Part shown: positions 1 to 64,000 of the stretch, piece by piece
Numbering within the stretch: the stretch's first letter is position 1
How the letters are laid out: each line of letters starts with the position of its first letter
Assembly (NCBI RefSeq): GCF_026410385.1
Contig: NZ_JAPMLT010000001.1
Span: forward strand, 558,001-622,000
Reading direction: 5' to 3'
Length of the DNA stretch: 64,000 nt
Source of the DNA: Tumebacillus lacus
GTDB lineage: Bacteria; Bacillota; Bacilli; Tumebacillales; Tumebacillaceae
Position numbers and translations under genes: made by a program
The notes under the pieces: model-generated
Seen by the model: only the letters and a program-made list of their open reading frames with translations
What the model was told of the DNA's origin: nothing
Databases searched by the model: none

Positions 1-204
1 CGGAATGTCCTGCCGGTCATGATGGAGCAGGAGATAACGCTGGTGCGGCCCCTCCGGGATCTGCACCGTTTTCTCCTCGGTAAAATTCGGTTTCGGCGTC
101 GAGCTCTCTCCGTCGTTCAGCCATCCGCTCACCCGCAGGGTGACAGCTGTCACAGCCACCGCGAGCAGCAGCGTGTAGACGGTGATCCGTACGCGTCGCC
201 TCAT
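1..204 (-). CDS. N-terminal part of a membrane-anchored Pel-operon protein (continues beyond the left edge)
   Basis: The reading frame starts at the ATG at 204 and is still open at the window edge, giving 68 visible residues. It begins MRRRVRITVY, followed by a hydrophobic stretch (about residues 7-24) that looks like an uncleaved membrane anchor or signal, then a polar extracytoplasmic stretch. The ATG overlaps the TGA of pelE by four bases, so it belongs to the same operon and is probably translationally coupled. In Gram-positive Pel loci the gene after pelD-pelE usually encodes the polysaccharide deacetylase/hydrolase-like PelA component. That identity is inferred from position only, because no catalytic domain is visible in this fragment. 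Confidence 0.6.
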   Translation of the reverse strand, partial: MRRRVRITVYTLLLAVAVTAVTLRVSGWLNDGESSTPKPNFTEEKTVQIPEGPHQRYLLLHHDRQDIP

Positions 205-1310
205 CGCGCCTCCTCCTTTGTCCGCCGCCAAAAGCGCACCGTGTCGCGCACTTCCTCCGGCAGTCTGTCCACATCCTGCACCGCGCCCATCAACGTTTCG
301 AGGAGCTCCTGATCGCCGCGCTGATAGGCCGCGCGCATCAGCACCGCGCGGGCGGCATCCGCCATTCGCCCGTCTTCATCGGAGATCCATTCGCTCGCCG
401 TCCACTCCGCTTCGTCGAGCCGCCCCAGTTGAAACAGCGTCTCCGCTTTGGCGATCCCGGCAACCGGTTGCATCGGATCGAGGCGGAGGCTCTGCTCCAA
501 CACCATCAAGCGTTTTTCCAGGAAAAATTGACTCAGCTCTTCCCCGGCGATCCCTTCGCGGATGATCGCCGCGTACTCGTCAGACAGGTCATTCCACGCG
601 CCGATGTCCTCCGGGTCCTCGCTCAACCGCTCTTCCAATTTGGCGATCCGGCTCGAATGCACGTTTTCCGCATAGTTGAGCAGACCCGCCGCATAGTAGC
701 GCACCTCCGGGTCCTCGTCATCCAAGGCGCGCCGCACGACCGAGACCTCAATCGCCGAACGCATCGTCTGGATCTGAAGCAGCGTGTTCTTCTTTCGCAC
801 CGGGTCGGGCGAGTCCAACACGTCGATCAGCGGCACCACGTCGAGCACGCCGCCCCAGTCGATGGACGACCGATACGTCTCCAAAGCCACCGGCACATCC
901 TGCCACGCCCCTTGCGGCCGCGAGATCATCAGCGACCACGCCGCCGCGATCCAGCTGCCAAGACCCGGGATCAGCACCGCCGTCCACGCGGTCAGGCTCT
1001 GCCTTGCGCTCCACGGCTTCTCCTCCGAAAACGGCTGCACCCATGCGGCGACCGCAAACGTCAACGGATAGCGCACCGCCAGAGGCCACACCGACCCCGC
1101 CTGGAGGGCTGCCACCGTCAATCCCAGATCAACCAGCCCCCACAAAGCAAAACCGACCACCGAGCGCGCATGACGCTTGGCCTGCCGTCTGCGCGCCTCC
1201 GCTTGTTGCCGTGATTTGGCAAGGCCGGACGGCGGCAACACCCGCTCGCGAAAATGATCGCGCCACGTTTTACGGCGGTGCTTGTCCCGCCTTGACGTCA
1301 GATCTTTCAT
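201..1310 (-). CDS. pelE: PelE-like membrane protein with HEAT/TPR-type helical repeats
   Basis: 369 residues. A basic N-terminus (residues 1-45) precedes two hydrophobic segments (about 48-85 and 105-130). A long helical region follows, with a HEAT-like part around 150-215 (short paired helices, 'DDEDPEVRYYAAGLL') and TPR-like pairs to the C-terminus. PelE of Pseudomonas has the same plan of two membrane helices followed by TPRs, and works as an inner-membrane scaffold of the Pel synthase with PelD. The start ATG overlaps the pelD stop (ATGA) and the stop overlaps the next start (ATGA), so the three genes are tightly coupled. Sequence similarity to PelE was not tested; the call rests on architecture and on adjacency to a convincing pelD. 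Confidence 0.72.
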   Translation of the reverse strand: MKDLTSRRDKHRRKTWRDHFRERVLPPSGLAKSRQQAEARRRQAKRHARSVVGFALWGLVDLGLTVAALQAGSVWPLAVRYPLTFAVAAWVQPFSEEKPWSARQSLTAWTAVLIPGLGSWIAAAWSLMISRPQGAWQDVPVALETYRSSIDWGGVLDVVPLIDVLDSPDPVRKKNTLLQIQTMRSAIEVSVVRRALDDEDPEVRYYAAGLLNYAENVHSSRIAKLEERLSEDPEDIGAWNDLSDEYAAIIREGIAGEELSQFFLEKRLMVLEQSLRLDPMQPVAGIAKAETLFQLGRLDEAEWTASEWISDEDGRMADAARAVLMRAAYQRGDQELLETLMGAVQDVDRLPEEVRDTVRFWRRTKEEAR

Positions 1311-2596
1311 CGGCGATCACCTGCCCGCTCCAACTCCGCCACGTTGTTCATCTCCGCACCAAGCACCCGCAACGGCTCCCGGTTCAAGCGTTCAAAGACC
1401 CGCTGTGCCACCACATCGGCATGCTCCGGCTCCAAGGTCGGAAACAGGAACGACACGACGCGCTTCTCCGGCACCCACGATACAAAATCGAACGTGCGGA
1501 TGCCGCCTCCGAGCCGCTCGGTGATCAACTGCGGCACTTGCTCCGCCGGAGCGTCCGTCTGGATCTCCGCTTGGAGGATCGTGTACGGGATATCATACCG
1601 GTCGCGGCGCTCCACCTCCAGTTGGCACAGTTCCAAAAAGAACGGTTCGCGCAGCACCCGCGAGTTGGGATAGGTCGCCTGCGTCTCCCGCGCTTTTTCG
1701 AACGAGGTCGCCCGCTCCAGCGACGCCCCCGCCCAGCGGGCCAGCACACCGAGCAACTCCTGCGTGTCGGCCGTCACCTTGGCAAACGGCAATTTGTGAA
1801 TCACGATCAGCGCATACGTCCGGTCCTCGCGCAGGATCGGCACCGTATAGATCGGCGCCGGACGGTCGGACGCGTCGGCGAACGTCAAGATCTTGCCTTC
1901 ACGAATCACGCGGGCCATCAGCTCGTTTTTCTCGATCTGCAGCGAGTTGCTGCCCGTCGCGCCGCCCGTGCGGACGGCAAGGCGGGCAAATTTTTGATTT
2001 TCCTCGACCCGGTAGACAGAGGCCTGCTCGACGTGCAACAGATCCTCCAGCACGCCCATCAACTCCAGCAAGATCTTCTCGACCGAGAGCACGTTCAAGC
2101 TCTGCGCGATCTGATAGAGCCGCTTCATCGTCGACGTCTGCCCGAGCACTCGGCCCTGCAGCTCGACGAGCGCCGTCTCCGCCTGTTGCAGGCGGGCGCG
2201 GCTGTCTGCCGCCTCTTGCGTGGAGATCTCCGCCTGATCCTGCAACCGCTGCAAACGACGTTGCCAGGTCATCCGCAGCTCGCCAAACACGTAGCCTGCC
2301 ACGAGCAGGAACATCGGCGTCAGATAGTGCGTCGGATCGGCGACGATAAACGACCACAGCGCTTCTACAGGAAAGGCGGTCAGCGTCGCCAGCATCACCA
2401 GATACAGCACCGAGGCCAGCACGCCGGACAGCACACCGACTGCCGTGCCCGCCACCCACGCCCCGTAGATCACCACCAAAAAAAACGGCGAAGGATTTAA
2501 ACTGAGCAGCGCGGCGGGGTTCACAAACCCGACCATCAGCCCGAGGCCGATCAGCACTTCCAGCATGCCGCTCAACCTTCTGCGCAAAGGAATCAT
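1307..2596 (-). CDS. pelD: PelD-like cyclic di-GMP receptor of a Pel exopolysaccharide system
   Basis: 429 residues from the ATG at 2596, chosen because GGAGGT lies just upstream; an in-frame extension to 2761 lacks a better site. Four hydrophobic segments occupy about residues 10-115. A coiled coil (about 125-170), a GAF-like domain (about 175-310) and a C-terminal degenerate GGDEF domain follow. In the last domain the inhibitory-site motif RxxD is intact (RTFD, residues 367-370), but the active-site signature that should follow is replaced (WVPEKR), so it should bind but not make c-di-GMP. This TM-GAF-degenerate GGDEF order with a preserved I-site is the hallmark of PelD, which switches on Pel polymer synthesis in response to c-di-GMP. 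Confidence 0.85.
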   Translation of the reverse strand: MIPLRRRLSGMLEVLIGLGLMVGFVNPAALLSLNPSPFFLVVIYGAWVAGTAVGVLSGVLASVLYLVMLATLTAFPVEALWSFIVADPTHYLTPMFLLVAGYVFGELRMTWQRRLQRLQDQAEISTQEAADSRARLQQAETALVELQGRVLGQTSTMKRLYQIAQSLNVLSVEKILLELMGVLEDLLHVEQASVYRVEENQKFARLAVRTGGATGSNSLQIEKNELMARVIREGKILTFADASDRPAPIYTVPILREDRTYALIVIHKLPFAKVTADTQELLGVLARWAGASLERATSFEKARETQATYPNSRVLREPFFLELCQLEVERRDRYDIPYTILQAEIQTDAPAEQVPQLITERLGGGIRTFDFVSWVPEKRVVSFLFPTLEPEHADVVAQRVFERLNREPLRVLGAEMNNVAELERAGDRR

Positions 2597-2682
2597 AGCA
2601 ACCTCCAACCCCACTTTGAATAAACGAGATGCCCCGTCAACGAAAAGATGCCCCGCCGGATACGGCAAGGGCTCTCTTCTCA

Positions 2683-2880
2683 TTACCAAACTTTTTTGCG
2701 TTCTTCTTCCGGCTTGCCGGTGCGTCGCACAATGGTGTTCGGCGCGTCGTGATGCTGCCATTCAAAATGGCCGCTCTTCGCTTGGTCGCGCTTGGCGTTC
2801 TCTAACAGATAGCCGCAGCGCTGGCAACGCTCTGCGTGCGTGGGATTCTCTTCATAGCACTCTTTGCAAACGATCTTCAT
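2683..2880 (-). CDS. Small zinc-ribbon protein
   Basis: 65 residues beginning MKIVCKECYEE. Two CxxC pairs (C5/C8 and C19/C22) form a compact zinc-ribbon knuckle at the N-terminus; the rest is polar and basic. The start overlaps the stop of the upstream OsmC gene by four bases (ATGA), so it is the last gene of a three-gene operon (GNAT, OsmC, zinc ribbon). Function unknown; such proteins bind metal and sometimes nucleic acid. Confidence 0.7.
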   Translation of the reverse strand: MKIVCKECYEENPTHAERCQRCGYLLENAKRDQAKSGHFEWQHHDAPNTIVRRTGKPEEERKKVW

Positions 2881-3317
2881 TCGGTCAGACTTCCCCCTAC
2901 TTGATATTGCACGCCGTTCAGTTCATACGACATGCGGATCTCCGCGTTCAGCGATGCGGACGCCGAGCAATATTTTTCTTTGGAGAGTAAGATCGCGCGC
3001 TCGACCTTGTCCGGTGTGAGATCCGGGCCCTTTAAGATATAGTGCATGGAAATGCCAGTGAAACGTTGCGGCATCTCCTCCGACCGGTCGGCATCCAGTT
3101 CCATGCGGAACTCGTCGACGGTCATCCGCCCTTTTTCAAGGATCATCACGATGTCGATGCCCGTGCAACCGCCCAGGCCCATCAGCAAAAGTTCCATCGG
3201 GCGTGCGCCGGTGTCTTCACCGCCCGCCTCCGGTTTGGCGTCCATCGTCACCGGATGACCGGACCCGCCGGTCGCTTCAAACTTGCGCTTGCCCTGCCAA
3301 TCGATCTCTACCTTCAT
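2877..3317 (-). CDS. OsmC/Ohr-family protein
   Basis: 146 residues, a normal length for the OsmC superfamily of thiol-dependent peroxide-detoxifying proteins. Both expected redox cysteines are present: C51 in 'GLGGCTGID' and C117 in 'EKYCSASA'. The spacing fits the OsmC/YhfA-like subgroup rather than telling OsmC from Ohr. It overlaps its neighbours on both sides by ATGA junctions (GNAT upstream, zinc ribbon downstream). Cytosolic; no signal peptide. Confidence 0.85.
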   Translation of the reverse strand: MKVEIDWQGKRKFEATGGSGHPVTMDAKPEAGGEDTGARPMELLLMGLGGCTGIDIVMILEKGRMTVDEFRMELDADRSEEMPQRFTGISMHYILKGPDLTPDKVERAILLSKEKYCSASASLNAEIRMSYELNGVQYQVGGSLTE

Positions 3318-3886
3318 ACGTCTCCCATCCTCTCCTCAACGAGCGCGTCTCGAACATCGCGCCGGTCGACCTGCATCATTTCCATCGGCACGCCGTTTTG
3401 CGTAAAGGTGTGCACGGAGCGATAGCCGGATTTTTCATAACAGCGAAGCGCCTTGGCATTGTCGCGGCGCACATAGAGCCGCACCACTTGCACCTTCGGA
3501 TCGGCAAACGCCTCGTCGAGCATCCGCTTCGTCACCGCCGTGCCCAATCCCCGCGCATGCAAGGACCGGTCGCCGATCAAGATCGAATACTCCACGATAT
3601 CGCCGCCCATCGGCGTCTCCTTCAGCCCGGTTCGACCGACGAGACGCCCGTCGACCTCAATCGCAAAGTAGCGGGCGTGATCGCGGCTGAGCTTTCGTTT
3701 CCAATACGCCACCAGCTCGTCCAGCGTATAGGGCTCAAAGGGGCGCGAGTTGGCCACCTCATGCAACGCCCGGTCATTGTACCACTCCAGCAACGCCGGC
3801 ACATCGTCCAGCGTGATCCGGCGGCAGTTCCACAGCAGCGTCTCCATCCTGTTCCACTCATGCTCCCTTACATCTGCAACATTCAT
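3314..3886 (-). CDS. GNAT-family N-acetyltransferase
   Basis: 190 residues. The acetyl-CoA binding region is recognisable as 'SLHARGLGTAVTKRML' (an R/QxxGxG/A-like loop), followed by 'VVRLYVRRDNAKALRCYEKSGY', the typical GNAT motif B of the RimJ/RimL type. Substrate cannot be told from sequence; this subgroup acetylates protein N-termini or small amines such as spermidine. First gene of the operon with the OsmC and zinc-ribbon genes. Confidence 0.85.
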   Translation of the reverse strand: MNVADVREHEWNRMETLLWNCRRITLDDVPALLEWYNDRALHEVANSRPFEPYTLDELVAYWKRKLSRDHARYFAIEVDGRLVGRTGLKETPMGGDIVEYSILIGDRSLHARGLGTAVTKRMLDEAFADPKVQVVRLYVRRDNAKALRCYEKSGYRSVHTFTQNGVPMEMMQVDRRDVRDALVEERMGDV

Positions 3887-3892
3887 TTGCCT

Positions 3893-4324
3893 CTATTCTA
3901 CAGGAGTTTGTGCGGTTTTGGAACGCTCCTTTTCAATCTGTTCTATCAAATACAGATCGAGATACACCCGACCCCGTTTGCGGAAATGATGATTGATCGA
4001 CCAGACGATGATCAGCACCGACAGGACCACCGCGACCTTCCAGCGGATCGACGTGTGCGGAAAATATTGATTGACCTGCGAGCCGAAGATCAAAAAGACG
4101 ATCGGCGTCGTCGAAGCAAGCAGCGGGATGTTGCCGAGCATCTGCTGCTCGCGGGTCAGTTCAGCTCGGATCAGACGCAGTTCTTCGTCGGTTTTGCTGC
4201 GGTAATAGCGGTCGATTGCCAAAATAATGCCTTCCCGCTGCTTGAAATGGCGGTCCAAGATCTGCGGTCTGGTTTCCCGACTCTTCACACCTACCCGACT
4301 CCTTCCTTTGCCGTTTTCCAGCAC
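3893..4324 (-). CDS. Small two-helix membrane protein, unknown function
   Basis: Up to 143 residues from a GTG at 4324; a second GTG at 4288 with AAGGAG upstream would give 131 residues, so the start is uncertain. A charged N-terminal helix (about 20-60) is followed by two hydrophobic segments (about 66-85 and 95-113) separated by a short loop, then a charged cytoplasmic tail. It ends seven bases before the GNAT gene. Resembles uncharacterised Bacillus membrane proteins; family not identified. Confidence 0.65.
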   Translation of the reverse strand: MLENGKGRSRVGVKSRETRPQILDRHFKQREGIILAIDRYYRSKTDEELRLIRAELTREQQMLGNIPLLASTTPIVFLIFGSQVNQYFPHTSIRWKVAVVLSVLIIVWSINHHFRKRGRVYLDLYLIEQIEKERSKTAQTPVE

Positions 4325-4390
4325 TTGTTAGTCTGTTCTCACCGCACGATTTCCATGTGTTATACTTGTCGACGGAAGGAGGATTGCCTT

Positions 4391-4771
4391 ATGGAGCCGT
4401 TTTTGCTCCCGCTCTCGATTTTATTTCTCGTCCTGAACATCGCGTCAGCCTTTACTGTCATCCGCCTGAAACCGACCGCCTACTGGCGGCTCGTCGGTGA
4501 ACAGGGCATCTCGCATGTCTATTACCAATTCATCTGCGCCCTGATGGGCGGTTACCTGCTCCACGCGCTGAGCGTCGCCGCCACCGAACGGGTGCTGGCC
4601 ATTCCCGTCGTCCTGCTCGTGCTCGACACGCTGGCCTTGATGCTGTTTTTCCGCCGTCTGCCAACGGAAGGCGCGTTGGCACGGTATTATCGTTTCGGGG
4701 TTGGTATGTATCTGTCGGTGATGCTGCACGTGGTGTACTATTCGGCCGCAGTGTGGCTGTTGCGGTCATAA
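4391..4771 (+). CDS. Four-helix integral membrane protein, unknown function
   Basis: 126 residues from the ATG at 4391, which has a strong GGAAGGAGG site eight to ten bases upstream. Four hydrophobic stretches cover most of the protein (about 3-23, 40-60, 68-86, 103-123). No catalytic motif is visible. It is divergent from the preceding minus-strand genes, and a bidirectional terminator follows its stop, so it is probably monocistronic. Confidence 0.7.
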   Translation: MEPFLLPLSILFLVLNIASAFTVIRLKPTAYWRLVGEQGISHVYYQFICALMGGYLLHALSVAATERVLAIPVVLLVLDTLALMLFFRRLPTEGALARYYRFGVGMYLSVMLHVVYYSAAVWLLRS

Positions 4772-4773
4772 AA

Positions 4774-4817
4774 AAGAGCATCGACCTGTGTATGTGTATA
4801 CAGGCCGATGCTCTTTT
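4774..4817. terminator. Bidirectional intrinsic terminator
   Basis: A long stem (AAGAGCATCG pairing with CGATGCTCTT, with further CCTGT/ACAGG pairing inside) is flanked by A and T runs on the two sides. It serves the plus-strand membrane gene ending at 4771 and the minus-strand TPR gene ending at 4820. Confidence 0.9.
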
Positions 4818-4819
4818 TC

Positions 4820-5284
4820 TTATTTCTTCAACAGATTCTCGATCTCCCGCAGTCGCAGGAACTGTCTGTCATACTCAGCGCGACTCAGCAACTGATCATA
4901 CAGAGCCTGTGCCTTTTCGTGCTGCCCGGTCTGCACAAAGGCGCGCACGGCAGTCATCAGCTTGGCATCATAGCGAAACTGCTGCTCGCCGATCAGATCA
5001 AACGCTTGACCGAAAGCTACGGCGGCCTCCTGATGCTGACCGCACTGTGCGAGCAGCCCTCCGACCTCCAGCCAGATGCCGGCGCGTTGAACCTCGGTGA
5101 GGCTCGGCAGTTGCAATCCGGCTCGCCACACTGCCAATGCCTTGTCCCTTTGCCGCAAGAGTTGATAAAAAGCAGCCTGCCGGGTCAGATCCTGATAACG
5201 AGCGGGCGGTTTGAAGAAAGATCGGTACACCCACAGCGACAAGAGACCGACAGCCACCAAGCTCCATGTGCTCTGTACAGACAT
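4820..5284 (-). CDS. Membrane-anchored TPR-like protein; possible partner of the RHS protein
   Basis: 154 residues. One N-terminal hydrophobic segment (about 6-23) is followed by a cytoplasmic or surface domain of helix pairs with TPR character (alternating A/G and bulky positions, for example 'RAGIWLEVGGLLAQCGQHQEAAVAFGQAF'). It starts 25 bases after the stop of the giant RHS gene on the same strand, so the two are probably co-transcribed. In RHS loci the small gene directly after the toxin-like tail is often the immunity gene; here that is only a positional suggestion. Confidence 0.7.
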   Translation of the reverse strand: MSVQSTWSLVAVGLLSLWVYRSFFKPPARYQDLTRQAAFYQLLRQRDKALAVWRAGLQLPSLTEVQRAGIWLEVGGLLAQCGQHQEAAVAFGQAFDLIGEQQFRYDAKLMTAVRAFVQTGQHEKAQALYDQLLSRAEYDRQFLRLREIENLLKK

Positions 5285-5309
5285 CTCCCACCTCTCTCCT
5301 CTCTTTACC

Positions 5310-8300
5310 TTACCATCTGCTGATCATGCCCTTGAGCGATCTCTCGGCGCGGGTGATCGCATTGTCCACTGCGCGTCCAAGCGACGTGCGGTCAAATGCC
5401 CCCTCGAAGTTAGTCAACTTGTTGCCGGCCCCGAGGATCTTGCCGATCTGGGAAGTGACGCCGAACAGATAGCCGCCGATCGCCCCTTTAATGAAACCGA
5501 TGACCGATTTTCGCAATACATGGCGCTCCAACAACGTGAAGCCTGCTCTTGCCGCCTTGTAAGCGAGACCACCGCCAATACCGCCGCCCATAAAGGTGAA
5601 GAAGACGTTGGTCAGCGTATTGGATCTCCAGTCATTCGCCAGCGAGCTGACGATGCGGTTGAACAACTTTTTCGTGGCTTCTTTCCAAGAAAGGTGCCCG
5701 TTCGGGTCGATGTTCATGACCGGGTTGTTATGCGCATACGCGTATTGGTTCAAGCTCAGCGGCACATCTTCCACGCCGTGGAACGTGTCTCGGGTGATGA
5801 AGCGGCCCGTGTTCGGATCGTAGTAGCGTGCGAGCAGGTAGTACATTTTCGTCGCTTCCTCGTAGCGATAGCCTGCATAGCGGTACGGGTTGGCCGATGC
5901 CATCGCACCGGACTGCGACAGGATGTTGCCCCATGCATCATAGCGGTATTCGGCCACGACGTTGCCGGCAGCGTCGGTCAATCCGGTCACGTCGCCGTGC
6001 CCGTTGACATGATAGTAGTACGTCTGCCCCCCCTTGGTCATCGTGACCGGGTTGCCTTCCTCATCCCACGTATACTCGGCGTTGATCTGACCGTTCGCAT
6101 CAGTCTCGAACATCACCTTGGTGCCGTTGTAATGGAATTTAGTCGTGCCTGCAGAAGTGGTCGCGCCGATGCGCTTGCCTTGGTAGTCATACTCATAAGA
6201 AGCGATCACCGTGCCTTGCGCGTTCTTCACTTGGGTCAAACGATTCCCTGCATCGTACACAAAGGTGTTCGCCCCGTTATGGGTCAGATTGCCGTTGGCA
6301 TCATATTGATATGCTTGGCCGTTGACGGCGGTCAGTTGATTGCCGGCGTCATAGGTGTACGCGGTGGCGGTGACCGCAGTTCCTTTGGTCACTTCTTTCT
6401 TGGTGCGGTTACCGACCGCATCGTACACATAGCGGATGGCGGTGCCGTCCGGATGTGTCTCTTTCAGCAGTTGATGCAACGAATCATACTCGTACGCATA
6501 GTTGCCCGTTTCGGTCGCGATACCGATGATGTTGTCATTTGCATCATAGGAGTAGGCGTGCGAGTTGAGCACCGCACCGTTGACCGTGTAGTTTTTCAGC
6601 GCTTTCAAGCGATTCGCTTCATCATACAGATACGAGGTGTACGATCCGTTGGAGTAGATCACAGACGTCACGTTGCCGCGTTCGTCATAGATAAACTTCG
6701 CTTGCTTGACTCCGTTTCGCGCCAAGGCGGTCAGTTGGTTCAGCGGGTTAAACTCCGCGCCCGCCGTGACGCTGACCGTGCCGGACGTCATCTTGACCGA
6801 GGTCTGGTTGTTGTTGTCGTCAAAACCGAAGTCCAGTTGGTTCGCGCCGGTCACCTGTTGGATCAGGCGGTCGTTTTTGTCATACACGAACGAAGTGGTG
6901 CTGCCCGCCGCATCGGTCACGCTCGCCAAGGAGCCGCTCGGGTGGTACGTCGCGCTCCACTTTTTCACCCCGTTGTGATAAATACCGTCCACGAGGTTGC
7001 GGGCGTTGTACGATTGACCTACCGTGTTGCCCGACGGATAGGTCACTTTCGTCTCATTGCCGTTGCGATCATACTCCATCGAGATCGACTGGTTGAGCGA
7101 GTTTGTGATCTTCGAGAGCAGGTTCCATTCGTTGTACACATAACTGGTCGTGTTGTTTTTGGCATCTACCATCGACGTGCGGTTGCCCGTTCCGTCGTAT
7201 CCGTAGGACGTGATGCCGCTGTTTGCGTCGGTGACCTTGGTCAACAGGTTGCGGCCTTCATATTGATAGAAGGTTTGCGCCCCTTTGCCGTCCGTCGCTG
7301 AGATCTTGTTGCCGACCGCGTCATACGACGACTTGAAAGTCGTTCCGGCCGGGCTTTTCTCTGCGGTGATGTAGTTGCCCGCTGCATCGTAGGAATAGGA
7401 CGAGTGCGACGCCCCCTGCTCAAAACGAACGGCATCGAACAGCGCGGCACCGGTCTGATTGTAATAATAGTAGTAGACGTCTACCGATTGGAACGCTTTT
7501 TGCGCGGTGACTTCCGCAGCGACATGCTGCCAGTTGGTATCCGTCTTGTCGAACGCATTGGCGTTTGTCCAGTCTGTAGTGCCGTCAGCGTGGTTGATCG
7601 CCACTTGCATGTTGTAGTAGCCGCCGTTCGGATCAGCCCCGGTCTGCTTCGACCACCCGGACAGAGTAAAGCGTTCTCCCGCTACTCCGGAGAGATTGAT
7701 GCGTTGCTTGATAAATTTGTTCTTGCCCGCTTCTCCGGTCAATTTGAACGAATTGGCGCCTGCATAGGCGTTGTCATCGCCGCTGACAGATTGCACGAGA
7801 CTGTCATTGGCAGACAGGTTGCCCGAGTGAGTCCAGAAGTCCGGCATTTTATCTACGTTGGCATCGAGTTCAAAGCTGCTGTTTTCCAGCAGGTTGTACG
7901 CGCTGAGCACAGTGCCTTTTTCCAATTGAATGCCGTCAAAGTGCGCCGTGCCTGGACCTGCATTCATGCCGACCGCCACGCGCACCTTGGCCGTATTGGC
8001 CGGAGCGTTGTCGACCACCGCTTGCAGACGGGTCCAGTCATGCGTGCCCTTCATCACAAAGGACTGTTGCTGGCCGAGCCAGTTTTGGTTGGTGTCGAAG
8101 AACTCCAGTTTGACCAGAGCCCCGTTGGTCACGCCATCCAGTTTCATAAAACCGCTCACCACGTATGGCGTACCCGCGGTGTACGGGATCATGCTGTCAG
8201 AAGCCGCGAGTGCCCAGCCTGTCGGGTTCGAGATCGAAACCGACTTGGTGCCGTATTTGCCTCCCGCCTCTGTGGTGATCGTCGCCGTCTTGCCCGGCTC

Positions 8301-10964
8301 GATCTGTTTCGACCAGTTGTCCGGCCAGTTGTCCCCGTTGCCGTCCTGCTCAAAGCTGGAGTTGGTGACGAGGTTATCCGCGACAGACATCGCATGCGTC
8401 GTATAGTCGATGTTGCCGTTGGCGAGGTAACGGTTGGACGTGGTCTGCGCATACGCGTCGCTCGCTTCCGTCTGATTGCTGCGTGCATCGTAGGCGAACG
8501 AGCTGACGTTGTTGTTAAAGTCCTCGACGCTCGTCAAATCGTTTTGGCCGTTATATCCGTAGTCCGCTCGCTGGCTACCCGGCAGTTGCACCGCCGTCAC
8601 GTTGCCTTTCGCGTCGTAGGAATACACGTACGCTTCCGTGCCGCCGTTTTTGTTTGCGTTCGGGTCTTTCACCTGTGTCAGGTTGTTGTTGTTGTCGTAC
8701 GCGTAGGTCGTGACCGCTTTATTCGCCTCATCCAGCGGGTTTTCGATGGTCTGGACGACGTTGCCGTTGGCGTTGTACGTGTAATCGATGCGCTTGCCTT
8801 CAGCGTCTGTGACAGACGTGATCAGGTTTGTCATGTCATAGGCGTACGTGGTCGTGCCGGTCTGTTTCACAGTGCCGATGGTGATCGGGCGAGCGACCGT
8901 CGTGACGCGGTCGTTTGCGTCATAGGTGTACGTCGTTGCGTAGCCGCGCGCGTCGGTCAGCGCGGTCATGTTGCGGTTGGCATCATATGCGTAAGAAGTG
9001 GCGGCGTTTGCAGCGTCTACCTTCTTGCTCAGGTTGCCCGTCGCATCGTACTCATAACGGGTGATGCGATTCGCCGGGTCGGTCAGCGTCGAGACATAGC
9101 CTGCTGCGTTGTAAGCCAGCGTCGTGGTGCGGCCCGAGGCATCCTTGACCGAGGTCAGCTTGCCCGATGCGTCGTATTGGAAAGTGGTCGCGTTGCCGTT
9201 CGTGTCGGCGAGAGAAGCCAGCTTGCCGGACGTTGCAAAATTGATGGCCGTGCCGTCCGGTTTGGTGATCACGTACGTGCCGTCGGCGTTCTTCACCAGA
9301 TCGAGGTACACGCCGCCATTCGCTTTATAGACGCCGTCAGCTCGCTGACCGAAAATGTGGCGGGTGCCGTCTCCGTCGATCAGGGTGATCGGACCGCTGC
9401 CGGAGTCGACCAGTTGCATGTCCCAGTTGGTTTGCCAGCCGTAGCCGAACAGCCCGGCCACTGCCATCCGGCGGCTGTTGTGCGTGCGTTTCAGTTCGAC
9501 CGGAACACCGCGACCTTGAATCGACAGGTCGGTCTCCTGAAGCACGAGGTTGCCGTTCGAAACGTTTACGCCGTCCTTACTGTAGCCCCAGAACTCTTCC
9601 AAGCCAATCGCGTCCACCGTGTACGTGATCGTCAGGCGCGGCGTGTTGTTGCCCGCGTTGACCGAAGTGAACGTGCGGTACGGCGAGGTCGTCTCATTCT
9701 GCTGTTTGAGCAGAAATCCGTAGTTCGGCGTCACGCCGTTGTACCAGTCCTTCACCAGTTGGGTCGCATACATCGTCCAGTAGGCGTTTGCCGTGTAATT
9801 CGTTGTGGTGGTCTCCGCCGTCGTTTTGATCTCCGGCTGCGTGTTCCACGTGGTGTTGGAGCCCCATGCGGAGGTGATGCGGTGCAGGTCGATCGACGTG
9901 TTGGTCGCGTCCGTTTTCTGCTGGTAGAGGTTCAGCGTCGCGCTGGAGATTTTCGCGTCGCTCGGCATGCTGGAGAGATAGAATTGCGCCAGAGAGCGAG
10001 TCGCTCCAAAGTACCCGTGGTAGCCGGTCGTCAGGAACGTCTCCGAACCGTAGCTCGCATCCGGGAAGGCCGAGGAGATGAACGTGTCGCGCAGAACATC
10101 CCAATTGTTGATCGTCGGATCGATGGTGACCGGGAACTTCGTCGTCTTGTCTTGCAAGAACGCCGCATCCGGTGTCACATCAACGTATGTTTTACCGTTT
10201 GCTTCGCGGAGGTTCATGTCGACTTTTTGCGAGTACTTGCCTTCCGCGTCGGTCATGAACGGTTTTTCAAAGTACCACACCTTCTCGCCGTTCTGATCGG
10301 CCAGAGCGATGGTCCCGTCCTTTTCAACCGTCGCCTTGACCCCTTTTTGCTTCAGTTCGAAGGAGAACGTCGCTTGCTTTGGCAGCGCGTGGAGGATCAA
10401 GTCCTCTTTCACGCCCTCGCCTTGTGCTTGGTAGCGGACATCCGCATTTTCAAATGCGCCCGCATATGTGATCTCATCGCCTTTGACAGCACCCTTCGCT
10501 TGCTTGGCACCGACCGGGATCAGCCCGACGCTCTTGCCGCCTTTCTCCACGGAAACCAGTTCGTTCGCTCCGCTCTGATCGGCGAACCAGATGTTAAACG
10601 CATTGGAGCCGTTGACAAACCCCGTTTTTTGATTGCTTGCTTTCAGCTTGTTGTCGATCTTTTTCCATTCTTTGCCCGATGCGTCGAGATAGTGCTGCGC
10701 CTCCAGGGAGATCTCTTCTGTGAACGAGCCGTCCGGGTTTAGATAGGTGGTCGAGTATTTGGTTCGCTTGCTGGTCAGCTCCAGTCGTTCTTTCGGGAGC
10801 TTGTTCGGCATCTCGCCGATCACCGCGTTCATAGCCGATTGATCACCCTGACTCTTGATCGCGCCGGCCGCTTCTGCGTTCGGCGTGCAGGCCGCATTTG
10901 CCACCAGACAGGTCGAAAGGAATAACGACAAAAACTGAGATGAGGACTTCCACTTCGATGACAA
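5310..10964 (-). CDS. Giant secreted RHS/YD-repeat protein with DNRLRE and carbohydrate-binding-like domains
   Basis: 1884 residues from a TTG start with GGGAG ten bases upstream. A signal peptide (about 1-33) is followed by an N-terminal wall-associated region, a DNRLRE-type beta domain (about 285-450), a first block of YD repeats (about 560-870), and two tandem beta-sandwich modules beginning 'NSSFEQDG' and 'NSSFELDA' that resemble CBM-type domains. A second YD block leads to the RHS core boundary ('RYYDPNTGRFITRD' and 'YAYAHNNPVMNIDPNGH'). The last 127 residues form a unique tail with two glycine-rich hydrophobic stretches. The plan is that of Gram-positive polymorphic-toxin or WapA-like proteins. 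No LPXTG anchor is present. Tail activity cannot be assigned. Confidence 0.9.
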   Translation of the reverse strand: MSSKWKSSSQFLSLFLSTCLVANAACTPNAEAAGAIKSQGDQSAMNAVIGEMPNKLPKERLELTSKRTKYSTTYLNPDGSFTEEISLEAQHYLDASGKEWKKIDNKLKASNQKTGFVNGSNAFNIWFADQSGANELVSVEKGGKSVGLIPVGAKQAKGAVKGDEITYAGAFENADVRYQAQGEGVKEDLILHALPKQATFSFELKQKGVKATVEKDGTIALADQNGEKVWYFEKPFMTDAEGKYSQKVDMNLREANGKTYVDVTPDAAFLQDKTTKFPVTIDPTINNWDVLRDTFISSAFPDASYGSETFLTTGYHGYFGATRSLAQFYLSSMPSDAKISSATLNLYQQKTDATNTSIDLHRITSAWGSNTTWNTQPEIKTTAETTTTNYTANAYWTMYATQLVKDWYNGVTPNYGFLLKQQNETTSPYRTFTSVNAGNNTPRLTITYTVDAIGLEEFWGYSKDGVNVSNGNLVLQETDLSIQGRGVPVELKRTHNSRRMAVAGLFGYGWQTNWDMQLVDSGSGPITLIDGDGTRHIFGQRADGVYKANGGVYLDLVKNADGTYVITKPDGTAINFATSGKLASLADTNGNATTFQYDASGKLTSVKDASGRTTTLAYNAAGYVSTLTDPANRITRYEYDATGNLSKKVDAANAATSYAYDANRNMTALTDARGYATTYTYDANDRVTTVARPITIGTVKQTGTTTYAYDMTNLITSVTDAEGKRIDYTYNANGNVVQTIENPLDEANKAVTTYAYDNNNNLTQVKDPNANKNGGTEAYVYSYDAKGNVTAVQLPGSQRADYGYNGQNDLTSVEDFNNNVSSFAYDARSNQTEASDAYAQTTSNRYLANGNIDYTTHAMSVADNLVTNSSFEQDGNGDNWPDNWSKQIEPGKTATITTEAGGKYGTKSVSISNPTGWALAASDSMIPYTAGTPYVVSGFMKLDGVTNGALVKLEFFDTNQNWLGQQQSFVMKGTHDWTRLQAVVDNAPANTAKVRVAVGMNAGPGTAHFDGIQLEKGTVLSAYNLLENSSFELDANVDKMPDFWTHSGNLSANDSLVQSVSGDDNAYAGANSFKLTGEAGKNKFIKQRINLSGVAGERFTLSGWSKQTGADPNGGYYNMQVAINHADGTTDWTNANAFDKTDTNWQHVAAEVTAQKAFQSVDVYYYYYNQTGAALFDAVRFEQGASHSSYSYDAAGNYITAEKSPAGTTFKSSYDAVGNKISATDGKGAQTFYQYEGRNLLTKVTDANSGITSYGYDGTGNRTSMVDAKNNTTSYVYNEWNLLSKITNSLNQSISMEYDRNGNETKVTYPSGNTVGQSYNARNLVDGIYHNGVKKWSATYHPSGSLASVTDAAGSTTSFVYDKNDRLIQQVTGANQLDFGFDDNNNQTSVKMTSGTVSVTAGAEFNPLNQLTALARNGVKQAKFIYDERGNVTSVIYSNGSYTSYLYDEANRLKALKNYTVNGAVLNSHAYSYDANDNIIGIATETGNYAYEYDSLHQLLKETHPDGTAIRYVYDAVGNRTKKEVTKGTAVTATAYTYDAGNQLTAVNGQAYQYDANGNLTHNGANTFVYDAGNRLTQVKNAQGTVIASYEYDYQGKRIGATTSAGTTKFHYNGTKVMFETDANGQINAEYTWDEEGNPVTMTKGGQTYYYHVNGHGDVTGLTDAAGNVVAEYRYDAWGNILSQSGAMASANPYRYAGYRYEEATKMYYLLARYYDPNTGRFITRDTFHGVEDVPLSLNQYAYAHNNPVMNIDPNGHLSWKEATKKLFNRIVSSLANDWRSNTLTNVFFTFMGGGIGGGLAYKAARAGFTLLERHVLRKSVIGFIKGAIGGYLFGVTSQIGKILGAGNKLTNFEGAFDRTSLGRAVDNAITRAERSLKGMISRW

Positions 10965-11073
10965 CGTTATTGTACTCCCTTCGATGTTGAGTTTCGCGAC
11001 TTAATTGTTGCTTGCCATTAATTTAACACCACTTCCCAAAACACAAAATCCCTAAAAAATTGGCAACTCCAAA

Positions 11074-11103
11074 CAAAAAAAGAGACACCCATAACCGGGT
11101 GTC
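11074..11103 (-). terminator. Intrinsic terminator of the diguanylate cyclase gene
   Basis: GACACCC/GGGTGTC stem with a six-base loop. On the minus strand it is followed by a run of T, 13 bases after the stop of the 1540-residue gene. Confidence 0.85.
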
Positions 11104-11115
11104 CCTGTCCGAACT

Positions 11116-14100
11116 TTATACATTTTCATGCTTTTTGCACGCGAGTTGGTGCTCCCGCTCCACCGCCTCCTGCTCCATTTCCCAATGGCAGACGATGCGG
11201 TTTTTCCCGGTGCGTTTCGCGTAGGTTTCCGCTTGGTCCGCCTTCTCGATCAGGTCGAGCGCGTCCTCCGGTTGGTCCATGTCGCAGGACGCGACACCGA
11301 TGGAGCCGGTGACCCGGTAGCGGTCGCCTTCGATCTGGATGCCGCGCAACGCTTGCAAGATCCGTTCCGCGACGATCTTGGCCGACGGTCCGTCGGTGTT
11401 GGGCAGGATGACGATCATCTCCTCGCCGCCGAAGCGGCCGACCACGTCGACGTTGCGCACCGACTTGACCAGCGTCTTTGCCACCATGCGCAGCACGCGG
11501 TCGCCTTCGTTGTGCCCGTAGACGTTGTTCACTTTGGAGAAATCGTCCAAGTCGATCATCAGGAACGACAGGTCGACGCCGTAGCGCTTGACCTTGTTGA
11601 ACTCCTCACCGAGCCGCTTCATGAAGTAATTGCGCTGATAGAGCCCGGTCAAGTTGTCGGTGATCATCACTTCATACATGATCGCGTTCTCCACGTTGGA
11701 GGAGACGAGCTGCGCAAATGAGGTGATGAAACGTCGGTCGCGCACCGTGAACGGGGTCTGCAACGTCAGTTTCTCCAGCACCATCACCGCGATCACCTGC
11801 TGATCGTGGGCAAAGACCGGCAGACCGTACAGATAGGCCCCGCGCCCTTCCCGCTCGACCGGTCGTTCCAACTCGATCACCTCGGCGATCAGAGCGTCGA
11901 CCTCCGACGAGCTGTGCGAAATCGCTTGCAACTGTTCGTTCAGTTGCAACATCTCAACGCGGTCGCCGCCGAGCTTGACATACAGATGCAGATGGTCGAA
12001 CAGAAGGTTCTCAAACGCGACGGCCGCGAGGTTTTCGCAGACCGTCTTGACCATGATCGACGACGAGACGCGGCGAATCGCATCGAGCAAGATCTCGTTG
12101 TCGGTCAGCGTGTCGATCATCTCTTGCCGCTCGCGGGCGATGGTCAGCGCCCACTCCTTCAGCCGGACGCCGCCGTCGGCGATGGCCAGCGCTCCTCTGG
12201 GATTGTCCTCGCGCACTTCCGTCTGCATCTTTTCGATGATCCGGTCGGCCGATTTGACCATCTCCTGGTTGGTCTGACGCATCAGGCGGTCGATCTCGAT
12301 GAGACGATTTTGCTGGTTGAGCTTGCGGAAGCCCATCAGCGCCCGCTTGTAGTTGAGGTTGGCCAGCACGAACTGGTGGGTGAGCTGATACAGACGTCCG
12401 AGATAAAAATGCGCCCGGGCGAGGTAGCCGACATAGCCGGTGTTGTGAATCAGCTTTTGCACCGACAAGGCGATCTCCAGCCCGTCCTGCCAACGACCCG
12501 TCTGCAGATACGCCTCGACGAGCAACATGTTGCGACGGATCCGCACTTCGGTCGGCACATCGGTCTGATCGATCAGCTCGACCAACTCCTCGACGACCTC
12601 TGCATAGCGGTGTTTCATCATGAAATACTGCGCGCGCAGATATTGGTGCTCGATCTCAAACTTGCGGTTCTTGCAGATCTGCTCGACCACCGGCCACATC
12701 CGGTCACAGCAGCGCTCACGGCCCTGCTCGACAAAGCTGCGGAAGCGGTTCAAGAACGAGAACTCGCGCATCTTTTGCTGTCCGGTCCACTTCGTCTTGC
12801 GCACCAGCGCGTCGATCACCTGCTCCGCCTTTTTGTAATCCTCGATGAACAGGTAATGCTCGATCTCGTTTTGCATCAGATAGGTGTCCGACTCTTTAAA
12901 GACGGACGTCCCCGTCTCCCGCGCCAGTTCGATATACCGCTGCGAGTGATACATATCCCCGAGCAAGCGGTAGATGTCGACGAGATTGATATACGCGATG
13001 GCCTCTTTGCTCTTGTCCCCAAGCTCAAAGGCGAGTTGCGCCGACTGCATATAATAATCTTTCGCCCGCAGCGGATCGGTCTCTTGGAAACCGATCGCCA
13101 TCGAGTTGTAGATGCCGACGAGGAAATTGCGAAAATTGTGGTGCTCCGCCAGCGAAGCCGCTTCATGCAGATAGCGGGAGCGCTGCTCCCACGGCACGCC
13201 GGGCACATAGGTCAGCAAGACCTGCAGGTTGTACAGCCAACTCACATAATCGCGCGGCTTCATCTCTGCCCGCAACTGTGTTCCGTGCGTCGACTGGTAC
13301 TCCTCCATCTCCTGTATAAACCCGTAGTTCCCGTCCACCTCGATGTTGTAACTGCCTTTGATCACCATCAGATTGAGCCGTTGTTTCGGCTTGAGCGGTT
13401 CGGACGACCGCAGCCGCTGTTCGATATAGTCCAGATACGGCTTGATCAAGTGGAAGCGGCCGACGTTGCAATAGATCATCGACAAGGAGATCAGCACCGT
13501 GAGTTGCTTCGTCCGCTCGTACAACTCGCTGTAAACGCGGGCCGACTCCTCCAAAAAACCGAGCAGCCGCAACAGCCGCGCCTGGAAGGTAAACAGGGAG
13601 TTGGGGCAGACGCGATCCTCCAGGTGCCCGTACAACTCAATCGCCTTGCGAATATGCGCCTCCGCCTCCGCCAACATCTGGCGTCGGAAACAACGGCGGC
13701 CGCCGACGATGTTGAGCAGGATCGCCTGCTCCCAGACCTCGCCCTTTTCAAAATGATGGGCGATCTCCAGATATTCGGCCGAGCCGACCTCGACCAGACA
13801 CTGGGCGAGCTTGCGATGCAGCCCGCGGCGCGTGTCCGGCTCGATGGCGTTATAGATATGCAGTTTGACGTTGTTGGACGGGAAGCGGTAGAGGTTGCTC
13901 GTCTGCAAGACCAGACCTTGCTCCTCCAGAAAATGCATCACTTCCAACGCCTCTTGCACCGAGTCAAGCCCGACCGCCTTGGCGATCGCCTCGTGCACGA
14001 ACGCGCCTTTAAACAGCGACATCGCTTGGCAAACCTCTTTGGCCAGCGGGTTCAACCGGTCCAAGCGGAACAGGATCAGCGACTCCATCGACTGCGGGAT

Positions 14101-15738
14101 GTCCAACTCCTCCACGCTGCCGGGCACCATCCGCCAGTGATACCGCTGCAGATAGATCTGCTTCGTGTCGGCAAGGTACTCGATCAGTTGGAACACCTGC
14201 TCCAGCGAGCCGCGGGCATGGTGATTCAGCCACTCAATAAACTCATCGCTCAAGAAATCGGCATCGCCAAACCGCGACAGCACGCATTCGCGCATCTGCG
14301 GCAACGGCAGCGGATCAAGATGCAGATGGTCGGAGAACAGATCGGTGAACGGCCCCTCCGGCTCCTCCGTCACCCCGATCAAACCAAAGGCGATCGCTTC
14401 GTGAGCGATCAACTTTTTGAAAAATTTCATCGAATCGCTGTCGAGCAGATGCACGTCATAGATCTCAAACACCATCGGCTCGCCGTAGGTCTCGATCACT
14501 TCGCAGAAAAACTCGAACAGCATACTGTCTGATTCATACATCTCCGTCTGAGTCGTCTTGTCGGCAGCCAGCATCTCCCGGTACTCATACGCCACACGCG
14601 GCAACACCGGAGCCAGTCGCCGGACATACATCTCGCCCAGCCGGTTCAGCGTCGGCACCGCCGAACAGAGCATGAACATCTTGATCGCGAGGTCTTCCAC
14701 CGCGGCGAACGACATCTCTTTGGCGTTGCAAGAGATACTGGAGACGCGGTCCATGTAGCGCCCCGACAGCTCATAAATCAGCCGCTTGCGGCCGACGCCA
14801 TGCTTGCCGCTGACCAGCATCGCCTGACGCTTGCCCGCGATCATCCCGTCATAAAACTCGGAGAGTTGTTTGGCCTCCTGATGACGGCCGGTAAACTCCG
14901 CCGAGAAGAGATGTTGGGCGCCGATCACACAGCGCTCCTGTCCGGGAGCCGTCACATTGTGCTCGCCGATCATGCGGGACAGCTCATCGACGATCTGCCC
15001 GATCCATTGGATGCGCTTCGACGGCTTCTGATTGATCATCGTCAGTACGAGGCGGTCCAACTGAGGCGGGATGTGTTCATTGATGCGGGACGGCGGGTGC
15101 AACGCCCCGTCCTCGTCGCTGAACGGATAGCGGCGGGTCAGCAGCCAATAAAACAGCACGCCGAGGTTGAAGATATCGGTGCGCGCATCCAGAGGGCTCA
15201 TCGTCAGCGTCTCCGGAGCAAACACCTGCATCGGCTCCCCATTTCCGCAGGCATTAAACAAAGCCAGCGGCGAATCGGTCACCATCGTCAACAGACGGAT
15301 CTCCCCGTCCGGCAACACCCACACGTACTCCGGCACGATCCCGCCGTGCCACATCGTCTTCTCGTGCAAAGCGGCGACCGCGTTGCACAGAGAGATCAGC
15401 ACATGGAGCGTTTCCGGCAAGGACTTGTCCGCCAGATAGTCGAGCAAAGGCCTGGCGCCGTCCACCGGCTGATAGACCAGAAACGCCGCCTCTCCCTGCG
15501 AATAGACATCAAGAAGGCGCAACATCGGCAACGCCGGGTCCTGAAACAGATGCGCACGCAGGCGGATCTGTTCGAAGCGCAAAAACGACACGAGCGGAGT
15601 GGGCAGACGCAACACCAGCACCCGCTCCTCCGTCTCGTTCTTCACGCCGTGCATCAGGTCGCCAAAATGGCTGCTGTGGCTGATGAGGTCCAAGAGAGTA
15701 TATCCTGTATCGACAAATGTGTCTTCCCAATCGGTCAT
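11116..15738 (-). CDS. Multidomain diguanylate cyclase (pseudokinase, ATPase-like, helical repeats, GAF, GGDEF)
   Basis: 1540 residues. Residues 1-260 resemble a Ser/Thr kinase fold, but the invariant Lys is absent ('VLVLRLP'), the HRD loop reads 'HGGIVPEYVW', and no DFG is seen, so it is a pseudokinase. From about 290, an AAA/STAND-like ATPase has a degenerate P-loop ('GKHGVGRKR') and a weak Walker B. Long helical TPR-like repeats run from about 620 to 1150. A GAF-like region (about 1180-1330) precedes a C-terminal GGDEF domain with an active-type signature GGEEM (1437-1441) and an I-site RNVD (1428-1431). It should therefore make c-di-GMP and be product-inhibited. This order matches kinase-ATPase-TPR-GAF signalling giants in which the output domain varies. 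Confidence 0.88.
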   Translation of the reverse strand: MTDWEDTFVDTGYTLLDLISHSSHFGDLMHGVKNETEERVLVLRLPTPLVSFLRFEQIRLRAHLFQDPALPMLRLLDVYSQGEAAFLVYQPVDGARPLLDYLADKSLPETLHVLISLCNAVAALHEKTMWHGGIVPEYVWVLPDGEIRLLTMVTDSPLALFNACGNGEPMQVFAPETLTMSPLDARTDIFNLGVLFYWLLTRRYPFSDEDGALHPPSRINEHIPPQLDRLVLTMINQKPSKRIQWIGQIVDELSRMIGEHNVTAPGQERCVIGAQHLFSAEFTGRHQEAKQLSEFYDGMIAGKRQAMLVSGKHGVGRKRLIYELSGRYMDRVSSISCNAKEMSFAAVEDLAIKMFMLCSAVPTLNRLGEMYVRRLAPVLPRVAYEYREMLAADKTTQTEMYESDSMLFEFFCEVIETYGEPMVFEIYDVHLLDSDSMKFFKKLIAHEAIAFGLIGVTEEPEGPFTDLFSDHLHLDPLPLPQMRECVLSRFGDADFLSDEFIEWLNHHARGSLEQVFQLIEYLADTKQIYLQRYHWRMVPGSVEELDIPQSMESLILFRLDRLNPLAKEVCQAMSLFKGAFVHEAIAKAVGLDSVQEALEVMHFLEEQGLVLQTSNLYRFPSNNVKLHIYNAIEPDTRRGLHRKLAQCLVEVGSAEYLEIAHHFEKGEVWEQAILLNIVGGRRCFRRQMLAEAEAHIRKAIELYGHLEDRVCPNSLFTFQARLLRLLGFLEESARVYSELYERTKQLTVLISLSMIYCNVGRFHLIKPYLDYIEQRLRSSEPLKPKQRLNLMVIKGSYNIEVDGNYGFIQEMEEYQSTHGTQLRAEMKPRDYVSWLYNLQVLLTYVPGVPWEQRSRYLHEAASLAEHHNFRNFLVGIYNSMAIGFQETDPLRAKDYYMQSAQLAFELGDKSKEAIAYINLVDIYRLLGDMYHSQRYIELARETGTSVFKESDTYLMQNEIEHYLFIEDYKKAEQVIDALVRKTKWTGQQKMREFSFLNRFRSFVEQGRERCCDRMWPVVEQICKNRKFEIEHQYLRAQYFMMKHRYAEVVEELVELIDQTDVPTEVRIRRNMLLVEAYLQTGRWQDGLEIALSVQKLIHNTGYVGYLARAHFYLGRLYQLTHQFVLANLNYKRALMGFRKLNQQNRLIEIDRLMRQTNQEMVKSADRIIEKMQTEVREDNPRGALAIADGGVRLKEWALTIARERQEMIDTLTDNEILLDAIRRVSSSIMVKTVCENLAAVAFENLLFDHLHLYVKLGGDRVEMLQLNEQLQAISHSSSEVDALIAEVIELERPVEREGRGAYLYGLPVFAHDQQVIAVMVLEKLTLQTPFTVRDRRFITSFAQLVSSNVENAIMYEVMITDNLTGLYQRNYFMKRLGEEFNKVKRYGVDLSFLMIDLDDFSKVNNVYGHNEGDRVLRMVAKTLVKSVRNVDVVGRFGGEEMIVILPNTDGPSAKIVAERILQALRGIQIEGDRYRVTGSIGVASCDMDQPEDALDLIEKADQAETYAKRTGKNRIVCHWEMEQEAVEREHQLACKKHENV

Positions 15739-16041
15739 GGAACATCACATCCATTTCTTCCGTCGCAATCTCATAGATAATCTTAACACAGAAATTAATA
15801 AAAGTCATACACAGACTGGGGATGCTTACAAATTGAGGCGTAGAAAAATTTGAATCAGCGTATTTACATACCATCAACATCATACCCTTCGTCAAAGCTT
15901 CCGTGCAAATAGGTCTAAAGTCCCTCTTTCGCCCAAAGTCGAAAAAAGTTGCGGTTTGTTCACATATTTCCAAGAAAACAAGTGTGGGGTTTTTTCAAGA
16001 CGCATGGTAAAATGGGTGAGTAGAAGAAAGGAGTGTGAATT
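15739..16041. promoter_or_regulatory. Divergent intergenic region between the cyclase gene and the cytochrome c gene
   Basis: 303 bases without a gene. On the minus strand a possible sigma-A promoter for the cyclase gene is ATGACT (15808-15803), a 17-base spacer and TAAGAT (15785-15780). On the plus strand an extended -10 (TG then TAAAAT at 16008-16013) lies 28 bases before the cytochrome start. Both are by-eye matches. Confidence 0.35.
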
Positions 16042-16377
16042 ATGAGCGTTCGCGGTCTTTTACTGGTACTTTTCCTCTTCGCCATGGGTGTAACCTTCAG
16101 TGGCGTCGCTTCTTATTCGTCTACGGTCATTCAGCATCATGAAAAACCGGAGATCAGCGGTGAGAAACTGGCTGCACAAAACTGTGCATCCTGCCACGGT
16201 AAGGACTTCAAAGGCGGTGCCGGCCCGAGCTTGGTAGATCGTGGTTCGAAACTGTCCTCTGAAACCATCGCGCAGATCATCAAAGACGGCGTCGGCGGCG
16301 ATATGCCGGGCGGCATCATCAAGGACGAAAAAGAAATTCAAGCTGTAGCCAAATACATCACCACCCTGGGTGAGTAA
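16042..16377 (+). CDS. Membrane-anchored cytochrome c (c-550/c-551 type)
   Basis: 111 residues from an ATG with AAAGGAG upstream. An N-terminal hydrophobic segment (about 5-27) serves as membrane anchor or signal. A single haem-binding CxxCH motif (C48-C51-H52, 'CASCH') and a likely axial methionine at M88 ('GGDMPGG') define a class I cytochrome c. The length fits the small CccA/CccB-type cytochromes of Bacilli that pass electrons to terminal oxidases outside the membrane. It is monocistronic, with a strong terminator 17 bases after the stop. Confidence 0.92.
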   Translation: MSVRGLLLVLFLFAMGVTFSGVASYSSTVIQHHEKPEISGEKLAAQNCASCHGKDFKGGAGPSLVDRGSKLSSETIAQIIKDGVGGDMPGGIIKDEKEIQAVAKYITTLGE

Positions 16378-16393
16378 TCAACTCCAGCACCCG

Positions 16394-16439
16394 AAAAAAA
16401 GGATTCCAGCCGTATCGCGATAGGCTGGAATCCTTTTTT
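16394..16439 (+). terminator. Intrinsic terminator of the cytochrome c gene
   Basis: Perfect GGATTCCAGCC/GGCTGGAATCC stem followed by TTTTTT, with A's on the other side, so it could act in both directions. Confidence 0.92.
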
Positions 16440-16487
16440 CTATTTTGTCCTGCGCTTTGTCACATCCTGTTGGCTGCCAACACACGC

Positions 16488-16519
16488 AAAAGGGCTGTCC
16501 GAGATCGGACAGCCCTTTT
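16488..16519. terminator. Second terminator-like hairpin in tandem
   Basis: AAAGGGCTGTCCGA pairs with TCGGACAGCCCTTT and is followed by T's. It lies 48 bases after the first terminator with no gene between them, so it is either a backup or the end of an unannotated minus-strand transcript. Confidence 0.7.
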
Positions 16520-16865
16520 CACGTTGGATGACAGGCCTTTCATGTATGCGAGATCTGCTTGTGCGTTGTGAGTGGAATGAGAGGTGCGTGGATCAGCTGT
16601 GTCATCTGACTCTTGCTCGGCAAAACTTGTATCAGGCCCTGCTCTATAAGCAAATGGCCTCCCTGCCCCCTATCAGTGGGGGTTCTCTTCTCAGTGGTCA
16701 TTTAAATAAAACCTCCTGCCTTCTTTGACAGGAATTTAATGACCTCTCTGCTCTCTAATAGTATTCTATCCGTTATATTCCTCCCTGTAAAGGGGAGGAA
16801 GGGACGATTTGACTCCATTTTAGCCATAAATCAGCCGACAAAATACGTTTTTCTTCGACAAAAGA
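16520..16865. other. Gene-free interval with a series of hairpins
   Basis: No convincing coding frame. Three inverted repeats follow each other: AGGCC/GGCCT (16634-16660), CCCCC/GGGGG (16666-16682), and a longer imperfect pair GTCATTTAAAT/ATTTAATGAC (16697-16743) with CCTG/CAGG inside. The interval could hold a structured RNA or the remnant of a small repeat element. Confidence 0.4.
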
Positions 16866-16889
16866 CCGCCTTTATCGACAAAAAGGCGG
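16866..16889 (-). terminator. Intrinsic terminator of cheR
   Basis: CCGCCTTT/AAAGGCGG stem; read on the minus strand it is followed by CTTTTGT. It lies 35 bases after the cheR stop. Confidence 0.75.
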
Positions 16890-16924
16890 CCGCATGAATA
16901 GGACAACAGTCCTCCAGCATAGGG

Positions 16925-17716
16925 TTACGGTGATACTTGACGTTGATAGAAGAATGTATCATACGTTTGAAACTGCAACGACTGCGGATTAAAGATCTGT
17001 TCTGTGCTGCCGACAAACAGGATCCCACCCGGTTTCAGGGCTGCCGAGAACTTCTTATAGAGCACCTCTTTGGCCGGCTCCGTGAAATAGATGATCACAT
17101 TGCGGCAGACGATCAGGTCAAAGTCGGACTCGAACGGGTCCTCCAGCAGATTTTGCTTTTTAAACGTCACACAGCGCTTAATCTCATCAGCCACTGCAAA
17201 AGACTGCCCGTCGATCGGCTTGAAATACTTCTTCATAAACTCCGGCGGCACAAACTGCAACGAGCGCTGGTGATAGATGCCTCGCTTGGCCTTTTCAATG
17301 GCGTTGTCGTCGATGTCGGTCGCGATCACCTTCACGTCGGCCAGCGGCAGATATTTGCTGAGAATCATCGCCAGCGTGTACGGCTCTTCCCCGGTCGAAC
17401 AGGCGGCGCTCCACACTTTCAGCCGCTTGGTCTTTTGCAAAAACTCCGGCACGATCCGCTCATCGACCACTTCCCAACGATTCGGGTTGCGGAAAAACTC
17501 CGACACGTTGATCGTCATCCGGTCGAGAAAATCATGATACAACCGCTTGTCCGCCTTCATCGCCTGAAAATAAGCGGCAAAATCGCGGAACCCTTCCTTG
17601 TCGCGAAGAGCGGTCAAGCGCCGCTGCATCTGCGGACGTTTGTATTTGCGCAAATCGATCTTCGAAAATTTCAGAATATCCTCCATAAACTGGTCAAATT
17701 CATCGAGAACTGCCAT
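16925..17716 (-). CDS. cheR: CheR-type chemoreceptor glutamate methyltransferase
   Basis: 263 residues from the ATG at 17716 (GGAGAGG upstream); longer in-frame extensions are not supported. The N-terminal all-helical CheR domain (about 1-75) is followed by the SAM-dependent methyltransferase domain. This has 'WSAACSTGEEPYTLAM' (SAM-binding loop and the CheR-typical GEEPY), 'ATDIDDNAIEKAKRGIY', and 'DLIVCRNVIIYF' (the conserved CRNVxxYF signature). It methylates glutamates of chemoreceptors using SAM. As in B. subtilis it lies near ndk and the hep genes, although here a plus-strand lipase gene lies between cheR and ndk. Confidence 0.93.
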   Translation of the reverse strand: MAVLDEFDQFMEDILKFSKIDLRKYKRPQMQRRLTALRDKEGFRDFAAYFQAMKADKRLYHDFLDRMTINVSEFFRNPNRWEVVDERIVPEFLQKTKRLKVWSAACSTGEEPYTLAMILSKYLPLADVKVIATDIDDNAIEKAKRGIYHQRSLQFVPPEFMKKYFKPIDGQSFAVADEIKRCVTFKKQNLLEDPFESDFDLIVCRNVIIYFTEPAKEVLYKKFSAALKPGGILFVGSTEQIFNPQSLQFQTYDTFFYQRQVSP

Positions 17717-17816
17717 CGGACGAACCCTCTCCTTCGCACAAAAGCTTGCCTTGGTGGATGATACAATTCGCCCTGTTTTGACAAAATCCTGCCCCCGGCA
17801 GACAGGAGATGAAGCT

Positions 17817-18737
17817 TTGAAAATCGGATTGGCATTGAGCGGCGGCACACTGCGCGGAGCCGCCCACGCCGGCGTGCTGGAGGTGCTGACCCAAGCGGGC
17901 ATCCGCCCCGACGTGATCGCCGGCTCCAGTGCCGGCAGCGTCGTCGCCGGCCTGTATGCCCACGGACTGCCGCCCAAGACGATCTCCCGGCTCGCAGGCG
18001 GATTGCAAGGACGGGAGTTGATCGACTGGACCACCTCGGTCGGCGACCTGCTGTGGACGGCTGTCCGACTGCCTTTTTACTGGCTGGGACTCTCCAAGGA
18101 CTTGTCGAAAATGATCCCGATCGGCTTTGTGCGCGGCAACAAATTTGAAGAACACCTGAATCGCATGCTCCGACTCTCCCCTGCCCACGAGCCGATCCCG
18201 CTGCTGGTCACCGCCGTCGACCTCTACTCCGCCGAATCGGTCGTTTATACCGACTCTTCCCTTGTACCGCCCGCAGACAGCCGCTACGAGCCGCCCGGTA
18301 CCGTCTTTTTGCCGATCACCGACCGTGCGGCCGCCATCCGCGCCTCCTGCTCGATGCCGGGCGTCTTTGCTCCTCGGGAACTGGATGGTCGCACGCTGAT
18401 CGACGGCGCGATCCGCACCACGATCCCGGCCGAGCTGCTCTTTCAGGCGGGCTGTGACAAAGTGATCGCCGTTGACCTGCTCCACGCCGAACTGAGTCAG
18501 GTCCGGGTCCACACGTTCTTCGACGTCTTTTTGCGCAGTTGGGACATCATGGCGAACGACATCACCGCTCTTCAGTTGCGCGACGAGAACATCTTCTACA
18601 TCCGACCTGCAATCCAAGGCGTCGGCTGGACCTCCTTTGAACGCATCGAGTACTGCATCGAGCAAGGCCGTCAAGCCGCGAGGGACGCCCTCCCGGCCAT
18701 CCGCTCCTACCTGACAAAAAAGCCCCCTCGCCTGTAG
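17817..18737 (+). CDS. Patatin-like phospholipase
   Basis: 306 residues from a TTG at 17817, chosen because AGGAG sits nine bases upstream and the protein then begins MKIGLALSGG, the correct family N-terminus. The oxyanion-hole loop 'SGGTLRGAAHAG', the nucleophile elbow GxSxG (GSSAG, Ser38) and the catalytic aspartate in 'LIDGAIR' complete the Ser-Asp dyad of patatin/RssA-like lipid acyl hydrolases. No signal peptide. It is divergent from cheR and convergent with ndk. Its last codons form the left arm of the downstream terminator. Confidence 0.92.
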   Translation: MKIGLALSGGTLRGAAHAGVLEVLTQAGIRPDVIAGSSAGSVVAGLYAHGLPPKTISRLAGGLQGRELIDWTTSVGDLLWTAVRLPFYWLGLSKDLSKMIPIGFVRGNKFEEHLNRMLRLSPAHEPIPLLVTAVDLYSAESVVYTDSSLVPPADSRYEPPGTVFLPITDRAAAIRASCSMPGVFAPRELDGRTLIDGAIRTTIPAELLFQAGCDKVIAVDLLHAELSQVRVHTFFDVFLRSWDIMANDITALQLRDENIFYIRPAIQGVGWTSFERIEYCIEQGRQAARDALPAIRSYLTKKPPRL

Positions 18738-18749
18738 CGAGGGGGCTTT
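18719..18749. terminator. Bidirectional terminator overlapping the patatin stop codon
   Basis: AAAGCCCCCTCG pairs with CGAGGGGGCTTT. The TAG stop of the lipase gene (18735-18737) lies in the loop. A's precede and T's follow, so it also terminates ndk on the minus strand. Confidence 0.92.
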
Positions 18750-18762
18750 CTCTGTGCGCGGA

Positions 18763-19209
18763 TTAGATCCACTTGTTGATGGCTTTGTCGTAGGACAGCG
18801 CTTCGCCGCCGAACCACAGGCCGATTTCGCGCTCTGCGTTCTCCGGGGAGTCGGAGCCGTGGATGATGTTCATGCCAACGGAGATCGCGTAGTCGTTGCG
18901 GATGGTGCCCGGTGCTGCTGCGGACGGGTTGGTAGCGCCCATCATTGCGCGAGCGGTGGTGATGACGTTCTCGCCTTCCCATACCATGCCGAAGACCGGG
19001 GAGGAGGTGATGAAGTCGACCAGTTCGCCGAAGAACGGCTTGTCGGACAGCTCTGCGTAGTGGGACTCAGCCAGGGAACGATCCACTTGGATCAGTTTCG
19101 CGTTGACCAGTTTGAAGCCTTTTTTCTCAAAACGGGAAACGATTTCGCCGATCAGACCGCGTTGAACGCCGTCCGGCTTAACCATCAGAAAAGTTCTTTC
19201 CAATGCCAT
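18763..19209 (-). CDS. ndk: Nucleoside diphosphate kinase
   Basis: 148 residues, full length for the family. The phospho-accepting histidine is H117 in 'NIIHGSD', and '[10 protein letters not shown]' near the N-terminus is the standard signature. It transfers the gamma phosphate of ATP to other NDPs. It sits after hepT as in B. subtilis, but a terminator overlaps the hepT end, so ndk is probably transcribed separately. Confidence 0.97.
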
Positions 19210-19299
19210 GATTCAAACACTCCTTTAAACATGCTTAGTTATGTACGTGACACAATCCTTGTCCATTTTACCAACTCAGGGAACGGAATGCAAACAAAA

Positions 19300-19324
19300 A
19301 ACGCGATCCGCTAGTGATCGCGTT
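19300..19324 (-). terminator. Terminator overlapping the end of hepT
   Basis: AACGCGATC/GATCGCGTT stem followed on the minus strand by TTTT. The stop codon of hepT (19313-19311) lies in the loop. It marks the end of the hepS-to-hepT transcript. Confidence 0.88.
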
Positions 19325-20276
19325 CATTGATGAAATGAGCAATGCCTTCCAGTTGACGACGAGCTTCGATCTTGGGCAGCTTGTCCAGAACGGCGAGGCA
19401 CTTCTCCATGTACCGGTCTGCCAGCGCGGCCGCGTATTCCAGCCCGCCGGAGCGGTTGACGATCTCGATCGCCTCGATCGCTTCGCTGTCGGTGATCTCC
19501 GGGTGAATCAGCGTGCGCAGACGCTGTCGGTCCGGAGAGTGACGCAGCGCGTACAGCACCGGCAAGGTCAGATTGCCCTGACGCAGGTCGGAGCCGACCG
19601 GCTTGCCGAGTTTGGCAGCCGTCGAGGTCAGATCGAGGATGTCATCGATGATCTGAAACGCCATGCCCGCATAGTAGCCGTAACGCTCCAGCGCCCGGAC
19701 GACCGGGCGCGGGCACTCGGCGACCAGCGCGCCCAGCTCGCAGGAGATCGACAGCAGCAACGCCGTCTTGCGCTTGATCCGGCGCAGATAGGTGCGCAAG
19801 TTTTGATCCACGTTGTAGAAATCGCGGATCTGCTCGATCTCGCCTTCGCACATCGAGACGATCGACTTGGACAAAAGTTGATGGACTTCGAGATTCGGTA
19901 TGTCCGAGAGCAACCGCAGAGCGCGGGCAAAGATAAAATCGCCCGTGTACATCGCCATCCGATTGCCCCATTCAGCCTTCACCGTCGGCGTCCCCCGGCG
20001 GACCGACGCGTCGTCGATCACATCATCGTGAACCAGCGACGCCATATGGATCAACTCCAGCGACGCCGCCACCCGGGACAGCCGTTCCAGATCGTACGTG
20101 CCGAACTTGCCGGCCAGGAGCACAAAGACCGGCCGGATGCGCTTGCCGCCCGCTTTGAGCAGATGAGCCGACGCTTTTTTGAGGGGGCGTTGGGACGTAT
20201 GCACTTCATCGAGGAGACGGCGCTCCACCGCGTCGATATCCGATTTGAGAGAAAAATAGATGTCCAGCAACTTCAT
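19311..20276 (-). CDS. hepT: Heptaprenyl diphosphate synthase component II
   Basis: 321 residues of the trans-polyprenyl synthase family. The first aspartate-rich motif is 'LVHDDVIDDASVRRG' (DDxxD) and the second is 'FQIIDDILDLT'. It elongates FPP with isopentenyl diphosphate to the C35 side chain of menaquinone-7, working with HepS. Twelve bases separate it from mqnC, the last gene upstream in the operon. Confidence 0.95.
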   Translation of the reverse strand: MKLLDIYFSLKSDIDAVERRLLDEVHTSQRPLKKASAHLLKAGGKRIRPVFVLLAGKFGTYDLERLSRVAASLELIHMASLVHDDVIDDASVRRGTPTVKAEWGNRMAMYTGDFIFARALRLLSDIPNLEVHQLLSKSIVSMCEGEIEQIRDFYNVDQNLRTYLRRIKRKTALLLSISCELGALVAECPRPVVRALERYGYYAGMAFQIIDDILDLTSTAAKLGKPVGSDLRQGNLTLPVLYALRHSPDRQRLRTLIHPEITDSEAIEAIEIVNRSGGLEYAAALADRYMEKCLAVLDKLPKIEARRQLEGIAHFINERDH

Positions 20277-20288
20277 TAAAAACCCGCC

Positions 20289-21377
20289 TTAGAAAACGTT
20301 GAGGATATTGTATTGGGTGTCGCGCTGCGCCGGAATGCGGCCAGCGTCACGAATGACGCGGATCAGCGCGGCTTTGTCCATGCGGTTATGAGCACCGGCT
20401 GCCGAGACCACGTTCTCCTCGATCATCGTCGAGCCCATGTCGTTGCAACCAAATTCGAGAGCGAGTTGGCCGATCTTCGGACCCATCGTCACCCAGGAAG
20501 CTTGGAAGTTTTTCACGTTGTCGATCATCAGACGGGAGATCGCCGTGTTCTTGAGGTATTCCACCGCCGTCGCACGCTCGCCTTTAAGCGCCGTGTTGTC
20601 CGGCTGGTACGTCCACGAGATGAACGCGGTGAAGCGGCCCGTCTTGTCCTGCTGATCGCGCACGCGCAGGAAGTGCAGCAGTCGCTCTTCAATCGACTCG
20701 CCAAAGCCGATGACCATCGTCGCGGTGGTGTTCATGCCGAGGCGTTGCGCCGCGTCATGCACATCCATCCACTCCGTCCACGACTCTTTGAGCTTGGAGA
20801 TGCGCAGACGGGTGCGGTCGTCGAGGATCTCCGCACCGCCGCCCGGCAGCGAGTCCAGACCCGCTTCTTTGAGTTGGCGCAGCACTTCTTCGAGCGGCAG
20901 GCCGGACACTTGCACCATCTTGCGGATCTCCGCCGCCGAGAAGGAGTGCATCGTGATGTCAAAGCGGGACTTGATCTTGCGCAGGATGTCGGTGTACCAG
21001 GAGAACGGCAGGTTCGGGTGCGTCCCGCCCTGCATCAGGATCTCCGTGCCGCCGAGATCGACCGTCTCTTGGATCTTGTCGAAGATCTGTTCGTCGGTCA
21101 GCACATACGCGTCCGGCGATTTTTCCGTGCGATAGAACGCGCAGAAACGGCAGTAGGTATCGCAGATGTTCGTGTAGTTGATGTTTCGGTTGATCACAAA
21201 CGTGCCCAGATTTTCCGGGTGTTGCTTGATCATCACTTGCTTGGCAGCCGCGCCCAGTTTGATCAGATCGTCGCTCGCATAGAGGATATGGCCGTCCTCA
21301 AGCGTCAGGCGCTCGCCTTGGAGCACTTTATCCAGAACTTCATCCACCTTCGTGGACTTCGTGTTTACGTTGATCAT
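20289..21377 (-). CDS. mqnC: Cyclic dehypoxanthinyl futalosine synthase (radical SAM)
   Basis: 362 residues. The radical-SAM cluster motif CxxxCxxC is 'CDTYCRFC', preceded by 'NRNINYTNI' and followed by 'AFYR', the MqnC pattern. 'EILMQGGTHP' and 'GGGAEILDDRTR' are family signatures. It cyclises dehypoxanthine futalosine in the futalosine route to menaquinone. The start overlaps the stop of mqnA by ATGA. Confidence 0.94.
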   Translation of the reverse strand: MINVNTKSTKVDEVLDKVLQGERLTLEDGHILYASDDLIKLGAAAKQVMIKQHPENLGTFVINRNINYTNICDTYCRFCAFYRTEKSPDAYVLTDEQIFDKIQETVDLGGTEILMQGGTHPNLPFSWYTDILRKIKSRFDITMHSFSAAEIRKMVQVSGLPLEEVLRQLKEAGLDSLPGGGAEILDDRTRLRISKLKESWTEWMDVHDAAQRLGMNTTATMVIGFGESIEERLLHFLRVRDQQDKTGRFTAFISWTYQPDNTALKGERATAVEYLKNTAISRLMIDNVKNFQASWVTMGPKIGQLALEFGCNDMGSTMIEENVVSAAGAHNRMDKAALIRVIRDAGRIPAQRDTQYNILNVF

Positions 21378-22261
21378 TCCTCGTCACCCCACAGTTCAAC
21401 CTTTGCAGGCTTTTCGAGCAGTCCGTGACGGTGGGCCTTTTCGAAAAAGAGATCGGCCCCCGCCGCCAACTCCTCATTGAAATCATAGATCAGATTGCCG
21501 AAGTAATTGCGCCAGAACGATTCGCTTTGGCCGAGCATCCGTTGCGCCTCGCGCACGATCTCGTCCATGTCGGCCAACCCTTTGCGCTTTCCTTCCAAGA
21601 AAAAGCGGTGGATCTTGCGCACCTTTTCCGGGTTGGCGGTCAGCAGACGCTTGGGCACCGCGCAGACGGCAAACGTCATGTTGTGCCCGGTGCGGCGATA
21701 CCACTCCTCACCCAGATCATAGACATAGCAGCCGTGATCCTGCAACGACCAATACAACGCTTGGTCGGCGATGAGCAGCGCACCTTCCGCCTCCTCCAGC
21801 ATCTCCGGCAGATTGGGCTCCCGGGTGATGTAGGTCGGCGTGACCCCGATCTCAGCCAAGAGCACCTTCAGCAGGTTGACGCTCGACGCGGAGATGGAAG
21901 CCAATGCGACGGTGCAACCGTCGAGCTCTTCCAGCGGTCGCTTCGAGAAAAAGAAGATCGAGCCGACCGGACCTCCCGACGAGATTGACAGCCCGCGCAG
22001 AGCGACCATCGTATCGGCATGCTCGGCGTAGGCGAACGACGACACCAGACCGACATCGACCGCGCCCTCCGCCAGCCATTTGTTCAACTCGATGGGAGCA
22101 CCCGGGTAATACTCGATGTCCGGGTCATTCTTCTCAAGAAAATGGCAGATCGGCAACGCATTTGTATACTTGATCTGGCCGACTCGCAGGATGTGTGCGT
22201 CGCCCTCTGCCCTTTCTGGTTCCGGTACGACGCTTACCGCGTACCGGAGTTCGGATGTCAT
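21374..22261 (-). CDS. mqnA: Chorismate dehydratase
   Basis: 295 residues with a periplasmic-binding-protein-like fold. 'LRVGQIKYTNALPICHFL' near the N-terminus and 'VDVGLVSSFAYAEH' are MqnA signatures. It dehydrates chorismate to 3-enolpyruvylbenzoate, the committing step of the futalosine route. About 20 residues precede the usual family start, so translation could begin slightly further in, but the ATG at 22261 overlaps the mqnE stop (ATGA) and fits coupling. Confidence 0.93.
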   Translation of the reverse strand: MTSELRYAVSVVPEPERAEGDAHILRVGQIKYTNALPICHFLEKNDPDIEYYPGAPIELNKWLAEGAVDVGLVSSFAYAEHADTMVALRGLSISSGGPVGSIFFFSKRPLEELDGCTVALASISASSVNLLKVLLAEIGVTPTYITREPNLPEMLEEAEGALLIADQALYWSLQDHGCYVYDLGEEWYRRTGHNMTFAVCAVPKRLLTANPEKVRKIHRFFLEGKRKGLADMDEIVREAQRMLGQSESFWRNYFGNLIYDFNEELAAGADLFFEKAHRHGLLEKPAKVELWGDEE

Positions 22262-23415
22262 GACAGCACCTGAAGTTCTTCCGCGACAGACGCGCCGCGC
22301 GGGGTTTCCGGGAAATCGGTGTTGACCACGTTGTAGAGCGTGTCTCGCTCAACCGGCGTGCGGCCCGCCTCCCGGATCAGTTTGACCAGATCGGATTTCG
22401 CCATCCCTTGCGAAGTTTGTGCGCCCGCTGCATGGTAGATCTTCTCTTCGACGACGTTGCCGTCAAGATCGTCCGCGCCAAACCACAGCGCGGTCTGCGC
22501 CAGTTTCTCACCGACCTGCATCCAGTACGTCTTGATGTGATCGATGTTGTCGAGATACAGACGCCCCACCGCGACCATCTTCAGATCGTCAAAACCGGTC
22601 GAAGTCGCGAGGTGCGGGTACTTTTTGATCAATTCGGTGTTGTCCGGGTGCCAAGACAGCGGGATAAACGTCTGGAAGCCGCCGGTGCGGTCTTGCAGAT
22701 CGCGCAGACGGGTCATATGGTCAATGCGGTCTTCAATCGACTCGACATGGTTGTACAACAGCGTGCAGTTCGAACGCAGGCCGCGGGTATGGACGTATTC
22801 GTGCACTTCCAGCCAACGTTCAGCGCTCGTCTTATGGTCGCAGATGATCGAGCGCGGCTGGTCGGCAAAGATCTCCGCACCGCCGCCCGGCATCGAATCA
22901 AGGCCCGCATCGATCAGACGGTCGAGCACTTCCTTGACCGGCAGTTTGTTCACGCGGGTGAAATGGTCGATCTCGACGCCGGTGAAAGCCTTGATGTGCA
23001 AGTTCGGGCGCTTTCTCTTCACCATGCGCAGCAGGTCCTCGTAGTACTCGAGGCGCAGCGTCGGGTTGTTGCCGCCGACGATGTGCACTTCTGTAGCGTC
23101 AGGCGTGATCATGTCGACGCGGTGCTCCAGTTCCTCCATCGTCATCGTATAGGCGGCCGGATCTTTCATCCGCACGCCAAATGCGCAAAAATCGCACAGC
23201 GTCTGACAGATGTTGGTCGGATTGATATGGCGGTTCGTGTTGAAGTACGTCTTGGAACCGTGTTTCTTTTCCCGCACGTAGTTCGCCATGTGACCGAGCG
23301 CGATCAGGTCATTGGACGACATCAGTTTCACGCCGTCTTCAAACGTCAGTCGCTCTTCTCGCTGCACCTTGGCCCAGATGTCCGCGAACGGATGCTCTTT
23401 TCCGATGATTTCCAC
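22258..23415 (-). CDS. mqnE: Aminodeoxyfutalosine synthase (radical SAM)
   Basis: 385 residues from a GTG at 23415 preceded by GGGAGGG at an eight-base spacing; an upstream extension to 23457 is less likely. The cluster motif is 'CQTLCDFC' after 'NRHINPTNI'. 'GGNNPTL' and 'MPGGGAEIFADQPR' also match MqnE. It joins 3-enolpyruvylbenzoate to the adenosyl radical of SAM, giving aminofutalosine. It is upstream of mqnA in the same operon. Confidence 0.94.
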   Translation of the reverse strand: MEIIGKEHPFADIWAKVQREERLTFEDGVKLMSSNDLIALGHMANYVREKKHGSKTYFNTNRHINPTNICQTLCDFCAFGVRMKDPAAYTMTMEELEHRVDMITPDATEVHIVGGNNPTLRLEYYEDLLRMVKRKRPNLHIKAFTGVEIDHFTRVNKLPVKEVLDRLIDAGLDSMPGGGAEIFADQPRSIICDHKTSAERWLEVHEYVHTRGLRSNCTLLYNHVESIEDRIDHMTRLRDLQDRTGGFQTFIPLSWHPDNTELIKKYPHLATSTGFDDLKMVAVGRLYLDNIDHIKTYWMQVGEKLAQTALWFGADDLDGNVVEEKIYHAAGAQTSQGMAKSDLVKLIREAGRTPVERDTLYNVVNTDFPETPRGASVAEELQVLS

Positions 23416-23432
23416 TGGTGTTTCCCTCCCGA

Positions 23433-24044
23433 CTACTCTTGTTCGCGGTCTCCCCACCGCTTGAACAGAGCATGTTCGACTCGCAAAGCGTCCAACGCTT
23501 TGCCAACCACAAAATCAATCAAGTCATCCATCGTCTCCGGACGATGGTAAAAGCCTGGCATCGCCGGCACGATCTTGGCACCGGCATCCGCACAGGCGAG
23601 CATGTTTTTTAAATGGATCTTATTGAACGGGGTCTCGCGAGGTACGAGAATGAGCGGCCGCCCCTCCTTGAGATGAGTGTCGGCCGCACGTTCGAGCAGA
23701 TTGTCGGAGGCGCCGCCGGCGATGGCCGACAGCGTGCCCATCGAGCAAGGGATCACGATCATGCCTTCCGTGATGTGCGACCCGCTCGCCACCGGCGAAC
23801 CGTAGTCGCGTCCCTCGGGAATCAGGAGATCCGCGTCCTCCGGCAGGTTGAACCAGCGTGGGATCGCCGCCCGGTCACCCGGTGTGATGTCCCAGCCCAT
23901 CTCCAGACGAAACACCTGCCACACCGACTCGGTGATCAACAGATGCACGCGATGCCCCTGCCGACACAGCTCTTGGACGAGGCGGATCGCGTAGACCGCG
24001 CCGCTCGCGCCCGACATGCCGACCACGTATTCCTTTTTCCGCAT
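23433..24044 (-). CDS. ubiX: UbiX-family flavin prenyltransferase
   Basis: 203 residues. 'VGMSGASGAVYAIRLVQEL' is the N-terminal FMN/DMAP-binding signature, and 'VIPCSMGTLSAIAGGASDNL' and 'LVPRETPFNKIHLKNM' are further family motifs. UbiX attaches a dimethylallyl group to FMN to make the prenyl-FMN cofactor of UbiD-type decarboxylases. In futalosine-route organisms such a pair serves the late decarboxylation step. No ubiD is in the window. Confidence 0.93.
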   Translation of the reverse strand: MRKKEYVVGMSGASGAVYAIRLVQELCRQGHRVHLLITESVWQVFRLEMGWDITPGDRAAIPRWFNLPEDADLLIPEGRDYGSPVASGSHITEGMIVIPCSMGTLSAIAGGASDNLLERAADTHLKEGRPLILVPRETPFNKIHLKNMLACADAGAKIVPAMPGFYHRPETMDDLIDFVVGKALDALRVEHALFKRWGDREQE

Positions 24045-24063
24045 GAGTTCGCCCTCCGTCTGT

Positions 24064-24801
24064 TTACTCCGGTTTGCGTCCGATGTGCAGGGCGCAGATG
24101 CCGCCGAAGAAGTTGGTCACCTGCACATGCTCAAGGCCCACTTCTTCGAAGATTTTTTTCAATTCCTTTTGATCCGGGAAATGAGTCAGCGACTCCGGCA
24201 ACCAGCTGTACGAGATGCTGTCGCGGGACGCGAGGCTTCCGATCATCGGCAGGATCTTATAGAAATAGAAGAAATAAAGCGCTCGGAACGGCTTCCAAAC
24301 AGGCTTGGACAGCTCCAGAGACACGACGAGACCGCCCGGTTTGACGACGCGCATCATCTCGGACAGCACCTTGCGGATATCCGGCACGTTGCGCAGGGCA
24401 AAACCGATGGTCGAGTAGTGGAACGTATTGTCCTCATAAGGCAGATCCATCGCGTTGCCGTAGATCATCGAGGTCTGCTTTTCCACGCCGGCCGCTTCGA
24501 TCTTCGGGTACGAGTAGCGCAGCATCTCCTGCGAGAAATCGAGCCCGACCACTTTGCCCTCGGAGCCGACCTGCTGAGCGATTGCGATCGCCCAGTCGCC
24601 GGTGCCGGTGCACACGTCGATCGCCGACTGACCCGGACGGATGTTCATCTTTTTCATCGTGATCTTGCGCCAACGCTTGTGGAACCCGGCAGACAGCACG
24701 GAGTTCATCAGATCGTACCGCTTGGCGATGCGCTCAAACACGTAATGTACTTTTTCTTCTTTGTTTTGAAATTCCGACTTACTCGCAGTTTTGTTGCTCA
24801 T
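24064..24801 (-). CDS. menG: Demethylmenaquinone methyltransferase
   Basis: 245 residues of the UbiE/MenG family. 'RYDLMNSVLSAGFHKRWR' is the N-terminal signature, 'AIDVCTGTGDWAIAIAQ' is SAM motif I and 'FALRNVPDIRKVLSEM' is the second signature. It methylates the ring of demethylmenaquinone in the last step. Its place between hepS and the mqn genes parallels hepS-menG-hepT of B. subtilis. Confidence 0.96.
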   Translation of the reverse strand: MSNKTASKSEFQNKEEKVHYVFERIAKRYDLMNSVLSAGFHKRWRKITMKKMNIRPGQSAIDVCTGTGDWAIAIAQQVGSEGKVVGLDFSQEMLRYSYPKIEAAGVEKQTSMIYGNAMDLPYEDNTFHYSTIGFALRNVPDIRKVLSEMMRVVKPGGLVVSLELSKPVWKPFRALYFFYFYKILPMIGSLASRDSISYSWLPESLTHFPDQKELKKIFEEVGLEHVQVTNFFGGICALHIGRKPE

Positions 24802-24820
24802 GCTGGTATCGCTCCCTCTT

Positions 24821-25705
24821 CTAGCCCTCTTCGGCTCGCCACGTCACCGGCTGATAGTCGGACAACCGCCCGATCAGCCCTTGCAGGTCGTCCGCCAGCT
24901 CCGGGAATGCCCGGAGCGAATGCTCGGCGAGGCCGAGGCTTTTTTCCAGCAGACGAGCGACTTCGCCAGATGTTCCATATTTCACATGAAGGGACAGCAG
25001 TCGAGTCTCAGCACCTGTACGCGACAGGTTTTTCAAGAAACGGCGCTCCTCCGACGTGCCGTGCTGCCACACGAGCAGAGCGGTCAACGTCCGCGCCGGG
25101 GTCGTGGCGTGATCGCGCAGTTCGCGGTGCAACACCGCCGCCCGCACCATCGCCTCCGTCAGCTCCGCGAGATCGGCGCGGTCCGGCAGACAGGCTTTCA
25201 ACAGGCCCTGCAACAGGCCGCCGTACACCGTCTCCTGCAGAAGCAGATAGCGCTCGATGCCCATCGACATGTCGTACGGGTCGCGTGCCAGTTCCACCTT
25301 CGCCTCGTTGATCGATTGGATCGCCTCGGCGAACCGCCCCATCAACGCGATCTGACCGCTCTCGGCCAGCAAGCGGTAATATTTGCTCGAATAGTAGGCG
25401 CCGGCGAGAACGCCGAGCTGCCGATATTTTTCATTGTCGCGGGCGGCCAGTCGCTCGATCTCCTCGTGCAACGCCAACCCGTGATGGATCAAAAGCAGCG
25501 TGCTGACCGCTGCCTGTGCCTGATGAGCTGGCAGCCCCGCTTCGTTTGCGATCAACGTCGCAAGCAACAGCGGCAGTTCCTCCAACTCAGGTGCCCGAAA
25601 ATAGCCGGACAAGTAGGCGTGATCCATTTCCGCGTGTATCAGGGAACGCACGTCGCCGACGCACACATCTCTTTCGGATCTTTGTTGTACTTGCACCGTC
25701 TCCAT
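24821..25705 (-). CDS. hepS: Heptaprenyl diphosphate synthase component I
   Basis: 294 residues, all-helical, without the aspartate-rich motifs of the catalytic subunit, as expected for HepS. Features such as 'LLLIHHGLALHEEI', 'RDNEKYRQLGVLAGAYYSSKYYRLLA' and 'VYGGLLQGLL' match the HEPPP_synt_1 family. It pairs with HepT to fix chain length. It is the first gene after a terminator-like leader hairpin, and four GAG triplets surround its start codon. Confidence 0.9.
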   Translation of the reverse strand: METVQVQQRSERDVCVGDVRSLIHAEMDHAYLSGYFRAPELEELPLLLATLIANEAGLPAHQAQAAVSTLLLIHHGLALHEEIERLAARDNEKYRQLGVLAGAYYSSKYYRLLAESGQIALMGRFAEAIQSINEAKVELARDPYDMSMGIERYLLLQETVYGGLLQGLLKACLPDRADLAELTEAMVRAAVLHRELRDHATTPARTLTALLVWQHGTSEERRFLKNLSRTGAETRLLSLHVKYGTSGEVARLLEKSLGLAEHSLRAFPELADDLQGLIGRLSDYQPVTWRAEEG

Positions 25706-25737
25706 CTCCTACTCGAACTCCACCAGCCTGGTATACA

Positions 25738-25778
25738 TAAAAAAGGCTATGAGAAGCCCTAGGATTCAAATCTCATAG
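25738..25778 (-). promoter_or_regulatory. Terminator hairpin in the hepS leader (possible attenuator)
   Basis: On the minus strand CTATGAGA and TCTCATAG form an eight-base-pair stem followed by CC and TTTTTT, only about 30 bases before the hepS start. Because no room remains for a promoter after it, transcription of the hepS operon must pass through it. Confidence 0.6.
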
Positions 25779-25831
25779 ATCAACTTTAACATGTCTGTTT
25801 TCGACAGGAAATATGAAATCACTTCCCGTCC

Positions 25832-25837
25832 AGTATA
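25832..25837 (-). promoter_or_regulatory. Possible -10 element (TATACT) of the hepS operon
   Basis: TATACT lies between the terminator of the upstream gene and the leader hairpin. A weak -35 (TTCCCT) is 16 bases upstream. Confidence 0.35.
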
Positions 25838-25862
25838 ACATAACAATTCGGGTAGGGAATAC

Positions 25863-25888
25863 AAAAAAGCGCGAGAGCATCCCCGCGC
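25863..25888 (-). terminator. Terminator of the unknown gene 25900-26388
   Basis: GCGCG/CGCGC stem with a ten-base interior, followed on the minus strand by TTTTTT. Confidence 0.75.
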
Positions 25889-25899
25889 CGACTTCCTCC

Positions 25900-26388
25900 T
25901 CAACGATACTCCGACACCCGCAGTTTGCTGCGAACGAACGACTCCACACCCTCGCTACCCGGCTTTGGCGCGTCGAGCAGATCGGCCCGCTTGGCCGCCA
26001 CGGAAAACACTACCCGCTCCGGCTGTTCATTGGTGACGACGCGCACCTCGACCGCGGCATTTTGCGGCACGCCGACCAAAAAGCGGTAGACGATGCGATA
26101 GACGTCTTGCCACGGCCGCTCCTTCTTAAGCGAAACGGCAGGCACCGACAGCCAGACGGTCAATTGCTCCCCTTCCCACGATACTTTGCGCAGCGAGCTT
26201 TTGAGCGGCATCTGTCCGAGTTCGTCGACAACGCCTTCCATCTTTGTCACCGGTACATCGCGCCCGTCTTGCATTTTTTGCAAAAACGCGTCTCCGCCCC
26301 AACGGTCCAGCGCCTGCTCCGGCAGGAACGAGAGCGAGACGGCCAACATCACCGAGAGCAGGAGCGCAGCCAGCATCCCTTTGGACAT
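25900..26388 (-). CDS. Exported or membrane-anchored protein of unknown function
   Basis: 162 residues. A hydrophobic N-terminus (about 5-22) suggests a signal peptide or anchor; the rest is a soluble alpha/beta domain without motifs I recognise. It lies between mtrB and hepS on the same strand, with its own terminator downstream. No family name can be given. Confidence 0.65.
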   Translation of the reverse strand: MSKGMLAALLLSVMLAVSLSFLPEQALDRWGGDAFLQKMQDGRDVPVTKMEGVVDELGQMPLKSSLRKVSWEGEQLTVWLSVPAVSLKKERPWQDVYRIVYRFLVGVPQNAAVEVRVVTNEQPERVVFSVAAKRADLLDAPKPGSEGVESFVRSKLRVSEYR

Positions 26389-26477
26389 GCAGGCGACCCC
26401 CTTTCCCTACGATGTTTATGAACGAAAAAGAGCAGACATGTCCGTCTGCTCCGCTGTCTTTCCTATTCATGGTACTC

Positions 26478-26705
26478 TTAATTGTTGTCTCCCGCCTCGA
26501 TCGAACCAAATTTAGTCCAGATCGTCGCCTTGCCGCGTATCTTTACCGCAGACGTGTGCTCGGTAAACTCGGCGATCATCACTTCGCCGCGGTCGAGCTT
26601 TTCCGCGTGATGAAATCGAGTGTCCTGACCGCGTGTCAAGCCGATCACCTGCACCCCGTTTTCCTTGGCTTTTATCACAAAATAATCGGTTTGATGATTC
26701 GTCAT
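26478..26705 (-). CDS. mtrB: Tryptophan RNA-binding attenuation protein (TRAP)
   Basis: 75 residues from the ATG at 26705; an in-frame extension upstream is not conserved. The segments '[18 protein letters not shown]', '[18 protein letters not shown]' and '[14 protein letters not shown]' match B. subtilis TRAP almost position for position, including the KxR residues that contact GAG triplets. TRAP forms an 11-mer ring that, when loaded with tryptophan, binds (G/U)AG repeats in trp leader RNA. In B. subtilis it precedes hepS; here one unknown gene lies between. Confidence 0.95.
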
Positions 26706-26930
26706 GATCCATCCCCGCCCTTCAAATTTCGAAAATAGTATACCACTGGAATCCAGAACGAGCAAATCGTGACAAAACTTAGTGAAAATCGGCAGAATTT
26801 GTCGCAAAGGCAGTTTCCATTTTTAATAGAATGAGTTATGATAGTTAACAACGGATTATTTTAAGGTACAGTTTCACAAAACTGTAGATTAAGGGTCTAA
26901 AATTGTAATTGGGGAGAGGAGTTGCCTGCG

Positions 26931-27500
26931 ATGAGCATGTTCGAAGGCGCGAATATTCTTGTCAGTTCCACCAACTATTCCAATATGGGACAGATTTTCT
27001 TTGAACAGGGTGAACTGTTCGACGTCGTGTTCCCGACCGCTGCCAACCTGCAGATCGGCGATCCGGTCACCGCGACTGTCTACCATAAAAATGGGATCTT
27101 GACTTTCCAGTCGACCGTTATCGGCACTCTTGAAGAACGTATTCTGTTGATCAAACCGCACCGTGAGGCCAACCTGTCCGACCGCCGCGAGCACCCGCGT
27201 TATGAAGTCAACCTCGAAGGCACCGTCAGCTCGCAGTCCAAAGGCGATCTGAACGCCAAGATCCTCGACGTCTCCTTCGGCGGCGTGCGCGTCGAGTCTG
27301 ACAAATTCTTGGAGCAAGGCACCGAGATCTCCGTTTCGATCGACGGCGACACGCACATCGACGCGACCGGCATCGTCCGCCGCGTGCAGCTCAAAAATGG
27401 AGTCTTTGAATTCGGCATCGAATTTATCCACACTCCGGAGCTGAAAAAGAGCCTTGAGGAATACCTCAACCGCTTCGAAGCGACGCAAAACGTCAACTGA
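26931..27500 (+). CDS. PilZ-domain cyclic di-GMP effector with YcgR-like N-domain
   Basis: 189 residues from the ATG at 26931 (GAGAGGAG nine bases upstream). The N-terminal part (1-80) is a beta-rich domain of YcgR_2/PilZN type. The PilZ domain begins with 'DRREHPRY', carrying RxxxR (R86-R90), and continues with the second c-di-GMP motif DxSxxG (D113-S115-G118, 'DVSFGG'). Both binding motifs are intact, so it should bind c-di-GMP. In Bacilli such proteins brake flagella or control exopolysaccharide. Monocistronic. Confidence 0.92.
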   Translation: MSMFEGANILVSSTNYSNMGQIFFEQGELFDVVFPTAANLQIGDPVTATVYHKNGILTFQSTVIGTLEERILLIKPHREANLSDRREHPRYEVNLEGTVSSQSKGDLNAKILDVSFGGVRVESDKFLEQGTEISVSIDGDTHIDATGIVRRVQLKNGVFEFGIEFIHTPELKKSLEEYLNRFEATQNVN

Positions 27501-27513
27501 CACAAGAAAACAA

Positions 27514-27548
27514 CCCCGCACCTCGGCAACGAGATGCGGGGATTTTTT
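27514..27548 (+). terminator. Terminator of the PilZ gene
   Basis: CCCCGCA(C)CTCG/CGAGATGCGGGG stem followed by seven T's, which run into the stop codon of the convergent SDR gene. Confidence 0.9.
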
Positions 27549-28261
27549 TATGCGCCTGCTCCGTCCGGCCGCAGCACGAGATGTGCCGTCTGCACGTCGC
27601 TCTCTTGCATCAACAGATAGCGTACGCTGTCGGCCACCGTCTCCGGCTTCAGTCCGTGCGGTTTGTTGTAGGCAGGTGTGCCGGCAAAATCGGTCTGGGT
27701 CTCCCCCGGAGCCACCACCGCCACGCGGATGCCGTAGCGACGCCCCTCTTGACGCAGCGCTTCCGACAGCCCGTTCACGCCCCACTTGCTGGCGGAAAAC
27801 GCGGCGCTGTGCGGCAACGCCTCCTGACCGAGCACAGCCGACACGTTGACGATCTGACCGCCCCCGTTGCGCTTCATGTGTGCAAACGCGACCTGGCACA
27901 TGAAGATCACCGCCTTGAGATTGGTGTCGATCATCTCGTCGACACAAGCGACGGGCGTCTCCTCGATCCCCGCAAACAGGCCGACACCGGCGTTGTTGAC
28001 CACGATCTCGATCCGGCCATAGCGCTCGGCCGCCACTTCAAACAACCGCTCCACCTCCAGCGGATCGCGGATGTCGCACGCGACAGCCAGCAGCCGCCGT
28101 CCAGCCTGCATCTCCTCTTGCAAACGCTCGAGACCCACCTCGTTGCGAGCGACAGCGACCACCTGGGCCCCTGCCTCGAGCAGCGTTCTGACGATCTCGC
28201 GGCCGATGCCCTGACCTGCCCCCGTGACAATCGCGGTTTGCCCCGCTATACGCCGCGCCAT
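27548..28261 (-). CDS. Short-chain dehydrogenase/reductase-like protein with Tyr-to-Phe change
   Basis: 237 residues, classical SDR length. The NAD(P) motif is TGAGQGIG, 'NNAGVG' is the NNAG motif, and the catalytic serine is in 'IVNVSAVLG'. The expected YxxxK reads FSASK, so the catalytic tyrosine is phenylalanine (codon TTT) while the lysine is kept. It may be an inactive or altered enzyme. Substrate unknown. It is convergent with the PilZ gene. Confidence 0.88.
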   Translation of the reverse strand: MARRIAGQTAIVTGAGQGIGREIVRTLLEAGAQVVAVARNEVGLERLQEEMQAGRRLLAVACDIRDPLEVERLFEVAAERYGRIEIVVNNAGVGLFAGIEETPVACVDEMIDTNLKAVIFMCQVAFAHMKRNGGGQIVNVSAVLGQEALPHSAAFSASKWGVNGLSEALRQEGRRYGIRVAVVAPGETQTDFAGTPAYNKPHGLKPETVADSVRYLLMQESDVQTAHLVLRPDGAGA

Positions 28262-28405
28262 GCCTTCTCCCTCTCTTTCTCTCCTTCAGATACATAAAGT
28301 ATAGCAAGAAAGGCAGAAATAGGTAAGAGGGCGCATCCGCTCCCGATCCTGCGGTCATACTAGTTGAGGTAATGTGCAGATCTTTCGAGGAAAGAGGCGT
28401 CTGAG

Positions 28406-28573
28406 ATGAACGTTGAACCGAATGAAGTCAGACCGTCACAGCCTGAGATCGACTTGGAAAAGCGCAGCGGCAAATCGTTGGACGGACTGAACTACCAGCC
28501 CTCCAAAGGATATATGCCGACGGCCAATCCAAAAACGGACGACTCCGAGAATCACGGCGAGCGGCACTCCTGA
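28406..28573 (+). CDS. Small hydrophilic protein, 55 residues, unknown
   Basis: A short frame from an ATG with AGAGG about eight to ten bases upstream. The product begins MNVEPNEVRPSQPEID and is polar and charged, with no membrane segment or cysteine. It is followed 76 bases later by the DUF378 gene on the same strand. Its composition and RBS favour a real gene, but no family is known to me. Confidence 0.55.
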   Translation: MNVEPNEVRPSQPEIDLEKRSGKSLDGLNYQPSKGYMPTANPKTDDSENHGERHS

Positions 28574-28649
28574 CATTATTTCCAGTCATATTGGGACACG
28601 CACTGGAGAAGTCTATAGGTACGCCTTTAGGCAGAAAGGAGGGGGATGA

Positions 28650-28859
28650 ATGGATCGTCTTGCTCTGATTCTGGTGATCGTAGGTGCCCTCAACTGGTTG
28701 CTGGTCGGCCTGTTCCAGTGGGACCTCGTGGCAGCTTTGCTCGGCGGTGCTGACTCTTGGCTCGCCCGCACTGTCTACACGCTGGTCGGGATCGCAGGCC
28801 TGTACTCGCTGACTCTGCTGTTCCGCGACACGAACAAAACACAACGTAACGCGCGTTAA
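28650..28859 (+). CDS. DUF378-family small membrane protein
   Basis: 69 residues with two transmembrane segments (about 5-22 and 38-58). The N-terminal pattern 'LVIVGALNWLLVGLFQWDLVA' is the DUF378 signature. A strong AAAGGAGGGGG site precedes the ATG. Function unknown. Confidence 0.88.
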   Translation: MDRLALILVIVGALNWLLVGLFQWDLVAALLGGADSWLARTVYTLVGIAGLYSLTLLFRDTNKTQRNAR

Positions 28860-28876
28860 TTGAAAGATTTGGGTGC

Positions 28877-28909
28877 AAGCCCCTCTCATGATGAGAGGGG
28901 CTTTTTTTT
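28877..28909 (+). terminator. Terminator of the DUF378 gene
   Basis: AAGCCCCTCTCAT/ATGAGAGGGGCTT stem followed by T8. Confidence 0.92.
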
Positions 28910-29030
28910 GTTCGTATGTTAAACAACTCGCGAGCAAATATAAAATTTACGAAAACTATTGCTTCCTCCCGCTGAAAACCGTAAAATTATTGTGAAAAGA
29001 TAGAAAAAACACAAAGGGAGGAAACACCCA

Positions 29031-30539
29031 ATGAAAAAACAATTTGCAGTCGCTCTGGCAACTGCCGTCATCCTGACCTCTGCTGTTCCGGCTGCTTTTG
29101 CACAAAGCGGCGCACCGGTAGCAACTCCGGCCGTCGCAACTGTCGACGCGAAAACGGCAGCTGACGCGTTCCTGAAGCAAAACGCCGGCAAGTACGAACT
29201 GAAAGCTGACCTGTCCGACCTGCAGTACGTGACGACCGTCCGCACTGACGCGGCAGACTACGTCCGCTACCAACAAACCTACGGCGGCAAGGAAGTCTTC
29301 TACAACCAAGTCACCGTCACCCTCGACAAAGCGGGCAACGCGGTTCTGGTCACCTCCGACTACGCACCGAACCTGACCGCTGAGACCACCAAGAAAAACA
29401 TCACCGAAAACGAAGCGGAAGGCCTCGCTCTCGGTCACACCAAGATCAAAAACCTCGCGAGCGCAGCATCCCGCAAATTCGGTTACATCGTCCAGGACAA
29501 GAAGCTTGTTCCGGCATACAAAGTGACCACCGTTTCGGCGATCGCAGAAGAAGGCGAGTTCGAAACCTACGTCCACGCTGGCACCGGCGCGATCATCAAA
29601 TCCCGTGACCTGCGTCAAAAAGTCAACGGCACCGGCAAAGTCTTCCTGCCGAACCCGGTCGTCTCTTCCGGCAACGTCAACCTGACGGACAACAACAACG
29701 CCGACTACGACCTGCTGACCAACGAACTGAAAACGGTCACCCTCCAAGGGCTCGACGGTTCCGGCTATCTGACGGGCCAATATGTCTCGATCAGCAACAA
29801 AAAATCGAAAACCTTCTCTTCGAGCTTCGTCTACAACTACACCCGCAGCTCTGCGCACTTCGAGAACACCAACGTGTACTACCACCTCGACTCGCTGCAA
29901 CGCTACATCCAGTCGATCGGCTTCAACAACATCAACAACCGCTCGATCGTAGCGAACGTCAACGGCACCACCGCTGACAACTCCTACTACTCCCCGTCCA
30001 CCAAGGCTCTGACCTTCGGCACCGGCGGCGTAGACGACGCGGAAGACGCAGGCGTTATCGTCCACGAGTACGGTCACTCCATCCAGGACAACCAAGTTCC
30101 GGGCTTCGGCAACTCTGCTGAAGGCGGCGCGATGGGCGAAGCGTTCGGCGACTTCCTCGGCGCGACCTACGAGTCGTTCCTCAAGCCGGACCCGAAATTT
30201 GATCCGGTTGTCGCCGAGTGGGACGCAGTCTCCTACTCCTCGGACAACCCGCCGAACCTCCGTCGTCTGGACGAAGGCAAAGTCTACCCGCAAGACTGGC
30301 AAGGCGAAGTCCACGCGGACGGCGAGATCTGGTCGCAAGGCGAGTACGAAATGGCGAAAGCATTCGGCCGCGACATCGCGACCCGCATCATCCTGCAGTC
30401 CCACTGGTCGCTCACCCCGAACGCTACGTTCAACGACGGCGCTCGTGCGATCAAAGCAGCCGACCAACTGCTCTACGGCGGTTCCCACGCAGCTCAAATC
30501 GACGCGATCTGGGCAGCACGCGGCATCTCCACCAACTAA
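29031..30539 (+). CDS. Secreted zinc metalloprotease (fungalysin/thermolysin-like gluzincin)
   Basis: 502 residues. A clear signal peptide (MKKQFAVALA... with AFA cleavage near 24) is followed by an FTP/PepSY-type propeptide (about 40-195). The catalytic domain has zinc motif HEYGH (345-349) and the third ligand E370 in 'GEAFGDF', the fungalysin (M36)-like arrangement. Codon use is strongly biased to C-ending codons compared with neighbours, suggesting high expression. It has its own terminator and no partner genes. Confidence 0.9.
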   Translation: MKKQFAVALATAVILTSAVPAAFAQSGAPVATPAVATVDAKTAADAFLKQNAGKYELKADLSDLQYVTTVRTDAADYVRYQQTYGGKEVFYNQVTVTLDKAGNAVLVTSDYAPNLTAETTKKNITENEAEGLALGHTKIKNLASAASRKFGYIVQDKKLVPAYKVTTVSAIAEEGEFETYVHAGTGAIIKSRDLRQKVNGTGKVFLPNPVVSSGNVNLTDNNNADYDLLTNELKTVTLQGLDGSGYLTGQYVSISNKKSKTFSSSFVYNYTRSSAHFENTNVYYHLDSLQRYIQSIGFNNINNRSIVANVNGTTADNSYYSPSTKALTFGTGGVDDAEDAGVIVHEYGHSIQDNQVPGFGNSAEGGAMGEAFGDFLGATYESFLKPDPKFDPVVAEWDAVSYSSDNPPNLRRLDEGKVYPQDWQGEVHADGEIWSQGEYEMAKAFGRDIATRIILQSHWSLTPNATFNDGARAIKAADQLLYGGSHAAQIDAIWAARGISTN

Positions 30540-30554
30540 TTTTCAAAAGCGATA

Positions 30555-30585
30555 CAAAAAAGGCGACCTCCGGGTCGCCTTTTTA
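30555..30585 (+). terminator. Terminator of the metalloprotease gene
   Basis: AAAAAGGCGACC/GGGTCGCCTTTTT stem; A and T runs make it usable by helD from the other side, which ends at 30592. Confidence 0.9.
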
Positions 30586-30591
30586 TTTGCT

Positions 30592-32922
30592 CTATGTCAG
30601 CCGTTCATAACTCCCCGACTCCACACCCGCCAAAAACTCGCTTACCGTACCCACCGTGAACAGGTGCAGCTCATGCATCGCCCGCGTGCAGGCCGTATAG
30701 AACAATTTGCGCTCGCTCTCCCGTCCGTACCGCTCCTGCGACGTGTTGTAGAGGAGGACCGCGTCAAACTCCATCCCTTTGGCCAGATACGACGGGATCA
30801 CGATCACCCCGGCTTCAAAACCGCCGGTCTCCATCCCGATCAGCCGCACATCGACCGCGCCTTTCAGGCGCTCATACGCAGCCCGGCTCTCCTCCGCCGT
30901 CTTGCAGATCACCGCCACCGTCTGATGCCCGGCCTCCTGCAGATCGCGGATGCGAGCTGCCACCTTTGCCGCCAGATCCTGCTCATCGGCCGCCTGCGTC
31001 AACGTCGGCTTCGACCCGTGCCGGTTGAACGGCTCGATCTCATCCCCGCCCTCGATCAGCCCGCTGGCAAACTCGATGATCTCCCGCGTCGACCGGTAGC
31101 TTCTGCGCAACACGATCCGCTTCGTCTCGCCTTCCTCAAACAGTTCTGACAGCGCAGCAAACCGATCCCCGCCCTGCGCATGGGCAAAAATCGACTGGTT
31201 CAAATCCCCGAGCACCGTCATCTTCGCATGCGGGAACAGCCGACGCAAAAACGCAAACTGAAACTCCGTATAATCCTGCGCCTCATCGACAAACACATGC
31301 CGCACCTGCGTGTTGGTCTGGAAGCCCTCGATGCGCTCCTTCAAATACAAGAACGGCGTCGCATCCTCATACGCCAGCTTCCCATGCTCCAGCCGCTCCA
31401 CCGTCTGCGCGCACATCTCTTCCCAATGCGCCGTCTCCCCGGCCTTTTTTTGTTGCAGGAAAAATTGACGGTACACGGCGGGCAGATTCAAAAACCGCAA
31501 CTGATTGATCCCGCGCCGCAACGGTTTGAAATATTTCTGCACCACCATCTCGCCCAGAACATCCAACTCGCGGGCAAAGTCGTCAAACGAGTTTTCCGAA
31601 TACCGCTTCTCCTTCCGCAGACGGTTGTGCGCGCGCTGGTACTGCTCCTTATCCATCAGCTCGGCCTCTTCCTCCACCCACGGCTCGTTGCGCATCTCCT
31701 CCGCCTTGACGTTAAGCTCTTCCAGCAGCAGATCGGCCAACGCCCGCATCCGGTGCGGAAACACCGAGATATCGTCGATCCCGTAAAACAGCTCCTTGAT
31801 CCGCTCCCTCGGGATCAGCACCTCACCCCGGAACTTGATCGCCCGGAAGATCAGCCCCCCTTGCGCGAGCCGGTCCAAATACTCCTCCATCGCTGTCAGC
31901 AACCGGGTCGACGCCTTGTATTTGATGCCTTCCACCCTGGCCTCGTACCCTAGCTCGTTCATCGCCGTCAGCGTATACTCCATCTGCTCAAACGGGTCTT
32001 CCACTTGGAACATCTTGCCGAGCCGCCGCTCCAGATACTCCTGGAACGTCGTCTGCTGCATATTTTCCTCCCCCAACTCCGGGAGCACCGTCGACACGTA
32101 CGAGTTGAACATCGGATTTGGCGAGAACAGCACGATCTGCTGGGCGCTGAGCGTCTCCCGATAGCGGTACAACAGATACGCCACCCGCTGCAACGCCGCC
32201 GACGTCTTGCCGCTGCCGGCCGCGCCTTGGACGACCAGCATCTTGCTCCGTTCGTCACGGATGATCTGATTTTGCTCCCGTTGAATCGTTGCGACGATGC
32301 TCTTCATCTGCGCATCCCCGTGCTTGCCCAGCACCTCCTGCAACAGTTCGTCGCCGATCGTCACCCCCGTGTCAAACAGCGACACGATCTCTGCATCGCG
32401 GATCACATACTGCCGCTTCAGATCGATCCTCCCCGCGACCGTCCCGCCCGGCGTCTCATACTCCGCCGGACCCGGCCCATAGTCGTAGTAGAGACTCGAC
32501 ACGGGTGCCCGCCAGTCGTATACGAGAAAATTCTCCTGCTCCTCATCGAGCACCGTGCCGATCCCGAGGTAGATCTGCTCGGCCGACGACTCGCTCTCTT
32601 CCGCAAAATCGATCCGTCCAAAATAAGGCGACCTGCGCAGCCGTTGCAATTTTTTCAACTGCGTTTGCGCCAGCCGGTGATTGCGTTCATGTTCGGACAG
32701 GACGTCCGCCTGTTGCTTCATGCTGCGGTACGTCTCATACATCTCTCCGGCGTCGCTGAAATTGAGCTTGACGTCATCCCAGAAGTTTTTCCGAATGTCG
32801 ACGATATCGGCCCGCACTTCGCCGACTTGTTGCTCCAGCGACTCCATCTGCTGGTCGATCTCTTGTACCACTTGATCGACGCGCTGTTGCTCTTCCTGCC
32901 ACTCTCGTTCCGTCATGCTCAT
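30592..32922 (-). CDS. helD: HelD, RNA polymerase recycling helicase-like ATPase
   Basis: 776 residues from the ATG at 32922, close to the 774 of B. subtilis HelD. A long N-terminal coiled coil (about 1-95) is the arm that enters the RNA polymerase secondary channel. 'FGRIDF', 'YLGIG' and 'VYDWRAPVSSLYYDY' are HelD-typical. The UvrD-like motor has Walker A 'GAAGSGKTSAALQR' and 'HVFVDEAQDY' (Walker B). It frees stalled polymerase from DNA using ATP. Located alone on the minus strand. Confidence 0.95.
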   Translation of the reverse strand: MSMTEREWQEEQQRVDQVVQEIDQQMESLEQQVGEVRADIVDIRKNFWDDVKLNFSDAGEMYETYRSMKQQADVLSEHERNHRLAQTQLKKLQRLRRSPYFGRIDFAEESESSAEQIYLGIGTVLDEEQENFLVYDWRAPVSSLYYDYGPGPAEYETPGGTVAGRIDLKRQYVIRDAEIVSLFDTGVTIGDELLQEVLGKHGDAQMKSIVATIQREQNQIIRDERSKMLVVQGAAGSGKTSAALQRVAYLLYRYRETLSAQQIVLFSPNPMFNSYVSTVLPELGEENMQQTTFQEYLERRLGKMFQVEDPFEQMEYTLTAMNELGYEARVEGIKYKASTRLLTAMEEYLDRLAQGGLIFRAIKFRGEVLIPRERIKELFYGIDDISVFPHRMRALADLLLEELNVKAEEMRNEPWVEEEAELMDKEQYQRAHNRLRKEKRYSENSFDDFARELDVLGEMVVQKYFKPLRRGINQLRFLNLPAVYRQFFLQQKKAGETAHWEEMCAQTVERLEHGKLAYEDATPFLYLKERIEGFQTNTQVRHVFVDEAQDYTEFQFAFLRRLFPHAKMTVLGDLNQSIFAHAQGGDRFAALSELFEEGETKRIVLRRSYRSTREIIEFASGLIEGGDEIEPFNRHGSKPTLTQAADEQDLAAKVAARIRDLQEAGHQTVAVICKTAEESRAAYERLKGAVDVRLIGMETGGFEAGVIVIPSYLAKGMEFDAVLLYNTSQERYGRESERKLFYTACTRAMHELHLFTVGTVSEFLAGVESGSYERLT

Positions 32923-32961
32923 CCCGATTCGCCCCTCTTCCGAAAAAATATGCATCCTCCA

Positions 32962-32990
32962 TTGACAGAGCCCTTATATTCGGGTATAAT
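32962..32990 (+). promoter_or_regulatory. Perfect consensus sigma-A promoter of an ORF-less transcript
   Basis: TTGACA (32962-32967), exactly 17 bases, then TATAAT (32985-32990). Both hexamers are identical to consensus. No reading frame starts within the 120 bases up to the next terminator. Confidence 0.8.
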
Positions 32991-32996
32991 GATAAT

Positions 32997-33116
32997 GGGT
33001 TTAGAATATTTTCGATATGTATTACATAAGAAATGACCGTTTTCCATTGTACCACAGCAACGATTGGAAATCAATTTCAACACACACGTCAAGGGACCGA
33101 TATCGGTCCCTTTTTT
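32997..33116 (+). ncRNA. Candidate small RNA, about 120 nt
   Basis: The interval runs from the expected start of the consensus promoter to the T run of a strong terminator. It contains no ribosome site or coding frame and has internal pairing (TTCCA near 33044 with TGGAA near 33066). It does not resemble 6S RNA, a T-box or a riboswitch that I know. Confidence 0.5.
33093..33116 (+). terminator. Terminator of the candidate small RNA
   Basis: GGGACCG/CGGTCCC with an ATAT loop followed by TTTTTT. No protein gene ends upstream of it on this strand. Confidence 0.88.
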
Positions 33117-33155
33117 ATTTGCCCCTATTATGTGGAGCCTCTGCAAGGATCATCC

Positions 33156-33208
33156 TTGACATCCGGCAATCGAAGGAGCATAGTATTACCTAACTACTAT
33201 TAGTTAGG
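33156..33208 (+). promoter_or_regulatory. Promoter and palindromic operator of the TetR-SMR cassette
   Basis: TTGACA (33156-33161), a 17-base spacer and CATAGT (33179-33184) form a probable promoter. Directly after it lies a perfect inverted repeat CCTAACTA-CTAT-TAGTTAGG (33189-33208), a likely autoregulatory TetR site over the start of transcription. Confidence 0.7.
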
Positions 33209-33223
33209 CAGGTGCCTCCCTTT

Positions 33224-33811
33224 ATGACAGACACCCCGACCCGGCTCAAACAGGTCGCCCTCGCCCATTTTGCCCACTTTGGCTATGAAGGCGCGTCGAT
33301 CAATGAGATCGCTCGCGAGGTCGGCATCAAAACGCCGTCGGTGTACGCGCATTTTAAAGGAAAAGAAGAGCTGTTCCTCACCGTCATCCAAGAGATCGCG
33401 GCAGACGAGATGCAGTTCATCACGCACTACTTCGCAGACAACGCCGACCAACCGCTGCCCGACCGCTTGCACCATCTGCTCCTGCGCTACAAAGAACTGT
33501 ACGAACAGGACGTCAAAACAAAATTCTGGCTGCGCATGTCCTTCTTCCCCCCGGATCATCTGCACGACCGGGTGATGGAGCTGTTGTACAACTACCTCGA
33601 CACCTTCGAGCAGATCGTCACCGCCCTCTTTGATCGTGCGATCCAGGAGCAGATCATCGCGCCCGTCGGACCCGATCGTGCAGCAGCAGCCTACCTGTGC
33701 CTGCTCGACGGCGTCTTTGTCGAGATGTTATACGGCGGGCCGGAACGGTGCATGAAGCGTTTGGATGCTTCTTGGCATATCTTCTGGCGCGGACTGTCCA
33801 TCGAAACATAG
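33224..33811 (+). CDS. TetR-family transcriptional repressor
   Basis: 195 residues from the ATG at 33224 (AGGTG nine bases upstream); a GTG at 33212 is in frame but has no site. The N-terminal HTH is '[29 protein letters not shown]', a standard TetR recognition helix region. The C-terminal ligand domain is helical. Followed by two SMR genes in the same direction, so it probably represses them until a toxic cation binds. Confidence 0.93.
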
Positions 33812-33843
33812 AGAAGAGAAACGAGAGAAAGCAGGGAGAGAAA

Positions 33844-34185
33844 ATGAATCGAGCTTGGTTGATGATCATCGTAGCCGGATTGCTCGAAGTGGTCTGGGTC
33901 TCCGGGTTAAAACACTCCACCACCCTTCTGGGCTGGATCGGCACGGCCGCACTGATCCTGTTCTCCTTCTACATCATGATCAAAACATTCAGAGTCCTGC
34001 CGGTCGGCACCGTCTATGCGGTTTTCACCGGCCTTGGCACCGCCGGCACGGTCGCGGGTGAGATGCTGTTCTTTGACGAGCCCTTTGACCCGGTCAAAGT
34101 ATCGTTGATCCTCGTGCTGCTGATCGGCGTGATCGGGCTGAAGATCGTCACCGGCGAAACGCAAACAAAAGGAGGCGACGCCTGA
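33844..34185 (+). CDS. ykkC: Small multidrug resistance efflux subunit, YkkC-like
   Basis: 113 residues, four transmembrane helices. The essential membrane glutamate is in 'AGLLEVVWV', and '[19 protein letters not shown]' matches B. subtilis YkkC closely. It works as a heterodimer with the next gene to export cationic drugs or guanidinium-like compounds by proton antiport. The stop overlaps the next ATG by one base (TGATG). Confidence 0.92.
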
Positions 34186-34499
34186 TGGGCTGGCTCTATC
34201 TCGTCCTCGCCGGCTCCTTCGAGGTGCTCGGCGTTATCGGCATGAACCGGATCAAATTGAACAAAGGCTGGAGTTCCTACGTGATCGCAGCCATCGCCTT
34301 CTGCGGCAGTTTCACCTTCCTGACGCTCGCCATGCAGACGATCTCGATGGGCACCGCCTACGCCGTCTGGACGGGCATCGGCACCGTCGGCGCCACACTG
34401 CTCGGCATGATTCTCTACAACGAATCGAAAGACTGGCGACGCATCCTCTTCATGTCGATGATCCTCGCCTCCGCCGTCGGTTTAAAATTGATTTCCTAG
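34185..34499 (+). CDS. ykkD: Small multidrug resistance efflux subunit, YkkD-like
   Basis: 104 residues. The conserved glutamate is in 'AGSFEVLGV', and 'ISMGTAYAVWTGIGTVGATLLG' matches YkkD. It overlaps its partner by one base, typical of paired SMR genes. Together with TetR it forms a self-contained resistance cassette. Confidence 0.92.
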   Translation: MGWLYLVLAGSFEVLGVIGMNRIKLNKGWSSYVIAAIAFCGSFTFLTLAMQTISMGTAYAVWTGIGTVGATLLGMILYNESKDWRRILFMSMILASAVGLKLIS

Positions 34500-34552
34500 A
34501 CACACCCTATCCAAGGTGAAATAAACTCCGCTTTCCGCAGGAGGTTCCTTCG

Positions 34553-35023
34553 ATGAGTGTTAAAACGTTGCAACTGATCCTCTTGACTGCGCCTTGGTTT
34601 TCGCTTTTTTTCTTGGATAAGAACACAATCAAACGATACATGCCGACCACGATCTTCACTGCCCTGCTCATGACGATCAACTTCCAGATCGCCTACGCGT
34701 ACGGCTGGTGGGAGATCCACCAGTCCATCGTCCCTTGGGGCTATATGATCGACGCCAGCTTTGCATACGGCATCTTTGCCGTCGGCACGTTTTGGATCTT
34801 CTATCTCACGTCGCATCGGTTCGCGCTGTATGTGTTGAGCAACTTGGTCATGGATGCGCTGTTTTCGTTCGCAGTATTCCCTCTGCTCACACGGATCGGC
34901 ATCGCGACGCTGAAAAACATCACAGCCTGGCAGTACTTCTTCGTGATCTTCGGGCTCTCGTTCGTCATCTACGGCTACCACAAATGGCAGGAGAAGATCT
35001 TCATCCCGTTGGCTCCCAAATAA
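34553..35023 (+). CDS. Multi-pass membrane protein (CBO0543-like)
   Basis: 156 residues with about five hydrophobic segments (about 4-22, 32-50, 62-85, 90-112, 120-140). A GGAGG site precedes the ATG. It follows ykkD by 53 bases on the same strand and may be read with the cassette. It resembles the CBO0543 family of uncharacterised Bacilli membrane proteins; function unknown. Confidence 0.75.
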   Translation: MSVKTLQLILLTAPWFSLFFLDKNTIKRYMPTTIFTALLMTINFQIAYAYGWWEIHQSIVPWGYMIDASFAYGIFAVGTFWIFYLTSHRFALYVLSNLVMDALFSFAVFPLLTRIGIATLKNITAWQYFFVIFGLSFVIYGYHKWQEKIFIPLAPK

Positions 35024-35052
35024 AAAATACCGCGATCTCTCGCGGTATTTTC
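35024..35052 (+). terminator. Bidirectional terminator
   Basis: AAATACCGCGA/TCGCGGTATTT stem with A and T runs, between two convergent membrane-protein genes. Confidence 0.88.
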
Positions 35053-35059
35053 TTATGTA

Positions 35060-35644
35060 TTACAACTCAACTTTCCGTTTCTTCGGGAACACCGTATACG
35101 ACCACGACACCACCGTATCCACCGCAAACACAATGCCCCACACGCGGGCCACTTTATCGGCCGTCTCGTTGTCGTACCAATGGTCGGGGCTGGCAGACAG
35201 CCCGTACATGACCAAAAACATCCCGTTCACGGCCGCGTAGATCAACAGATGCGTCAACCACCCGCGACGCTCGCTGCGAGCTTTCGCGGCACCGTATTTG
35301 TAATCATCCAACTCCGCCGGAATCGGTTGCCCCTTCAGCCGCAAGACCTGACTCTTCATCCAGAGATCGATGCGGCGCATCCCCTCCTTCCCCTGCACGA
35401 GAACGTACAGGACCACCGCAACAATCACGATCTGATACGCAGAGATCTGCCCCGTCTCCTGATAGTCGATCACACCCAGCGCGACAATCCAGAACTCATT
35501 GAGCAGTCCCACCCCCAGCACAAACAGGCTCCCCCGCTCCCATCCCCACATATAGCGCAGCAGGAAAAAACCGGCCACGCACGCATAAAAGAGCAACTCC
35601 GCCCCGATCAGCAACTCCCAGCGGTGGTCTGCTATCCATTCCAT
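35060..35644 (-). CDS. Multi-pass membrane protein, unknown function
   Basis: 194 residues from the ATG at 35644 (GAGGGG ten bases upstream); a TTG at 35653 is possible. About five transmembrane segments (14-32, 40-58, 70-86, 132-150, 163-182) surround a central charged cytoplasmic loop (about 90-125). No motif recognised. Confidence 0.7.
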   Translation of the reverse strand: MEWIADHRWELLIGAELLFYACVAGFFLLRYMWGWERGSLFVLGVGLLNEFWIVALGVIDYQETGQISAYQIVIVAVVLYVLVQGKEGMRRIDLWMKSQVLRLKGQPIPAELDDYKYGAAKARSERRGWLTHLLIYAAVNGMFLVMYGLSASPDHWYDNETADKVARVWGIVFAVDTVVSWSYTVFPKKRKVEL

Positions 35645-35797
35645 GTAGAACAATCCCCTCTCTTGACTATCCTTCTACTGCAAAAATCTCAATAAAAAAA
35701 ACAGTTGACGACACCAACATCTTATAGCAAAATAAGGAAGGTTTCATTATGTATATTTTTTACAATTACTCCAAAAGTATGAAAGGAAGTCAATTTC

Positions 35798-37090
35798 ATG
35801 AACAACAAACGCATCATCACCGGCAGTCTCGCCCTCCTCCTCGCCGTCTCGCTCACCGTCGGTTGCAGCAACCAATCGGAGACCGCAAGCGGCTCCAACG
35901 TCCAGATCACCCAAGACCAAGTCAACGACCTGCTGAAAAGCCCGGACAAATACAAAGGTTCCACCGTCGAACTAAGCGGCAAAGTCTTCCTCGAACCTGG
36001 CAAAATGACCGACAAACTCACCAACGCGTTCGTCATGCACGTCGGCGCAACGAACAGCGAGATCGTCGTCGACATCGGTGACGTGTCCACGGAGCGGCTG
36101 ACGATGGACACGTGGATTCAGATCACCGGCACCGTGGACGGCACCCACAAACTGGGCGACCTGACCCAGCCGGTCATCAAGCTGAAGGAACTGAAAAAAG
36201 TCGACGGTCTCTCCATCGTCTCCCCGGCGAAGAGCTTTGAAGACGGCAGCACCTTCTCCAAACGAAACATCTCCTTCACCATCAACAAGATCGACTACGC
36301 CAAAGAAGAGACCCGCATCCACCTGACCATCAAAAACAACCGTGCCTCCAAGATCGGCTACAACGTGGCGACCGTCACTCAAGACGGCAAACAACTCGAA
36401 GAAACGTTCGGCAGCCAGTTTAAAGATGCGGTCGATTTCAAACAATTCCTCGCCGGCGGGGACATCCAGCCGCGCTCCGAAGTGAGCGGCATCATGGTTT
36501 ACCCGCCGATGGACCCGACCCTGCCGTTCAAGATCGCCTTTGATCTGTACAGCGATGTCATGTTTGATGAAGACAACTTCGTCTTCCTCCGCCCGGCATC
36601 GGACAGCAAGGCCGGCGACAAAGGCACCGAAGATCCGAAACAGCAGCAAGAAACTTTCCTCGAGGTCATGGAGATCGGCATCAAAGACATCGCCGTCTGC
36701 GAAGCCGGCATGGAACAAGCATTCGACGACCTGAAATACAAAGACATCACCTACAAGCAGATGAAAGAGATCTACGCCGAAAACACCACCTACTACGAAC
36801 AAGCTCTGGGCGACATGAAAAAAGCCCCTGTCCCGGACGACACCCGGTACAAGGACTACCACCAATCGGTCATCGACGTCTACGAAGACCTCGGAGACCT
36901 CTACAAAAAACTCGGCCTCGCCCTCGGCGACTCCGAAGAAAGCCTCGATCTCGCCCTGTTGGAGTCCTGCCTGGCCGACATCGAAGCCATCAACCAAAAA
37001 GGCCGCGAGATGGAAGACAAATACGACGACCTGAAAAACGGCGGCTCGTCGAGCGCATCGACATCTTCGAGCACCAAACAATCACTGTAA
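35798..37090 (+). CDS. Lipoprotein with OB-fold-like and DUF4352-like domains
   Basis: 430 residues. The signal peptide ends in a lipobox (LTVGC, lipidated C23). Residues about 35-135 look like a tRNA_anti/OB-fold-like domain ('GSTVELSGKV', 'DTWIQITGTVDG'). Residues about 145-270 resemble DUF4352 ('FTINKIDYAKEETRIHLTIKN'). A helical C-terminal part (about 285-415) ends in a serine-rich tail. Outer face of the membrane. Function unknown. The last codons and terminator are duplicated just downstream. Confidence 0.8.
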   Translation: MNNKRIITGSLALLLAVSLTVGCSNQSETASGSNVQITQDQVNDLLKSPDKYKGSTVELSGKVFLEPGKMTDKLTNAFVMHVGATNSEIVVDIGDVSTERLTMDTWIQITGTVDGTHKLGDLTQPVIKLKELKKVDGLSIVSPAKSFEDGSTFSKRNISFTINKIDYAKEETRIHLTIKNNRASKIGYNVATVTQDGKQLEETFGSQFKDAVDFKQFLAGGDIQPRSEVSGIMVYPPMDPTLPFKIAFDLYSDVMFDEDNFVFLRPASDSKAGDKGTEDPKQQQETFLEVMEIGIKDIAVCEAGMEQAFDDLKYKDITYKQMKEIYAENTTYYEQALGDMKKAPVPDDTRYKDYHQSVIDVYEDLGDLYKKLGLALGDSEESLDLALLESCLADIEAINQKGREMEDKYDDLKNGGSSSASTSSSTKQSL

Positions 37091-37093
37091 AGC

Positions 37094-37126
37094 AAACAAC
37101 CACACCGAGACAAGGTGTGGTTGTTT
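37094..37126 (+). terminator. First of two duplicated terminators
   Basis: AAACAACCACACC/GGTGTGGTTGTTT stem followed by TGTTT, just after the lipoprotein stop. Confidence 0.88.
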
Positions 37127-37171
37127 GTTTATACATCGACATCGTCGAGCACGAATCAATCGCTGGATAGC

Positions 37172-37204
37172 AAACAACCACACCGTGACGAGGTGTGGTT
37201 GTTT
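37172..37204. terminator. Second copy of the duplicated terminator
   Basis: The same 13-base stem with a slightly different loop. It also faces the convergent small gene that ends at 37207. Confidence 0.85.
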
Positions 37205-37206
37205 GT

Positions 37207-37407
37207 TTATTTCAGCTCTTTACCTTCCAATTCACGTCGCTCCAGCAATTCGATCATTCGCCCCATTTTGGCTGCCATCTCGGCATCCGTCTGTTGCTTT
37301 CTCTTCATAAAATTGAGCACCGCGATGATGAGATAGACCACGAGGGCGATCATCCCTACGACAACCAGTATGTAGGCCAACCCAAAAAACTGAATAATAC
37401 CCGTCAC
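37207..37407 (-). CDS. Small single-pass membrane protein
   Basis: 66 residues from a GTG at 37407 preceded by GGGGG (a TTG at 37428 would add seven residues). One long hydrophobic segment (about 5-32) is followed by a basic, helical tail with 'LLERRELEGKELK'. Similar short membrane proteins occur in many Bacilli; function unknown. Confidence 0.65.
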   Translation of the reverse strand: MTGIIQFFGLAYILVVVGMIALVVYLIIAVLNFMKRKQQTDAEMAAKMGRMIELLERRELEGKELK

Positions 37408-37478
37408 CTTCCCACGCCCCCTCTCCAATGATTTCCATCTCCTACATTCTATAGCAACGGTCTATTTCCTGCACAGAC

Positions 37479-37517
37479 AAAAAAGGCGACACTCCACACG
37501 GGGAGCAGCCGCCTTTT
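37479..37517 (-). terminator. Terminator of brnQ
   Basis: Imperfect hairpin with outer GGCG/CGCC and inner ACTCC/GGGAG pairing and T's on the minus strand, 19 bases after the stop. Confidence 0.75.
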
Positions 37518-37535
37518 TCATGTGTTTCTTCTATA

Positions 37536-38849
37536 CTAATACACCCCATGCTTCTGCACAGAGTCCGTTTTCTTTGCACCAAACTTCGACCAGACCCATC
37601 CCGCTGCCAATCCGAGCAAAGCAGGCACAAGCCAGCCGATCCCTTGCTCCTGCAACGGCATCGAAGCCAGCGACCCGACACCCATCACGTCGAGCAGACT
37701 GTACACCCCTGCACATCCGAGTGTCGCCGCGTACACGGGAGCCGCCCATTTCCCGGCCCGATCCAGCAGCCCGAACACCACGAGCAGAATCGCCACCGGG
37801 TAGATCACACCGAGTATGGGCACCGACACCTTCAGGATCTGGGTCAGCCCCACATTGGCCACCGTCAGACTCACCAAGCAGAAAATTCCGACCCACGCCC
37901 GGTACGACAGGCGCGTAAACCGTCCCGCAAAAAACTGACTCGCCGACGTGACCAGCCCGATTGACACACAGAGGCAAGCGAGCGTAAACACCACACCAAG
38001 CAACAGCGTGCCGCCCGACCCGAACAGATAGTTCATCATCACGCTCAAGATCTGCGCCCCGTTCTCTGCCGCTCCGAGCGACGCACTCTGCGCGCCCAAG
38101 TAGCCGATGATCAGATAGACCGTCGTCAGCAACGCACCCGCTCCGATGCTCACATACACCATCGCAGCCGACAGCGCCTTGTCTCCCTCGATCCCCCGCG
38201 ACCGCAACGCCGTGGTCAGCACCATGCCAAACACCAACGCCCCGATCGCATCCATCGTCAAGTACCCGTCCAAGATCCCCTGAAACACCGGATGCGCCGC
38301 ATACTCACCCCGCGGCTCCCCGAGAGCACCCAGATCCGTGAACAGACTCTTCACAAAGATCACAGCGATCATCGTCAACAGCAAAGGCGTCAACAGCTTT
38401 CCAAACCGGTCCACCAATTTCAAAGGGGAGAGACTCAGCGCATACACCACCCCGAAAAAGACCAGCGTATAGAGCAGAAGTGACACCGGATGCTCCGCCA
38501 TTTCTACAGGAAGAAACTGGCGCACCCCCATCTCATACGCCAAACTCCCCGCACGCGGCACTCCCAGCCCTGGGGCGATGGAGAGGAAGATGATCACCGG
38601 AAACCATGACGCAAACACAGGATGCACCCGTCCGCCCAAGCGTTCAAAACTCCCTGCCTTCGCCACCGCCATGACGGCCAAGATCGGCAATCCCACCGCC
38701 GACAGTACAAAACCCGCCAGCGACAGCCACACAGACTCCCCCGCCGACTGCCCAAGGAACGGCGGAAAGATCAGATTTCCTGCCCCAAAAAACATCGAAA
38801 ACAGCATGAAACTGACATAGACGATCTCTTTCCTCGGCAGACCCTTCAT
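37536..38849 (-). CDS. brnQ: Branched-chain amino acid transporter BrnQ (LIVCS family)
   Basis: 437 residues, about twelve transmembrane helices. The N-terminal signature 'FMLFSMFFGAGNLIFPP' and 'YLTMDAIGALVFGMV' are diagnostic of the LIVCS family. It imports leucine, isoleucine and valine with a cation. Monocistronic, with its own terminator. Confidence 0.93.
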   Translation of the reverse strand: MKGLPRKEIVYVSFMLFSMFFGAGNLIFPPFLGQSAGESVWLSLAGFVLSAVGLPILAVMAVAKAGSFERLGGRVHPVFASWFPVIIFLSIAPGLGVPRAGSLAYEMGVRQFLPVEMAEHPVSLLLYTLVFFGVVYALSLSPLKLVDRFGKLLTPLLLTMIAVIFVKSLFTDLGALGEPRGEYAAHPVFQGILDGYLTMDAIGALVFGMVLTTALRSRGIEGDKALSAAMVYVSIGAGALLTTVYLIIGYLGAQSASLGAAENGAQILSVMMNYLFGSGGTLLLGVVFTLACLCVSIGLVTSASQFFAGRFTRLSYRAWVGIFCLVSLTVANVGLTQILKVSVPILGVIYPVAILLVVFGLLDRAGKWAAPVYAATLGCAGVYSLLDVMGVGSLASMPLQEQGIGWLVPALLGLAAGWVWSKFGAKKTDSVQKHGVY

Positions 38850-38979
38850 GTGCGATAACTCCTTTGATGTCCAGTTGCCTCGTTACGACTTCCAACGAAG
38901 ATATTAGTTATGGATTCTACCAAGAAGTTGCATGAAAGACCAGCCAGTTTTCCATATTCGAAATATTGAATCTAATAAA

Positions 38980-39840
38980 TCAGTTAAAAGCTGCCGGTAT
39001 CAGAAAAGACGGATTGCGGTCGTTCAAGATATCCTCCAGCCGCACTTGCACAGCCTGCTTGGCTTCCGGGTCGGGTAGGATGTAAAATTGGCGGTTTTGG
39101 ATCGCAGCAAACGTGATGTCCGCCACTTCCTCCGGGGTCATGCCGTTGCTCACCGCTTTCCTCATCATCTGATCGAGTTGAATGTCCATCGGCGACGGCA
39201 TCTCACGGTCATTCGGACCGCTCAACTCCGTCGGTCGGTTCCGGTGCGCATCGCAGATCTGCGTCCGCACAAATCCAGGGCAGAGCACCGAGACGCCAAT
39301 CGAGGACTGGATCATCTTCAATTCATGAGACAACGTCTCGCTCATGCTGACCAGCGCGTGTTTGGTCATCCGATAGATACCAAGCCCCGGCCCCGTTTCC
39401 AACCCGGCTCGAGACGCCGTATTGACGATATGGCACTCCGTCTGCTGCTCCAGCATGATCGGGACAAACGCCCGGATCGCATGGATCGGCCCCCACAGGT
39501 TCACACTCATCACCCACTGCCAGTCGGCCACCGTGCTGGTCCAGAGCAAAGCCCCGGAACCGACTCCCGCGTTGTTGAAGAGCAGGTGCACGGCACCATA
39601 AGCGTCTACCGTCTGCCGGGCCAACGCTTGCACGTCGCTCTCCTTCGACACATCGGTGAGGACGGCCAAAACGCCCGCACCCTTCGCTCTCAGCTCGCGT
39701 TCGGCATTTTGCAACGCCACTTCCTCCACATCCGCCAGCACCACCTTCATGCCCTCCTTCACACACCGATCTGCCAACGCACGGCCAATCCCGCTCGCCG
39801 CTCCGGTGATGACGGCTACTTTCCCTTTGTACGATTCCAT
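38980..39840 (-). CDS. Short-chain dehydrogenase/reductase
   Basis: 286 residues from the ATG at 39840 (GGGGG seven bases upstream). TGAASGIG cofactor motif, 'NNAGVG', serine in 'IVNTASRAG' and an intact catalytic YxxxK ('YRMTK'). The long C-terminal extension fits the SDR group of about 280 residues acting on bulky substrates. Substrate unknown. Confidence 0.9.
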   Translation of the reverse strand: MESYKGKVAVITGAASGIGRALADRCVKEGMKVVLADVEEVALQNAERELRAKGAGVLAVLTDVSKESDVQALARQTVDAYGAVHLLFNNAGVGSGALLWTSTVADWQWVMSVNLWGPIHAIRAFVPIMLEQQTECHIVNTASRAGLETGPGLGIYRMTKHALVSMSETLSHELKMIQSSIGVSVLCPGFVRTQICDAHRNRPTELSGPNDREMPSPMDIQLDQMMRKAVSNGMTPEEVADITFAAIQNRQFYILPDPEAKQAVQVRLEDILNDRNPSFLIPAAFN

Positions 39841-39959
39841 CTGATTACCCCCTAAAGAAAACATATTTTGTATTTGTTTGCAATTATAATAGACGAATGC
39901 GAGTTTCGTCTATATTTATTTCAAAAATCATTTCATCTGCCACTTTGAGGATGACAAGA

Positions 39960-39988
39960 AAAAAGCAGCACTCCTCGGAGTGCTGCTT
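39960..39988 (-). terminator. Terminator of the gene 39993-40439
   Basis: AAGCAGCACTCC/GGAGTGCTGCTT with T's on the minus strand, directly after the stop. Confidence 0.9.
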
Positions 39989-39992
39989 GCTA

Positions 39993-40439
39993 TCATTCTT
40001 GTGGAGCCGCTAACCGAATCTGCACAACCTTCGGGTCTGATCCCTTCTCCTCTTGATCCACGACCCGCCAGTTCATCGCCAACACAGACTGGAGCCACTC
40101 CACATCGGCGTCCGACAACTGGATCCCGTCCAAATGATCGCCTTTGTCCTGATAGTCCCGCTCATCTTGCAAGCCAAACTTCACCGCGAGCAAAGACTTG
40201 ACCCCGTTGATCGTGTGGAAGGTGACGCGGTATCCATCCTGTACCGCCTTTTCACATTCAGGCCAATGGTCAGCGGCGAAGTCGATCAGCAAAGTAAAAT
40301 CGACGATCCGATCACCGATCTGGTGCTCCCGGGCAAACGTCCCTTTTTTCAACTCGGTCAAAATGTCCTGCTTCGCAAATCCATTCGCCAGCAGCATCTC
40401 GATCCGCAACGAGAGCATTTGGTTGATCCTAACGGTCAT
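39993..40439 (-). CDS. Soluble protein of unknown function
   Basis: 148 residues from the ATG at 40439 (GGGAG upstream); longer in-frame extensions run into atypical sequence. It begins MTVRINQMLSLRIEMLLANG and is mixed alpha/beta without signal or membrane segments. No family recognised. Divergent from the cardiolipin synthase-like gene. Confidence 0.6.
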   Translation of the reverse strand: MTVRINQMLSLRIEMLLANGFAKQDILTELKKGTFAREHQIGDRIVDFTLLIDFAADHWPECEKAVQDGYRVTFHTINGVKSLLAVKFGLQDERDYQDKGDHLDGIQLSDADVEWLQSVLAMNWRVVDQEEKGSDPKVVQIRLAAPQE

Positions 40440-40608
40440 TCGCTCAACTCCCTCTCTATGAATCCGCATCTGACTATCATTATTATTATATATCAAATAT
40501 AAAACTCTCGTCTCCTCGGCAAGAAAACACCAGAATTTACGAGGAAAGTCATGCCCCTTTTCGCACATGATAGAATAGACGATTTGCAAAAACCGACAGC
40601 AAAAGGCG

Positions 40609-41934
40609 GTGGTCGCCATCATCTGCTCCTCTGTCCTTCTTTTCCTGGGCTCCTTTTTCTACTTGTCGTTTCGCAAACGAAAGTTATTCCAAAGACCGGC
40701 AGGCAATCACGGCGATCTGGAAAACTTCATAGACCAACAAAAAGGACAACTGCAAAACTTGTCTGCGATGCATGGAAAGGGGGCGTCACACATCCATCGG
40801 TTGGTGCAACTGCTCACGGAAAACCATGCTGCGCCGCTCACATCAAACAACCGCGCCCAAGTGCTCACAAACGGCGAGGAAAAGTTTCGGGAGCTCAAGC
40901 AAGCTTTGTTGCAGGCCAAGCACTATATTCATATCGAGTACTACACCGTAAAAGACGACCAGATCGGTCGAGAGATCCGGGACCTCCTCATAATGAAGTG
41001 CTCGGAAGGAGTGAAGGTTCGAATGATCATCGACGGTCTCGGCAGCCGAAAGATCCCGAAACGAGTCCTTCAAGACATGTTGAAGGCGGGCATCGAGATC
41101 AAACACTTCCTTCCGATCACCCTTCGCAACCTCCTCAAGCTGAACTTCCGAAATCACCGCAAGATCGTGGTGATCGACGGAACGCTCGGTTTTATCGGCG
41201 GCATGAACATCGGCGATGAATATCTGTCCCGCAACCAACGCATCGGCTTTTGGCGGGACACGCATCTGAAAATAGAAGGAGCCTGCGTCCGCGATTTACA
41301 AAAAACGTTCGTGGATGACTGGCACTACCTCACCGGTTGTCAACTTCAATTGACGAATGATCTCCCCAAATCCGAATCGGAAGGCTGCCAATTCATCCAA
41401 ATCGCCAATTGCGGTCCGTCTTGCGAAGGTGAATTGATCCGTGACTTGTTCCATCTGGCCATCATGACCGCACAGCGTCGCGTGTACATCCAAACTCCGT
41501 ATTTTGCCCCCTGCAGGCGAACACTGGCGGCCCTCAAGCAAGCCGCTCAAAACGGTCTGGATGTGCGGCTGATCGTCCAAGGATGCACGATCACTCCGCT
41601 CACATTTTGGGCTGCGCAGTCTTATTTTGCAGACTTACTGCGGGCCGGGGTCAAGATCTACATGTACCAAAAAGGGATCTTGCACAGCAAAGTTCTCGTC
41701 GTCGATGACCTGTTCGCCTCCGTCGGTTCTGCCAATTTTGACATTCGCAGCTTTCAATTGAACTTCGAAACCAACGCGGTTTTGTATGATCGGCAACTTG
41801 TCGCCCGCTTGGAACAAGACTTTTTACAAGACATCGAGGACAGCGTGAGAGTCTGTCCTCGCCTGCACAGACAACGCCCCCTCTCGCATCGATGTAAAGA
41901 AGCGGCTGCCCGCATGTTTGCACCGCTATTGTAA
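40609..41934 (+). CDS. cls: Cardiolipin synthase-like phospholipase D family protein
   Basis: 441 residues from a GTG at 40609; no in-frame ATG is available upstream and the ribosome site is weak, so the start is uncertain. Two HKD motifs ('HRKIVVID' and 'HSKVLVVDD'), each followed by the usual G-G-x-N/S-x-N region, show an active PLD-type enzyme. It probably condenses phosphatidylglycerol to cardiolipin. Only one N-terminal membrane helix (about 2-20) is seen, whereas most bacterial Cls have two. Confidence 0.88.
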   Translation: MVAIICSSVLLFLGSFFYLSFRKRKLFQRPAGNHGDLENFIDQQKGQLQNLSAMHGKGASHIHRLVQLLTENHAAPLTSNNRAQVLTNGEEKFRELKQALLQAKHYIHIEYYTVKDDQIGREIRDLLIMKCSEGVKVRMIIDGLGSRKIPKRVLQDMLKAGIEIKHFLPITLRNLLKLNFRNHRKIVVIDGTLGFIGGMNIGDEYLSRNQRIGFWRDTHLKIEGACVRDLQKTFVDDWHYLTGCQLQLTNDLPKSESEGCQFIQIANCGPSCEGELIRDLFHLAIMTAQRRVYIQTPYFAPCRRTLAALKQAAQNGLDVRLIVQGCTITPLTFWAAQSYFADLLRAGVKIYMYQKGILHSKVLVVDDLFASVGSANFDIRSFQLNFETNAVLYDRQLVARLEQDFLQDIEDSVRVCPRLHRQRPLSHRCKEAAARMFAPLL

Positions 41935-41963
41935 AAGGGGACCACATCAGTGGTCCCCTTTTT
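41933..41963. terminator. Bidirectional terminator
   Basis: AAAAGGGGACCAC/GTGGTCCCCTTTT, shared by the cls gene and the convergent methyltransferase gene, whose stop codon lies within the hairpin. Confidence 0.9.
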
Positions 41964-42546
41964 CTTGCTCAGGAACAGCGTAGAAATACACCTCATTGTA
42001 GAACAATCCCTTTTTAAATCGCTTGAGAACTTGACAGGAAAATCCCTGATCTTCGAACAACTCCAGGTATCCTCGCTCGTCTCGGATGTAATCCCCTTTG
42101 TCGAGCCATTGCATAAACCAGTTGCAGATGGGCGTGTGTTCCCAGAGAGACGGCTCGATCACCAGCACCCTCCCCTCCGGAGACAAAATACGCCGGAATT
42201 CCGCTACATATCGGGTGATCTCCTGCGTGGCAATGTGATGCAGAACGGCAATAATCATCACAAAATCAATCGAACGGTCTTCTACAGGCAGAACATCATC
42301 TTGCAAGACGCTGAATTTGTATCCCGGATACAAACGGCTGGCCAACTGCACTCGTCCGTGATCCGGCTCAATCCCGTGATACATCTCGGGCGTACAGAGC
42401 GTGCAGTTCGCTCCCGTGCCCGCACCAAAATCGAGGATACGCTTGTTCTTCAGATCAAAGTTTGCGTTGATATGGTTATGAATGTATTTCTGAGTCATCC
42501 ATTTGGGACGCACCAACCGATGATACACAAGCGGTGAAAGAGCCAT
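41947..42546 (-). CDS. SAM-dependent methyltransferase
   Basis: 199 residues from the ATG at 42546 (GAGGA eight bases upstream). Motif I is 'ILDFGAGTGANC', with 'IEPDHGRVQLASRLYPG' and 'DFVMIIAVLHHI' as later class I methyltransferase motifs. Substrate unknown. The GNAT gene upstream is on the same strand, about 120 bases away. Confidence 0.85.
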   Translation of the reverse strand: MALSPLVYHRLVRPKWMTQKYIHNHINANFDLKNKRILDFGAGTGANCTLCTPEMYHGIEPDHGRVQLASRLYPGYKFSVLQDDVLPVEDRSIDFVMIIAVLHHIATQEITRYVAEFRRILSPEGRVLVIEPSLWEHTPICNWFMQWLDKGDYIRDERGYLELFEDQGFSCQVLKRFKKGLFYNEVYFYAVPEQEKGDH

Positions 42547-42670
42547 CTCTGCATTCCTCTTCTCCTGATGATTTCTTTTAGTTTGCAGAGGAAAAAACAT
42601 TTGTATCCGGTCTTTGCGGTGAAAAGGAACGTGCTTAGAAAATACCAGCGTTCCCCCCATGCGACTCACG

Positions 42671-43225
42671 TCAAACCATTATCTCTACATCACGTACATT
42701 CTTCCTCCAGATCATGTGATCATGTCCAGGGCCCCAATAATCCTTTAGCCAATAATCCGGCTCTCCGAATTTCTTCCGCCACATTGCTTGAGCACGGCCG
42801 TAGCCGCTGTCCAGACAGAATTCATGAATACCCCGGCCTAAAAAGATCAGCAGCATGGCACTCCATAACAAGGTCCCGATCCCGCGACCCTGATACTCCG
42901 GAAGCACAAATACAGTTCCGACCTCCTGCAATCCGTCCCATGTTCCATTGGTGCATTCATGAATCAATTCACTGGCAGGACCGTATTCGATCGTGCCTAC
43001 GATGCGATGATGCTGATCTACAGCAATCAGAAAATATCGCTGCTCCCCGTTACTGTCCAAATCGCTTTGCAGGTACCGTTTTTTGCTCTCGATTTCGCTC
43101 TCCCGATCATCGGATAAATCCGACAGCCCTTCTCGTTTGAATGTATCCTCTACGACCGCGATAAAGAGTTGCATCAACTCTTCAAAATCCTCCGCTCTGG
43201 GCCTTCTGATCTTGATGCCATACAT
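42671..43225 (-). CDS. GNAT-family N-acetyltransferase
   Basis: 184 residues. The acetyl-CoA loop is 'VLPEYQGRGIGTLL' (Q/RxxGxG/A), preceded by a beta strand with 'VGTVFV'. The C-terminus is unusual, rich in W, D and H. Substrate unknown. Confidence 0.87.
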   Translation of the reverse strand: MYGIKIRRPRAEDFEELMQLFIAVVEDTFKREGLSDLSDDRESEIESKKRYLQSDLDSNGEQRYFLIAVDQHHRIVGTIEYGPASELIHECTNGTWDGLQEVGTVFVLPEYQGRGIGTLLWSAMLLIFLGRGIHEFCLDSGYGRAQAMWRKKFGEPDYWLKDYWGPGHDHMIWRKNVRDVEIMV

Positions 43226-43275
43226 CTGTCATCATTCCTCCTGTCTGTAATCACATTTCAGGTCACCCATGCGAT

Positions 43276-44573
43276 TCATTGGAAAGGTTCTGACGCGTTT
43301 CTCTTCACTCGAACCGTGTACTCCCGAATTGTTTCCAATATTTCGATCACTCTGGGATGATCACCTGCTTGCAGATAGAGCCGGGAGAGTTCATACAACG
43401 TTTCCTCCCACTCCTCCACCCGATCCGCCTGTTTGAATCCAACTGCGGCCATCTGGAACCGGCGCTTCGCTTCCTCCGGGTTGTATGTTGCCACCGCGAC
43501 TCGTGCCAGGACACGGTTGATGACAGCCTGACCGACATGCAGGGGCGGGAAGAACGCCTGCGCCTGCCCGCAAGACTCGACTGCCCGACCCAGATCCCCT
43601 TTCCGCAAATAGATCTGTGCCAGCTCCGCACAGGCCATGCCTTGTAACTCGCGATCCTTCAGAAACTCCGCCTTGGACAACGCGTACCTCAACATCTGCT
43701 CCGCATCCTCTTCCCGATCCGTAACCGCGTATAGAGCAGCCGTCTCGATTTCCAGTTGGATGGTCATCCGCAACTCCTGAATGCTCTGAAAGACAGCATG
43801 CGCCCGCTCCGAGTGCACAGCGGCTTGCTCCACTTTCCCGAGTTGCTTGCAAGATCTTGCGAGCTCCAAACAGGCATGTGCCATCTCCGGAAGAGTGTCT
43901 CTGCCCTCGTACATCTCAACAGCACGGGATAGATACTCCTCCGCCGTAGATGGCTGCCCTTGCATGATCGCGACTTGACCAAGCCTGTGCAGGATACTTG
44001 CCTGAAGACCTGCATCTCTCGCCTCCATCTTCTCGCTCTCCGCCAAAGCCTTCTCCCACTGGAAGCACGCGATCTGATACAGCTTGCGTTGAAACGCGAT
44101 GTGCCCCAGATCTAGCAACACCTTCGCCTTGAGATACGCATCGTCACTGAGCACCGCGTATTCCTGCAGCTGTTTGAAGATCGCCTCCGCCTCCGCAAAC
44201 TGACTCGTATGCAGCAAGCACTCCCCGAGATGAAACAAGATCTCCATCGTCGAAATCGACGCACGCGCCTCTCCACCAATCCCCGCAACAACGGGATCGC
44301 CGACCCGTACTCCTGTGCCGCCACCATCGCCGTCGCCATTTTGTAGGTGCTGATGGAGTCCAGATTCAGCTCCACGTTCGAGAGCAAGTTTTCCACCGGC
44401 ACCTCCAACCGTTCCGCAAAGGCGGATAACAAGTTAAAAGACGGTCTCGCCTTCCCACTCTCCACCTGAGACAACATCGACGGCGTAGCGATCCCCTCTG
44501 CCAACTGGATCTGTGTCCACCCTTTTTTCAATCGCAACTCCCGAATCCGCTGTCCTAACGTCAAGTCACCCAC
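43276..44573 (-). pseudogene. Frameshifted XRE-TPR (RRNPP-like) regulator
   Basis: The N-terminal part (from 44573) has a clear XRE helix-turn-helix ('LTLGQRIRELRLKKGWTQIQLAEG', 'SMLSQVESGKARPS') and runs into a wrong frame. The remaining TPR part, ending at 43276, continues in another frame from about 44270. At 44266-44276 adding a single G (GTGGAGAGGCG to GTGGAGGAGGCG) would rejoin the two halves into a protein of about 432 residues. Either a real one-base deletion or a sequencing error. No secreted peptide gene is visible after it. Confidence 0.85.
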
Positions 44574-44686
44574 ACACTCACCCCTCTGAATCTCGTTGAG
44601 ATGAGTTTAGAATTTACTTATTAGTTCCAGCAATATGTTATAGCGAGTAGGAATTTTGCATAACGACTATAAACATTTCACAACTG

Positions 44687-44715
44687 TTGTTTAGATGGAT
44701 ATACTTATGTATAAT
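44687..44715 (+). promoter_or_regulatory. Sigma-A-like promoter of the second XRE-TPR regulator
   Basis: TTGTTT (44687-44692), 17 bases, TATAAT (44710-44715). Transcription would start near 44722, 29 bases before the ATG. Confidence 0.65.
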
Positions 44716-44750
44716 TATCTTTGCTTATTGTGATTGCAGAGGTGGTACAT

Positions 44751-45444
44751 ATGAATATCCATAACGAGCATAAAGAAACCATCGGCGAAAGAATCCGCCG
44801 ACTCCGAAAAGAACGCAACCTCCCCCAATCCTTCCTGGCCGATGCCACCGGCGTCACGTTCGGCTGGATCAGCCAAATCGAACAGGACAAAGCAAACGCA
44901 TCGCCGGAGTTGCTGAACAAGATTGCAGTTGCTCTTAAAGTTCCGATACGAGAGCTTTTGCAAGATGAAGATCAACACATGGAACTCGTCAGCCGTATCC
45001 GTTTAGTCGAAGTCTTGCTGGAAACGAATCAAACTGACGAAGCAGAATCGATGATTCAGGATCTGCAACACGAAAAAGATCTTTCGGAAAAGGACCGGAT
45101 CATGCTCTCCGTCCATCTGGCCGAATGTCGGTATCAACAAAAACGCTATGAAGATGCTCTTCACGTCCTCCACCCCATCATTACGGATCTAGAGGCGGAA
45201 AATCATCATGACGCGTACCTGTTAGCGTTAATCCGCAACAAAATCGGCAATGCCTACACACAGAGACAGGACACAGGAAATGCTTACTACAATTACAAGA
45301 AGGCTCTCGATTACACCTCACGTTTCTCGTCATTCAACGACCTCGCTGCCCATATCTCCTACAACGTCGGCCTCACCCTGAGACGACGTGGCAGATCGCA
45401 TGACTCGATCCACTTCTTGGAACGCGCCGGAGAATACTTTCAAC
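44751..45444 (+). pseudogene. 5' fragment of an RRNPP-like peptide-responsive regulator, split by an IS21 element
   Basis: It begins at the ATG at 44751 (GAGGTGG upstream). An XRE HTH occupies about residues 7-70 ('IGERIRRLRKERNLPQ', 'GWISQIEQDKANASPE'), followed by TPR helices ('NKIGNAYTQRQDTGNAYYNYKKAL'). The reading frame is intact to the IS insertion after 'ERAGEYFQ'. With the IS and one copy of the CAAC duplication removed, the frame joins exactly to the fragment at 47630. The size (438 codons) and design match NprR/Rap-type receptors. Confidence 0.88.
45441..45444 (+). repeat. Left copy of the IS target duplication (CAAC)
   Basis: Matches CAAC at 47626-47629. A 4-base duplication is within the range for the IS21 family. 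Confidence 0.8.
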
Positions 45445-45517
45445 TGTCAACATCAGTTGAAAATTCCTCAAAAACGCCGTTTGAAAATTCCCCAGTTTCA
45501 CCGCCCAAATGAAAAGG

Positions 45518-46297
45518 CTACCTGTCCTGATCCTCGGTGTTTTCTGCCCTGAAGAATCCTGCTTTTTTCTTTTCCTTCACTCGATAGCTTTCGCCTTTGA
45601 TGTTGATCGTACTGGAATGATGGAGGAGGCGATCCAGAATGGCAGTCGCTAACACGGTATCGCCAAAGATGTCTCCCCACATGCCGAATGATTTATTGGA
45701 TGTGAGGATGATCGATCCTTTTTCATATCGTTCCGAGACAATTTGAAAGAAGAAATGGGCAGCAGTTTCGTCCATCTTACGGTAGCCAATCTCATCAATA
45801 ATGAGGAGATCCGGCTTAGTATAGACGCGCATCTTCTGTTGAATGGAGCGGCTGTGATGGGCGTCCTGAAGAGTCTGCACAAGATCGTGAGCCGATGTAA
45901 AGTAGACGGTCTTTCGTTGTGCGATGGCCTCCATCGCCATAGCTACCGCCAAGTGCGTTTTCCCCACACCTGGCGGCCCTAGCAGGATCACATTCTCCTG
46001 ATGTTCAACAAAGCGTAAGGTGGCTAGGTCACGCATTCTGCGCTCGTCGATAGACGGCTGAAATTCGAAGTCAAACTGTTCCATCGTTTTGTGGTACGGC
46101 AACTTGGCAAGGCGTGTCCTCGTCTTGAGATAGCGGTCGTGTTTCGCCGCTAATTCCTCCTGAAGGAGCTTGTCTAGAAACTCCAAATACGTTAGATTGT
46201 GTTTAGCTGCTTCTTCCGCATGAGCATGGAGAATCTCCGGAATCCGGACCCATCCAAACTGTTGAAAGGCGGCTTCTAAGCGCTCTTGTATGATCAT
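45518..46297 (-). CDS. istB: IS21-family helper ATPase IstB
   Basis: 259 residues, intact. The AAA+ Walker A is 'LLGPPGVGKTHLAVAM' and the Walker B region is 'DLLIIDEIGY'. IstB assists the IstA transposase in target selection. Its start overlaps the stop of istA by four bases, the normal IS21 arrangement. Confidence 0.95.
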   Translation of the reverse strand: MIIQERLEAAFQQFGWVRIPEILHAHAEEAAKHNLTYLEFLDKLLQEELAAKHDRYLKTRTRLAKLPYHKTMEQFDFEFQPSIDERRMRDLATLRFVEHQENVILLGPPGVGKTHLAVAMAMEAIAQRKTVYFTSAHDLVQTLQDAHHSRSIQQKMRVYTKPDLLIIDEIGYRKMDETAAHFFFQIVSERYEKGSIILTSNKSFGMWGDIFGDTVLATAILDRLLHHSSTINIKGESYRVKEKKKAGFFRAENTEDQDR

Positions 46298-47539
46298 GAG
46301 CGCACCACCTCCTCGTCTGTGAACTGTTCATAGACGGCGAGAGGACGTATGACCACTTCTGGTATAGCGTTAGACATGAGTCGCGGTATAGGTTGGGGAA
46401 CCGGTTTGGCGACGCTGTCTGTTCGAATGCCTTCGAAGTGGTTTTTATTTTGTATAACGATTCTTTGACCGGTAGCTTTTCTGTGTTCCGCGATCATCTT
46501 ACCTTCATAGTAGATCCGAATCCCGCCGCGACGATCATCTTTGATCTGCACAAGATGCCCAATAAACCGACTCGGAACAGAATATCGATTCCCCTCATAG
46601 GAGATGAGAGTGTCTGACGACACTTTGCGAACATGGTATTCCACACAATCAAACGGCTCTGATGCCATCTGTTTTAAACATTCACGGGAGAGACGGTCAA
46701 CAGGGCGCTCTTGCGTCGTGCCGTGAATGCGAACATTCGCAATACTGTTTAGCCAGTGAAGGGCCAGTTCATTCAGGTGCTGGAGATCGGTAAAGGATTG
46801 TACCCGCGGCCAGAAGTTTTTGCGGACATAACCCACTCCGTTTTCTACCTTGCCCTTCGTTCGAGCCCGATAGGGGCGGCAGCGGCGAAGAAGGGAAGCC
46901 ATGATGGGCTGCAAATTGCGCGAAACGCGCATTCCAAACAACATCGCCTTGATCATCCACACCAGCTACTACGGTTTTCATGTTGTCGTAGAGACAAGTT
47001 TCAGTGATACCACCAAAGAATTGCATAGCCCGTTCGTGACAACCCATCAGGGTTTCTAAACGCTGGTCTTCTGTGAATTCCACAAACATGGAACGGGAGA
47101 ATCCCAAAACCATGACAAACGCGTAGAGACGCTTTTTCTTTCCGTTCCACTCAACTCGGAACTCGCCCCAATCCACCTGAGCCTGCCGACCTGGCGGTGT
47201 TTCAAATCTGACCGTTGCTTTTGAGGAAACCTGCGGCCGAAGTGGTCGCATATAGTCTCGAAGGATCGTAATCCCGCCGGTGTACCCAGTTGCTCGGATC
47301 TCGTCTAAGATGACAACCGCATTGAGGCAACCTTCTTCCATCCGTTGTCTGACGTAAGTCTTGAAGGGAGCCAACTTTTCTGGTTTCTCTACAGTACGGC
47401 GGTAGTCGCCCGGAACTCCCTCCCGAATCCATCTTCTGATCGTCTTACGGTCGCGGCCGAGCTCTTTCGCGATGGACGTGATGCTCATCCCCCGTTGCTT
47501 CATCTCTTGAATCACAAAATATTCCCCATTCTTGACCAT
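46294..47539 (-). pseudogene. istA: IS21-family transposase IstA, frameshifted
   Basis: The N-terminal part has a helix-turn-helix ('MSITSIAKELGRDRKTIRRWI') and the first part of the DDE domain ('QAQVDWGEF', 'ETCLYDNMKT'). It leaves frame after 'FAAHHGF' near 46890-46900. The rest ('CRPYRARTKGKVENGVGYVR' onward) is one base out of frame and runs to 46294. The element is therefore probably unable to transpose by itself. Confidence 0.88.
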
Positions 47540-47625
47540 GATTTCTCTCCTCTCGGAGAGATTGTCCGTTGGAAGTGGGGAATTTTCAACCGTTTATATT
47601 GGGGATTTTACAACCGTTGCTCACA

Positions 47626-47629
47626 CAAC
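47626..47629 (+). repeat. Right copy of the IS target duplication (CAAC)
   Basis: See the left copy at 45441-45444. Confidence 0.8.
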
Positions 47630-48252
47630 AAACCAAGAATCTAAAAAGCTATGCCCATTCCCTTTACGTGCAGGGAATCGCATATAAAAACACACACGAC
47701 TTCGAAAAAGCAGCCGAACTTTTCCATCAATCGAAACAGCTCTACCAGACGCTCAACCACCACTCCTTACTCTACGAAGTGCAACTGACCATCGCATCGT
47801 CCATCACCCATCACCACGACCTTCAGCAAGCGTTACGAGAGTTGGAAGAGTGCTTCTAGCATTTTGTAAAGGAAGACGACCCAGCCGGTATCGTGTTTGT
47901 GTTAGCGAAGAAAGCGAGTCTCCTTTTAGATCATGGTCACTTCGAGGAATGTGAATCAACTCTCGAACAAGCAACGGTCTATGAATCTTCAGTAGGTGAG
48001 ATTCTAGAAGCCGGAGAATACCACTCCGTTCTCGCTCGATACCAACACACCAAAAAACAATTTCCACAATCCATCAATCACAGTTTAAAATCTTACGAAA
48101 TCTTTGGTAGAATAGGCATGTACCAAGATCAAGTCAACGCCCTGAAACTCGTGGTTGATTCTTACCGCAGTCTCGGAGATTTCGAAAAAGCTTTGCACTA
48201 CCAATCGGTACGGAGCGACGTACTAGAACTGATGAACAAGGAGCGAATATAA
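47626..48252 (+). pseudogene. 3' fragment of the split regulator, with an in-frame amber codon
   Basis: It continues the TPR domain ('QTKNLKSYAHSLYVQG', 'AYKNTHDFEKAAELFHQSKQLYQ') from the point broken by the IS. A TAG at 47857-47859 interrupts the same frame after 'ELEECF', and coding resumes directly ('HFVKEDDPAGIVF') to the natural stop at 48250-48252. So the receptor carries a second lesion besides the IS. The AAGGAG in its last codons is the ribosome site of the following peptide gene. Confidence 0.86.
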
Positions 48253-48253
48253 C

Positions 48254-48376
48254 ATGAAAAAAGTACTGATCACGATGTTCGTTGTGTTACTCGGAATGGG
48301 GATTGTTCAGGCGGATCTTCAATACTCCGCTGCTGACCGCGATCCAGGGCCATTGGTGATTGCACAAACAAAATAA
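48254..48376 (+). CDS. Small secreted propeptide, likely Phr/NprX-like signalling peptide
   Basis: 40 residues starting two bases after the receptor stop, with AAGGAG ten bases upstream. It begins MKKVLITMFVVLLGMGIVQA, a good export signal, followed by a hydrophilic section and the C-terminus PGPLVIAQTK. In RRNPP systems (Rap-Phr, NprR-NprX) such a gene sits directly after the receptor, and the C-terminal 5-10 residues become the imported signal. The peptide frame is intact although the receptor is broken. Identity is inferred from size, signal and position. Confidence 0.72.
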   Translation: MKKVLITMFVVLLGMGIVQADLQYSAADRDPGPLVIAQTK

Positions 48377-48390
48377 TTTAGACTTTACTT

Positions 48391-48415
48391 AGCACCCTTA
48401 GGGTGCTTTTTATTT
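48391..48415 (+). terminator. Terminator of the regulator-peptide operon
   Basis: AGCACCC/GGGTGCT stem followed by TTTTTATTT, 14 bases after the propeptide stop. Confidence 0.88.
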
Positions 48416-48476
48416 CCATTAAGCCGACAGCAAAAAACCCCGTAATGGTTTATCAAAACGGTCAAAATGTCAGAAT

Positions 48477-50087
48477 CTAATCGGTAAAGCTACCAAAATG
48501 ACGAGAAAAATCATCTAGACTCTCTGATAATTTCTCGAAAATCAGCTTCGGAAACCTATTAGGCAACGAGGTACTGACAATAAAGTTTGTAAATGACATC
48601 CCTGGAAACAACTTCTTTTTGTTTTCAAGGATTCGAAATATAGGCTTACCATTTTTTCGCCCAATAAGGTTACTCATCAGCTCGAACTCCTCAATGCTGA
48701 GATGAAAATGACCTTTAAAATCCATATCTAATAATGAGCTGAGCCTCTCTGTTATTTTATCCTCAATAAACTGGATCGTAGGAAATTCCCCCGTCGTTAC
48801 GCTCATAACGAAGATATCTCGAATTCCCTTGAGTTTTGAGTGCTGCACGCCATGAATCAATTCACTCAGCCTATCATGTATTTGCTTAATTGGCTCAATT
48901 ACCATTCGATCAATATCTTTCTCAATGTATGATTCTTCACCTTCAAGAATGGTTTCAAGCAATAATCTTCTACTCTTAGTTTCTATGACAAGCAACTTAT
49001 CTCCCAATCTAAGCATGAGGTCCGGTGACCTCTTTACACCTCCTGCTCCATATTCATACTCAAACTCTTGAATCACTTCATAAGGAAGGGATGAGTCATG
49101 AATCGCTCTTTCCAGTAAGATTTGTACATACCGCTCAAATACGCGTCCCATAAAGCCTAAAAACTTTGAGTCATTTCGTGGGTAACAGTTTCTAATCCTA
49201 AAAAACAACTGTGAAAAAAATTGCTCTTCAAGCAATTTAGACATAATTGGATAACTTCGTCCATTAGGCAATTTTATTATCGGATATTCAAGAAACTTCG
49301 TGTAGTTCCAATGCGAATCGATTGTATCAATAGCCCATAGTTTTGCATCCTCTAAACTAATACTAAGCGAATCAAGAACTTTTGCTCCTACTTTGGTGAA
49401 CTCCGCGTTATTAAATAACTTAATTAAGTCCACTTCCCTGTTTGAAAAAATGGCATCCTCATCTTCTTGATATTTGGCCGTTATCAAACTAATCGTGCCT
49501 AAATAGTCTTGAATCGAGTATCCATATGTTTCATAGAATTTAGATGAAAAATTAATAGACTCCCGCGGAAAATTCATTCCGACCTCTATCGGTAGCTCTG
49601 TAAATATCATTTTTGCTCGAGCAAGTGCAGCAAATCCTGCCGTATGCTGATTGAAAACATAGTTTTGCAACATATGCTTTTTTACGCTTTCAACTGAAAT
49701 GTCCTCTAAAGATATCGCATCTGATATTTCAATACAAAAAATGAGTAGGATCAATACAGCATGTCCTAGTGGCATATTATCTTCTTCAATAGCGTTGGTG
49801 TCGCCATAAGCCAACAACCATTTCCAAGTCGCAAGAAGTCCTTGATGACTATAAAGATATTTGTTCTTAGCCCTCTGACCAGCAATAGGAAAATTCCTTT
49901 CGAATAAATCGCGAACCGCTGCGTCTTTATCCAACGGCAGAGCAGACATTCTAGAAAGCACATTAAGTAAAGTCCCGAGAGGAACCGTCGAGAGACGATC
50001 AATTAATTCATCAGTATCAGTTTTATCAACAAATAAGTCCCGTTTGGTAGTAAATACTTTAATGAATTTTTTCATACCGGAATTCAT
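48477..50087 (-). CDS. Protein with a PD-(D/E)XK nuclease-like motif, AT-rich island gene
   Basis: 536 residues from an ATG with AGGAAG upstream. In the second half a PD-(D/E)XK-like core is visible: E318 in 'GRVFERYV', D356 in 'RSPDLML' and 'LLVIETKS' (E369, K371). The first half is helical with no recognised motif. Base composition is far more AT-rich than in the core genes, which fits recent acquisition. It could be a defence or mobile-element nuclease; no partner nuclease or helicase is adjacent. Family not identified. Confidence 0.75.
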   Translation of the reverse strand: MNSGMKKFIKVFTTKRDLFVDKTDTDELIDRLSTVPLGTLLNVLSRMSALPLDKDAAVRDLFERNFPIAGQRAKNKYLYSHQGLLATWKWLLAYGDTNAIEEDNMPLGHAVLILLIFCIEISDAISLEDISVESVKKHMLQNYVFNQHTAGFAALARAKMIFTELPIEVGMNFPRESINFSSKFYETYGYSIQDYLGTISLITAKYQEDEDAIFSNREVDLIKLFNNAEFTKVGAKVLDSLSISLEDAKLWAIDTIDSHWNYTKFLEYPIIKLPNGRSYPIMSKLLEEQFFSQLFFRIRNCYPRNDSKFLGFMGRVFERYVQILLERAIHDSSLPYEVIQEFEYEYGAGGVKRSPDLMLRLGDKLLVIETKSRRLLLETILEGEESYIEKDIDRMVIEPIKQIHDRLSELIHGVQHSKLKGIRDIFVMSVTTGEFPTIQFIEDKITERLSSLLDMDFKGHFHLSIEEFELMSNLIGRKNGKPIFRILENKKKLFPGMSFTNFIVSTSLPNRFPKLIFEKLSESLDDFSRHFGSFTD

Positions 50088-50638
50088 AGTATCACTTCCT
50101 TCTGGCCAAGATGGTAATTAAGCATGCTTGTTTACCGCACTTGCTATATAATGCATGAAAAATCCAAGACAACTGTCTAGAAGAAGTGAGAGCACCATGG
50201 GCAACTAAAGTTGACCATATTAATGCAATACATTTATATAATACCATGATCAAACGCGTAGCTGAGATAGAATGGTGATTTTACGTTTCGTTCTCAAACG
50301 ATACTTGGATTAAGTTTATATTGATAATTTAACAACGAGATCCCCGTTTACAAATTCCAAACGGGGATCTCGTGTATTCCAGTGATACATCATCCTACTT
50401 TTTTACAGGTTGTATAAGCCCCTGGGAAAGTACTACTGATACTTAACAGATCATCTTAAACTTCCGCAAGTTCGATTCGCTCTTCACTTGCGACTTCTCT
50501 ATCTAAGCTACGTAATATTGAAGTTAAACATGAATGCATTCTCGAATACTTAACTATCCTATTTTAAATAGGTTCATGCATATCTTTTGCATCTAAAATT
50601 ACTGTAATATCTACCATAAATTCATGCGCCAATGAATA
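50088..50638. other. AT-rich interval without a gene
   Basis: No reading frame of substance. It contains a perfect 14-base-pair hairpin (CGAGATCCCCGTTT/AAACGGGGATCTCG, 50336-50372) that could terminate a transcript, and otherwise unstructured AT-rich sequence. Confidence 0.55.
50336..50372. terminator. Perfect 14-bp hairpin, possible terminator of the FRG gene
   Basis: On the minus strand it is followed by TTGTTAAATT, a weak T tract; the FRG gene ends 266 bases before it. Confidence 0.45.
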
Positions 50639-51397
50639 CTAAAATAATTTCGAAGAGGAAAACTGTCTAAAGTGATCAAATTGTTGCTTCTTCCCTAAAT
50701 ATTTGGCCAGTCCATCCATATCAGGAAAAATAGAAAACTCATTAACCCCACATTGAATCAAAAAATTGGCGATATCTACTTTTAGATCAGGCGTTAGCAC
50801 AATTTCACTTAAAACATCTCTATTTTCGATTTCCTCATCCAATGATTTATTGGAATTCCCCTGAAGAGTGAAGTGCCCATGCTGAGCCACCATTCTAGGG
50901 TTATTTCTAACAGTACTAATAGCTAATGTTTGATCCGAAAAAGAACGATCATTAATTAATGTTTCATAACTTGGATAATAATGTGGGATAGACAATATCC
51001 CTTCATGATCAGACAAGTTATTCAGTTTATAAGGATTGAGCACCCAAATTCTTGCATTCCCGTCATGGTCCCAACGTTGAGTTGCAAAGAATAGTGCTAC
51101 CGCAAACGAAGACGTCCAGTCTAAAAGCCGAGTACTCGCACCGTGATGCTGCATTAAAAACAATAGTTCCCAATCCGTTTTCCTATGAATTGTATTACCT
51201 AGATTATAAAAATCGCTATAGAGATTAAACTCATAATTAAGGAAACTTTCCAAACTCCCCTGAAAATCCAATCTAAAAAGGCCAGAATTTAATTTTGGCC
51301 ATTCTCTACTTTCTCCTCTATACCAAACATCACGCTTGCTATATGTAAATCCATTAACTTTATCCAAAATTCTAATCCACTTTTTCGAATACTTCAT
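50639..51397 (-). CDS. FRG-domain protein
   Basis: 252 residues. 'WYRGES' (25-30) and 'LLFLMQHHGASTRLLDWTSSFAVALFFA' (split here over about residues 78-105) are the hallmarks of the FRG domain, named for a conserved F-R-G arrangement; 'QHHGxxTRLLDWT' is its core. FRG proteins occur often in phage-defence and mobile regions, but their activity is not established. AT-rich like its neighbour, and located directly downstream of the 3' end of tRNA-Pro. Confidence 0.85.
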   Translation of the reverse strand: MKYSKKWIRILDKVNGFTYSKRDVWYRGESREWPKLNSGLFRLDFQGSLESFLNYEFNLYSDFYNLGNTIHRKTDWELLFLMQHHGASTRLLDWTSSFAVALFFATQRWDHDGNARIWVLNPYKLNNLSDHEGILSIPHYYPSYETLINDRSFSDQTLAISTVRNNPRMVAQHGHFTLQGNSNKSLDEEIENRDVLSEIVLTPDLKVDIANFLIQCGVNEFSIFPDMDGLAKYLGKKQQFDHFRQFSSSKLF

Positions 51398-51475
51398 CGT
51401 ATATCAATCTCCCATCAATGTAATAATCTTTAAATTGTATCAGACATTTCGCTATTTGAGTATTTGAAAACATAA

Positions 51476-51531
51476 AAAGAGACCATGCCATCATCTCACT
51501 TGTGAACGTAGATGTCTGACACAGTCTCTTA
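51476..51531 (-). terminator. Terminator after tRNA-Pro
   Basis: AAGAGAC/GTCTCTT arms enclosing about 40 bases, followed by TTT on the minus strand. Confidence 0.55.
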
Positions 51532-51535
51532 TAGA

Positions 51536-51612
51536 TGGTCGGAATAGCGGGATTCGAACCCACGACCTCACCCACCCCAAGGGTGCGCGCTACCAGGCTG
51601 CGCTATATTCCG
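51536..51612 (-). tRNA. tRNA-Pro (anticodon GGG)
   Basis: 77 nt including an encoded CCA. Acceptor CGGAATA pairs with TATTCCG, discriminator A. The anticodon stem CACCC/GGGTG holds the loop TTGGGGT, so the anticodon is GGG. The T-arm is GTGGG-TTCGAAT-CCCGC. All cloverleaf arms are intact. Confidence 0.97.
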
Positions 51613-51709
51613 ATGTTTGCAGTTGTGTGGTTGTCGTCAGCATTGCATCGGCGACGTTTACTACTATACCAGAGAGTACGCGCCGATGCAAGCGTTTATG
51701 ACAAAGAAA

Positions 51710-52480
51710 TTATTTCCGCAGGTCTCGTACCCGATTCACCAAGGTCCCTACGCCTTCAATCGTGATCTCGCACACGTCGCCGCCTTGCAGCGGGCCGACG
51801 CCTGCGGGGGTGCCGGTGGTGAGGATGTCGCCGGGTTCGAGGGTCATGACTTGGGAGACGAACGAGACGAGGTGGTCGACGGTGAAGATCATGTCGGAGG
51901 TCGACGACGACTGCTTGACCTCGCCGTTGATCTTCGTCTCGATCTTGAGGTTCTGGTAGTCCAGTCCGGTCGCGACGAACGGCCCTACAGGGGCGAATGT
52001 GTCAAACCCCTTGGCACGGCCCCATTGGCCGTCTTTGACCTGATAGAAGCGCTCGGAGACGTCGTTCAGGACGGTGATGCCGAAGATCGCGTCGCGGGCT
52101 TCCTCCACGGTCAGGAATTTGGCGCGTTTGCCGATGATGACGGCCAGCTCGCCTTCGTACTCCACGTCTTGGGCGATGGCCGGGAGGACGATCTCCTGCC
52201 CCGTCGCCACGACGGCAGACGGCGGTTTGAGGAACAGCATCGGTTCTTCCGGGATCTTTTTGCCGCGCTCTTCGGCGTGGAGTTTGTAGTTCAGGCCGAT
52301 GCACATGACCTTCGTCGGGACGGTCGGTGTCAGCAGTTCGACGTCTGCCAGCGCGTAGGTCGCGCCGGTGCGTTCGGTGGTGTCGAGGAAGTTGCCTGCC
52401 AGTTCTGCGACGGTATCGCCTTGCAGCACGCCGTAGCGGACGGTGCCTTCAGCTTGAAAGCGGAGATAGTGGGCTGCCAT
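51710..52480 (-). CDS. Fumarylacetoacetate hydrolase family protein
   Basis: 256 residues. 'CIGLNYKLHAEE' marks the beginning of the FAH domain, 'VEYEGELAVIIGK' carries metal-binding ExE, and 'TGTPAGVGPLQGGD' is the C-terminal signature. Members act as hydrolases, decarboxylases or isomerases on 2-oxo acids in aromatic degradation. Substrate not determinable. About 130 bases separate it from the tRNA on the same strand. Confidence 0.92.
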   Translation of the reverse strand: MAAHYLRFQAEGTVRYGVLQGDTVAELAGNFLDTTERTGATYALADVELLTPTVPTKVMCIGLNYKLHAEERGKKIPEEPMLFLKPPSAVVATGQEIVLPAIAQDVEYEGELAVIIGKRAKFLTVEEARDAIFGITVLNDVSERFYQVKDGQWGRAKGFDTFAPVGPFVATGLDYQNLKIETKINGEVKQSSSTSDMIFTVDHLVSFVSQVMTLEPGDILTTGTPAGVGPLQGGDVCEITIEGVGTLVNRVRDLRK

Positions 52481-52547
52481 GTCTTACATGCCACCTTTGT
52501 CAGTTTTTCGGTGTTTGCGCGCATTTTCTCATTTCCACGGAAATTCG

Positions 52548-53879
52548 TCAACCCAGCAAGGCGGTCAGCACGCCGTTGATGAAGTCAGCCGCCCAGCCGA
52601 TCAGGGAGACGAGCCAGGACAGGTCGATGTCAAAGAGCATCAGGTCGATGTCCCAGACGTCGAGCGCCGTTTCGTCGGCAGGTGCTGCGGCGACGGGGAC
52701 GACTTTTTTCTCGTTGACTTTGACCTCGGTCGGATTGGCCATGTCGACGGTGAGTTCGGCCGATTCGGAGACCCAGTTGTTGTCGCCGAATGAGTACAGT
52801 TTGAAGTGTCTCAGGCCCTTTGCGTTGGGTTCCTGATAGGTGTACAGGTACGAGCCGCGCTGGACGACGACAGAGCCGTAGCGGGCCTCTTTGGCCTCCC
52901 CTGCTTTGCGGGTGACGATGGGCTCGGCGAGGAGGTCGTTTTCGCCGTATGTGACGAGGGTGTAGGTGTAGTTGTCTTTCTCCCCCGGCATTTCCCATTC
53001 AAACTTGAGCTGGTATCCGGCGTTGGCTTGCTCGGCGTAGGAGACCAGTTTGAGCTCCGGCTTTTTCGGCGGGGTGTAGGTGCCCGGTTCGCCTTTCATC
53101 CGCTGGTGGAAAAATTCGTAGAGGTGGGGCACGTCGCTGGCCAGCGGCAGGAGGATGTTTTCCTGCGGCTGGACGTTGTACATGGAGGCGTTCCATGACA
53201 TGGCGGACGGCTCCTGACCTCTCATCGCCTGTTCGATGCGCGATTCGAACGGGGTCGGCGCTTTGGCCAGCGGCGAGCCGAACAGTTGGACGTAGTCTTC
53301 CGCTGCGACTTCGGCGACTTGCCAGCGGTGGTCGACGCCTTCGACGGCGATGCGGTCGTCGTGGGTCAGTCCGCGCATGCGGGCGTAGGACGTTTGGCTC
53401 CAGCGCTTTTCGTCGGTCAGCGGATATCCGTCCGCTTGCAGAGTATAGTAATGGGTCACGTGATGACCGTATTCGTGTGCCAAGGTGTGGGCGAACGAGG
53501 CGACGGTCTGATGTTCGCGGCCGCCGTACAGTTCGATTTTGCCCGGTTGCATTTTCTGTTTGGTGCCGGGGATGATCGTGCCCACGGTCTGGAAGATGTA
53601 CTGCCCCGCTACCCCTTTGCCTCGCGGGTAGTCGTCGTGGACGACGATCTCGTCGAGCAGTTCGATCTCTTCCCCGTGTGTGTTCTTCAGCAGTTCCTCG
53701 TGCAATGACTTCAGTTTGGTCTGCGAATCCCAACTCGGAGAGTGGCTGGTGATAACCATGCCGTCTGGCGCTGTGTACCGTTCGACCAAAGGCGACTCCG
53801 CATGGCTCACCCCTGTCCCCAAAAGCACGCACAGCATCGCGACCAAGAGCAGGATGCCCCCTCGCAACAAACGACTCAT
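52548..53879 (-). CDS. Secreted gluzincin-like metalloprotease with C-terminal hydrophobic segment
   Basis: 443 residues. A signal peptide (about 1-27, cleavage after SHA) is followed by a domain with the zinc motif HEYGH (135-139, 'LAHEYGHHVTHYY') and a likely third ligand E194 ('EVAAEDYVQ'). A fibronectin-like or beta-sandwich part (about 275-380) follows, and the protein ends in a hydrophobic helix (about 417-440) that could anchor it. No known family name given. Confidence 0.8.
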   Translation of the reverse strand: MSRLLRGGILLLVAMLCVLLGTGVSHAESPLVERYTAPDGMVITSHSPSWDSQTKLKSLHEELLKNTHGEEIELLDEIVVHDDYPRGKGVAGQYIFQTVGTIIPGTKQKMQPGKIELYGGREHQTVASFAHTLAHEYGHHVTHYYTLQADGYPLTDEKRWSQTSYARMRGLTHDDRIAVEGVDHRWQVAEVAAEDYVQLFGSPLAKAPTPFESRIEQAMRGQEPSAMSWNASMYNVQPQENILLPLASDVPHLYEFFHQRMKGEPGTYTPPKKPELKLVSYAEQANAGYQLKFEWEMPGEKDNYTYTLVTYGENDLLAEPIVTRKAGEAKEARYGSVVVQRGSYLYTYQEPNAKGLRHFKLYSFGDNNWVSESAELTVDMANPTEVKVNEKKVVPVAAAPADETALDVWDIDLMLFDIDLSWLVSLIGWAADFINGVLTALLG

Positions 53880-53944
53880 GTGATCGCCCCTCCCCTGTTG
53901 TTTGATTTCCCGGACATTTCCCGGACTCTACAACTATAGCACAA

Positions 53945-53975
53945 AGGGGAGCCATCTCCAAAACGAGGCTCCCCT
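53945..53975 (-). terminator. Terminator of the DUF1028 gene
   Basis: AGGGGAGCC/GGCTCCCCT stem followed by TTTG on the minus strand. Confidence 0.8.
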
Positions 53976-53981
53976 CTTCCT

Positions 53982-54872
53982 TTAATCTCTATGCGTTTGA
54001 CCGCGCATAAAGACGAGAATCTCTTCGTCGATCAGGTCGTCTTCCCGCCAGCGGGTGTCGAAGTTTTCGACGGCGCAATAGTCGTGCAACGCTTTTTTGA
54101 CGGGCTCGCTGTACTCCGCATACTCGCCGGTCGGCAGGTAGTCGAGCGCGATCAGGTGGCCGGTCAGCTCGCCAAGCACGTCGCCTTCCACTTTGCGCAG
54201 TCGGTTCGGGTCGGTCTCGCCGAGGTAGAGGCGGTGCAGGCCGAGCAGCCGCTTGAGCTCGTAGGCCGGGTTTTTGTGGTCGTCGACGCGCAGGTCGACG
54301 TATTTGTCGATCAGGCCGTCGTAGGAGCCTTTCTCCTTGACGACGTAGAGGGCTGCCCCTTGACGGCCGCGCTTGTCGCCGCCCACTTCGTCACCGGCGA
54401 TCAGGGCGGCCAGCAGGCGGTCTGCGAGGTCGCCTTTTGCGTACTGGAAGGAGATGGCCATCGCGTCGATCACTTCATGGCCGACGAGCAGGTTGCCCTG
54501 GATGGTAAAGCCTTCGCCGATGTGATGGAAGGCGTAGTCGTGACACTCTTTGCCGGTATGCGCCGCTGCGTTGCCGTGGCGGTCGACGATGCCGATCTGC
54601 CGCCAATCGCGGTTTTCATCGCCTTCCAGCAGGGCGGCGAGCACTTCCTTCGCCGTCTTGCCCTCTTCGAGCATCCTCAGGCCGTCCGGGCCAAATCCGG
54701 TGTTGGCCCACGACTGGGTGGCGATGGCGCCGACGTTTGCTTTCGCCCACGGGACGATGGAGCCGACGGCGAGAAATTTGGATGCGACCGCGACGCCCAT
54801 CTCGCCCGTTTTCGGGTCGCAGGCGACGATGGAGAAGGTGTGGATCAGGCGGTTCGGGTGGGGGTTGGTCAT
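53982..54872 (-). CDS. DUF1028-family protein (Ntn-hydrolase-like)
   Basis: 296 residues. The N-terminal region 'HTFSIVACDPKTGEMGVAVASKFLAVG' and 'TQSWANTGFGPDGLRML' are the DUF1028 signature; the family has an Ntn-hydrolase-like fold. It is longer than the core family by a C-terminal extension. It follows the acyl-CoA synthetase gene by 36 bases on the same strand, so they are probably co-transcribed. Biochemical role unknown. Confidence 0.9.
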   Translation of the reverse strand: MTNPHPNRLIHTFSIVACDPKTGEMGVAVASKFLAVGSIVPWAKANVGAIATQSWANTGFGPDGLRMLEEGKTAKEVLAALLEGDENRDWRQIGIVDRHGNAAAHTGKECHDYAFHHIGEGFTIQGNLLVGHEVIDAMAISFQYAKGDLADRLLAALIAGDEVGGDKRGRQGAALYVVKEKGSYDGLIDKYVDLRVDDHKNPAYELKRLLGLHRLYLGETDPNRLRKVEGDVLGELTGHLIALDYLPTGEYAEYSEPVKKALHDYCAVENFDTRWREDDLIDEEILVFMRGQTHRD

Positions 54873-54908
54873 GGAAATACGTCCTCTCGTGTCTCGTGGT
54901 GAGCTTCG

Positions 54909-56534
54909 TTAGTGTTTGCGCGATTTTTCCAGCGAGCGCAGTTCGACGCGACGGATCTTGCCGGACGTCGTTTTCGGCAGGCTCTCGACAAATTCGATCT
55001 CGCGCGGGTATTTGTAAGGAGCGGTCAGGACTTTGACGTGCTCTTGCAGTTCTTTCACTTTCGCATCCGATGCCTGCTCCGGGCGTTTGAGCACGACGAA
55101 CGCTTTGACGATCGCACCGCGCTCCGGGTCCGGGGAGGCGACGGCGGCACACTCGGCGACATCCGGGTGTTGGACGAGCGCGTCCTCGACTTCGAACGGC
55201 CCGATGGTGTAGCCCGACGAGATGATGATGTCGTCGGCGCGGCCTTCGAACCAGATGTAGCCTTCGTCGTCCATTTTGCCTTGGTCGCCGGTGATGTACC
55301 AGTCGCCGCGGAACGCTTTGGCGGTGCGCTCCGGGTCGTTGAGGTAGCCTTTGAACAGGATCGGCGCCTGACGGTCGACGGCGATGTCGCCTACCTCGCC
55401 CCGTGCCACTTCTTTGCCGTCTTCGTCGACGATGGCAACGCGGATGCCCGGCGACGGGCGGCCCATCGAGCCTGCGCGCACGTCGAGGCCGACGAAGGTG
55501 CCGACCAGCAGCGAGTTTTCCGTCTGGCCGTAGCCGTCGCGGACGGTGACGCCAAAGTGCTGGTGGAAGGTGTCGATGACTTCTCGGTTGAGCGGTTCAC
55601 CGGCGGAGCACGCGCTGCGCAGGGCTTTCAGGGTGAAGCGGTCGAGACCGTCGACTTTGGCGATCATGCGGTATTCGGTCGGGGTGGCGCAGAGCACGGA
55701 GATCGGGTGCTGGGACAGCAGTTGCAGATAGGTCTCCGGCTGGAATTTGCCCGCATAGACGAACGCGGTCGCGCCCCGTCCGAGGATGGAGACGAACGGG
55801 CTCCAGATCCATTTCGCCCAGCCAGGTCCCGCCGTCGCCCACGCCATGTCGTCTTCGCGCACGTCAAACCAATACTCGGCTGCGATGCGTTGGTGCGCGT
55901 AGAGCCAGGAGTGGGTGTGGATGACGCCTTTCGGGCCGCCGGTGGTGCCTGAGGTGTAGGAGAGGAACGCCATCTCGTCTGCGGCGGTGTCGGCGCTGGT
56001 AAACTGGTCAGACTGGCCGTTCATCAGGTCGGCATAGGACTGCCAGCCCGCTTGCTCGCCGCCGAGGAGGATGAAGGTGGACAGAGTCGACGATTTGCCG
56101 CGCACCGCCTCCACCTGATCGAGGATGCCGCCGTATGCGACGACCGCTTTGACGCCTGCGTGCTCGACGCGGTACTCGATGTCTTTGGCCCGCAGCATCT
56201 CGGAGCCGGGCAGGATGACCGCGCCCGCTTTGATCAGGCCGAGGTAGATGACGTACGCGTCGACGGAGCGCGGGATCAGGACGAGGACTTTGTCACCGCG
56301 GCCGATGCCTTGGGACGCGAGGACGTTCGCCCATTGGTTGGAGCGTTTGCTGAGTTCACCGTATGTAAGGGTCTGACCTTCGTCTGCAGGCTCCGTTTTA
56401 AAGACGATGGCGAGTTTGTCGCTGTGCGTTGCCGCGTAGTCGTCGACTTGACGGGCAAAGTTGTATCGCTCCGGTATCTCCAGTGTAAAGTTTGCCACCT
56501 CTTGCTCATAGTCAATCCCGAATGATGCAGTCAC
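54909..56534 (-). CDS. Acyl-CoA synthetase (AMP-forming)
   Basis: 541 residues of the ANL superfamily. The P-loop-like motif is 'YTSGTTGGPKGVIHTH', followed by 'DGYGQTENSLLVG' and 'GDWYITGDQGKMDDEGYIWFEGRADDII'. The catalytic lysine is in 'LPKTTSGKIRRVELR'. It activates a carboxylic acid, probably medium-chain or aromatic, to its CoA thioester. Substrate not determinable. Confidence 0.93.
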   Translation of the reverse strand: MTASFGIDYEQEVANFTLEIPERYNFARQVDDYAATHSDKLAIVFKTEPADEGQTLTYGELSKRSNQWANVLASQGIGRGDKVLVLIPRSVDAYVIYLGLIKAGAVILPGSEMLRAKDIEYRVEHAGVKAVVAYGGILDQVEAVRGKSSTLSTFILLGGEQAGWQSYADLMNGQSDQFTSADTAADEMAFLSYTSGTTGGPKGVIHTHSWLYAHQRIAAEYWFDVREDDMAWATAGPGWAKWIWSPFVSILGRGATAFVYAGKFQPETYLQLLSQHPISVLCATPTEYRMIAKVDGLDRFTLKALRSACSAGEPLNREVIDTFHQHFGVTVRDGYGQTENSLLVGTFVGLDVRAGSMGRPSPGIRVAIVDEDGKEVARGEVGDIAVDRQAPILFKGYLNDPERTAKAFRGDWYITGDQGKMDDEGYIWFEGRADDIIISSGYTIGPFEVEDALVQHPDVAECAAVASPDPERGAIVKAFVVLKRPEQASDAKVKELQEHVKVLTAPYKYPREIEFVESLPKTTSGKIRRVELRSLEKSRKH

Positions 56535-56610
56535 GTGGTTGAAACCCCTTTCACTATTTGTTGTTCGAGTATTTCAACAAATGCGCATCCAGTTCCTTCC
56601 CTCTCCAAGC

Positions 56611-56636
56611 AAAAAGAACCTCCGAAAACGGAGGCC
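56611..56636 (-). terminator. Terminator of hup
   Basis: CCTCCG/CGGAGG stem followed on the minus strand by TTCTTTTTG, 30 bases after the hup stop. Confidence 0.85.
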
Positions 56637-56666
56637 CTTTGTATGTATTCCCTGTGTCGATCCCGA

Positions 56667-56939
56667 TTATTGGACGGAATCTTTGAATTGCTTGCCCGGT
56701 TTGAATGCCGGAACTTTCGCTGCTGCGATCTCGATCTCTTCGCCGGTTTGCGGGTTGCGGCCTTTGCGTGCCGAACGTTCGCGTACTTCGAAGTTACCGA
56801 AACCGATCAGTTGTACCTTGTCACCGTTTGCGAGGGCTTCGATGATGCCATCAAAGACGGCGTCCACAGCGCTTGCTGCATCCTTCTTGGACAACTCAGC
56901 CTTCTCGGACACCAGGTTGACCAGATCCGTTTTGTTCAC
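56667..56939 (-). CDS. hup: DNA-binding protein HU
   Basis: 90 residues, full length. '[21 protein letters not shown]' at the N-terminus and '[21 protein letters not shown]' as the beta-arm are diagnostic. A histone-like dimer that bends DNA. In B. subtilis hbs lies between spoIVA and the mtr-hep genes; here mtrB lies about 30 kb further on. Confidence 0.97.
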
Positions 56940-57070
56940 GACCCTTCACCTCCTCTGCTTACTTCCCTTTGTATCCAGTTTGAGCAACTTTATACATTGG
57001 ACATAGATAGAATAAGAAAGACACAAGGCACATTATAGCACAGTAACGACCAAATACAACAAAACACGCC

Positions 57071-57118
57071 AAAAAAGGAGGGAAATCAGGTCTAAAGACC
57101 CGATTTTTTCCTCCTTTT
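57071..57118 (-). terminator. Terminator of spoIVA
   Basis: Long stem (AAAAGGAGG...CCTCCTTTT with internal GGTCT/AGACC) and T's, just after the spoIVA stop. Confidence 0.92.
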
Positions 57119-57144
57119 GACGCGTTCTTGACATGCCATTTGAC

Positions 57145-58623
57145 TTAGAGAATGATCGCGATCAAACCGCCGCTGCCTTCGTTGATGATGCGCTCCAGCG
57201 TCTCTTTCAGCTTGTATTGCGCGTTCTCCGGCATCATCGACAGTTTCGCCGAGATGCCTTCGCGGACGATGGCAGCCAGCGATTTGCCGAAGATGTCCGA
57301 ATCCCAGATCTTGAGCGGGTCTTCCTCGAAGTCTTGCATGAGGTAGCGCACCAGCTCTTCGGACTGCTTCTCGGTACCGACGATCGGGGCAAATTCCGAC
57401 TCGACGTCGACGCGGATCATGTGGATCGACGGCGCGGTCGCTTTCAGACGGACGCCGAAGCGGGAGCCCTGACGGATCAGTTCCGGCTCGTCGAGCGTCA
57501 TCTCTTCCAGCACCGGCGGCGCGATGCCGTAGCCGGTCAGTTTGACCATGCGCAGGGCTTCGGCCACTTTGTCATACTCGCGCTTGGCGAAGGAGAAGTC
57601 CTTCATCAGTTGGAGCAGGTGGTCTTTGCCGCGAATCTCCACGCCGACCACTTCGGTGAGCACTTGGTCGTACAGCTCATCCGGTGCGACGAGGTCGATG
57701 TCGGCGACGCCGTGGCCCATGTCGACGTTGGCGAGGGCGGCGCGGGAGATGAACTCAAACTCGGAGAAGTGCCCGACGACGCGGTCGATGTCGCGCAGAC
57801 GGCGGATGTCTTTGACCGTCTCTTTGACGCACTCTTCGAAGTTGGCACGCAGCCAGTGGTCTTGGTCGAGGACCATGACCCAGCTCGGCAGGTTGACGTT
57901 GACTTCATGAACCGGGAACTCGTACAGAGCCTCGCGCAGCACGCCCATGATGTCTTCTTGCTGCATCTGCTGCACAGACAGTGCGAGCACCGGGATGTCG
58001 TATTTTTCCATCAGCTCTTGACGCAGCCCTTGGCAGCGCTCGGAGTGCGGTTCGACCGAGTTGATCACCATGACGAACGGTTTGCCGAGCTCTTTGAGCT
58101 CGTGGATCACGCGCTCTTCCGCCTCGATGTACGAGTCGCGGGCGATCTCGTTGATCGTGCCGTCGGTGGTGACGACCAGCCCCAGAGTGGAGTGGTCGGC
58201 GATGACTTTGCGGGTGCCGACTTCGGCCGCTTCTTGGAACGGAATCGGCTCGTCGAACCACGGAGTCGAGACCATGCGCGGGCCGTTTTCATCTTCATAG
58301 CCGCGCGCGCCGTCCACCGCATAGCCGACGCAGTCGACGAGGCGGACGTTGATGTCGAGGCCTTCTGCCACGAGGATTTCCACAGCTTGGTTCGGGATGA
58401 ACTTCGGCTCGGTGGTCATGATCGTCTTCCCTGCCGCCGATTGCGGCAGTTCATCGGTCGCGCGTACGCGGTCCGCCTCTTCCTTGATGTTCGGAAGGAC
58501 GATCAGTTCCATAAATTTCTTGATAAAGGTCGATTTCCCTGTTCGGACCGGACCGACGACGCCGAGATAGATGTCGCCACCCGTCCGTTCTGCGATGTCT
58601 TTAAAAATGTCGAACTTTTCCAC
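57145..58623 (-). CDS. spoIVA: Spore coat morphogenetic ATPase SpoIVA
   Basis: 492 residues. A Walker A 'GPVRTGKS' (24-31) near the N-terminus, the typical 'DIYLGVVGPVRTGKSTFIKK' context and near-continuous similarity to SpoIVA proteins. It polymerises on the forespore surface by ATP hydrolysis to form the platform for the coat. Expressed in the mother cell under sigma-E in Bacillus. Its presence shows that the organism sporulates. Confidence 0.97.
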   Translation of the reverse strand: MEKFDIFKDIAERTGGDIYLGVVGPVRTGKSTFIKKFMELIVLPNIKEEADRVRATDELPQSAAGKTIMTTEPKFIPNQAVEILVAEGLDINVRLVDCVGYAVDGARGYEDENGPRMVSTPWFDEPIPFQEAAEVGTRKVIADHSTLGLVVTTDGTINEIARDSYIEAEERVIHELKELGKPFVMVINSVEPHSERCQGLRQELMEKYDIPVLALSVQQMQQEDIMGVLREALYEFPVHEVNVNLPSWVMVLDQDHWLRANFEECVKETVKDIRRLRDIDRVVGHFSEFEFISRAALANVDMGHGVADIDLVAPDELYDQVLTEVVGVEIRGKDHLLQLMKDFSFAKREYDKVAEALRMVKLTGYGIAPPVLEEMTLDEPELIRQGSRFGVRLKATAPSIHMIRVDVESEFAPIVGTEKQSEELVRYLMQDFEEDPLKIWDSDIFGKSLAAIVREGISAKLSMMPENAQYKLKETLERIINEGSGGLIAIIL

Positions 58624-58946
58624 GCTGTTCCCTCCTTAAAATGATCGGCGTTGACTGCGGTACGCGAAACCCCTCGCCAGATCCCTCCCATGGAAAACTT
58701 TCGGTACGGCATCTATGAAAGCCGAGAGACTCAAACTCTTCCAATAGGACACTACATATATATGAGACCGTCACGAGATTATGCAGGTGTGTCCTATTGG
58801 ATTGGGTCAGACCGTTTTGCCAGGCAGGTTGTTTTACCCCTACTCTATGAGCCGGTCCGAGAAACTAGAACAAGCCCTTCCGAAAAAAGAGCAGAAAATG
58901 AAAAAAGACATCCGGAAGTTCTTCCCGAATGTCATGGTATGACGGA
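58624..58946. promoter_or_regulatory. Upstream region of spoIVA with a long inverted repeat
   Basis: 323 bases without a gene. A perfect 12-base inverted repeat CCAATAGGACAC/GTGTCCTATTGG (58741-58752 and 58789-58800) encloses 36 bases. On the minus strand the enclosed section has GCATAAT (58784-58778) and CATATATA (58764-58757), a weak sigma-E-like pair with a 13-base spacer (normal is 14-15). Confidence 0.5.
58901..58933 (-). terminator. Terminator of lipM
   Basis: GACAT(C/T)CGG/CCGAATGTC stem followed by TTTTTTC on the minus strand. Confidence 0.85.
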
Positions 58947-59777
58947 TTACTTTTTAAAATTCCACGAATCGTCACGGTATTTCTCCCGGACGAGTGTCTC
59001 AGCCAGTTCCCGCTCCTCTGCCGTCAGTTCGGACGGCTCCAGACGGACGCCAAGTCCCCTTGCAAAGCCGACAGTAAACGCCGCCACCGCTTCTTCGTAG
59101 GAGACGTCGCGGCCGCTGAAGTCTTTGATCGAGACCGCTTTGTCTGCAAATGCGGAACGAAACCGCTCCCGGACGCGCTCCGAGGGGAAGTTCAGCACGG
59201 CAAACAGTTGGTCGATGTCGAGATCGAGCAGGATCGAGCCGTGCTGCAGGATCGTGTGCAGCTGACGAACTTGCGCGCTGCCGACGACCTTGCGGCCTTC
59301 GACGACCAGCTCGTACCACGACGGCGAGTCAAAGCAGGCTGCCGAGCCCATCGAGGCAAATTTTTCTTTTTCCTTCTCGTCGGCCAGCGAGACCATCTCC
59401 GCTGCAAAGCCCAGCTCCCGGAATCCTTCGAGCAGGCCCATCGAGAGCACGCGGTAGGATTCGTTAATGGAGCTCGGCATCATCGGATGCGACTCGCTGA
59501 CGATGACCGAGTATGTCAGCTCGCGGTCGTGCAGGACGGCGCGGCCTCCGGTCGGACGGCGGACAAAGCCGAGACCGTGTTCTTTCAAGGCGTCAAAGTT
59601 GATCTCCTTCGTCGCCCGCTGGAAGTAGCCGATGGACAGCGTCGGCGGATTCCACCCAAAAAAACGAACGGTCGGAGGCACGAGCCCCCGACTGTGTACG
59701 TTCAGGATCGCCTCGTCGACCGCCATGTTCCAGGCGGGGTCGGACGCTCCTGTGTTGATGATGCGCCAAGTTTCCAC
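58947..59777 (-). CDS. lipM: Octanoyl-[GcvH]:protein N-octanoyltransferase / LipM-type
   Basis: 276 residues from a GTG at 59777, which gives the family-type start (METWRIINTG) and the length of B. subtilis LipM (278). 'RRPTGGRAVLHDRELTYSVI' is the conserved lipoate-ligase motif, and the cysteine in 'AACFDSPSWYELVVEGRKVVG' (the 'ACF' Cys) is the acyl-thioester nucleophile typical of LipM. It moves octanoate from ACP to GcvH. gcvH is 14 bases upstream, so substrate and enzyme are encoded together. Confidence 0.93.
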   Translation of the reverse strand: METWRIINTGASDPAWNMAVDEAILNVHSRGLVPPTVRFFGWNPPTLSIGYFQRATKEINFDALKEHGLGFVRRPTGGRAVLHDRELTYSVIVSESHPMMPSSINESYRVLSMGLLEGFRELGFAAEMVSLADEKEKEKFASMGSAACFDSPSWYELVVEGRKVVGSAQVRQLHTILQHGSILLDLDIDQLFAVLNFPSERVRERFRSAFADKAVSIKDFSGRDVSYEEAVAAFTVGFARGLGVRLEPSELTAEERELAETLVREKYRDDSWNFKK

Positions 59778-59791
59778 GGTGGGTTCCCTGA

Positions 59792-60175
59792 CTATTTGTT
59801 GATGTGCGCGGTGTAGTCGTCGGAGGACAGCAGGTTGTCCAGCTCGGAAGCGTCGCTCACTTCGACGACGAGCATCCATGCGCCTTCGTACGGCTGTTCG
59901 TTGACTTTTTCCGGTGCGTCGTTGAGCTCGGTGTTGACTTCAACGATGGTGCCGGAGATCGGCGCGTACAGGTCGGAGACGGTCTTGACCGATTCGACGG
60001 TGCCGAACGTTTCGTTCGCAGTCAGCGTGGTGCCGACTTCCGGGAGTTCGACGAACACGATGTCGCCCAGTTCGGATTGGGCAAAGTCGGTAATGCCGAT
60101 GTACGCGCGGTTGCCTTCAACGCGTACCCATTCGTGCTCTTTGCTGTACTTGAGATTGCTCGGTACGTTGCTCAC
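59792..60175 (-). CDS. gcvH: Glycine cleavage system H protein
   Basis: 127 residues from a GTG at 60175 with GGAGG eight bases upstream. '[24 protein letters not shown]' is the N-terminal signature, and the lipoylated lysine lies in '[15 protein letters not shown]'. In Bacilli it is also the octanoyl acceptor and relay for lipoate synthesis, which fits the neighbouring lipM. No glycine-cleavage partners are in the window. Confidence 0.96.
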
Positions 60176-60271
60176 TAGAAATTCCTCCCTAACGCTACAA
60201 AAAAATTTCCATGCCGCTACATATTGTACCAGATCGTACCGCCCATTCACAATGAAAAGCGGTGAAGCCTT

Positions 60272-61318
60272 TTAGGGCAGGTCCCATTTCAGGGAGACCG
60301 CCTCGGCGACCTCTTCCATCTCGTGAACTTTTCGGCGCGTCATCAGTTCCTCAACGGCCGCTTTTGGCGACAGACCTTCGAACAACACGTGGTAGATCGC
60401 CTTGGTGATCGGCATGTCGATGCCTTGCTCCCCGGCGATTTGGTACGCCGCTTTTGTCGCGCGCACGCCTTCGACCACCATGCCCATCTGCTCCAGCACT
60501 TCGTCGAGGGGTTTGCCTTGACCCAGCGCATATCCGGCGCGCCAGTTGCGGCTGTGCTTCGACGTGCAGGTGGCGATCAGATCGCCGACGCCCGACAGTC
60601 CGCCGAACGTCAGATGCGACGCGCCCAGATGCACGCCAAGGCGGGAGATCTCGGTGAGACCCCGCGTCATCAGCGCCGCCTTGGCATTGTCGCCAAAGCC
60701 GAGGCCGTCGCACATGCCGACGCCCAGCGCGATGATGTTTTTCAGCGTGCCACCCACCTCCGTCCCGATCACGTCGGGATTGGTGTAGACGCGCAGATAG
60801 GAGGTCATCAGGAGATCCTGAAAACCTTCGGCCGTCGACTGGCGGCGGCTGGCCACCACGACGGTCGTCGGGATGCGCTGCGACACTTCCTCGGCGTGCG
60901 ACGGTCCGCTGACGACCGCAAAGCGGCTTTTGTCCAGCTCCGGCAGTTCGTCTTCCATCACCTGCGTCATCCGTTGCCCGGTCTCGAGGTCAAATCCTTT
61001 TGTGCCGTGCGCGACCGATGCCTCCGGATCGAGGTGCGGACGCATCGCCCGCAGCGTCTCACGAAACGCCGAGGACGGCGTGACGATCAACACCCATTTC
61101 TTGCCTTTCAATACGTCCGAAAGATTCGCGGACGCCCGTACTCCGGGATGAATCGAGACTTCCGGCAGGTAGTGCCGGTTGGTATGTTGTTCGTTGATCT
61201 CACGCACGAGCTCTTCGCGGCGCGCATACAGATCGACCTGCAACCCCTTGTCGGCCAGCACGTTCGCCAGCGACGTCCCGAAACTGCCCGCGCCGATGAC
61301 TGCAACCTGTTCCACCAT
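60272..61318 (-). CDS. gpsA: Glycerol-3-phosphate dehydrogenase [NAD(P)+]
   Basis: 348 residues. 'VIGAGSFGTSLANVL' is the Rossmann motif, with 'SGPSHAEEV' and 'GLSGVGDLIATCTS' as family motifs. It makes sn-glycerol-3-phosphate for phospholipid synthesis. It is directly followed upstream by plsY, which uses the product. Confidence 0.96.
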   Translation of the reverse strand: MVEQVAVIGAGSFGTSLANVLADKGLQVDLYARREELVREINEQHTNRHYLPEVSIHPGVRASANLSDVLKGKKWVLIVTPSSAFRETLRAMRPHLDPEASVAHGTKGFDLETGQRMTQVMEDELPELDKSRFAVVSGPSHAEEVSQRIPTTVVVASRRQSTAEGFQDLLMTSYLRVYTNPDVIGTEVGGTLKNIIALGVGMCDGLGFGDNAKAALMTRGLTEISRLGVHLGASHLTFGGLSGVGDLIATCTSKHSRNWRAGYALGQGKPLDEVLEQMGMVVEGVRATKAAYQIAGEQGIDMPITKAIYHVLFEGLSPKAAVEELMTRRKVHEMEEVAEAVSLKWDLP

Positions 61319-61350
61319 ACGGTTTCCCTCCTCGCTCTCCCGAGACCGCC

Positions 61351-61986
61351 CTACGCCCGCGGCGAAGGCTGCTGCCCTTGCCGCTTCGCGCCGAGCTTGC
61401 TCTCGTTCCCTTTGGCGATCCGCCCGATGTTGGCGCGGTGCCGCCAGATCGTCATCACCGCAGCGACGACGGAGAACACCAGATATGCTCTCGAGATCTC
61501 CCAGTCAAACATCGTTTCCGCCAACACGATCAACAGCGGGATCAGCGTGGCGAACACCATCGATCCAAGGGATACATAGCGGGTAAACGCCAACACGATC
61601 AGCCCGATAATCGCAGCTGCCGTCGCTTCGAGCGGCAACAGGGAGAACATCACGCCGATGGTGGTCGCGACGCCCTTGCCGCCACGGAAATTGAAAAATA
61701 ATGGCCAGTTGTGGCCCGCGATCACCGCGACCCCCGTCAACACGACGAAAGTGTCTGTCGCCCCGATCCAGCGTGCGATCAGGACGGCGAACACACCTTT
61801 CATCAGGTCGAGCAGGAGCACGGTGGCGGCCCATTTCGGTCCGAGCACGCGCAGGGTGTTGGTCGCCCCGGCGTTGCCCGAACCGTGGTCCCGTATGTCG
61901 ATCCCGGCAAAGTAGCGGCCGATGATCATGCTGAAGGAAATCGAACCCAATAAATAACCGATCAGTATTGCTGCCATTCCGCTCAA
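61351..61986 (-). CDS. plsY: Acyl-phosphate:glycerol-3-phosphate acyltransferase PlsY
   Basis: 211 residues from a TTG at 61986 that has GGAGG seven bases upstream; an ATG three codons in has no site. About five transmembrane helices. The PlsY motifs are 'DHGSGNAGATNTLRVLG', 'AGHNWPLFFNFRGGKGVAT' and the region around residue 135. It acylates glycerol-3-phosphate, the first step in membrane lipid assembly. 32 bases upstream of gpsA. Confidence 0.95.
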   Translation of the reverse strand: MSGMAAILIGYLLGSISFSMIIGRYFAGIDIRDHGSGNAGATNTLRVLGPKWAATVLLLDLMKGVFAVLIARWIGATDTFVVLTGVAVIAGHNWPLFFNFRGGKGVATTIGVMFSLLPLEATAAAIIGLIVLAFTRYVSLGSMVFATLIPLLIVLAETMFDWEISRAYLVFSVVAAVMTIWRHRANIGRIAKGNESKLGAKRQGQQPSPRA

Positions 61987-62013
61987 ACAAAATCCTCCGT
62001 TCTCGCGGTCCGC

Positions 62014-63351
62014 CTACTTATTGTCTTCCGACGTCTTGCGCTTGCGAACGAACAACTTCATCGGCGTGCCTTCAAAACCGAATGCATCGCGCAGTTTGTT
62101 CTCCAGATAGCGCTCGTACGAGAAGTGCATCAACTCCGGATCGTTGACAAAGACGGCGAACGACGGCGGGCGCACCGCCACCTGCGTCGAGTAGTACACG
62201 CGCATTCTGCGACCCTTGTCGGTCGGCGGCGGCACCATCGTGACGGCGTCCTCGATGATCGTGTTGACCGTGGAGGTCGGAATCCGCATCGAATGATTTT
62301 CCGCGACTGTTTTGACCGTTTCGAGGATTTTATGTACACGTTGCTTCGTGACCGCGGAGACAAACAAGATCGGGGCCCAAGGCATGAACGGGAACTCGCT
62401 GCGGATCGTCTTTTCAAAGACCACAGCCGTTTTGTCGTCCTTTTCCAGCACGTCCCACTTGTTGACGACGATGATGATCGCACGGCCTGCCTCAAGCGCA
62501 TAGCCGACGATCCGCTTGTCCTGCTCGATGATGCCTTCTTCGGCGTTGATGACCAGCACGCAGACGTCGCTGCGCTCGATCGCCGACATCGCCCGCATGA
62601 CCGAGTAGCGCTCCGTGTTTTCGTAGACCTTGCCGCGCTTGCGCATGCCGGCGGTGTCGATCAGCACGAAGTCTTGACCTTCGCGGGAGAACGGGGTGTC
62701 GACCGCATCGCGGGTGGTGCCGGCGATGTCGGACACCATGACGCGCTCTTCGCCGAGGATGGCGTTGACGAGCGACGATTTGCCGACGTTCGGGCGGCCG
62801 ATCAGCGAGACTTTGATCGTGTCTTCCGCGTAGTCCTTGTCGTAGTCCTCCGGGAAGTGTTTGAACACTTCTTCCAGCAGGTCGCCAAGGCCGACGCCGT
62901 GCGCGGACGAGATGCCGAAGGGCTCGCCGAATCCGAGTTCATAGAAGTCGTACACAGACTGGAGCATTTTCGGGTTGTCCAGTTTGTTGACGGCGAGGAT
63001 GACCGGTTTGCGCGTCCGGTAGAGGAGTTGCGCGACCTGCTGGTCTTGCGGCGTGACGCCGTCCTGTCCGTCGACGAGGAAGATGATCACGTCCGCCTCC
63101 GCGAGCGCGAGTTCTGCTTGCTCACGGATGCGGAGGACGATCTCGTCCTCTTCCCCGACTTCGATCCCTCCTGTATCAATCATACGAAACTTATGATCCA
63201 ACCATTCCGCGCTGGAGTAAATTCGGTCGCGCGTAATGCCCGGCTTGTCCTCGACGATGGAGATCCGCTCTCCGGCGAGACGGTTAAACAACGTCGATTT
63301 GCCCACATTCGGGCGGCCGACGATGGCGACTAATGGTGTTGGAGCTGGCAT
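62014..63351 (-). CDS. der: Ribosome biogenesis GTPase Der
   Basis: 445 residues with two tandem GTPase domains, each with a P-loop ('[12 protein letters not shown]' near residue 12 and '[12 protein letters not shown]' near 185) and DxxG ('DTGG' and 'DTAGM'). A C-terminal KH-like domain follows. It is required for assembly of the 50S ribosomal subunit. In B. subtilis it is upstream of gpsA as here. Confidence 0.97.
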
Positions 63352-63431
63352 AGGTTGACTCCCTGCCTTTCTTCTTACAATCTAGGACTTGCATACCAAT
63401 TGATAATTATCCCTGAACTTGCCTGCTCTTG

Positions 63432-63914
63432 TCAACCGCCGTGTTTGTGCATCATGCGGCGGCTTTCTTCGACCTTGACCCCTTGCACAAACTCGACCAG
63501 TTTGAAATAGTCGCGCCGGATGCCGTACGCGGACAAGGGCCGCCCCCATTTGACCAGCCCGTATCGGCGGGACAGCGCGCCGCCCGCCTTGGCGTAGCGG
63601 TTGATGTGAGGCAGCGCGTGGTTCAAAAATAGATTGCCCGTATCGAGGCCCAAACGATCCAAAAACGAGAGCAGCGCCTGTTTGGCGACCGCTTGCTCGG
63701 GACCGAGCCCGAGCGTGTAGACCGGATTGTCAAACTCGTCGTGCCCTTTAAAAAACAGCGTGCCGATCTGCCACGACTCGACCTGATCAAAGTCGGTCAG
63801 GCGCAGCACTTCCTCCTGTGTCGGGACGCGGTCGCTCGGCAGCCGACCCAGATGGATGGCGGCAGACGCCACCGACGAATGAGCGCTGCCGTAACAGTAG
63901 TAGATCACATGCAT
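63432..63914 (-). CDS. DUF3189-type protein
   Basis: 160 residues starting MHVIYYCYGSAHSSVASAAIHLG. The pattern 'YYCYGSAHSSVxAAAIHLG' and the final 'YFKLVEFVQGVK' resemble DUF3189, a family often found next to der in sporulating Firmicutes. Soluble; function unknown. Confidence 0.8.
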   Translation of the reverse strand: MHVIYYCYGSAHSSVASAAIHLGRLPSDRVPTQEEVLRLTDFDQVESWQIGTLFFKGHDEFDNPVYTLGLGPEQAVAKQALLSFLDRLGLDTGNLFLNHALPHINRYAKAGGALSRRYGLVKWGRPLSAYGIRRDYFKLVEFVQGVKVEESRRMMHKHGG

Positions 63915-63921
63915 CCTCGGC

Positions 63922-64000
63922 TCACCCCTCCTGCCAGTCGGTCATCAGCACCGTCAAAAAGAGCGCGTACTCCTTGACGGCCGCTTCGGCCAGATATTGT
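63922..64000 (-). CDS. C-terminal end of an unidentified protein (continues beyond the right edge)
   Basis: Only 25 residues are visible, ending in TGA at 63924-63922 (...EAAVKEYALFLTVLMTDWQEG). It is helical and ends eight bases before the DUF3189 gene starts, so the two are in one operon. No identification is possible from this fragment. Confidence 0.5.
   Translation of the reverse strand, partial: QYLAEAAVKEYALFLTVLMTDWQEG

What the first reader, a model, noticed from the sequence alone, without database searches (positions are those of the whole stretch)
44751..48376. Peptide quorum-sensing cassette broken by an IS21 element but with an intact signal gene
Removing 45445-47625 and one CAAC copy restores the frame exactly (GEYF-QQTKN). 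The receptor has an XRE HTH plus TPRs, and a 40-residue secreted propeptide begins two bases after its stop, the classical RRNPP layout. A further TAG at 47857 lies in the same frame. The cell may keep making a signal without the receptor (a signal-blind producer). I know of no description of this receptor-peptide pair.
Basis: partly seen in the sequence, partly recalled or inferred. Interest (0 to 1): 0.75.

Follow-up and report, generated by a model that had tools for sequence, protein, structure and literature searches.

The report
Peptide-signal cassette with broken receptor
In a bacterium of the genus Tumebacillus, the receptor gene of a peptide cell-to-cell signalling pair has been cut in two by a jumping gene while the gene for the signal is still readable, and relatives show both whole versions of the pair and several independent cases of the same kind of receptor loss.

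Summary
Relatives make it a real RRNPP-type pair: receptors in the same and a neighbouring genus are followed by a propeptide (32 of 33 surveyed stretches by script, the 33rd by eye; controls 6 of 126), and the peptide core (DxDPxP) follows the receptor tree. New: many copies have a divergent second HTH-TPR regulator (frameshifted in the window); in three genomes a palindrome was found only between the two; and receptor breakage recurs (7 of 17 in the window's clade, by IS21, IS66, frameshift, nonsense, truncation), propeptide intact each time. This genome shows no intact receptor of that clade, so 'signal without cognate receptor' is supported at gene level. But a short gene escapes that many lesions by chance about half the time, and expression is untested. 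Most likely an inactivated module of a known kind in a new layout; a selected 'send-only' state is possible but unproven.

The parts
43276..44573 (-). Divergent partner regulator A (HTH + TPR), frameshifted at about 44265-44271
   Evidence: Intact own-genome paralogue L012 matches in two frames, 44561-44271 (69%) and 44265-43306 (54%), E 4e-128; a partner A found on the opposite strand in 18 of 39 stretches
44574..44750 (.). A-B intergenic region with a promoter-like site for the receptor at 44677-44705; the palindrome seen in relatives is degenerate here
44751..45444 (+). Receptor B, N-terminal piece: XRE HTH and, by the model of the orthologue, the first four TPR hairpins (231 codons); the frame runs 22 codons into the insert (stop ends at 45512)
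45441..45444 (.). Target duplication CAAC, left copy
45445..47625 (-). IS21-family element, 2181 bp, no second copy found in this genome
45518..46297 (-). istB, open frame
   Evidence: NF038214 1.6e-87
46294..47539 (-). istA split in two overlapping frames (46769-47539 and 46294-46962)
   Evidence: NF033546 profile 2-228 and 217-285
47626..47629 (.). Target duplication CAAC, right copy
47626..48252 (+). Receptor B, C-terminal piece (TPRs) with an in-frame TAG at 47857-47859
48254..48376 (+). Propeptide gene P, 40 codons: MKKVLITMFVVLLGMGIVQADLQYSAADRDPGPLVIAQTK; Shine-Dalgarno-like AAGGAG upstream
   Evidence: homologues
48391..48407 (+). Terminator-like hairpin directly after P; similar hairpins with a T run are seen after P in L057-L060

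Best explanation
This is an inactivated copy, probably inactivated not long ago, of a peptide-signalling module of the RRNPP type found in Tumebacillus and a neighbouring genus. The intact module has a receptor B (HTH plus nine TPRs) followed at once by a secreted propeptide P and, in the window's clade and some others, a second HTH-TPR regulator A facing away from it. Working model of the intact module: P leaves by the Sec route, is trimmed to a short peptide holding the D-x-D-P-x-P core, comes back through an oligopeptide permease, binds the TPR groove of B and changes B's binding at a palindrome between A and B, so that A and B-P are switched. In the window A is frameshifted and B is cut by IS21 and a nonsense codon; P is readable but no intact receptor of its clade was found in this genome. 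Most likely P is a remnant not yet decayed, with little or no output. Shown here: anatomy, homology, conservation, lesions, linkage of the palindrome to the module in three genomes. Inferred: secretion, processing, import, binding, regulation, the age of the breaks in the window, and whether P is expressed.
For: Orthologues at 50-58% identity to the N piece, each followed by P. P after 32 of 33 surveyed receptor stretches by one criterion, the 33rd by frame reading, against 6 of 126 control genes. The P core follows the receptor tree: the window groups with L122 (support 88/66) and with L121/L123/L133/L143, all DxDPxP. B is under strong purifying selection (dN/dS 0.065-0.097 in 5 comparisons) and P shows dN below dS in 5 of 5 pairs (0.076-0.411). 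AlphaFold2 model of the intact orthologue L059: pLDDT 90.4, HTH then nine helix pairs; aligns with NprR (Z 25.0, 343 residues, rmsd 5.4), RapI (Z 27.4, 352, 5.0) and, with the HTH, PlcR (Z 21.3, 278, 10.0). A on the opposite strand in 18 of 39 stretches. A 21-base palindrome, up to 3 mismatches, occurs at 7 places in 3 of 7 genomes, all 7 about 103-108 bases before the match of a B gene of the window's clade; reversed control 0. 12 SBP_bac_5 proteins in this genome. The next best match to the N piece in this genome is 29% identical and falls in another clade.
Against: No expression, secretion or binding data. The TPR fold is not specific: LGN and other TPR proteins score as high or higher. A tblastn with the intact receptor finds nothing in plasmids or phages; among the PDB sequences listed (30; the best 60 of 104) are HTH and general TPR proteins, with RapF only weakly (3.5e-4). 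The palindrome was not found within 3 mismatches in the four genomes of the window's genus, the window's own included, so a shared operator there rests on a partial core. A was not seen in the fetched stretch in 21 of 39 cases. Against a very recent break: three separate lesions in A and B and a frameshifted istA in the insert. The assembly is 95.7% complete, so an intact receptor elsewhere is not fully excluded.
Confidence: 0.75

Rival explanations
1. Selected send-only state: P is still expressed and secreted, and the cell gains by influencing neighbours that keep the receptor while ignoring the signal itself (a signal-blind producer).
For: Receptor breakage recurs in the window's clade: 7 of 17 copies (window, L061, L062+L082, L122, L133, L143, L144) by independent lesions, with P intact in 7 of 7; 0 of 14 in the sister clade; Fisher p 0.019 with the window left out. 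Receptors of L143 and L061 keep low dN/dS although broken, so those losses look recent. In G000 and G011 no receptor placed in the clade is intact. L082 and L124 carry a second propeptide gene whose code resembles that of other receptors.
Against: P is about 9% of the B+P target, so 8 lesions all missing P has probability about 0.47. The clade comparison was drawn after the fact and its members are related. No promoter evidence for P once the insert separates it from the B promoter. Partner A is broken too in the window and in L058, where B is intact, so the loss is not confined to receptors.
Confidence: 0.2
2. The N-terminal piece still works: the 253-residue product (HTH, first TPRs, 22 residues read from the insert) binds the operator whatever the peptide level, so that the insertion made a peptide-blind regulator rather than a null.
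For: The N frame is open to 45512 and a promoter-like site stands before it. In 4 of the 7 broken copies the HTH is left open (window, L062, L133, L144).
Against: In the other 3 the lesion lies in the HTH or removes it (L061, L122, L143). The A-B palindrome is degenerate in the window.
Confidence: 0.15
3. The 40-residue ORF is not a pheromone precursor but another small membrane or secreted peptide.
For: No family match for it; processing and import untested.
Against: Position, size, signal-like start, agreement of its C-terminal core with the receptor tree, and two to four repeats of the core in several relatives are those of RRNPP propeptides.
Confidence: 0.05
4. The breaks are sequencing or assembly errors.
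For: Draft assembly of 26 contigs; the A lesion and the TAG are single-base matters.
Against: The IS21 insertion has clean ends, a target duplication and defined genes; similar breaks occur in the one-contig genomes G011 and G012.
Confidence: 0.04

Closest known systems
AloR-AloP of Paenibacillus polymyxa (PMC7425212, passages read)
   Same: [quoted passage not shown] some copies with a missing or degenerate partner (there the peptide gene).
   Different: No divergent HTH-TPR partner in the passages read; mature AloP13 is SHGRGG, unlike the DxDPxP cores here; the breakage seen here is in the regulators, not in the peptide gene.
NprR-NprX, Rap-Phr, PlcR-PapR (RRNPP)
   Same: Fold: HTH plus nine TPRs; Z 25.0 to NprR, 21.3 to PlcR, 22-27 to Rap proteins. 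Order receptor then propeptide (recalled for these families).
   Different: In the PDB sequence searches no match beyond HTH and general TPR proteins except RapF weakly; peptide codes differ (recalled); divergent partner A.
AimR-AimP and 'subfamily 08' of Paenibacillaceae (PMC12700828, section 7 read)
   Same: That paper reports a widespread DPG motif in their mature peptides; the window's peptide reads DRDPGPL.
   Different: No tblastn match of the receptor in 50,697 phage or 72,556 plasmid records; whether the motif is shared by descent was not tested.
Truncated PlcR of Bacillus anthracis (PMC2901330, start of abstract in the listing)
   Same: A peptide-activated RRNPP receptor lost by a nonsense mutation in a whole species.
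   Different: There the loss marks one lineage; here it recurs in several copies and genomes by different lesions. The state of the partner signal gene there was not checked.

Membership tests
RRNPP quorum-sensing system (criteria from PMC10075063, section 15 and introduction passages) | Receptor of 250-500 aa with TPRs, HTH optional | tested here: met
   Intact orthologues L057-L060 are 439-444 aa, HTH plus TPR. The window copy itself is broken: its frame from 44751 gives 253 aa.
RRNPP quorum-sensing system (criteria from PMC10075063, section 15 and introduction passages) | Propeptide of 10-100 aa within -60 to +400 bp of the receptor | tested here: met
   40 aa, one base after the stop
RRNPP quorum-sensing system (criteria from PMC10075063, section 15 and introduction passages) | Sec signal sequence in the propeptide | tested here: inconclusive
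   Lysines then a hydrophobic core (10-residue Kyte-Doolittle mean 3.25) and a V-Q-A cleavage-like site; SignalP was not available
RRNPP quorum-sensing system (criteria from PMC10075063, section 15 and introduction passages) | Mature peptide re-imported by an oligopeptide permease | tested here: inconclusive
   12 SBP_bac_5 proteins in the genome; transport of this peptide not testable here
RRNPP quorum-sensing system (criteria from PMC10075063, section 15 and introduction passages) | Peptide binds the TPR domain and changes receptor activity | not testable with these tools
   Only indirect: peptide core follows the receptor tree
AloR, AimR, or cluster/subfamily 08 of Paenibacillaceae | Receptor sequence clusters with that subfamily | tested here: inconclusive
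   No tblastn match in phage and plasmid records, but reference receptors of these subfamilies were not compared one by one and supplements could not be read
IS21 family | istA/istB, TG...CA ends, short target duplication | tested here: met
   (istA frameshifted)

The most novel reading that the evidence does not exclude
Send-only communication as a recurrent evolutionary state: in this clade of modules the receptor is lost again and again by independent events while the pheromone gene stays readable and conserved, because cells that signal without listening gain by steering neighbours. The module itself would be a peptide-gated cI/Cro-like switch of two divergent HTH-TPR regulators on one operator that lies only at the modules.
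Probability: 0.15. Interest if true: 0.8.

Novelty: new variant of a known kind. Interest (0 to 1): 0.5.

Why it matters
Three searches of the paper library found no paper that holds Tumebacillus together with RRNPP, 'quorum sensing peptide' or tetratricopeptide. The modules come in several copies with different peptide codes, many carry a second regulator, in three genomes an operator-like palindrome (up to 3 mismatches) was found only at the modules, and their receptors break often. That gives natural receptor-minus, signal-plus genomes next to intact ones, so the question whether signal-blind producers persist because they gain by manipulating neighbours, or are only relics, becomes testable with wild material.

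Tried and rejected
Chance ORF: rejected by the control. Module on a plasmid or phage: no match. Relatives further away: the genome-contig scan gave 21 loci; six (T. flagellatus, T. permanentifrigoris) match much or all of the N piece, the other 15 the HTH region only. In the order search 7 of 14 genomes matched at 1e-40, all in the window's family. Insertion preference of this IS21 for receptors: in G003 only the C29/C4 pair was seen inside a receptor of the clade; the other copies or ends lie elsewhere, although HTH-TPR or TPR genes stand within a few kb of three of them; too few to test. Selection on P from its being intact: not proven. AimR does not appear among the rows shown; that excludes nothing. 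A common operator in the window's own genus: only a partial core was seen, none at 3 mismatches.
Full report
What is there. The window reads a receptor gene from 44751 whose frame runs into an inserted element at 45445 and resumes at 47626, ending at 48252. The insert, 45445-47625, starts TG and ends CA, is flanked by CAAC on both sides, has imperfect terminal repeats, an open istB and an istA split by a frameshift; no second copy was found in the 4.18-Mb assembly. A TAG lies in the C piece at 47857-47859. One base after the receptor stop a 40-codon ORF begins (48254-48376), followed by a terminator-like hairpin at 48391-48407. The divergent neighbour at 44573-43276 is another HTH-TPR regulator; its intact paralogue L012 matches it in two frames with the break at about 44265-44271. 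So both regulators are broken and only the short gene is whole.

Where it comes from. The collection holds four genomes of the genus, the window's own included. A scan of named genomes gave close matches only in Tumebacillus flagellatus (L057) and T. permanentifrigoris (L058-L062); contig lengths and places suggest that these are G002 and G003. Matches at 1e-40 occur in 7 of 14 genomes of the order, all in the same family: four of the window's genus and three (G011-G013) of another.

Is it a receptor-propeptide pair? Intact orthologues share 50-58% identity with the N piece, and the two window pieces align end to end with them. All seven copies nearest the window (window, L057-L061, L082) have a propeptide-like ORF by one fixed criterion (start -20 to +40 from the stop, 30-90 codons, hydrophobic stretch, K or R near the start). 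The same criterion is met by 32 of 33 further receptor stretches; the remaining one, L133, where a frameshift moves the stop, has its propeptide further on. Of those 33, 28 stretches hold all 29 matches of G011-G013 at E up to 1e-60 (two matches are parts of one broken gene); 5 were picked by hand from weaker rows (L149-L153). The other weak rows were not surveyed that way. Among 126 control genes 6 met the criterion, 3 of the 6 being C pieces of broken receptors. Not every HTH-TPR gene has a propeptide: of the 19 other own-genome loci read, L002, L004, L005, L013 and L019 do and most of the rest do not, and L044, L046 and L053 of the other three genomes of the genus do not.

Peptide code. In a tree of 50 receptors the window groups with L122 (support 88/66) and with L121, L123, L133 and L143. 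Their propeptides read, near the end: window AADRDPGPLVIAQTK, L122 SSDLDPGPLGVIAKPKY, the other four AADLDPKPH or VADLDPKPH; L059 has AADLDPGPHITSQTIK, while L057 and L061 share IAYDDLIGPKG and other branches have other codes. Several relatives carry two to four repeats of their core. Codon comparison gives dN/dS of 0.065-0.097 for the receptor (5 comparisons) and 0.076-0.411 for the propeptide (5 pairs); the window's own pair was not in that comparison.

Structure. The AlphaFold2 model of L059 (pLDDT 90.4, pTM 0.73) shows an HTH followed by nine helix pairs. It aligns with NprR (5dbk, Z 25.0, rmsd 5.4, 343 residues), RapI (4i1a, Z 27.4, rmsd 5.0, 352) and PlcR (2qfc, Z 21.3, rmsd 10.0, 278), but eukaryotic TPR proteins such as LGN score as high (Z 28.6), so the fold fits RRNPP without proving it.

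The module. In T. permanentifrigoris all five copies have a divergent HTH-TPR gene A beside B, with different neighbours. A was found on the opposite strand in 18 of 39 stretches: window, L058-L062, L121-L128, L130, L131, L133, L144; in the other 21 it was not seen in the fetched stretch. A is itself broken in the window and in L058, and only its first part matched in L133. Alignment of the A-B gap shows a TATAAT-like box before B and, in copies of G011-G013, a palindrome TTACATCAA-TTC-TTGATGTAA. With up to 3 mismatches it occurs at 7 places in 3 of 7 genomes, every one about 103-108 bases before the match of a B gene of the window's clade (L121-L126, L133), with none for the reversed control. 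In the four genomes of the window's genus it is not found at that stringency; there only a CAATTCTTG-like core is seen in several copies, and the window's own version is degenerate. A local switch acting on A and B-P is the simplest reading; that A and B bind it is inference.

Receptor loss recurs. In the window's clade (16 tree rows plus the L062+L082 pair, which was placed by identity and layout and not in the tree) 7 of 17 receptors are broken: window (IS21 and TAG), L061 (frameshift in the HTH), L062+L082 (another IS21 in the opposite orientation, duplication TCAG; the two halves lie at two contig ends and are paired by that duplication), L122 (TAA in the HTH), L133 (frameshift), L143 (5' part missing), L144 (IS66-like element of 2498 bp, duplication ATACATTC; the family name is recalled from its gene set). 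L126, flagged with one TAG, was counted as intact because that TAG is its last codon. In the 14-row sister clade none is broken; without the window the contrast is 6 of 16 against 0 of 14, Fisher p 0.019, drawn after the fact and among relatives. L153, in the more distant group, is frameshifted as well, with an intact propeptide, and L150 lacks its 5' part. P is intact in all seven. But P is only about 9% of B plus P, so 8 lesions would all miss it with probability about 0.47: intact P is no proof of selection. Low dN/dS in L143 and L061, whose receptors are broken, suggests that those losses are recent; for the window the only hint is a branch (0.46) no longer than those of intact L058-L060 (0.56-0.66).

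Signal-blind producer? No intact receptor placed in the clade is left in the window's genome or in G011 (matches too weak for the tree were not placed), so the gene-level half of the claim stands, within a 95.7% complete assembly. The producing half is open: promoter-like sites in the region are not clearly above chance and the B promoter lies 3.5 kb upstream beyond an antisense element. The import side is plausible: 12 oligopeptide-binding proteins.

What is known. RRNPP_detector (PMC10075063; abstract, sections 7, 8, 15 and passages read) lists 34 high-confidence clusters and names Alicyclobacillaceae among hosts, the NCBI family of Tumebacillus, so related pairs may be in its supplementary data, which could not be read. 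AloR-AloP (PMC7425212, passages) is the nearest described many-copy case that I found. The structure-based tree paper (PMC12700828, section 7 and passages) reports a DPG motif in AimR and subfamily 08 peptides. PMC9765709 and PMC11343458 were searched for passages only. No paper in the library holds Tumebacillus together with RRNPP, 'quorum sensing peptide' or tetratricopeptide.

Verdict. Observation confirmed; interpretation partly supported. A new variant of a known kind (RRNPP-type pair, often with a divergent second regulator and with frequent receptor loss), with the window as one broken copy.

Noticed in passing
L082 936-1118 and about 1236-1367; L124 (two ORFs after the receptor): A second propeptide gene follows the first; its code resembles that of another module (VAYDGGLPPS as in L060; DLDPGPLGV as in L122), suggesting extra or mimic signals.
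   Followed up: partly
L144 (G012:C1:2548200-2555500): IS66-like element of 2498 bp with an 8-bp duplication ATACATTC inside a related receptor; propeptide intact.
   Followed up: yes
L058-L060, downstream of gene A: A small gene of about 100 codons (..VFKIKGVLVSEKVV..IFDG..EIHFVAPT..) overlaps the end of A; function unknown.
   Followed up: no
window 48477-50087 and 50639-51397 (minus): A 536-aa protein with a weak NERD match (0.0038, below the cut-off) and an FRG-domain protein matching PADLOC candidate PDC-S15 (1.3e-41) lie beside the cassette: possible defence genes.
   Followed up: partly
L151, L152: Propeptides with four repeats of FIHDAEPL after HTH-TPR receptors.
   Followed up: no
L057 versus L061 and L058-L062: L061's receptor from the HTH end onward and its propeptide match T. 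flagellatus (72% DNA) while its A gene and N-terminal receptor part match its T. permanentifrigoris paralogues (77-83%), as if signal-specific and regulatory halves are reshuffled.
   Followed up: no
L093, L094, L097 (G003): Three other copies or ends of the same IS21 lie within a few kb of HTH-TPR or TPR genes, though not inside a receptor of the clade.
   Followed up: no
window 5310-10964 (minus): A 1884-residue protein rich in YD-type repeats (RHS-like by eye; no family search run).
   Followed up: no
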